This document shows, piece after piece, positions 1 to 29,151 of a stretch of DNA of 29,151 nt. The first letter of the stretch is position 1. Every line of letters starts with the position of its first letter. The notes beneath the pieces were generated by a model that was not told the origin of the DNA, did not search any database, and was given only the letters and a program-made list of their open reading frames with translations. The position numbers and the translations under genes were made by a program. The stretch is taken from IMG/VR virus record IMGVR_UViG_3300032287_001876, positions 1 to 29,151 of that record; one strand, written 5' to 3'. Origin of the DNA: a virus.

Positions 1-2
1 GT

Positions 3-536
3 GGTATTCATCCTCGTTACGCTCCTTATTATATTAGGCGTGTCCGTGGAGATATCAAGGATCCTCTTACACGCTTCCTAGAGGCCTCTGGAGTGCCTTG
101 TGAGGCTGATGTAACTAATCCTGAGATCATGGTCTTCTCTTTCCCACAGAAGGCTCCTACGACCCGTAAAAAGGCTCTCACGGCTATTGATCATCTAGAG
201 TTGTGGAAGGCGTATCAGGATGCTTGGTGCGAGCACAAGCCTAGTATCACAGTTAGTGTTGAGGAGCATGAGTGGATGAGTGTTGGTGCTTGGGTATACG
301 AGAACTTTGATGATGTATCTGGTATCTCGTTCTTGCCTAAGTCTGATCATTCGTATCGTCAGGCTCCCTACGAGGAGATCACTAGTGAACAATACGCAGA
401 ACTTGTAGCGAACAGTCCGCAGAGTATTGATTGGAGCAAGTTGAGTGAGTATGAACTAGAAGACAATACTGATTCTAGTCAAACTCTGGCTTGTAGTAGT
501 GATACTGGGTGTGAAATTGTTGACATTACTCGCTAA
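3..536 (+). CDS. nrdJ: Class II (adenosylcobalamin-dependent) ribonucleotide reductase, C-terminal part
   Basis: The gene is cut by the left edge; the last 177 residues are visible and end in TAA. Class II reductases convert ribonucleotides to deoxyribonucleotides using a cobalamin-generated thiyl radical, which supplies DNA precursors during phage replication. The visible part matches the end of the monomeric, Lactobacillus-type NrdJ family: YAPYYIRRVRGD at the left edge, VFSFPQKAP, HLELWKAYQDAWCEHKPS, EHEWMSVGAWVY, SGISFLP and QAPYEEI. The extreme C-terminus carries the two redox cysteines that re-reduce the active site, spaced C-SSDTG-C (five residues between; the Lactobacillus enzyme, from memory, has four). 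The catalytic centre lies outside the window. It is the first gene of a plus-strand arm, and the HNH gene starts inside its last codons. The family call is from recognised motifs, not a search. Confidence 0.92.
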   Translation, partial: GIHPRYAPYYIRRVRGDIKDPLTRFLEASGVPCEADVTNPEIMVFSFPQKAPTTRKKALTAIDHLELWKAYQDAWCEHKPSITVSVEEHEWMSVGAWVYENFDDVSGISFLPKSDHSYRQAPYEEITSEQYAELVANSPQSIDWSKLSEYELEDNTDSSQTLACSSDTGCEIVDITR

Positions 537-909
537 TAAATACTGTCATGATTGCAAAACTACTAAAAACACAACAGAGTTTTTTAAAAATAAACTAAAA
601 AAAGATGGATTTGATGTTTATTGTAAAACCTGCGCTAAGGCTCGTGCTAAAAATAGGCGACTTTTACGGAGAATGCGTTTAGACTGTATTCTTGGTGCTC
701 CTTGCTGTGATTGTGGTAATTATTATGATCCTGAATGTATGCAGTTTCATCATATAGATCCTAATGAAAAAGAATATAATGTTTCTAATCTAGTAGTGCG
801 TAAGTGGCATTTAGTAATTAATGAGATTCGTAAGTGTGTTATCATTTGTTCTAATTGCCACGCTACTCGTCATCAAAAAGAAAGAGAAGGAATTTATGGC
901 AACTCTTAG
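511..909 (+). CDS. HNH endonuclease with N-terminal zinc-finger
   Basis: This is a small HNH-family nuclease of about 132 aa. HNH enzymes cut DNA with a histidine-metal centre and are often free-standing homing endonucleases in phages. The N-terminal half has a CxxC...CxxC pair (YCHDC, then YCKTC) and the C-terminal half has CCDC, the catalytic FHHIDP stretch and CSNCHATRH; together these form the zinc-bound HNH fold. The start is uncertain: in-frame GTG codons lie at 499 and 511 and TTG at 517 and 520, none with a clear Shine-Dalgarno. I chose GTG 511 because related proteins start only a few residues before the first cysteine. It overlaps the end of nrdJ, and its TAG stop overlaps the next ATG at 896. 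It is visibly more AT-rich (long A runs around 575-605) than nrdJ, which suggests a separate origin. Confidence 0.85.
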   Translation: MKLLTLLANKYCHDCKTTKNTTEFFKNKLKKDGFDVYCKTCAKARAKNRRLLRRMRLDCILGAPCCDCGNYYDPECMQFHHIDPNEKEYNVSNLVVRKWHLVINEIRKCVIICSNCHATRHQKEREGIYGNS

Positions 910-976
910 TATGGTAATCATGGCTGCAACACTCTTGTTCCCTGTTCCGAAACATGAAACATACCCTCCAACTTGA
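896..976 (+). CDS. Short hydrophobic ORF (26 aa), probable N-terminal piece of the split Rpf-like gene
   Basis: This 26-residue ORF starts at an ATG preceded by a good Shine-Dalgarno (AGAAGGA, about 4-5 nt upstream) inside the end of the HNH gene. Its product, MATLSMVIMAATLLFPVPKH followed by ETYPPT, has a hydrophobic stretch that could be a weak signal or anchor sequence, although it lacks the usual positive start. It ends at TGA 974-976. The same frame then stays open through AAG and the ATG at 980 into the Rpf-like domain. It could be a stand-alone leader peptide, but the frame continuity and the absence of a good ribosome-binding site before ATG 980 suggest that both pieces were once, or still are, one protein. 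Confidence 0.5.
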   Translation: MATLSMVIMAATLLFPVPKHETYPPT

Positions 977-979
977 AAG

Positions 980-1252
980 ATGCTAATCAAGATAGGACAA
1001 TGCGAACAACCCGGAAACGGTTGGAAAGGAATTAATTGGAAAAATAAAATCAATTATTCCTTTAGAGGAGGTCTTGGACTCACAAATGAGAATTGGAGAA
1101 TGTTTAAACGTAAGGGACAACCTGAGTATATGGATCAGGCTACTATTGTAGAGCAGTTATGGGCTGCTCATCGTCTAGCAATGTGGGTTAAGAAAGAATA
1201 TGGTAATCCTTGGCTCGCATGGGATTGTTATACCAAAGGTAATTTAAAATAA
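980..1252 (+). CDS. Rpf/transglycosylase-like muralytic domain protein
   Basis: The 90-aa product resembles the lysozyme-like fold of resuscitation-promoting factors and actinophage transglycosylases, which cleave the glycan strands of peptidoglycan. The pattern is in the right order: IGQCEQPGNGW, where the glutamate after the cysteine is the expected catalytic acid; then FRGGLGLTNENWRMF, matching the usual YGGLQFSxxTW block; then DQATIVEQLWAAHRLA; and finally a WLAWDCY end like the family's GWGAWPxC. The two cysteines could form the family disulphide. No Shine-Dalgarno precedes ATG 980, and the frame is open upstream apart from one TGA at 974-976. It may be the phage endolysin or a virion-borne enzyme. 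Such domains are typical of Actinobacteria and their phages. It is the last plus-strand gene before the convergent terminator. Confidence 0.75.
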   Translation: MLIKIGQCEQPGNGWKGINWKNKINYSFRGGLGLTNENWRMFKRKGQPEYMDQATIVEQLWAAHRLAMWVKKEYGNPWLAWDCYTKGNLK

Positions 1253-1254
1253 AA

Positions 1255-1285
1255 AAAGGGAGGATGCCGCTGGCATCCTCCCTTT
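1255..1285. terminator. Bidirectional rho-independent terminator between convergent arms
   Basis: A perfect 14-bp inverted repeat, AAAGGGAGGATGCC and its complement, encloses a 3-nt GCT loop. The arms end in AAA and TTT, so each strand reads a GC-rich hairpin followed by U residues. It starts 3 nt after the plus-strand stop codon (1250-1252) and ends 5 nt before the minus-strand stop codon (1291-1293), so it can stop both transcripts. Confidence 0.92.
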
Positions 1286-1290
1286 ACTAA

Positions 1291-3201
1291 TTAAAATAAT
1301 CCGCCTTGTGCCTTAATAGCATTATCAATATCAATCCAAGATAACTTCTTACCTCTATGAGCAATATTTGATGCAGCAGTCTGAACTGCCTCGCCTAATC
1401 GTTGCATATCCATATCAAATACTGCTTGTGTATAATTATCATCATTAATAAGTTTACTTCTTAAGTCATCAACATAATTACCAACGCCCTTATAAACATC
1501 ATCGCCAATAATTTTACTTAATGGATTCTCTCCTTGACCACGAATAAAATCAATTTCAGATTGAATTTGACGATACTTACCCTGCAAAGCATCATCTAAT
1601 AATTGGCTATAAGCGCCACGCAAATGCTGACTAATATTTGGATCTTGTAATTTACGTTGTAGAAAAGTAGTTAATTCGGGCAAACTAACGCCGCCCTTAC
1701 CAGTATTACCAAGAAAATCAATCAGTACATTATTTCTATTAGGATCATTAATTAAATCTAATTCTGCTTGACGCATCTGATAAAAACTATCAGGTAACTT
1801 AATATCTAAAACCTTAGCAAGCAACTGCTCAATAGCCTGTGTAGCCGCCGCTCGCGCTTTAGGACTACCATGATCATTAGCATTATAAAGTTGCTTACTT
1901 AAATCAAGTACTTTCTCTCCCTCAGATAAAACCCTACCAGTAACAGGCGCAATACCGCCTCGCGCTTCTTTTAAAATATCAATAAGATCGCTCGCGCCGC
2001 TTTTAAGCATTGGAGTAGGATTAAAATTACCAACAAAATCAGGAAAAATAGTTGTTGCAATTCCTCGCGCTGTATCTGCACCTCCTCTAAACATCTCATT
2101 TGCTTTTGTAACAACACTAGAAGGAGTTACACCAGCAATATCAAGAGCAAAATCTTGTACATTTTTTAAAGTACTTTGTGGAGAAATAGTAGCATCTTGA
2201 CCAAGCGCCAGTGCCCTTTGAATATTAAGAATATCAACATCCTTCGGCAAGTCTGCTTGAGTAATAATCGTACTTGCCCTACCAGCATTTTCTGATAACT
2301 TATCAGCAGCATTCCTTAAAATATCTAAAGAATCATTACTTAAAACATAACGCGCTTTATCAATAGGTTCTGAAACAGGTTTTACCGCTTTTTGACCTAA
2401 AGCAATAGCCTGATCATAAGTAATACCTTTACCTTCTAAAGCGCTATTAAACCTATAAGGACTAAATTCAGCAACTTTACTAGCCTCCTCTGCAATGCTG
2501 CCAGCAATATCTAGAACCTCTTGTTGTGCTTTAGATTTTCCAACACGAACAAAGCCACTACCACTACCTCCTGCGCCTAAACCCATAATAGGAATAGGAA
2601 GTCCCTTTGCTCCAATATTAATAGCAGCCTTAGTTCCAAGCCCTAATGCTGGACCAGTAAAAACTTGAGCAACATCGCTCTTTGTAACGCCACCAGTAAG
2701 CCACTTGCTAATTACATCTTCAGCAGACGGTCTTCCTCCAACAGCATTACCACTATAGTTACCCGTAACACCCGGAATTAATTTGCCTAAAATTCCACCT
2801 AAACCTTTAGCAGTAAAATCTTTAGGCGCATTTTGTGGATCGCCGCCAGTAACAGCATATAAGCCTTGAACGGCTTTATTAGCCACTTCGTTAGCAACTT
2901 GTCCATAAGCCAAACCAAAATTAACACCAGCATCTTTAACTTGATTAATAAAAGGACCACCTAAAGAAGACTCATAAAAAACGCCTTCTTGATCCTTTGT
3001 TAAAGGCTTAGCCGTAGCAGGAACAAACTTTGTTTGTTTTGGCGCTGGTTTAGAAAAAACAGGCACAGGCTTAGCATTGCCCTTAAAACGAGACTTAGAC
3101 TGCTCACTACGCAAACGAGCAATCTCAGCCTGTTGCTGCGCCTTCTTACGCTTAGCAGCAAGTTTATTCTCATACTCGCGTGATTGTGGAGTCAAAGGCA
3201 T
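1291..3201 (-). CDS. Uncharacterised large phage protein, possible internal virion protein (636 aa)
   Basis: This is the last gene of the minus-strand operon, ending beside the convergent terminator. I do not recognise a family. The N-terminus is basic and probably coiled (YENKLAAKRKKAQQQAEIAR). Residues about 95-225 are rich in Gly, Ala and small hydrophobics (LGGILGKLIPGVTGNYSG, PIPIMGLGAGGSGSG), and the rest is mixed helical sequence with many Asp, Gln and Leu. No catalytic motif or clear signal peptide is visible. Ala/Gly-rich proteins of this size next to other ejection-type genes are often virion proteins delivered with the DNA, which is the best guess. Lying after the lysis-type membrane genes is unusual for such a role. 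The start is ATG, 10 nt after the upstream gene's stop, with GGGGG upstream. Confidence 0.85.
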   Translation of the reverse strand: MPLTPQSREYENKLAAKRKKAQQQAEIARLRSEQSKSRFKGNAKPVPVFSKPAPKQTKFVPATAKPLTKDQEGVFYESSLGGPFINQVKDAGVNFGLAYGQVANEVANKAVQGLYAVTGGDPQNAPKDFTAKGLGGILGKLIPGVTGNYSGNAVGGRPSAEDVISKWLTGGVTKSDVAQVFTGPALGLGTKAAINIGAKGLPIPIMGLGAGGSGSGFVRVGKSKAQQEVLDIAGSIAEEASKVAEFSPYRFNSALEGKGITYDQAIALGQKAVKPVSEPIDKARYVLSNDSLDILRNAADKLSENAGRASTIITQADLPKDVDILNIQRALALGQDATISPQSTLKNVQDFALDIAGVTPSSVVTKANEMFRGGADTARGIATTIFPDFVGNFNPTPMLKSGASDLIDILKEARGGIAPVTGRVLSEGEKVLDLSKQLYNANDHGSPKARAAATQAIEQLLAKVLDIKLPDSFYQMRQAELDLINDPNRNNVLIDFLGNTGKGGVSLPELTTFLQRKLQDPNISQHLRGAYSQLLDDALQGKYRQIQSEIDFIRGQGENPLSKIIGDDVYKGVGNYVDDLRSKLINDDNYTQAVFDMDMQRLGEAVQTAASNIAHRGKKLSWIDIDNAIKAQGGLF

Positions 3202-3210
3202 AACGCCCCC

Positions 3211-3678
3211 TTACCTAGTCTTAGGTCCGATATTCCACATCCAACTACGACCACCAAGCGTACTAGCCTTAGCACTCGGACTAGCGGGATTAGTAGACAT
3301 AATCTTAGGATTAGAAGTTTTAACATACTTATCAGCCATCTTACGACGCGCATTAAGAATCTTATTTTGCTTAACAGTTTCACGATCAGTAATCTGACCA
3401 GCCGAACGAGCAGCATCCATCTTATTCTGCTGAGCGATAGCCGCATCAGCCGCCACAACAGCACGAGCACCACGATTATGAATAGCATCACCCTTCTTTG
3501 CAATAAAGCCAGCCTTATGCGGAGGAAGAGGATCCTTAATTGTAAACCTAGAACCACTAGGCTTAAAATTATATTCATCAGCCCCCATAGGAGCATAGTT
3601 GCCACCAACCATCCTTGCCGCAGCAGGAGAAAGATTACGATTATAAGTATTCTTCTTAGGACCAACACCATTAGACAT
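3211..3678 (-). CDS. Hypothetical basic phage protein (155 aa)
   Basis: An unrecognised 155-aa basic protein starting MSNGVGPKKNTYNRNLSPAA and ending in SWMWNIGPKTR. It contains many Lys, Arg, Ala and Asn residues and no predicted membrane segment; the middle (RAVVAADAAIAQQNKMDAAR) is probably helical. It starts at ATG 3678, just after the holin-like gene's TAA, with AAGGGG upstream. It sits between the membrane lysis-type genes and the 636-aa gene. Minor virion component or assembly factor are both possible; nothing in the sequence decides. Confidence 0.8.
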   Translation of the reverse strand: MSNGVGPKKNTYNRNLSPAAARMVGGNYAPMGADEYNFKPSGSRFTIKDPLPPHKAGFIAKKGDAIHNRGARAVVAADAAIAQQNKMDAARSAGQITDRETVKQNKILNARRKMADKYVKTSNPKIMSTNPASPSAKASTLGGRSWMWNIGPKTR

Positions 3679-3680
3679 AA

Positions 3681-3875
3681 TTATACCCCTTCCTTAGCAG
3701 CCAATTCCTTGACCACATTATACGCAAACGACAACAATGCTGCGACAGCAGCCACAACAGCAGGCTTCAACGAATCCCACGAACCAAGATTCTCAACACC
3801 AGTAACAATAATTACCGCAAGAAAAGCCTGAACAAACGTTAACAAACCACGCACAATAATATTACGCCAATTCAT
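3681..3875 (-). CDS. Small holin-like membrane protein (r1t type)
   Basis: The 64-aa product has two hydrophobic segments, residues about 9-26 (GLLTFVQAFLAVIIVTGV) and about 39-55 (VVAAVAALLSFAYNVV), separated by the turn ENLGSWDSL. It ends in a charged tail, VKELAAKEGV. This resembles the small r1t-family holins common in phages of Gram-positive bacteria, which open the inner membrane at lysis. The start was set at the ATG encoding MNWRN because AGGAGG lies 6 nt upstream; earlier in-frame codons would run into the preceding gene. It directly follows the XhlA-like gene, which supports a lysis cassette. A structural membrane protein cannot be excluded. Confidence 0.78.
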   Translation of the reverse strand: MNWRNIIVRGLLTFVQAFLAVIIVTGVENLGSWDSLKPAVVAAVAALLSFAYNVVKELAAKEGV

Positions 3876-3885
3876 AAGATCCTCC

Positions 3886-4122
3886 TTAGATCGCTTGAGT
3901 AACAAACCAAACAACAGCAGCAAGAATGCCGCCACTAATAACACTAGTAGCAATCACAGTCTGCATACGCTTACCCTCTGCTACACCATCCCACTTAGCA
4001 TTCTCCATCTCAAGTTCAGTAACACGCCCATTAGTACGCTTAACCTCAACATGAATCTGATTAAGAGTAGCCTCCAAATGCTCTAACTTAACAAGAATAA
4101 CCTCAACACTATCATTACTCAT
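3886..4122 (-). CDS. XhlA-like coiled-coil membrane protein
   Basis: The product is 78 aa: an amphipathic coiled-coil of about 45 residues (VEVILVKLEHLEATLNQIHV, then TNGRVTELEMENAKW), a short basic stretch (EGKRMQ) and one C-terminal transmembrane helix (VISGGILAAVVWFVTQAI). This is the layout of haemolysin XhlA-type phage proteins, which associate with a holin. Either GTG 4125 or ATG 4122 could be the start; GGAGG lies 7 or 10 nt upstream, inside the end of the large internal protein gene. The holin-like gene follows 10 nt downstream. Function is inferred from architecture and neighbours only. Confidence 0.75.
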   Translation of the reverse strand: MSNDSVEVILVKLEHLEATLNQIHVEVKRTNGRVTELEMENAKWDGVAEGKRMQTVIATSVISGGILAAVVWFVTQAI

Positions 4123-4128
4123 CACATC

Positions 4129-7100
4129 CTAGCCTCCCATCATACTCAATTGTTTAGCAATACCAGTTTTAGGACGCTCATCCTGAATCTTATTCAACAC
4201 AAACATGATCTGAGACTCGTCCATTCCTTGAGCGCGAGCAGCAGGAACCCAAACCTCAGTCACATACTCATAACGCCTCTTCCACTTTTGTGCAGCCTCC
4301 AAGCCCTTCATAGCCTGATCACTACGAGCAGCATCATTAATATACTTAAGCACAATAGCACCAACAGCATCCTGCCTAACACTAGGCGGAAGAGTACTAG
4401 GATTAAGCCTATACGATTTAATACCCAAAGCACTAAACAAACGCTGAGTAGGATCAGCAGCCTCAGCCGCCTTCATATTAGGAATCTTAAGCCTCCAAGG
4501 ATCCTTAGGATCACTAGGATCATAATTCTTAAGAATATCAGGCGCATTATCAATAGCAGCATACTTATTCTGAAGAGCATCAGCCTCATACTCATTATAC
4601 TTAGCCAACTCTGCAATCTTATACGGATAAGTAGCCTTCATAATACTACCACCCATATCCTTAACCATACCAAAAACACCACCCGCCTGAGTACCATCCT
4701 TCTGCAAACGAGTCCAATCAATATTACCAGTACGCGGATCAACACCAAACGTATCCTTAATAAGCGCATTAAAATACGGATTACCAAACTCAAATACATT
4801 AGTATGAGACTCGCCACCAGTAAGCAACTTAAACGCAGCCATACCCATATCACCACTAGTACCAAAAGGACTAAGAGCATTACCATCAATACGAAAATCC
4901 GTATCACTAATACCAAACATATCCTTAATAACCTGTGGAACAGGAATAGTCTGCATCATCCACTCAGGAACACCCTGCTCAAGATTCTGCTGATAACCCT
5001 GCTGCCCAATATGATACAAAACATTACTAGTAATAGGACGATCAACTAGCATACGATACGAGAACGTAGCCGAATGCCGCTGCCAAGCATAAAAAGGCAT
5101 AACAACATTACGCATAAGTTGTTCAGCAGGACTAAAATTATGATAATTACCAGACACCGTATTAGTAATATAACGCATACGATGTTTAAGATTAGCATTA
5201 AAATAAGGACTAGAACGATCAAGAAGAAGATCAGTAGCAGCCTCAAACGGAGTAATAGTATCATCTCCAGTACGAGTATTACCATTCCAATCAACACCAT
5301 TATCAATATATGCTTGAACCTCTGGGCCACGCATAAACGATTGGAAACCAGCATCATTACGCAAAAACTGCATACCAACATTACGACGCATCATACTTTC
5401 CCAAGCACTAACAACCGTATAACCCCCATGCCACACATACTTCTTAGCCCAAGCAGCCTTTGTAACATTCGGATTATTAATATCAGCAAGACTCTGCGGA
5501 TTAGCAGCGACACCCTGAATACCAGCATCCTGCTTATAAATATTATGCTCAGTTTCATAAGCCATGCTACGCGCAACAGCCTCAGACTCAGCCTTAAAAT
5601 TAGTAAGTTGAGCCGTAAACCAATCATTATTAATACCACGCCGCATAGACTCCCTAGCCATCTTCTCAATAACAGTACTAAGAATAAGAGGAGCAACACT
5701 AGGATTAAACATCATCATCATTGCCAAACCACCAATGATATTATTAGAAATAAAACCCGGATTAGCATTCAAAACAAAAAACTTAAACAAGTTACCCCAG
5801 CCCTTAACACCCTTAGCACTAAGAAGACGAGCACTAAGACTATCAGCCTCAATAGTCATCTCAGCAAGATCCCTATACGCTTGATTAGGAATAGCAAGAA
5901 CAAAACCTTCACTAGGAATCTCATTAGGATCAGAGAACTCTCTAGCAATCCAAGCCTTAGTAGTAGAATGCGTAGCAAGATCCTCTTGAAGAGCCTCACT
6001 AAGCCAATCATGCAAACCACCACGCACAATAAACTGTGGCTCACCATTAATCATTCTAACACCCATACCAGAATTAATATCAAGAGTAGACTCAACAGGA
6101 TCAAGAGTACCATTCAAGTAACTAGCAAGCGCATCCTCAGCCTCAGGACCAACACCACGAAGCCTAGCAAAATCAAGAGCATCCTCAACATTATCAAACA
6201 CACCCACATTATGAAGCGTATGATAACCAGACTCACTAGCCGTCTTACCAGTCACCCGACTAGCAGGAATAAGAACAGCAGCAGTCTCAGCCAAAGTACG
6301 AAGATCACGCTCAATACGACTCTTCATAAAATTAACACGAGACTGAATAATACGACTAAGTGCATGCTGACGCATACCAGACAAAGCAACACGAGATTCA
6401 TTACCAATGATCTGCTCATTCTGACGAACACCAGTACGACCCGTATCATTAACCTTCTCAGAATAAAAACGAGCCTTAGAATAAACACTAGACATACCAT
6501 TAAGCGCACCCTCATACAAGAGTTTACGACCAACATCAATATCCTCAAGAATAGGAGCACCAGCACCCTTACGCTTAGCAGAAAAGAAAACCTTAGGCAG
6601 AACAAAAACCTCATTAGTATCAACTAACTTGCCCTCAATAACCTTACCTGCATCAATCTCATGACGAAGAGTAGGAATATGAAAAGCAACAAAATCATTA
6701 CCCACATTCTCAGCAGCCTTAATAAGCACCGGACGACCCGGAACACCATACGATCCAAGACCATCAGTAAATACACCAATACGCTGAAGAGCCTCAACAG
6801 CCTCCACCATCTGATCCTCACGCTGCTTACGAATAACCGGATCCGCAATATCATCAAACACCGTACCAGCCTCATCCGCCTTCTGAGCAAGACTAATAAG
6901 CGCCTCACGATTACCACGAGCAGCCAAACCAGTAATAAGAAGATTAGTATTAACACGTAACACGCGAGTAGTAAACCGACCAAGACGACCCTTACGACCA
7001 TTCTTACCAAACAAACGATAAGGATTAAGCCCAAGACCCTCCATAGCCTCCTTATACAATAATTCTAATTGCTTAAGAGTACGAGGAGTAGTATCATCAT

Positions 7101-9693
7101 GAGCGATACGCGAACGAGTAGCCTGATCCTGACGCTCAAGACGATTATACAAATCAACCGCCTTATCTAAATTAACATCCCCAGCCTTATAAGTAGAATC
7201 AGCAAGACGCATATCAAGATCCGTAAGATTCTCATCAAACAACTCGTCAAACGCAGCAGCCGCCTCATCAATATTAGCAATAGTATCATCTAATAATTCT
7301 GTCAACTTAAGTTCTAAGTTAGCAAGATCCTTACGAGCAGTAGGAACAACCTCACCCGTATTCTTATCACGAGGAAGACGATCAATCCTATCACGAATCT
7401 GTTGACGCTGAATAGCAGGAGCCTGCAAAGGAGTAGGACCAGACCCACCCATAAGACGCGCCTCAATAGCACGACGCATAGGCGCAGTCAATTCTGCTTC
7501 TTTATCAATCTGCAATAACCTAGCCGCTCGCTGCAACTCAGTAGCAACATCTCCCCACTCATACACAGCCGCATTCTTAACAGCCTTAGTATAATTATAA
7601 CGATACGATAATAAAGGCATATCAACAAGTTTACTAGCAACCCTACCAGTAAAACCCGGAGTAGCAGACGCACCAATAGTAGCCTTATCAACACCACGAC
7701 CAACCCAGAAGAAAGCCTCTTTTAAGCCTCTTACAATAGGACTAGCAGGCAATCGGTAAACAGCATTAGGATTAGCCTCCAACACGCTCTCAGGCTTTTC
7801 TAAGACCTTTGTACGCGGCTCAAACAAGGCTGTAGCACGAACACCCCAACCAGTATCTAAACCATTAAACTCTAAGCCCATAGCCTTCCAACGAGACAAT
7901 TCTGCCTGAGCAAGTTCATCACCATTATAAGCGGCACGAGCAGTCTTACGCCAAGTACGCGCACTAGGAGCCGCATCAAACTTAGCAGCATCAACAGCAG
8001 CCTCAGCAGCAGCAATCGTAGACTCATCAACAGTACCAAACACGCGCTGCAAACCCTCAACATTTGCAAGACGATCCTGCGCAACTTCAGGAGTAAGAAT
8101 CTCCCTACTAGCATTACGCGCAGCATTAAACGCAGCACGATCAGACGCATCAACGCCCATACGACCAGCACCACCAAAAATACGCGCAGACCTACCAGTA
8201 GTACCAAACACAGCACCAGCCTTAGCAGTAAACCCAAGCACAGGAGCAGCATCAAGAATATCCAACGCATACGCAGCCGGATCAGCATTAATCTGCTCAC
8301 CAAAACGATCATAAGACGTAGGATCACTAAGACCATCAAGCCACGAACGATCCTTACCACTACCATCCTTAGCAAACGGATCATAATAACGAGTAGAAAG
8401 ATCCTTCCAAATAGCATCACCCATCTGGAAATCTACATCATCGCCCCAACCATACTTATCATTAGTAGCCCACTTATAAGTTTCCTTACCAGCAAGATAA
8501 GCCTCATCACCAGCCATAGCAAGACCAGCAGGCAAACCAAGACCCATACGCGCAAAACCACGAAGAGCATTACCAGTAAAACCAATAAGTCCCTTTTGAC
8601 TAAGCGGAACATTCTGATTAGACCAATACGTCTTACGAGCACGAAGAACATCAGACTCAGCAAGACCATTCATATAATCAATAGCATTAGTAGTAAGTTT
8701 ATTACCACCAGCACTAGAACCAATATTATAAGCAGAAGCAATACCCGCCATATTACCACTTAAAGCAGCAGCAGTAGCCGCAACCAGACCAGTACCAACA
8801 CTAGTAAAACGAGATTGCTCCTCACCACCAACAGCGCGAGCAACAGCACCACTCATACTAATAGCATCAGCAAAAGCAGTCTCCATCTCCTTAACCTTCT
8901 CAGGATTATACTCACCACGAGAAGACTTAACAAGATAATCCTTATACGCCATATACTGCAAACCAACAGCCTTAAGAGAATCATTATTATTCTTCTCACC
9001 ATCTTTAAACAAAGCCTGACCATACTTAAACAAGCCCTGAGCAGTATTATTCTGATACGTTACATTAACATCATCCTTACGGATCTTCTTATTATCCGTA
9101 TTAAAAAGAATACCATACTTAGAGCCAACAGTAGGCTTATGACCATAACGATCAACATACTTAGCACCATTAGTACCATACTTATCACCAAAAGTAGTAT
9201 ACAAATCTGCTAACTGGTTATACTTCTTACCACCAGTAACAAGTTGTGTAGCCGCCGCAATATCCTTAAGAACAGCAGGACTAGTATTATTCATAATACT
9301 AAACGCAAGCATATCCTTATTCTTACGAAGGCGATCAAGCGCATAAGCGCGTTGCCACTCTTCGCCCATAAGACCAAGAGTTTGTTTAGCCTGTGTACGA
9401 CCATAAACACCAGTATATCCACGCGATGAAAGGCGCATAGCCTCAGCAAACGAGTACTTAGGCTCACTAGTATTAGCGTTATACGAAGAATAAAACTGAT
9501 TACGCGCACTAATAAGTTTATCTTGCTTAGCATAATACTTAGTCCTAATTTTTTCAAAAGGACGATCAGCCTTTAAAGCCTTTTGATAAGCATTACTAGA
9601 AAAATAAGTTGGTTTCTTTTCAGTACTACCAACCTGCCACCAACGTAATCCTGCACCACCAACTCCACCAGAAGTATTGCGCCCCTCAGCCAT
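4129..9693 (-). CDS. Very large internal virion / polyvalent-type protein (1854 aa)
   Basis: This is the largest gene in the window, filling the slot where podoviruses encode large ejection proteins. The N-terminus (residues about 1-430) is basic and helical; residues about 300-335 and 385-405 are Gly/Ala-rich and hydrophobic. Residues about 760-870 have coiled-coil character. Around residues 1300-1345 a conserved-looking block, FVLNANPGFISNNIIGG followed by the hydrophobic LAMMMMFNPSVAPLILS, resembles the membrane-associated segment seen near the end of very large phage polyvalent proteins. VMPFYAWQRHSATFSYRML (about 1530-1550) resembles a second block of that family. I see no obvious lytic transglycosylase or protease motif. 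Probable role: packaged in the head and ejected with the DNA to form a conduit through the envelope. GGAG lies 8 nt before the ATG. The C-terminal parts are recognised with moderate confidence; the first 1000 residues are not. Confidence 0.88.
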   Translation of the reverse strand: MAEGRNTSGGVGGAGLRWWQVGSTEKKPTYFSSNAYQKALKADRPFEKIRTKYYAKQDKLISARNQFYSSYNANTSEPKYSFAEAMRLSSRGYTGVYGRTQAKQTLGLMGEEWQRAYALDRLRKNKDMLAFSIMNNTSPAVLKDIAAATQLVTGGKKYNQLADLYTTFGDKYGTNGAKYVDRYGHKPTVGSKYGILFNTDNKKIRKDDVNVTYQNNTAQGLFKYGQALFKDGEKNNNDSLKAVGLQYMAYKDYLVKSSRGEYNPEKVKEMETAFADAISMSGAVARAVGGEEQSRFTSVGTGLVAATAAALSGNMAGIASAYNIGSSAGGNKLTTNAIDYMNGLAESDVLRARKTYWSNQNVPLSQKGLIGFTGNALRGFARMGLGLPAGLAMAGDEAYLAGKETYKWATNDKYGWGDDVDFQMGDAIWKDLSTRYYDPFAKDGSGKDRSWLDGLSDPTSYDRFGEQINADPAAYALDILDAAPVLGFTAKAGAVFGTTGRSARIFGGAGRMGVDASDRAAFNAARNASREILTPEVAQDRLANVEGLQRVFGTVDESTIAAAEAAVDAAKFDAAPSARTWRKTARAAYNGDELAQAELSRWKAMGLEFNGLDTGWGVRATALFEPRTKVLEKPESVLEANPNAVYRLPASPIVRGLKEAFFWVGRGVDKATIGASATPGFTGRVASKLVDMPLLSYRYNYTKAVKNAAVYEWGDVATELQRAARLLQIDKEAELTAPMRRAIEARLMGGSGPTPLQAPAIQRQQIRDRIDRLPRDKNTGEVVPTARKDLANLELKLTELLDDTIANIDEAAAAFDELFDENLTDLDMRLADSTYKAGDVNLDKAVDLYNRLERQDQATRSRIAHDDTTPRTLKQLELLYKEAMEGLGLNPYRLFGKNGRKGRLGRFTTRVLRVNTNLLITGLAARGNREALISLAQKADEAGTVFDDIADPVIRKQREDQMVEAVEALQRIGVFTDGLGSYGVPGRPVLIKAAENVGNDFVAFHIPTLRHEIDAGKVIEGKLVDTNEVFVLPKVFFSAKRKGAGAPILEDIDVGRKLLYEGALNGMSSVYSKARFYSEKVNDTGRTGVRQNEQIIGNESRVALSGMRQHALSRIIQSRVNFMKSRIERDLRTLAETAAVLIPASRVTGKTASESGYHTLHNVGVFDNVEDALDFARLRGVGPEAEDALASYLNGTLDPVESTLDINSGMGVRMINGEPQFIVRGGLHDWLSEALQEDLATHSTTKAWIAREFSDPNEIPSEGFVLAIPNQAYRDLAEMTIEADSLSARLLSAKGVKGWGNLFKFFVLNANPGFISNNIIGGLAMMMMFNPSVAPLILSTVIEKMARESMRRGINNDWFTAQLTNFKAESEAVARSMAYETEHNIYKQDAGIQGVAANPQSLADINNPNVTKAAWAKKYVWHGGYTVVSAWESMMRRNVGMQFLRNDAGFQSFMRGPEVQAYIDNGVDWNGNTRTGDDTITPFEAATDLLLDRSSPYFNANLKHRMRYITNTVSGNYHNFSPAEQLMRNVVMPFYAWQRHSATFSYRMLVDRPITSNVLYHIGQQGYQQNLEQGVPEWMMQTIPVPQVIKDMFGISDTDFRIDGNALSPFGTSGDMGMAAFKLLTGGESHTNVFEFGNPYFNALIKDTFGVDPRTGNIDWTRLQKDGTQAGGVFGMVKDMGGSIMKATYPYKIAELAKYNEYEADALQNKYAAIDNAPDILKNYDPSDPKDPWRLKIPNMKAAEAADPTQRLFSALGIKSYRLNPSTLPPSVRQDAVGAIVLKYINDAARSDQAMKGLEAAQKWKRRYEYVTEVWVPAARAQGMDESQIMFVLNKIQDERPKTGIAKQLSMMGG

Positions 9694-9738
9694 AATTATT
9701 CTCCAATCTAATACGCCGGAACATCGTCAAAAGACGGC

Positions 9739-10572
9739 CTAAGTATTATTACCAATAAGACCAGTTAAACCACTAGAAATATCAATAACACCCGCACTAC
9801 TAAGCGCCGATGTTACCTTATCCTGCCTATTCTGCCTCAAAAGATCCTTATACATCTCTTCCCACTTATTACTACCAGCCTTACCAGTTGCATCACTACC
9901 ACTACTAAGACCCTGCAATAACTTAGCAAACTTAACCTTATTACCACCAAACGTCATCATCGCATTAGCAACATCAAACGGATTAAGAGCAGCAGCACTC
10001 TGCTGACCCCTAGTCTGAGCAATCAACTTAGCAATCTCACGCTGACTAGCCTTAGCAGCACTTTCAGCAGCACCCTTACCAAGCATCAACTCTTGCTGAC
10101 GACCCTCAATCTCACCAAGACGCTGCGCCTCCAAACCAGCAAAACGACCAGCAGCACCAGTCATAAGCGCCTTAGTCATAACATCACCACCAGTACTACC
10201 AACACCACTAAGAGTACCAGCAGTCATAGCCAAATCACGACTAGCACCAACATCAGCACCCACACCAGCACCAACACTACCAATAATATCCGCAACACCC
10301 TGAGCGCCACGAGTAGTATCAACACCCTGCATATAATCCGCAAGATTAGCCAAACCAGACTTATAACCCTCACTCACCTTCTCACGAGAAGGCAACGCAC
10401 CAAGCAACTTACCATAAGCCTGAACCTGATAATCCTTCTCAGGACTCATAGCATTACGCTGATCAGTCAAAACATTAATAAGCGGATTAAACTGACCCGT
10501 CTGCTTCTTCATCCAATTCATATACGAAGATTTAGAAGGATTCATAAACGCTTTCATCCAATTTTCAGCCAT
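9739..10572 (-). CDS. Internal virion protein-like (277 aa, Gly/Ala-rich)
   Basis: The 277-aa product starts MAENWMKAFMNPSKSSYMNW. It has a long Gly/Ala/Ser/Thr-rich middle (IIGSVGAGVGADVGASRD and onwards) and a helical, charged region (LEAQRLGEIEGRQQELML). It has no transmembrane span or enzymatic motif that I can identify. It starts in a TAATG overlap with the stop of the preceding gene, so it is probably translationally coupled. It lies directly before the 1854-aa gene. Two or three helical Ala/Gly-rich proteins before a giant one is the pattern of podovirus ejection proteins (for example T7 gp14-gp16), hence the tentative role. Confidence 0.85.
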   Translation of the reverse strand: MAENWMKAFMNPSKSSYMNWMKKQTGQFNPLINVLTDQRNAMSPEKDYQVQAYGKLLGALPSREKVSEGYKSGLANLADYMQGVDTTRGAQGVADIIGSVGAGVGADVGASRDLAMTAGTLSGVGSTGGDVMTKALMTGAAGRFAGLEAQRLGEIEGRQQELMLGKGAAESAAKASQREIAKLIAQTRGQQSAAALNPFDVANAMMTFGGNKVKFAKLLQGLSSGSDATGKAGSNKWEEMYKDLLRQNRQDKVTSALSSAGVIDISSGLTGLIGNNT

Positions 10573-11303
10573 TACTTATACCAACCTTTACCATTGGGGC
10601 CATTAATACGATACTGCCAAGACACTCCACCCGGTCCCTTAAAAATAGTCCCACCCTTAGGAGCGCCCGGAGGTTTACCACCCGGAGTACCCTTAGTAGC
10701 ATACTTACCCGGCGTAGGAGCAACAGGAGTCGCAGCAGGCTGAGTAAGATCAACAGGACTAGACAAAGAAGCCTTATAAGCATTTGCCTCATTAATAGCA
10801 GCCTGATCATAAATACCAGCATTCTGAAGATTCTGATACGCACCACCAATAGGACTAAGCGCACCAGCAATACCAGCAATAAACTCGTTCTTAGCAGAAC
10901 CAATCTTACCACTAGTCTGAGCCTCAGCAAGATTCCTGCGCTGCTGCATAAGTCCACCACCAACATCACCACTAAAACCACGACCCCGCATCTCTTCAAC
11001 AGCCGCAGACTCTTCACTAGCACCAGCACGACTAATATCAGACAACAAGCCCTGACCACCAACCTGCAAACCACCAACCAAAGACGCTAACTTACTCTTA
11101 TCAACACCACCAGTAGCCTTATCAAAAAGAGTATTAGGATCAAAAGCAGCCTGAGCGCCCTCAACACTATAACCATCACCACTAGGAGCCGTAAAACCAT
11201 ACTGACGCAATAAAGCATTCTGAGCATTACGAGCCTGATTAAGCGCATCTTGATACGCAATACTAGCCTGCCCAGTATATGTTAAAAGATCTTCACCAGC
11301 CAA
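10572..11303 (-). CDS. Internal virion protein-like (243 aa) with basic Gly/Pro-rich tail
   Basis: The 243-aa product starts with helical, Ala/Gln-rich sequence (TGQASIAYQDALNQARNAQN). A middle section follows with GRGFSGDVGGGLMQQRRNLA, and the C-terminal tail is Pro/Gly/Lys-rich (TPGKYATKGTPGGKPPGAPK) and ends PNGKGWYK. It begins at TTG 11303 with AGGAGGTG about 6 nt upstream, which supports this non-ATG start. It overlaps the next gene by TAATG. The helical, Ala-rich content and position next to the 277-aa and 1854-aa genes suggest an ejection or internal head protein. The disordered basic tail might contact DNA. No family recognised. Confidence 0.83.
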   Translation of the reverse strand: MAGEDLLTYTGQASIAYQDALNQARNAQNALLRQYGFTAPSGDGYSVEGAQAAFDPNTLFDKATGGVDKSKLASLVGGLQVGGQGLLSDISRAGASEESAAVEEMRGRGFSGDVGGGLMQQRRNLAEAQTSGKIGSAKNEFIAGIAGALSPIGGAYQNLQNAGIYDQAAINEANAYKASLSSPVDLTQPAATPVAPTPGKYATKGTPGGKPPGAPKGGTIFKGPGGVSWQYRINGPNGKGWYK

Positions 11304-11314
11304 GTTTCACCTCC

Positions 11315-11572
11315 TTAATTCTTTTTAATCCAAATATAACCACTAGGAAGTGTAACTCCACTAGCAGTCATGCTGGATGTAAAATTAGTCCAACCACTAG
11401 GCGCGGATGCGCCTTGATAAATAATTACCATTCCTGTAACAAACATCTTATCATCTAATTGTGTATCAATGCTAGTGATTACGCTGTTGATACTTGTCCA
11501 TCCTGCGGTGTCTGTTCCTGCAAGAGTTTTAAATTGATAGTTTGTAGTAGGATCTCCTGTTGCGTCTGCCAT
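11315..11572 (-). CDS. Small tail fibre/collar-like protein (85 aa)
   Basis: The 85-aa product begins MADATGDPTTNYQFKTLAGT, a typical N-terminus of small tail-associated proteins. It then has a short coil (INSVITSIDTQLDDKM) and a C-terminal piece, GMVIIYQGASAPSGW, that looks like the first strand of a phage collar domain (usual form PVGSIxxWxxxxxPxGW), ending at PSGYIWIKKN. It seems to be an incomplete collar unit or a fibre tip or accessory. AGGAGGTGA lies 5 nt before ATG. It follows three other fibre genes and probably belongs to the same host-recognition apparatus. Confidence 0.8.
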   Translation of the reverse strand: MADATGDPTTNYQFKTLAGTDTAGWTSINSVITSIDTQLDDKMFVTGMVIIYQGASAPSGWTNFTSSMTASGVTLPSGYIWIKKN

Positions 11573-11599
11573 TTGTCACCTCCTTTGTGTTAAACATTA

Positions 11600-12679
11600 T
11601 TATAATTCTGCGCCAATACCAAGAAAAGCGGCTGTACTATTGTTTGACAGTAGATGATACGCATTTCCAGCGGTCATTGAACTGCTTGCTATTGTTAAAG
11701 TACACATATAAATTCCCGTAGAGTCAAAAGCAGACGCAGTAGCCCCTATAACGCTACTACCACCGTATATTGCTAATAAACTTGATTCTAATACTGTTTG
11801 TGCTCCGCGCATGGGAACTGGATGAGTTATTGCTATTGCAGCAGCAGTACTTGAATAAGCAAAGCCTATTCCAAAACGAGTAAAAACATGTGTTGCTCCG
11901 GTAAGCCTATAATAGTAGCGTTGACATTTTCTCAACGTAGTCTCAAAAGGCTCAAACTCAAAAGGAGTAGCAACACTACCAGCCTCTAATTGAATACCAG
12001 TAATCTGCCAATAATTACTCGTAGCAGCAGCAAGATTAGTCTGACCAACAGCATAATTAGTTCCAGAATAAGATCCCCAAGAAGAAGGAATACTACCAGA
12101 AGTCCAAGAGGACCCAGCGCCTAAACCAAAATCAATCCATAAAGAATCAAGATTATCATTGTCAAAAGCGCCACTAGTATCCGCAGCAAATACGACTGTT
12201 TTCTTTTCCCAAGTAGCACTAGCACTAATAGTATACGATGCGCCAATATGACGATTATTATCATTATCATACAAAGCAATAGTATAAGTACCCGTTACAT
12301 TCGATTTAACCCAAAACTGCAAACTAAAAGACTTAGCACTACTAGTCCCTTTGGCAAAATGTTGAAGATTTTGACCTTCAATTTTGTGTCGAATCCATAA
12401 ACCATCTCCAGCAGAAGGACTAGCCTTAGCAGCCGTGCAAAGCATTTTAAGAGACTTACGATGACCACTGCCCGTAGGGGCATCATTTTCTACGCTTTGT
12501 GTCCAAGTTCCTAACGTAATGTTTCTAGTACTAAAACGATCAACTGTATAATACCCATCGGCTGTAATACTAGCCACACTAGTATTTCTCTGAGCCACGC
12601 TCATACCACCATTAATGATAACATTACGAAATGCTGGTGCTCCTACATTATCATCATAACCATGTCCGATAACAGTCAT
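11600..12679 (-). CDS. Lectin-like tail fibre / carbohydrate-binding phage protein (359 aa)
   Basis: A 359-aa protein of a family common in aquatic phages. The N-terminus has NVIINGGMSVAQRNTS and DGYYTVDRFST; a jelly-roll-like middle has FSLQFWVKSNVTGTYTIALY; then come YWQITGIQLEAGSVATPFEF and FETTLRKCQRYYYRL. The NGGMxxxQR...YxxDR and ITGxQLExG...TPFE blocks are the recognisable signature. Such proteins are thought to bind surface glycans. Residues after about 245 form a separate C-terminal domain. AAGGAGGTG lies just before the ATG. The nucleotide composition differs between its three parts, which suggests domain exchange. Confidence 0.85.
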   Translation of the reverse strand: MTVIGHGYDDNVGAPAFRNVIINGGMSVAQRNTSVASITADGYYTVDRFSTRNITLGTWTQSVENDAPTGSGHRKSLKMLCTAAKASPSAGDGLWIRHKIEGQNLQHFAKGTSSAKSFSLQFWVKSNVTGTYTIALYDNDNNRHIGASYTISASATWEKKTVVFAADTSGAFDNDNLDSLWIDFGLGAGSSWTSGSIPSSWGSYSGTNYAVGQTNLAAATSNYWQITGIQLEAGSVATPFEFEPFETTLRKCQRYYYRLTGATHVFTRFGIGFAYSSTAAAIAITHPVPMRGAQTVLESSLLAIYGGSSVIGATASAFDSTGIYMCTLTIASSSMTAGNAYHLLSNNSTAAFLGIGAEL

Positions 12680-12688
12680 AACACCTCC

Positions 12689-13960
12689 TTAATTATAACC
12701 ATATAAAGTATAAGAACCAGTAAATGTTGCAGCACTATTTGTTAATAATTGAAATCCATTATAAGAAGTAGTAGTATCTACACTAAAACCACCATTTCTA
12801 ATACTATAACCAGTTCCAATAGTAAGACCAGATCCACTACCAAATACAGTAGTAACTGTTGTTAAAAACGGATTAAAAAACTCATATGTTCCATGTTCGC
12901 AAGTATTAGGACTACCACTTATACCAAGATAAGCCAAAGTTTGGCTTGCAGAACTACTATCCGCAGAAGTGCTATTAGAAAATAAACCTCTATAACTCCA
13001 ATAATAACCAGCACCACTATAAGGAGAAGAAGCAACAAGCATTCTGCAATAGACATCAGCACCACTACCACTAAAAACAATATTATTTAAAACTAATTTA
13101 TAATTATTATAAGTAGAAGAAAAACAATTAGTAATATTTACACTTGTACTAGATAAACTACCACTAATAAGTTTAACTAAACCTATACCGTTATCAATTC
13201 CTTTAAGATGGGCTGTAAGATCAGTATTAGCCCCTGCTTCTGTTGGGCTAGAATCACGAGTATACCGAGTAGGAACAAAATCAATTTGAGCGCGATCAGC
13301 ATCAATAATATCCGAACCGCTACGAATATGACTAGCCGCATGAGCAACAGTACTAGGCTCAACCGTACCACCAAGACTAGCCTTAATAATCTTAACCGGA
13401 CTACCACTACCAGCAGCCACAAGATTAGGAAGATTAAACGTAGTAGAACCATCACCACTACCATAAGTAGTACCAATCAGCGCAAACAAGTCAGCATAAG
13501 AAACACGACTCACAGCACTACCATCCGCACGAAGATAACCAGTAGGATACGACGACGTAGTAGGCCAATCAAGCATAGTCCCCACAGGACTCGTAGAAAG
13601 GCTCGTAGTCGTCACCGTACCAAGACTAGTAGTATACCTAATAAAGTATTTACCCGTCGTAGCAGCCACGCTAGGCACGTTAAACGTCGTGCTACCATCA
13701 CCACTACCGTACGTCGTACCAATACTAGCAAAAAGCGTAGCGTACGTTGTACGAGACACGGCGCTACCATCTGCCGCAAGCCAACCCGGAGGAGTAGTGC
13801 TCGTATTAGCAAACCAGAGGATAGACCCTACGGGCATGCTATCATTGGAGACTGCTACGTTAGTGTTGAGTCCCCATTTGACTCCATCATAGATCCAAGA
13901 GGTAGAACCGCTTGTAAATACTTGTCCGTTTGTGGGACTGTTTGGAAAATTAATAGCCAT
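12689..13960 (-). CDS. Tail fibre with two collar domains and a C-terminal receptor-binding-type domain (423 aa)
   Basis: Domains in order: an N-terminal tail-attachment-like segment (FPNSPTNGQVFTSGSTSWIY, residues 5-24, then DGVKWG); collar domain 1 at about 42-98 (MPVGSILWFANT...GWLAADGSAVSR...GSGDGSTTFNVP); collar domain 2 at about 124-181 (SPVGTMLDWPTT...GYLRADGSAVSR...GSGDGSTTFNLP); a linker module at about 207-260 (ASHIRSGSDIIDADRAQ...DLTAHLKGIDN); and a C-terminal beta-rich domain, 261-423, ending in SYTLYGYN. The linker module recurs in the neighbouring 649-aa fibre and the C-terminal domain is of the same general type as that of the fibre at 27578-28276. The protein probably projects from the tail and binds a host receptor. 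AAGGAGGTGTGA precedes the ATG. Confidence 0.88.
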   Translation of the reverse strand: MAINFPNSPTNGQVFTSGSTSWIYDGVKWGLNTNVAVSNDSMPVGSILWFANTSTTPPGWLAADGSAVSRTTYATLFASIGTTYGSGDGSTTFNVPSVAATTGKYFIRYTTSLGTVTTTSLSTSPVGTMLDWPTTSSYPTGYLRADGSAVSRVSYADLFALIGTTYGSGDGSTTFNLPNLVAAGSGSPVKIIKASLGGTVEPSTVAHAASHIRSGSDIIDADRAQIDFVPTRYTRDSSPTEAGANTDLTAHLKGIDNGIGLVKLISGSLSSTSVNITNCFSSTYNNYKLVLNNIVFSGSGADVYCRMLVASSPYSGAGYYWSYRGLFSNSTSADSSSASQTLAYLGISGSPNTCEHGTYEFFNPFLTTVTTVFGSGSGLTIGTGYSIRNGGFSVDTTTSYNGFQLLTNSAATFTGSYTLYGYN

Positions 13961-13970
13961 TCACACCTCC

Positions 13971-15920
13971 TTAAGTAATATCAGGGCCGTATACAGCAAC
14001 CCACATTGGTAAATATGTACCTGCTCCACCAGAACCCGCATTTAAAGTTCCCGTAGCGTACTGATTACTAGATCTAATATTTAATGTAACCGTTCCAGCC
14101 GGAAAAACATAATATGTTGTAGCATAAATTGTTTGATTTGCAGTACCAGATATAATGCCTCTAATACCACTTAAGATTCCTAAATCAGTATTTGTAGCCG
14201 CATTAGATAAATGAATAAAAATTCTTGCAGAGGAACCGCTGCTTCCTGTTTCTGCGTCTGGGCAAAAGAATTCTACTTTATATGCGCTTGTTCCGTCTGC
14301 TGTAAAAGTAATATTATTAGTAAAAATATTACTTGCAGAAGCATAACTTCCTCCAGAAACGGAATAATTTGTAGTTCTAGTTTGATAACCTAGACGACGA
14401 ATTTGAGCAAATTTATTATCAACACCACTAAGATGTGCTGTCAAATCAGTACTATCTCCAGCACCACTAGCCGCAGCATTACGAGTATAATAAGAAGGAA
14501 CATAATCAACAGTCAAACGATCACCATCAATAACATCACTACCACCACGCACATGACTAGAACCATGCGAAGGAATCGCTAACTGACTAGCCTCACCAAC
14601 CTCAACCCACTGATTAGACGAACCATCCACATACCAAATAAACGTCTTACCCGTAGTAGAATCAAACCACAAAGCACCACTAGTAGGACTAGAAGGAGCA
14701 GTATCACTAGCAGTAACACTAGCGCCACCACCACCAACCTGCTTCCAAGCACTCGCACCATCACTACGATACAACGAATAAGGCTCACCAACAGTATTAA
14801 CAACCCACAACACGCCAGCAGGATGCGTCGTAGCATTCCAAGTAGGAAGCGACGTACCATAACCAATAATCTTAGTATAATCAAGCACATCCGAACCACC
14901 CGGAACATGCGTACCAGCATGACTCGTAGGCGTACGCGCGTCAGACAAGCGAGAATCAGACGTATAAACAAGATTAGCAGTATTAGAAATACCATGCACA
15001 CTAGTTGTAAGACCAGCATGAGTATCAAGTTCCGACTGCGTAGCCATATCACTAGCAAACGAAGGATTCGGATACGTCCCAGCAAGAACACCACCAGCAG
15101 CACCAGTAGGCGTACGAGAATTAGAAAGACGAGAATCACTCGTAATAACAGCAGTACCAGTTACCTGACTAGGCGCAATAGTAATAGGATCCGAACCAGC
15201 AGACCCATGCGTACTAGCATGAGTCGTAGGAGTACGAGCATCCGACAAACGAGAATCACTCGTATACACAAGATTAGCCGTATTACTAATACCATGAATA
15301 CTAGTAGTATCAGCCTCATGATTACTAAGCGCCGAAGCAGCATTACTTGCAACCGTATCCAACTCGGACTGAGTAGCAACACTAAAAGCAAGATCAGACT
15401 CAAGAATACTATTAGCAAGATTCAACTTAGAATAACTAATAGCAGCAGCATTAGCAATATCAGCATTAACAATACTAGTAGCAAGATTCAACTTAGAATA
15501 CGAAATAGCAGCACCAGCATTAACCTTAGCATTAGTAACACTACCATCAGCCAACTCAGCATTAGTAACACTCCCATCAGGAAGCGTACCAGCAATATAC
15601 GCATCAACATAAGCCGTAGTAGCAACCTTATTAGAACCATCAGACTGAGCCTGAGTAGTCGCAGTAATACCATTAGGCAATGCCACACTAGGATTAAGGG
15701 TAGGATTCGGATAAGTGCCCGTAAGCGCACCACCAGCCGTATCACCCCGTTGCATAATTTCCTTACCAGCAACCACAGGATAATCAATCCCAAGCGTATC
15801 CAAAACAACCTCAATCTGAGTCGCTAATCCTTCAATACGCGAATAAGTATTCTGAACCGAATCCCCAGCAAGAGGATACGGAAACTTATATTTAGGAGTA
15901 TACTCTTTCAAATCAGCCAT
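13971..15920 (-). CDS. Main tail fibre, repeat-containing (649 aa)
   Basis: The N-terminus (YTPKYKFPYPLAGDSVQNTY) looks like a conserved virion-attachment segment, followed by a triple-helix-type shaft made of repeats. ISYSKLNLA occurs twice (about residues 140 and 160), TQSELDT twice, and a block of about 30 residues with HGISNTANLVYTSDSRLSDA twice (about 207-240 and 307-340). A linker module at about 455-505 (SSHVRGGSDVIDGDRLTVDY...DLTAHLSGVDN) is shared with the 423-aa fibre. The C-terminus (506-649) is a separate beta-rich domain ending in WVAVYGPDIT. It follows the nozzle and the 56-aa gene, the normal place for a fibre attached to the tail. Composition changes at the linker/C-terminal boundary near 14405. 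GGGGGTAGGGT precedes the ATG. Confidence 0.88.
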   Translation of the reverse strand: MADLKEYTPKYKFPYPLAGDSVQNTYSRIEGLATQIEVVLDTLGIDYPVVAGKEIMQRGDTAGGALTGTYPNPTLNPSVALPNGITATTQAQSDGSNKVATTAYVDAYIAGTLPDGSVTNAELADGSVTNAKVNAGAAISYSKLNLATSIVNADIANAAAISYSKLNLANSILESDLAFSVATQSELDTVASNAASALSNHEADTTSIHGISNTANLVYTSDSRLSDARTPTTHASTHGSAGSDPITIAPSQVTGTAVITSDSRLSNSRTPTGAAGGVLAGTYPNPSFASDMATQSELDTHAGLTTSVHGISNTANLVYTSDSRLSDARTPTSHAGTHVPGGSDVLDYTKIIGYGTSLPTWNATTHPAGVLWVVNTVGEPYSLYRSDGASAWKQVGGGGASVTASDTAPSSPTSGALWFDSTTGKTFIWYVDGSSNQWVEVGEASQLAIPSHGSSHVRGGSDVIDGDRLTVDYVPSYYTRNAAASGAGDSTDLTAHLSGVDNKFAQIRRLGYQTRTTNYSVSGGSYASASNIFTNNITFTADGTSAYKVEFFCPDAETGSSGSSARIFIHLSNAATNTDLGILSGIRGIISGTANQTIYATTYYVFPAGTVTLNIRSSNQYATGTLNAGSGGAGTYLPMWVAVYGPDIT

Positions 15921-15934
15921 ACCCTACCCCCTTT

Positions 15935-16105
15935 CTATTGTTTAACAATAATCCTACCACCCGCAGTAGTCTCACCCGTATTTGCCAAACCAATAACTTG
16001 ACGCACATACGAATTAACTTCCTTACGAATAACATTAGTAACCCAAGATTGAAACTCCTGCTTACCCTGAGGAGTATTCAAATCAAAACTAGGCATTTGC
16101 TCCAT
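15935..16105 (-). CDS. Small conserved-looking tail-region protein (56 aa)
   Basis: A 56-aa product: MEQMPSFDLNTPQGKQEFQS, then WVTNVIRKEVNSYVRQVIG, then a Gly/Thr-rich tail ending in GGRIIVKQ. The ATG overlaps the TAA of the nozzle gene (TAATG), and GGGGAGGA lies about 6 nt upstream, so translation is well supported. It is amphipathic helix followed by a flexible end with no cysteine or membrane span. It sits exactly between the nozzle and the main fibre, so a small adaptor or fibre-attachment factor is plausible. I do not recognise a family. Confidence 0.8.
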   Translation of the reverse strand: MEQMPSFDLNTPQGKQEFQSWVTNVIRKEVNSYVRQVIGLANTGETTAGGRIIVKQ

Positions 16106-19026
16106 TAAATCCTCCCCTGTCGCAAAGGCTTAAACCCAACACTAAACCCCTGCATCTCAACACGATACGGACGAGTAACAACACCATTATAAGGCTTCTT
16201 ATACTTATTCAACTGATATAACCTAAAACCAACACTAGCCTTACGCCAAGACACACGCTTAGAATACCTATTAAAATCAGTCGTAAACAACTCGTCCCAA
16301 TAAGTAACCGTATCCTCAACATTCTTCCAACTAGCCTTATTAGGAGAAACAAGTTTAGGCAATTCAATATCCGTAAGATACACCCAATCATAACCCTTTT
16401 CAGTAAAAATCTCCCAATACTTATGCTTCTTTTTATTAATATCAACCGAATCATTATCATCATCATCCACAAGATCCATACGAATAGCACCATCATACAA
16501 AAGCATACTAAGCATAATACGCTGAAACCACTTACGAAGAATAGGATCACCAACAGTAAAATGCTTTGTTTGAAGATAAAAATCCGGACCCTTAACAATA
16601 TCAGTATCAGGAATATTAATCTTCTCAACTAGCAAATCATCTTCGCCATTCGTATTAGTATCAAACACGGGATGAATATCAATAAGCCTTGCACGAAGAC
16701 GATTAGTACCACTAATATTCTCAACACTATTAACACCCACAATAGTTTTCAAACCATAAAGAGTCTCGATATTAGTCACACCACGAACATCAAAATTACT
16801 AAACGTCGTCAAAGCATTAGTAGGAGTATAAATACAAAACGTCAAACTTGTATACGTGCGTAATGGACCCCACTTATATGTATTAATTGTAGTTTCCCAA
16901 TTAGTACCATCATTCCACTTAAATCCTTCACCAGTGCTAGATGATTCCTCAGGATTATTAAGAATTTTACGATCCCAAAAAATAGGCGTATTATTCTGCG
17001 TAAAAAAATCATCATAATCAAAATCAGGATCAAACTCGTCCCAACCACGATCAGCAATACCCGGAGTATTCTGCCAATCAGCAGCATAAATAGGCTCATA
17101 ACGAATAGGATCAAAAGGAGAATTCCAACTAGTATAATGCATAATAAGATTATTCTTATGCATAAAACCAATTACACGATCCTGAGTAGGATTAAACACA
17201 TCAAGACTATCCGTATAATACAAGCCAAGATTATCCTTAGTAAGATTACGAACACTAGAACCATCAAAAAACATAATGCCACTCTTACCAGCCCAGAACA
17301 CACCACCACCATACTCTACAATACTAGACGCGCACAAACAACCCTCAGGAACAAGTTGCTCAACCGAAAAATTAGTACGATCATTACCACGAAGAATATA
17401 AGTACGATCCTCTAGAAACACTAAAAGACCAGCACTAGAAGCGCCAAGACCACGGAAACTACTCTTACCCGGAAAAATAATAGAATCAGCAGCATCACGA
17501 GACAAATCTACCGCTTCTCGATCATGCGCCGCACTAAACACAACACGATTAGTATTCTCATCATCCTGACCAAAATTACCATACCATTGATAACCAGCAT
17601 AAATAGCCGTATACAAACCAGCAAAATTCATAATAGTATTATCACTACTACCAACACAATAATCTGTAGTAAGATTAGTCGGATCAGTAGAACGCATAAT
17701 ATACTCTTCGCCCTCTAACTTAATACCAGTATCAGACCACAAAGTTGCCGTATAATTATTACTAACAGACTTAATTTTGCCAATATAAAAATTATCAGAA
17801 GAACGATAAACATTATAAGACGTAACATTAGCCGCTTGCCAATGCCCATCAGCACTAGTACCAGCAGTACCACTAAGAATAGTACTATTATCAGTATCAG
17901 CAATAGTTAGCAAACCCCTACCATGAAAATGCGTATAAGGACGTATACTAACAAATTTTAAAGGCACACTAGTACGATTAATAACATCAAGGCTCTCATC
18001 CTGATCAACAGTACCAAGCGGATTACCCGGATTAGTAGGAGAAATAAACGAGAATGTTTTAGCCGTTGGATTAACAGCAGTAATACTATAAGTATTACCA
18101 TTTAGTACTGTGCTACCACTAGTCACAGTAATTTTAACCCTATCATTAACTTCATATAACATATCATTTACAGTAGTGATAGTACAAACTTTAGTACTAC
18201 TATCCCATGAAACAGCGCCACCACCGCCACTAGTAGCAATAGTATTAATAGCAAAAACACCATGATTATTAGTAATAGTAGGATCCCAAATAAAAGGACG
18301 CTTCTCTAACTGTACAACACTACCATTAATACTCTTAACAGTACCAATATAATAATTAGCAGAACTATAAGTAGCATAAACAAACTGACCAACACTAAGC
18401 CCAGTAGTAGTACTTACCGTAATATTTTTACTAAGCCCAACATGCTCAGAAGAAACACCAGTAACCGCTTCTGGAGTAGCAAAATTACCAGTAATACTAC
18501 TCGTCTTAAACGAATAACCACCGCGCCAAAAAAACTGATAATGAGTACTAGCATTAGAAGGATCATCAACAATACTAACCCACAAACCACCACCAAGAGC
18601 AGGCTTATGACTCACAATACTAAGTGGTGTAACAGCAAAAGGTAACTTTTCATAGCCAAGAAACCTAAACGTCTTATCAAAAACACGAAGAAGAGTCTCA
18701 CGAGTATTAGTATTCTTATTATAAGAATCCACAAGCATACCAATACGCTCATCACCAGTAGGATCATAAGTAGATAACACACTAATAATACGCTCATCAG
18801 TCACACCACTAATAGCATAAGTAAACAAACCATCCGTATTAGTGGTCGTATTATTATTAAGCATCTTAAACTTGCTAAAAGGACCACGACGACGCATAAG
18901 ACCAGCACGATCAAACAACACATCCTGCGACCAACGCACAAACGACTCAGGAATAAGTGTACCCGGAGCAGCCTGATTCATACCCTCAACAGCACCAACC
19001 TGATTAACAAAAGTTAAACCCGCCAC
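16105..19026 (-). CDS. Tail nozzle / tubular-type protein (973 aa)
   Basis: A 973-aa, beta-rich protein lacking the low-complexity of fibres. The N-terminus SQDVLFDRAGLMRRRGPF is typical of podovirus tail-nozzle proteins (P22 gp10/T7 gp12-like), which form the beta-propeller-based tip of the stubby tail. Repeated propeller-like strands follow (YTHFHGRGLLTIADTD, RVVFSAAHDREAVDLS, SSAGLLVFLEDRTYILRG, YGGGVFWAGKSGIMFFDG, NNLIMHYTSW). The C-terminal portion includes a very acidic segment (LVDDDDNDSVDINKK). GTG 19026 is the start, with AGGAGGTGA 5 nt upstream. It lies directly after the connector gene and before the fibres, consistent with this place in the tail. The assignment is by architecture and order. 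Confidence 0.82.
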   Translation of the reverse strand: MAGLTFVNQVGAVEGMNQAAPGTLIPESFVRWSQDVLFDRAGLMRRRGPFSKFKMLNNNTTTNTDGLFTYAISGVTDERIISVLSTYDPTGDERIGMLVDSYNKNTNTRETLLRVFDKTFRFLGYEKLPFAVTPLSIVSHKPALGGGLWVSIVDDPSNASTHYQFFWRGGYSFKTSSITGNFATPEAVTGVSSEHVGLSKNITVSTTTGLSVGQFVYATYSSANYYIGTVKSINGSVVQLEKRPFIWDPTITNNHGVFAINTIATSGGGGAVSWDSSTKVCTITTVNDMLYEVNDRVKITVTSGSTVLNGNTYSITAVNPTAKTFSFISPTNPGNPLGTVDQDESLDVINRTSVPLKFVSIRPYTHFHGRGLLTIADTDNSTILSGTAGTSADGHWQAANVTSYNVYRSSDNFYIGKIKSVSNNYTATLWSDTGIKLEGEEYIMRSTDPTNLTTDYCVGSSDNTIMNFAGLYTAIYAGYQWYGNFGQDDENTNRVVFSAAHDREAVDLSRDAADSIIFPGKSSFRGLGASSAGLLVFLEDRTYILRGNDRTNFSVEQLVPEGCLCASSIVEYGGGVFWAGKSGIMFFDGSSVRNLTKDNLGLYYTDSLDVFNPTQDRVIGFMHKNNLIMHYTSWNSPFDPIRYEPIYAADWQNTPGIADRGWDEFDPDFDYDDFFTQNNTPIFWDRKILNNPEESSSTGEGFKWNDGTNWETTINTYKWGPLRTYTSLTFCIYTPTNALTTFSNFDVRGVTNIETLYGLKTIVGVNSVENISGTNRLRARLIDIHPVFDTNTNGEDDLLVEKINIPDTDIVKGPDFYLQTKHFTVGDPILRKWFQRIMLSMLLYDGAIRMDLVDDDDNDSVDINKKKHKYWEIFTEKGYDWVYLTDIELPKLVSPNKASWKNVEDTVTYWDELFTTDFNRYSKRVSWRKASVGFRLYQLNKYKKPYNGVVTRPYRVEMQGFSVGFKPLRQGRI

Positions 19027-19039
19027 CGGATCACCTCCT

Positions 19040-19681
19040 CTAATAAGACCAATCGTAAGAATCCGTCATAACATGAATACGATCAGTACGATCATACTGA
19101 TTCACCCACACATCATTACGCATCTGCTGATAACGCGACTCAAACATATTCTGAAATACCGCAGCCTGCGGATCATCATTAACAAGAAACGCCTTAACAA
19201 GCGCACCATACACAATAATACTATGATGCCGCGTAGGAATCATAAAAGTAGAACTCGTTGTAGTAGCCGCAGTAGGCACACGAGTATAAAACAAACGATA
19301 CACAGTATCCCCACTAGCAGTAGGATACAAATACAACTCATCATTAATAAAATAATAATGCTGAGGAGTACTAGTAGAATCAGAATTCCAATAATTCTTC
19401 TCAATAACATCCGTACGCTCAGGAGTCAAAGTAATACCATTCGTAGTATCAATCAAAGATAAAACACTATTAACATCCGTAGGACTATTAGAAAACGAAT
19501 TATTAGTAATCTTACTTTCGCCACTAGGCACAGTAAACGTCTTCAAATCTTCCAAAAAAGGCCAAGGCTCACGAGTAACAATATCAAAATACGCCTCATT
19601 AAGCAAACTCAACTTCTGCGAATCCTCAAAATCATCAAACCCATACAAATCCATCTCATCATACATCTCATCAAGCGTCAT
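19040..19681 (-). CDS. Head-tail connector / adaptor-like protein (213 aa)
   Basis: A 213-aa protein beginning MTLDEMYDEMDLYGFDDFED and continuing with LLNEAYFDIVTREPWPFLED, a pattern seen in phage neck and adaptor proteins. A beta-rich middle (YYFINDELYLYPTASGDTVY) is followed by a helical end (IPTRHHSIIVYGALVKAFLV, then QAAVFQNMFESRYQQM). Adaptors of this type bind below the portal and join it to the nozzle. The ATG lies inside the end of the previous gene (ATGACGCTTGA), so translation is coupled. The position between capsid genes and nozzle supports the role; no database comparison was possible. Confidence 0.78.
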   Translation of the reverse strand: MTLDEMYDEMDLYGFDDFEDSQKLSLLNEAYFDIVTREPWPFLEDLKTFTVPSGESKITNNSFSNSPTDVNSVLSLIDTTNGITLTPERTDVIEKNYWNSDSTSTPQHYYFINDELYLYPTASGDTVYRLFYTRVPTAATTTSSTFMIPTRHHSIIVYGALVKAFLVNDDPQAAVFQNMFESRYQQMRNDVWVNQYDRTDRIHVMTDSYDWSY

Positions 19682-20093
19682 TACTACTCACCCCCTTAGA
19701 AAAACTCTTAATAATAGGAGACTTACCATGCTTACGCATAAGCCACTCCACAGGCTCAACCGCCTCATCACTCGCCTGACTAGCATCATACTCCAACTTA
19801 GCACGATACTTCTCCTGCGACTTAACCAGATCATCATAAATCTCTTTACCAAAACGCATCGTATCCGACTTAATAAGGCGTTCCAAAGCAACTTCAGCAG
19901 TAGGAATCTCATCACCAAAACCAAGAAGCGGAACAGGATCCTCACCATGCGGCATACGAATAAAAATACACCAATCCCGAGTCTCCTCATTGCGAGCAAA
20001 AAACAAGCGATCATCATACTCTTTAACAGCACGATCCGCATTAATCTCACTCCAAGACAACGATCCCCTACCGGGAATAAAAATACTACTCAT
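19671..20093 (-). CDS. Conserved-looking hypothetical protein of the head-tail region (140 aa)
   Basis: A 140-aa protein starting MSSIFIPGRGSLSWSEINAD, with RDWCIFIRMPHGEDPVPLLG in the first half and a helical, charged C-terminal half (RFGKEIYDDLVKSQEKYRAK). ATG 20093 overlaps the upstream TAA (TAATG); a longer in-frame extension to GTG 20105 is unlikely. The stop, TGA 19671-19673, overlaps the connector gene, and that frame is full of further TGA codons, so here TGA is a true stop. A completion or neck-accessory role is suggested by position only. Confidence 0.78.
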   Translation of the reverse strand: MSSIFIPGRGSLSWSEINADRAVKEYDDRLFFARNEETRDWCIFIRMPHGEDPVPLLGFGDEIPTAEVALERLIKSDTMRFGKEIYDDLVKSQEKYRAKLEYDASQASDEAVEPVEWLMRKHGKSPIIKSFSKGVSSNDA

Positions 20094-20350
20094 TAACAAT
20101 CCCACTTTCGCAAACTCTTATTAATACGACTATTAGGATCATTAGCAGTCTTAGCACTAGTCAACTTCTTCTTCATACCACTCATACGCGCACAAAACGA
20201 CTTACGACGAGCGGCAGCCTTAGGACTACGCTTAGCCTGCTTAGCCGACACCGGAGGCTTTAACGTACCCTTAGTATAAGACCGCCGACCAGCAGCATTT
20301 AAACCACCCTCAGGATTCTTACCCTCTTTACGAGTCCACGCCTCCGACAT
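20093..20350 (-). CDS. Small basic phage protein, DUF6321-like (85 aa)
   Basis: An 85-aa, strongly basic protein: SEAWTRKEGKNPEGGLNAAG, then KAAARRKSFCARMSGMKKKL and DPNSRINKSLRKWDC. These three blocks match a short protein family known from cyanophages and other aquatic phages (I believe DUF6321, from memory). Its function is not known to me; the charge suggests nucleic-acid or capsid-interior contact. AAGGGG lies 6 nt before ATG 20350. The frame is open upstream through one TGA into the preceding 37-aa ORF. Its TAA overlaps the next ATG. Confidence 0.8.
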   Translation of the reverse strand: MSEAWTRKEGKNPEGGLNAAGRRSYTKGTLKPPVSAKQAKRSPKAAARRKSFCARMSGMKKKLTSAKTANDPNSRINKSLRKWDC

Positions 20351-20353
20351 AAA

Positions 20354-20467
20354 TCACCCCTTTAACTTATTATACGTTGCAGTAGCAATAGCCCACAACT
20401 TATTCTCAGACCACGACGGATTATCCCGCTTTAAAGCCTGATAAATCTCATCCTTCTTCTTAGGCAT
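20354..20467 (-). CDS. Very small protein (37 aa) after the capsid terminator
   Basis: A 37-aa product, MPKKKDEIYQALKRDNPSWS followed by ENKLWAIATATYNKLKG. The pattern of a short helix followed by NPSWSxxKxxAIATAxYNK resembles a small domain that recurs in phage structural proteins and is often fused to larger ones. AGGGGG lies about 6 nt before the ATG. It ends at TGA 20354-20356; the next two codons are TTT and then the ATG of the DUF6321-like gene in the same frame. It is the first gene after the terminator that follows the capsid gene. Its independent function is unknown. Confidence 0.65.
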   Translation of the reverse strand: MPKKKDEIYQALKRDNPSWSENKLWAIATATYNKLKG

Positions 20468-20516
20468 TACTTCCCCCTAGCAGACTTATTAGCAGCCTTA
20501 GCCGCCTTAAAAGAAT

Positions 20517-20542
20517 GGGTGGAGAGCCGAAGCCCCCCACCC
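20517..20542 (-). terminator. Rho-independent terminator after the major capsid gene
   Basis: Read on the minus strand: GGGTGGGGGGC, loop TTCG, GCTCTCCACCC, then ATTCTTTT. The 11-bp stem has two G-U pairs and a very stable C(UUCG)G loop. It lies 11 nt after the stop codon of the capsid gene, inside an otherwise continuous operon. It would let the capsid message be made in excess over the tail genes, with some read-through. Confidence 0.88.
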
Positions 20543-20552
20543 AAACCATTAT

Positions 20553-21827
20553 TTACACACCAGTATCGGCAGCGTCATCAACCTTAACACCAGTCAGAAC
20601 GATCTGGTTGTTACGGCGAGTAGCACCAAGGTTCATGTAACGAGCCATAACAGCCTCGAACACATCATAACCCTGCACCTGACGAAGCGTACTACCATCC
20701 ATATCAAGGAAATGCCAATCCTGATCCGAGAACACCTTAAGCGTAGACTCATCAACGATGTGAATACGACCATAAGGAGCATCAATATCAGCAATAACCG
20801 GCATACCATTGTACGAAAGGGTCTTGAAGCCAGCACTGTAATCCATGCTATTCGGCTCAACATAACGAACCTGATCCTCAAGCAGCATGTAGAACTCGCG
20901 CTGAATACCCAGCGACGTGATCATAGCCGTCGGCATCGTACCCTGAAGACGCACAAGGTTCAAGCCCTTCTGCAAATCCTCCAGCGTGAGACGACCGTTC
21001 GTCGTATCCGCAATCGCCATGCGCTGATTATCCCACCACGCCTCATTAGCCGTGTCAATCTCACCAAAGTAAGTAGCACTCGTAGAAATAATGCGCTGAA
21101 GCCCATCAATCTCGTACGAACGCGAACCATTAGCAGAAGCAAGACCATCATTCGTAGCACCAGCACGAGTGACATAATGCGACGAAGTTGTCGTAACGGC
21201 AGCGCCACTAATCGTAATAGTACCATTAGTGTAATCAACCGCCGTAATTTCGCGCGGCGAAGCACCACTAATAGAATTAACATCAGCCGTAGTACCGATA
21301 TCCACAAGCATACCAACATACAGATGCCCCTTGCGGATAGCCTCCTTGCCACCAGCCGAATTCAACACAACGGTCGTAGCCGAAGTCGTCGTACCGCACT
21401 GAGCAATCTGAGCCGTACCATCACCATAAACCTGACGAGCAAGATCACGACGAAGATCATTACGAAGACCATCCAACTCAGACTTAAGAACCTGCAAGAA
21501 CGAACCCGCCTCATTCTTCGTCTTAGCAACCGACGGACCCGTGACCTGAACCGTACCATACAGATACTTCAGATCATACTTCGCCTTATCATAACCCTGC
21601 TTACCAGCCGTCGGCAACGCGCCCGACTCTGCGCGAGCACCAATACCACCAGAACGAGTCTTATGCAGCGGCACATACGCATACTTACCAACCAAATCCT
21701 CCGAACGCGACTCAAGACGCGACAGAAGCAGAACCTCATTATTCAACTGCTCAGAAACAGGCCCAAGGTAATACTCCTTGAGAATGTTAGAGAGCGTACT
21801 AAGAGTGGCACCATCAGTAGCAGCCAT
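20553..21827 (-). CDS. Major capsid protein, HK97-like (424 aa)
   Basis: A 424-aa protein that would form the icosahedral shell. It begins MAATDGATLSTLSNILKEYY and contains ALPTAGKQGYDKAKYDLKYL and FLQVLKSELDGLRNDLRRDL (the long E-loop and spine-helix type region). A beta-rich insertion with AITAVDYTNGTITISG-like hydrophobic strands follows, then MITSLGIQREFYMLLEDQVR and GMPVIADIDAPYGRIHIVDE and ATRRNNQIVLTGVKV near the end. It follows a scaffold gene and precedes a strong terminator, the expected setting. Codon use is more CTG, AAG, AAC and GTC-like than in its neighbours, as in highly expressed genes. GGAGGTG lies about 6 nt before ATG. The HK97-type fold is inferred from sequence patterns and context. 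Confidence 0.88.
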   Translation of the reverse strand: MAATDGATLSTLSNILKEYYLGPVSEQLNNEVLLLSRLESRSEDLVGKYAYVPLHKTRSGGIGARAESGALPTAGKQGYDKAKYDLKYLYGTVQVTGPSVAKTKNEAGSFLQVLKSELDGLRNDLRRDLARQVYGDGTAQIAQCGTTTSATTVVLNSAGGKEAIRKGHLYVGMLVDIGTTADVNSISGASPREITAVDYTNGTITISGAAVTTTSSHYVTRAGATNDGLASANGSRSYEIDGLQRIISTSATYFGEIDTANEAWWDNQRMAIADTTNGRLTLEDLQKGLNLVRLQGTMPTAMITSLGIQREFYMLLEDQVRYVEPNSMDYSAGFKTLSYNGMPVIADIDAPYGRIHIVDESTLKVFSDQDWHFLDMDGSTLRQVQGYDVFEAVMARYMNLGATRRNNQIVLTGVKVDDAADTGV

Positions 21828-21841
21828 TCTACACCTCCATA

Positions 21842-22660
21842 TTAGGAAATGTTACGAATCGCCTCCATAGCAGCCTTATGAGCCTCATCAAGATTAGAAA
21901 ACTCACGATTAGGAACACTAGACGGAGAATTAGGAGCCGGAGTAGCACCATGCGGCACACTTTTCGCCTGCAAATATGAACCCAACAACCGCTGCTGAAT
22001 AGCATGATACTGCTGTTGAGCAAGCATCAAATCACCATCAGTAGCATACGCAAGCGAATAAATCGCTTCCATATCATCATCAGTATAATCAGGATTCATA
22101 GTCCGAATAGTATTCTCCGAAGCCTCTAACTCCATAAGAATACTCTGTTGTTCCTGAGACTCCATCATTTCCTGACGGAATTGACGCATCTCAAGCAACT
22201 CCTGCTGCAACTCTGCAGGAAGACCATCGTAACTATTATTATCAACAATAGGAGTATCATTCACAGCCTGCTGTGCCGAATAACCAAGTTCCTCTAACCG
22301 CGCCTGAATACCCGTAGCCACCTCACCGGCAAACTCTGGATCATTATTCATCCGCTGTAAGAGACTAACAGCCTCCAACGCCTCAGTAGGATCAATACCC
22401 TGTTCAGAGAACGACTCATAATTTCGTCGCAACTCTGCAATCTCCTGAGTCTTACGAGTATAATCAGCCTGCATAGACTTGTATACCTGTTGCATATCCT
22501 CAGGAAGAATAGTCGGATCAAACCCCGTAAAGGATTCAGGCTCAACCTGATTGTCCTCTACAAAAGACTCCTCCGACTCACTCGCCACAAAACCACCATT
22601 CTCATCAGGCAATTCGGACGAAAGCGCCGCAACCGCGCTCTCCATATCAATATCACTCAT
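21842..22660 (-). CDS. Capsid scaffold protein (272 aa)
   Basis: The product is 272 aa, acidic and largely helical, with Glu/Gln-rich coiled-coil runs (MQADYTRKTQEIAELRRNYE, ELLEMRQFRQEMMESQEQQS) and a disordered acidic N-terminus (VASESEESFVEDNQVEPESF). It ends in a Pro/Ser linker and a helical tail (NLDEAHKAAMEAIRNIS) that could bind the capsid protein. Scaffolds guide shell assembly and then leave. The start is ATG 22660 with AGGAG 7 nt upstream; an upstream TTG at 22675 is in frame but lies beyond the Shine-Dalgarno. The position immediately before the capsid gene is standard. No protease motif is visible. Confidence 0.85.
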   Translation of the reverse strand: MSDIDMESAVAALSSELPDENGGFVASESEESFVEDNQVEPESFTGFDPTILPEDMQQVYKSMQADYTRKTQEIAELRRNYESFSEQGIDPTEALEAVSLLQRMNNDPEFAGEVATGIQARLEELGYSAQQAVNDTPIVDNNSYDGLPAELQQELLEMRQFRQEMMESQEQQSILMELEASENTIRTMNPDYTDDDMEAIYSLAYATDGDLMLAQQQYHAIQQRLLGSYLQAKSVPHGATPAPNSPSSVPNREFSNLDEAHKAAMEAIRNIS

Positions 22661-22690
22661 CGTGACTCCTATCAAACAAACGACTCCGGT

Positions 22691-23203
22691 TTATTCCGGT
22701 TGGTCGCTATTAACCTCAACACTACTAGCCTCAATAACCACAACCTCAGACGCACGATCCTCAGCAGCAGCAACAAGCCCCTCACTAAACCCACTCATCA
22801 ACTCGCGCATATCCTCACGACTAGGGAGCGTATGAACAGTCTCCGTACGCTTAGTCGCAAGCCCATTAGCAAGCCGAATCTTATCATCCATAATACCCAC
22901 AACAGTAGCAATCGCACTCAACTGCTTAACCTCAGCCTGAGGAATTAACTCCTCCAACTTCTGCATAGCAGTCTCACGCACACTACTCGCATGAGCAATA
23001 AACTCATACACATTATTAGCAATCTTCTCATTAAGATTATCAGGAGGACCACTCTTCTCCCACTCCTTACCCCAATAAGAAATAGTCGAAACAGGAATAC
23101 CAGTCTCACGAGCAGTCTGCCTAACACTCTTACCATTACTAATCCAAATCACATAAGCAGCAGCCTTAGAATCATCATCCCACTCAACCCGACTCTTAGC
23201 CAT
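22691..23203 (-). CDS. HTH protein, terminase small subunit candidate (170 aa)
   Basis: A 170-aa protein with an N-terminal helix-turn-helix (SVRQTARETGIPVSTISYWG, residues 26-45) followed by a helical oligomerisation-type region (IANNVYEFIAHASSVRETAM) and an acidic tail. This layout fits terminase small subunits, which bind the packaging site and present DNA to TerL. The gene is placed between portal and scaffold rather than before TerL, so a regulator or other HTH protein is a fair alternative. The ATG overlaps the portal's TAA (AATGGCTAAG). Confidence 0.68.
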   Translation of the reverse strand: MAKSRVEWDDDSKAAAYVIWISNGKSVRQTARETGIPVSTISYWGKEWEKSGPPDNLNEKIANNVYEFIAHASSVRETAMQKLEELIPQAEVKQLSAIATVVGIMDDKIRLANGLATKRTETVHTLPSREDMRELMSGFSEGLVAAAEDRASEVVVIEASSVEVNSDQPE

Positions 23204-25496
23204 TCTTAACCGCCTGCTCAGTCAGCGCATTCGCAACCTTCTGATCAGCAAGCGCCTGATTACCCTGCAACTTCTGCAACAACTCCATCTGATACTGATC
23301 CATCTCGCCACCAGCACCACCCTCAGAATTAGGCTTATCCTTATTATCAATCACAACAGTATCCAGCGGCGGCTCCAACAACTCCTGCGGAGTAACCTCC
23401 TTAACACCCGACTGATTAAGAATCTTAGACCCAACCGTCGGACCAACAGCACCACGCAACTGAAGACTAACCTTCGGAGCATCACCAGTCGGCATAGTCT
23501 CAGCCTGCATAGCCGCCTGAGTAAACTCAAAATGCTTATAAAACTGATCCTTAACCTCACTAGGCATACTCTCAAACTCTGCACTCTTCATAAACGCAGC
23601 ATGAGTCTCCAAATGCGCCGCCTTATTCTCATAAGCCAACGGTTGCAACCCAGCCTCAACACTCTGCTGCAACAACTGCGGATCAACCTGACCACCCTGC
23701 ATCATACTCATCATAAGTTGCTCCTGAGCCTGCTTAGCCGCCTGCTCATTAATAATACCACCATCCATCAACTTATCATGCTCACGCATAGCCTGCTCCT
23801 CATCAGCCTCAAACTGCATCTGAAGCGACTTAAAATCAGCCATATCCATATACTTATACGCCTTAGTCGGACTAAGAATACCCATCTGCAACAACTGCAT
23901 CACACGAGCCTGCCGACCAGCACGAGTACGCGGAAGACCAGAACCAGCCTCAACCTGCACACTCACACCCTTAATAAGATCCGCATCATCAAAACGTTCA
24001 ACCTTAGGCTTAGAACCAGAACCCGTAATAATCATCGTACGCGGCTCCTGATAATACTGCTGCGCCAACTGAAGCATAAGATTACCACAACGCTCTAAAG
24101 CCTTCTCCATAAGCGTAATCTGCGGAGCCAAACGATCCGTAGCCGCCTCCTGAAGAAGATCAATCGCCACACCAGCCTCAACATTAGGAGGAACACTACC
24201 CTCCATAATCTCATTCAAACCAAAAATATCCTTCAACCGCACACCAAGATCCTGCAAATGCTCAAACACATACGGCGGCAACGAAGGAATTGGAATAGAC
24301 TCAGGCACCTTACCAGCAACCGGATTATACTCAAAAATAGCACCCGGCTCATCCGTAATACGCTGACGCAAAGAACCAACCGGAGCCAACATCTGCGGCT
24401 TCAACGTAAGATTCTTATACTCAATAATCTGCGACAACGAACGATTCAACTCTTTCTGCAACGGAATAGCCTGCTGCACAACACTAGAATCCCACAACTG
24501 CCCCGGCACACGCATACCCGGAAACTTCACAAGCGGCAACTCCTCAAAAGGATAAGGCCACGGCGCATCATACAACACAATATCCGGCTTCTTCGTAAAC
24601 ACCACAAAACGACCATCAGGATACTTACCACCCGGACAAAAATACCCATAATACACAATACGCACATTCTCAGTCGTCTTAGGATCCGCATTACCAAACA
24701 CACCCGGAAGAGTCTCATCAGGATAACGATTAATCGCATTAGGCTTCAACTTAACACCATAACGATTAAAAATCTCCTCACTCGTCAAAGGATGCACACA
24801 AAACGCATACTTACAATCCTCAAACACCTGAGCAGAATCATCCAACAACACATCAAACGGCGACATAACATCAACACGAATCTCACCCTGATAGACACGC
24901 TTCTCAAACTGATCCGAATCAATACCCATCATCTCAAGATTCTTATCAAAAAAATGCTTCACCATAGGATCAACAATAGGCTGACCATCAGGACCAACCA
25001 TAACCTTCATACCCGGACCAGCCTGATCATCCCAAGTAACCTTCCAAAAACCATTACCAGCAATAATACTCCACATCATCGCCTCTTCACGCTTCTGCGT
25101 CAAATGCAAAGAATCCCACCAATACTCAAGAAGATTCTCAGCAACCTGCGAAGCCTTCTGAGCCTCAAAAGAAGCCTGACCCGGCGTAGCAAAAAACTGT
25201 GGCTTAGACTTAACAAGCCTAGACAACAACGACTGCGTATTAGGCGCAATCTGATTAGAAACAAGACGCACACGATAACGAGGCTTATCACCCTCATCCG
25301 TAGGAAGCGACTCAATACGCCGCGACTTACGATTATAAAACACATACTGATTACCCTTATAAAACGCGAGATTCAACTTCCATTGACGAAGCATAGTCTC
25401 ACGCTGCTGCTCCAACTCATCAACACGCTTAACGAGACTAGTCGCCGGAGCAAAACCAGTAGGAACCTCATTAGAATATGCACTAGTCTCTTCCAA
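23196..25496 (-). CDS. Portal protein (766 aa)
   Basis: A 766-aa portal of the large podovirus type: it forms the ring through which DNA enters and leaves. Recognisable parts are an N-terminal helix (LVKRVDELEQQRETMLRQWK), LAFYKGNQYVFYN, RVRLVSNQIAPNTQSLLSRL, WSIIAGNGFWKVTWDDQAG, VDVMSPFDVLLDD, and LNRSLSQIIEYKNLTLKPQM before the tunnel region. Then come DLGVRLKDIFGLNEIMEGSV and a long Gln/Glu/Met-rich C-terminal part (about residues 580-660) of barrel type. Start is TTG 25496, with AAGGAGG 6 nt upstream; an out-of-frame ATG at 25501 is only 1 nt from the Shine-Dalgarno. It lies downstream of TerL and two small genes, as in many podoviruses. Confidence 0.9.
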   Translation of the reverse strand: MEETSAYSNEVPTGFAPATSLVKRVDELEQQRETMLRQWKLNLAFYKGNQYVFYNRKSRRIESLPTDEGDKPRYRVRLVSNQIAPNTQSLLSRLVKSKPQFFATPGQASFEAQKASQVAENLLEYWWDSLHLTQKREEAMMWSIIAGNGFWKVTWDDQAGPGMKVMVGPDGQPIVDPMVKHFFDKNLEMMGIDSDQFEKRVYQGEIRVDVMSPFDVLLDDSAQVFEDCKYAFCVHPLTSEEIFNRYGVKLKPNAINRYPDETLPGVFGNADPKTTENVRIVYYGYFCPGGKYPDGRFVVFTKKPDIVLYDAPWPYPFEELPLVKFPGMRVPGQLWDSSVVQQAIPLQKELNRSLSQIIEYKNLTLKPQMLAPVGSLRQRITDEPGAIFEYNPVAGKVPESIPIPSLPPYVFEHLQDLGVRLKDIFGLNEIMEGSVPPNVEAGVAIDLLQEAATDRLAPQITLMEKALERCGNLMLQLAQQYYQEPRTMIITGSGSKPKVERFDDADLIKGVSVQVEAGSGLPRTRAGRQARVMQLLQMGILSPTKAYKYMDMADFKSLQMQFEADEEQAMREHDKLMDGGIINEQAAKQAQEQLMMSMMQGGQVDPQLLQQSVEAGLQPLAYENKAAHLETHAAFMKSAEFESMPSEVKDQFYKHFEFTQAAMQAETMPTGDAPKVSLQLRGAVGPTVGSKILNQSGVKEVTPQELLEPPLDTVVIDNKDKPNSEGGAGGEMDQYQMELLQKLQGNQALADQKVANALTEQAVKNG

Positions 25497-25507
25497 ACCA
25501 TGCCTCC

Positions 25508-25807
25508 TTAATCAAAAACAAAATCACTAGGAGCCAAACCAGCCTTCTCCAACAAATCCTGATACTCACTAGGAGTAATCATATTATGCCTCAAAGCCCA
25601 ATCCAAATCCTGCTCGTCCTCATTAACCCTTAGATTCCCCATCGGCAGATCGCTTAACGGTTGACTTCCTTCCAGCCTTAACCGCTCCAACCTTAGCCTC
25701 TCCTCCTCCAACGCTAGCATCCGCTCCGTCCACACTTTCTGTGTTTCCAGAATTTCCTGCATCACGCTTAACAACAGAGTATCCTGCCTGCTCCGCCAAC
25801 CAAACAA
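25508..25807 (-). CDS. Small coiled-coil protein, overlapping gene (99 aa)
   Basis: A 99-aa protein starting at TTG 25807 with GAAGGAG 7 nt upstream, well inside the previous gene. The N-terminal half (FGWRSRQDTLLLSVMQEILE, then a charged coil LALEEERLRLERLRL) is a short coiled-coil typical of small head-packaging-region proteins. The C-terminal third (DLDWALRHNMITPSEYQDLL...PSDFVFD) is outside the overlap and well conserved-looking. It overlaps the preceding gene by 185 nt in a different frame. It is followed by the portal. Role unknown; possibly an accessory of the portal or terminase. Confidence 0.75.
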   Translation of the reverse strand: MFGWRSRQDTLLLSVMQEILETQKVWTERMLALEEERLRLERLRLEGSQPLSDLPMGNLRVNEDEQDLDWALRHNMITPSEYQDLLEKAGLAPSDFVFD

Positions 25808-25961
25808 TCGTAGACTCCTTCACTAAACGAGTACGAGAACGCCCCATACTCGTAGTATGCTTATTCCTCAAACCAGTATCAATCATCAACTCGCCATGAT
25901 CAATACGCTCACCCGTAACAACATCCATATTATACGAACTATTATTCTCAATAAGACTCAT
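25623..25961 (-). CDS. Hypothetical protein with low-complexity tail, overlapping gene (112 aa)
   Basis: A 112-aa protein whose ATG (25961) overlaps the TAA of terL (TAATG). The first 70 residues (YNMDVVTGERIDHGELMIDT, then RTRLVKESTIVWLAEQAGYS) look like a folded domain. The last 45 are Gly/Ser/Ala/Lys-rich and disordered (SVGGGEAKVGAVKAGRKS) and are encoded by the same nucleotides as the start of the 99-aa gene. No family recognised. Confidence 0.75.
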   Translation of the reverse strand: MSLIENNSSYNMDVVTGERIDHGELMIDTGLRNKHTTSMGRSRTRLVKESTIVWLAEQAGYSVVKRDAGNSGNTESVDGADASVGGGEAKVGAVKAGRKSTVKRSADGESKG

Positions 25962-27421
25962 TACCACATACTCCCCATAAATTCGTCAACAAAACGATCT
26001 TCTTTCTTTTCACTAGGGCGATCATTAATAACCCAATCAGGCAAACCGCCAATATTAGTTGAAGGCTCAACAACAAACTCACCCAATAATGCACCAGCAG
26101 TACGCAAAGCAATCTCCATACTATCCAAACAGTCATCCTTAGGCTTTTGCATAGCAGAATCATAATCAACCCACTCCTGAATAAAATCAGCATGATCCTT
26201 CTTAATCTTAACCTTACCAATCCTAAACAAAGGACTCATAGCCAGAATACGCTCCCACTTCTTACCCTTAGCAAACATAGGAACAACCGGAGGCATACTA
26301 GTCAAACGCTCAGTCTGCTGCACAAGCGCAGCCTGATAAGCATTAGACTCAATACCAATAATCTCCGGCTTATGACGAAGATAAAACTCCTCAATCTTGA
26401 GAAGTTGCTCTGCGAATGGAATTCGCGCCGCATACTGCTCTAGTAGAAACACCTCGTTAGAGTCTGCTACCCCAATAATTGTGATCACGAACCGGTCCGC
26501 ATTAGCGGATAGGCTGATCGCTGGGTCAACTCCCATGTATTTACGCAGTTTAAGCGGTTTTCCTTCCGAATCTAACAGATCCGTACTGTCATAATAGTGA
26601 AGCCAATCTCCGGCTAGGTCTTTGCCTGCCATGCTGTCAAAACTCGCCATATACTCTTGTGCGAATAGCAGTGGATGATATCGTGACTTCACATACTCCC
26701 ATTCTTCTTTACGGAAGTAAGGATTATCAATGCTTCTATACTCTACGCGACTATTATTCTTGTCTTCGCGTGAGTCTTTAGAGAAGAACTCCTCATAAAA
26801 CCAGTTTTTCTGGTTAGGCGTGGTAGTTGTGATAAGCAATCCTTGCTTATCTGAGAGGCTTGGTCGAATAACGCCCCAAGATTCATCATTTTTGATAAAT
26901 GCTGCCTCGTCCATCCAGAGAATATCAAGGCCAGCACCGCGAAGAGACTGTGGATCCTCAGCAGACTTGAATTCTACTAGGCTCCCATTCTCGAATTCGA
27001 AGCGTAATCCGCCCTTATTCTCTTTTACCTCTTTACCAATCGTCAGTCCCGCTTTGATACAAGCCTCGCGGAATGTTAAATACGACGGACGACCCACCTT
27101 ATACGAGGCGGATAGCGCCCATACCCATAATGGCTGGTCGCTCTTGCGTCCGTGTGCATCCAAATGGAATTGTTCTGGATGCAAACAATAAAAAAGTACC
27201 TCCCACGCGGCAGAAAGAGTTTTTCCACCGCGTCGCCCCGCTACCAAGTGCCTGAATCGTGTCAGTTTAGCACCATGCTTATCCGTATGGAATAGGATTT
27301 GATAATAATGAGGCGCGTATCCTTTGGATAGGAACCAGCCGATCTTTTCGGGATATTCTAGAATAGTGTTTTCTAATGCTTTTGCACTGATTTTCTCATC
27401 ATTATACGAGTAGTTTCCCAC
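25961..27421 (-). CDS. terL: Terminase large subunit (486 aa)
   Basis: The packaging motor: ATP-driven DNA translocase and headful or site nuclease. Walker A AGRRGGKT at 61-68; Walker B LDILWMDE at 165-172 with the catalytic Glu 172; coupling motif TTTTP at 198-202. In the C-terminal nuclease domain I see Asp 299 (YMGVDPA), Glu 358 (IIGIES) and Asp 429/430 (KPKDDCLDS), an RNase H-like metal triad. The full length of 486 fits the family. Start GTG 27421 with AGGAG about 7 nt upstream. Codon use differs sharply before and after about residue 340 (near nt 26400): the N-terminal part prefers GAA, AAA and C-ending codons, and the C-terminal part prefers GAG, AAG and T-ending codons like most of the operon. 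Confidence 0.95.
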   Translation of the reverse strand: MGNYSYNDEKISAKALENTILEYPEKIGWFLSKGYAPHYYQILFHTDKHGAKLTRFRHLVAGRRGGKTLSAAWEVLFYCLHPEQFHLDAHGRKSDQPLWVWALSASYKVGRPSYLTFREACIKAGLTIGKEVKENKGGLRFEFENGSLVEFKSAEDPQSLRGAGLDILWMDEAAFIKNDESWGVIRPSLSDKQGLLITTTTPNQKNWFYEEFFSKDSREDKNNSRVEYRSIDNPYFRKEEWEYVKSRYHPLLFAQEYMASFDSMAGKDLAGDWLHYYDSTDLLDSEGKPLKLRKYMGVDPAISLSANADRFVITIIGVADSNEVFLLEQYAARIPFAEQLLKIEEFYLRHKPEIIGIESNAYQAALVQQTERLTSMPPVVPMFAKGKKWERILAMSPLFRIGKVKIKKDHADFIQEWVDYDSAMQKPKDDCLDSMEIALRTAGALLGEFVVEPSTNIGGLPDWVINDRPSEKKEDRFVDEFMGSMW

Positions 27422-27430
27422 TATTGCTCC

Positions 27431-27568
27431 TTAGTGTGGTCTGTGACCTGCGCATTTGGGACATTTAGAATAGTACGCGGGATGTTCTAGATCACACGTA
27501 TGACAATACCATGGCTCTTTACGAGCCTCTTTAATGCGGCGTTTAGGCTGCACATTACTACCAAACAT
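27431..27568 (-). CDS. Small zinc-ribbon protein (45 aa)
   Basis: A 45-aa product, MFGSNVQPKRRIKEARKEPW followed by YCHTC, DLEHPAYYSKCPKCAGHRPH. Two CxxC pairs (YCHTC and KCPKC) are separated by 15 residues, a zinc-ribbon knuckle, with a basic N-terminus. This could bind DNA or another protein. It lies right upstream of terL (the TAA is 10 nt before the GTG, and TAAGGAG supplies the ribosome-binding site). Whether it is a packaging accessory cannot be told from sequence. Confidence 0.72.
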   Translation of the reverse strand: MFGSNVQPKRRIKEARKEPWYCHTCDLEHPAYYSKCPKCAGHRPH

Positions 27569-27577
27569 TACTAACTC

Positions 27578-28276
27578 CTAAACATTATTTCTAATACCAT
27601 AAACACGAAGATTACCACTAAAAGCAGTACCGCTAGTTATTTTGAATCCGTCGTATGCACTATTTGAATAGTGCAAACCGCCCCCATTGGTGGTGATGTT
27701 GTCCGTGGTATTCCAACTGGTTTGCGCCCAATTGAAAGTCGTGTTGTATGTCATGGCCGGACGGTAAATATTGACGCGGCCACCACCGCCAACGTTTCCA
27801 CCGTAAAACATCCAACTCAAAGCAGCAACGTTATTTGCTGCGGTGGTGGTGAATCCTGCCGACGGTTGGTTGTACCACATGCGCTCATAGTAAGAGGCCG
27901 TATTTGGGGTTCCCGACGCAGTGAGTACAAAAACTCCATTGGTCACACTTGCACTGCTTGTGAATATGTAGTGCTCAATAACGTAGTTTTCGTAAGCAGA
28001 CGTGAATACACCATTCACGGTCATGTTGGTCGTAGCGGAATAACTGATGTTTCCTCCAGTATTAGTACATCCACTAACACTTGTAGGCTGCATAAGAACC
28101 ATTGCGGGTGGTGTATCAGTATCAAGTATACTAATCCAACTAGAACCATCACAAATCTTCAACTCATTAGTATCCTTCTGAAACATCATCACACCCTCAA
28201 GAGCACCAGACGCAGCAGGAAGATCAGCACTAGTATCAATAACAGTAGCACCAGTATTAGGAAAAGACTTAGCCAT
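27578..28276 (-). CDS. Tail fibre / receptor-binding protein (232 aa)
   Basis: Two parts. Residues 1-65 are an attachment-type N-terminus (TGATVIDTSADLPAASGALE, then MMFQKDTNELKICDGSSWIS, a pattern seen at the base of many phage fibres). Residues about 66-232 are a beta-rich domain (AYENYVIEHYIFTSSASVTN, then NGGGLHYSNSAYDGFKITSG, ending FSGNLRVYGIRNNV) of the same general type as the C-terminal domain of the 423-aa fibre. Codon/base composition changes near nt 28085, at the domain junction. AGGTGA lies 5 nt before ATG. It is placed before terL, far from the other fibre genes. Confidence 0.82.
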   Translation of the reverse strand: MAKSFPNTGATVIDTSADLPAASGALEGVMMFQKDTNELKICDGSSWISILDTDTPPAMVLMQPTSVSGCTNTGGNISYSATTNMTVNGVFTSAYENYVIEHYIFTSSASVTNGVFVLTASGTPNTASYYERMWYNQPSAGFTTTAANNVAALSWMFYGGNVGGGGRVNIYRPAMTYNTTFNWAQTSWNTTDNITTNGGGLHYSNSAYDGFKITSGTAFSGNLRVYGIRNNV

Positions 28277-28283
28277 AAATCAC

Positions 28284-28985
28284 CTAATTCTTAATAATAT
28301 AATTAAGGACAACAGTAGGCTGAACAACACCATGACTACCAGTACCAGCAGAACTAGTCGTACCACTAAACGTATGAGTATGCCCACCACCAGCACCCTG
28401 AATAGTCCTACCACCACCCTCACTAGTAGAAACAGGATAAGCAGCCGAACCACTACCCGGAGAATAATGATTATAAACAGCATTCCAATCAGCGCTACCA
28501 GTCGTACCACTAAACGGATGAGTATGCGCCGGAAGAGTCTCAGCACCAACACTCGCACCAACACTACGAGCAGAACCAAGAATAGTACCAACACCAGCAA
28601 TAACCTTACCCTGCAAATCAGGAAGAGCAGAAAAACCAGCAGCATTCAACACAGTCTGCAAATCCGCAGAAGCACCACTAGAAGCATACGAACGACCATC
28701 ACACACCAACCACGGACCACCAACAGCATTAGCACCCGGAACACTACTACTAATACCAGCAAAAGGCGTAATACTACCAACCGGCATATACCAACGACCA
28801 GACTTCAACTCGCTCAACAAAGCCTGCAAATTATCAAACACTTCCTCAACATGATCAAAATTAGAAACCAACACATCAGTACCAGCAGAAATAGTAGCAA
28901 CACTATCAGCAGCAGCCGACAACGCATCAGCGCCAGAAATCAACGCATCAATATCATCACTCAAAGCATCATTAGGATAAGACAA
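28284..28985 (-). CDS. Collar-domain tail fibre protein (233 aa)
   Basis: The product has an N-terminal helix (DALSDDIDALISGADALSAA to about residue 62), then a phage collar domain from about 66: MPVGSITPFAG, GPWLVCDGRSYASS, LPDLQGKVIAGVG. It then has two histidine loops, PAHTHPFSGTTG and GHTHTFSGTT, before QPTVVLNYIIKN. This is the 'microcystin-dependent/collar' type with HxH metal-binding loops, typically at fibre tips and involved in receptor contact. The start is TTG 28985 with GGGAGGTG about 6 nt upstream; a longer in-frame TTG at 29009 has no Shine-Dalgarno. It is the first gene of the minus-strand operon. Confidence 0.85.
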   Translation of the reverse strand: MSYPNDALSDDIDALISGADALSAAADSVATISAGTDVLVSNFDHVEEVFDNLQALLSELKSGRWYMPVGSITPFAGISSSVPGANAVGGPWLVCDGRSYASSGASADLQTVLNAAGFSALPDLQGKVIAGVGTILGSARSVGASVGAETLPAHTHPFSGTTGSADWNAVYNHYSPGSGSAAYPVSTSEGGGRTIQGAGGGHTHTFSGTTSSAGTGSHGVVQPTVVLNYIIKN

Positions 28986-29061
28986 AACACACCTCCCCGG
29001 CGCAAACAAAAAAAATACCCCTCTACTAATAATAACACATCAAAACACACAAATCGGACAT

Positions 29062-29098
29062 GTAATTAACAATCTTAACAATATCTTAATAATATACC
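29062..29098. repeat. Short imperfect TTAACAAT-type repeat in the right-end non-coding region
   Basis: Three near-copies with a spacing of 9-11 nt: TTAACAATC, TTAACAATATC and TTAATAATATACC (plus strand). They lie between the candidate promoter and the first gene, where a repressor or activator could bind. The rest of 29010-29151 is AT-rich and holds no gene that I can support. Confidence 0.35.
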
Positions 29099-29119
29099 AC
29101 GGTTCTAAGCCAAAACCAA
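29091..29119 (-). promoter_or_regulatory. Candidate sigma70-type promoter for the minus-strand operon
   Basis: On the minus strand TTGGTT (29119-29114) is separated by exactly 17 nt from TATATT (29096-29091), which is preceded by TGG to make an extended -10 (TGnTATATT). The -10 matches 5 of 6 bases and the -35 only 3 of 6. It would start transcription about 100 nt before the first gene. Other AT-rich matches nearby exist, so this is only a candidate. Confidence 0.4.
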
Positions 29120-29151
29120 AATGTACCAAAAATATAAACAGTATAATTATA

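Follow-up and report, generated by a model that had tools for sequence, protein, structure and literature searches.

Locus and gene order

The window analysed here (29,151 bases) is a whole virus record that encodes a terminase, a portal protein and a major head protein. Its first bases lie within a ribonucleotide reductase gene (phrog_367 match, 93-536); an Rpf-like gene comes after this gene and is oriented towards the structural genes. When translated, 896-1252 reads MATLSMVIMAATLLFPVPKHETYPPT, a single internal stop, and then KMLIKIGQCEQPGNGW...KGNLK before the terminal stop. An earlier note on this DNA, made from the letters alone, described two open reading frames (ORFs) split by TGA and AAG, and translation confirms that a piece of 26 codons (896-976) and the Rpf-like ORF (980-1252) share one frame, with no further stop between ATG 980 and the TAA at its end. 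The upstream piece consists of a hydrophobic segment followed by the linker PVPKHETYPPT; by hydropathy, the segment is short and has no basic N-terminus of the kind typical of signal peptides. The inverted repeat past the locus is likely the shared terminator of the convergent genes. The features are collected in Table 1.

Table 1. Sequence features of the Rpf-like locus and its surroundings
Feature	Position	Strand	Basis
Shine-Dalgarno sequence AGAAGGA of the upstream piece	885-891	+	Read from the sequence; 4 nt before ATG 896
Upstream piece, 26 codons	896-973	+	Open frame with Shine-Dalgarno sequence; kept in six relatives
Hydrophobic segment TLSMVIMAATLLF of the upstream piece	902-940	+	Hydropathy
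In-frame TGA, proposed programmed readthrough codon	974-976	+	TGA in seven distinct genomes and two partial copies
Codon 3' of the TGA, Lys or Arg in every case (AAG, AGG or AGA)	977-979	+	Relatives; Arg in uninterrupted distant homologues
ORF of the predicted Rpf-like muralytic catalytic domain, stop TAA 1250-1252	980-1252	+	Remote homology; ATG 980 without Shine-Dalgarno sequence
Cys-Glu of the Rpf motif QCE: Cys 1001-1003, presumed catalytic Glu 1004-1006	1001-1006	+	Invariant in the alignment
Second invariant Cys (WDC)	1226-1228	+	Counterpart of the C-terminal disulfide Cys of Rpf domains
GC-rich inverted repeat GGGAGGATGCC-GCT-GGCATCCTCCC between convergent genes	1258-1282	.	Read from the sequence

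An HNH endonuclease gene (499-909; phrog_2255, E 6e-31) lies between the ribonucleotide reductase gene and the upstream piece, whose start it overlaps. It is found in the window and not in the relatives that were read, and its end, ...GNS-TAG, resembles the relatives' ribonucleotide reductase tail.

Six sister phages (L033, L034, L036, L037, L038 and L039), whose large virion protein is 50-71% identical, carry neither the piece nor the domain; their ribonucleotide reductase gene ends close to the structural block. The piece and the domain thus come and go together, and the gene belongs to the accessory set of a single lineage. Because L006 has a separate endolysin gene with CHAP plus PG_binding domains, the main endolysin is probably a protein other than the Rpf-like enzyme.

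Rpf-like identity of the downstream domain

The downstream ORF is predicted to encode a peptidoglycan-cleaving (muralytic) enzyme of Rpf-like type. Pfam PF06737 matched seven of the eight family members below threshold, so that the curated cut-off was not reached (for example, 16.0 bits for L008 against a cut-off of 27; best E-value 0.00084), and the window copy alone gave no match to this profile. A profile search of the PDB returned RpfE and RpfC only (E 0.12-0.6), and in a fold search with a model of the joined protein the 12 best PDB matches were all Rpf (best E 0.04, range 0.04-0.3; probability 0.94-1.00; TM by target mostly 0.55-0.65; identity ~21-28%). Fold and profile searches therefore name Rpf alone, at weak E-values, and the Rpf-like nature that the earlier note had assigned holds as remote homology.

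The CE motif and a second Cys near the C-terminus are invariant in the alignment, which includes a distant homologue. By comparison with known Rpf domains and structures, we take the Glu after the first Cys to be catalytic and the two Cys to form a disulfide. An invariant Cys pair of this type would fit a site outside the cytoplasm.

In the joined-protein model, built with the TGA read as Trp, the first helix of the catalytic domain comprises residues 26-37 and holds both the TGA residue (27) and the Lys after it; the TGA would therefore fall in the first turn of the catalytic domain. Confidence in this model is moderate (mean pLDDT 73.7, against 49-55 for the four others). A separate fold of the 90-residue ORF, predicted from the single sequence, was too poor to use (mean pLDDT 46) and is not comparable with the model made from an alignment.

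Conservation of the in-frame TGA

Scans of IMG/VR retrieved six further distinct full-length relatives of the window phage (3300037189_003995, 3300043437_000121, 3300010885_008354, 3300044627_001907, 3300044733_001928 and 3300042517_000301), along with two partial copies whose available sequence matches one of the six. When the homologous codon was read in the alignment, as the earlier note had proposed, it was TGA in all seven distinct genomes and in both partial copies. The junction reads ACT-TGA-(AAG/AGG/AGA)-ATG throughout the seven, with the ATG always 3 nt past the TGA and the heptamer ACTTGAA invariant. The YPPT-stop-K/R junction, the frame and the spacing are fixed across relatives, and there is no gene overlap that would demand it.

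This junction is kept amid considerable divergence. Between genomes, the catalytic ORF is 72-90% identical in nucleotides, with dN of 0.02-0.21 against dS of 0.67-3.8 or saturated, and the resulting dN/dS of ~0.02 to 0.18 indicates strong purifying selection. In the upstream piece dS exceeds dN in most pairs, the values being noisy for so short a sequence, and its length differs by one whole codon only among the six relatives. Coding constraint is thus seen on either side of the conserved TGA, downstream and, in most pairs, upstream. No indels or extra stops occur in the seven genomes' copies.

Pattern scans that allowed TGG at this codon, one of which also allowed TAA or TAG, found none of the three in true relatives. 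The sole TGG match (L075) is an unrelated protein, and so is the sole pattern match in cellular genomes (L078). The cellular genomes searched held no relative, and the named phages searched gave weak Rpf-like matches only (REQ1 lysin, a tape measure protein), none of them useful for the codon.

How much weight the codon itself can bear was judged from stop usage and from neighbouring sites. These phages end 140 ORFs with TAA, 53 with TAG and 53 with TGA (246 ORFs), and a change from TGA to TAA is one transition, silent at a plain stop. Within the catalytic ORF, only 2 of the 11 two-fold A/G codons and 3 of the 18 four-fold codons are invariant across the seven genomes, and ACT-TGA is invariant. 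At non-overlapping TGA stops of other genes, TGA was retained in three of six orthologue pairs. The invariant TGA is suggestive of constraint on the codon itself and not strong evidence of it, since these genomes share ancestry and TGA is often kept at other stops too. The joint recurrence of the TGA, the frame and the missing Shine-Dalgarno sequence in seven distinct genomes is, on these comparisons, beyond chance.

Start signals and a control gene pair

Shine-Dalgarno pairing energies bear out the earlier observation that the good ribosome-binding sequence belongs to the upstream piece: the energy is -8.7 kcal/mol at ATG 896 and +0.8 kcal/mol at ATG 980, and the median for 19 other window genes is -9.7 kcal/mol. 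The pattern recurs in all seven genomes, with values of -5.4 to -8.7 kcal/mol at the piece (-5.4 to -7.1 in the six relatives) and +0.1 to +0.8 kcal/mol at the catalytic ATG. By this measure, the catalytic ORF has no initiation signal of its own in any of the seven; 11 of 169 other ORFs have no start better than -1. Among the relatives, the catalytic ATG never comes with a ribosome-binding site of its own and the upstream piece is never missing; the pattern that the earlier note had named as refuting was not seen.

It is not rare in these compact genomes for neighbouring genes to share a frame. In most of the phages, a gene of 78-79 residues lies past the stop of a large virion-protein gene and in its frame (3886-4131 in the window), with similar spacing among phages. 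The stop between these two genes varies (five TAG, two TAA), and the second start has a strong Shine-Dalgarno sequence (-8.8 to -11.5); other in-frame neighbours of real size likewise have Shine-Dalgarno sequences. We rejected in-frame adjacency as a stand-alone argument, because this genuine two-gene pair shows the same, and the informative part is the missing start signal. In stop variation and in the Shine-Dalgarno sequence of the second start, the studied pair and the control pair are opposite.

Uninterrupted homologues

Three GC-rich phages (L012, L028 and L068) carry a hydrophobic segment, a linker and a related domain in a single ORF, with the junction sequences ...PDIIRAIIKIGQCEQP, ...RAIVRAIIRIGQCEQP and ...PDIIRAIIRIGQCEQP, respectively. 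In the alignment, these homologues have Ile or Val opposite the TGA and Arg opposite the Lys/Arg codon between TGA and ATG, which supports the view that codons 5' of ATG 980 belong to the protein. The Rpf-like proteins of these three phages are ~200 residues long, and the two tested had no Pfam match.

The homologues also bear on the guess that the TGA is a mutated Trp codon. An ancestral Trp is unsupported, because Ile or Val stands at that position in distant homologues and no relative has TGG. The Trp of mycobacterial Rpf domains (RpfB/RpfE) sits three residues nearer the catalytic Glu than the TGA codon. At readthrough itself, Trp may nevertheless be inserted, as happens in Qbeta (PMC8067240).

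Reinitiation as the main alternative

Besides an error, the earlier note had offered two courses: a leader peptide with reinitiation, and programmed readthrough. Both stand up to the evidence, which tilts towards readthrough. Under coupled termination-reinitiation, which we regard as possible and on the less probable side, the 26-residue peptide would end at TGA 974 and ribosomes would restart at ATG 980 three bases on, yielding the Rpf-like domain as a protein of its own in the cytoplasm, at a level coupled to the peptide's translation. The ATG at an invariant 3 nt past the stop is what this reading predicts, and close in-frame coupling is common in these genomes. The catalytic domain of mycobacterial Rpf starts near the position equivalent to ATG 980, so that the shorter product could fold.

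A review (PMC5972666) describes reinitiation as frequent in prokaryotes; it also describes bacterial reinitiation in vitro as strongly Shine-Dalgarno-dependent. No genome has such a sequence before ATG 980, whereas the control pair does. Reinitiation further leaves unexplained the Lys/Arg codon between stop and ATG, which matches Arg in the uninterrupted homologues, and gives no reason for TGA over TAA. Its product would be without an export signal although the Rpf Cys pair is invariant, and it sits poorly with the modelled helix across the TGA; only the fused form brings the hydrophobic segment.

Decoding of UGA

A second alternative, very unlikely in our view, is that the phage, or else its host, has UGA reassigned to an amino acid, in the manner of code 4 or 25, or that UGA specifies selenocysteine. 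Recoding of UGA to Trp is known in some phages (PMC11210395), and nothing here supports it directly. In these phages TGA is an ordinary terminator, and the conserved window genes are intact under table 11 without reading TGA. No tRNA with a TCA anticodon, that is, no UGA suppressor, was found in the contigs, several of which are fragments; the tRNA genes found are Leu-TAA, Leu-CAA and a twelve-tRNA array without TCA. Reassignment is unlikely because TGA ends 53 of the 246 ORFs and the tRNAs found have no TCA anticodon. Past the TGA, neither a conserved RNA structure nor a 3' stimulating hairpin was detected (z -1.96 to +0.33), which also counts against selenocysteine, as do the distant homologues with Ile or Val, not Cys, at this position.

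The twelve-tRNA array lies at 3963-4882 of L060 (contig 3300044627_001907). The tRNA-Leu(TAA) gene lies at 5891-5973 of L006 and at the same place in relatives, adjoining the 5' end of the ribonucleotide reductase gene, and ORF callers extend the latter into the tRNA. A suppressor tRNA had been suspected in this 5' extension; it is the tRNA-Leu(TAA), not a UGA reader.

If UGA is read at all, the near-cognate tRNA-Trp of the host would have to do so; this is the case in Qbeta, with Trp entering at UGA about once in fifteen times (PMC8067240). In E. coli, Salmonella and B. subtilis, UGA is regarded as leaky (PMC7918605).

Just as improbable is a third alternative, in which the piece acts by itself as a small membrane protein (holin-like, for example), with the catalytic ORF translated from an unrecognised start of non-Shine-Dalgarno type. 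A hydrophobic piece with its own Shine-Dalgarno sequence would suit it; the frame, spacing and YPPT-stop-K/R junction fixed without an overlap to demand it, and the joint absence of piece and domain in the sister phages, argue against it. The nonsense mutation or sequencing error offered in the earlier note, to which one stop within the frame might point, given that homologous genes are uninterrupted, is excluded for practical purposes along with gene decay, because the same TGA stands in all full-length close relatives, assembled from different samples, and the sequence past it is under strong purifying selection with no indels or further stops.

A proposed readthrough model for the Rpf-like gene

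Taken together, the comparisons make it probable, if only just, that 896-1252 is one gene whose full product arises by programmed readthrough of UGA 974. In the proposed mechanism, ribosomes would load at the Shine-Dalgarno sequence before ATG 896, and the majority would stop at UGA and release the 26-residue hydrophobic peptide. A minority would insert an amino acid at UGA, most likely Trp via near-cognate tRNA-Trp, and continue into the Rpf-like domain. The product, 118 residues long, would begin with the hydrophobic segment and run through a short proline-rich linker into the muralytic domain. The hydrophobic segment would anchor the enzyme in the membrane or carry it across, and the leak would supply a low, fixed dose of an enzyme that would be harmful in excess. 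We infer the readthrough, the residue inserted, the membrane location and the dosing role from sequence comparison and modelling; anchoring or export is put conditionally because the segment is short and does not form a typical signal peptide.

Several lines of evidence favour readthrough. First, the TGA stands at one codon in seven of seven genomes despite 72-90% identity and a dS from 0.67 to saturation. Second, the catalytic ATG lacks a Shine-Dalgarno sequence in all seven and the piece has one in all seven, the opposite of the control pair. Third, uninterrupted homologues have the same layout, and a modelled helix spans the TGA residue. Fourth, the piece and the enzyme are jointly absent from sister phages, the Cys pair is invariant, and dN/dS is low (~0.02 to 0.18). 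Against readthrough stand the missing conserved 3' structure and suppressor tRNA, the ATG at codon 980 in all seven genomes, the short segment that is atypical as a signal, the weakness of TGA retention by itself, and the moderate confidence of the model.

Evenly poised, in our judgement, is the wider reading that in one lineage of tailed DNA phages programmed UGA readthrough, with no suppressor tRNA involved, sets how much of a muralytic enzyme is made and brings it to the membrane, the stop being part of the gene's design and kept while nearby synonymous sites neared saturation. If true, DNA phages can use a leaky stop to dose a cell-wall enzyme, with neither genome-wide recoding nor a suppressor tRNA. 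Annotation pipelines would then cut such genes in two and lose the segment for anchoring or export, which is what standard ORF calling did here.

Comparison with known systems

Programmed readthrough in phages is best known from small RNA phages such as Qbeta. The coat/A1 pair of Qbeta (PMC8067240) resembles the proposed gene in its leaky UGA, with a majority short protein, a minority C-terminally extended one and low-level insertion of Trp. Qbeta is an RNA phage and its extension belongs to a minor capsid protein, whereas here a tailed DNA phage would release a 26-residue hydrophobic peptide and carry a cell-wall enzyme as the extension, by a readthrough that we infer.

The domain resembles actinobacterial RpfB, RpfC and RpfE (PF06737) by fold and remote sequence, with the catalytic Glu and the Cys pair kept; it differs in its low identity in fold alignments (~21-28%), in falling below the Pfam cut-off and in being interrupted by UGA. 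A peptidoglycan hydrolase motif related to Rpf is also found in a phage protein, the tape measure of mycobacteriophage TM4 (PMC1796659). The TM4 motif is part of the virion tail, whereas the present domain is encoded by a small separate gene after the ribonucleotide reductase gene.

Stop codons proposed as translated are also a feature of phages with reassigned stops (Crassvirales, table 15 or 4; PMC9523058, PMC11210395). Recoding in those phages is genome-wide and often accompanied by suppressor tRNAs; here it would concern a single codon of a single gene, in phages that otherwise use TGA as a normal stop. A survey of conserved in-frame stops in bacterial genes (PMC7918605) shares with our analysis the comparative sign of readthrough at a conserved internal stop. 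That survey covered bacterial genomes at shallow divergence, whereas the present case is a phage gene whose synonymous sites are near saturation.
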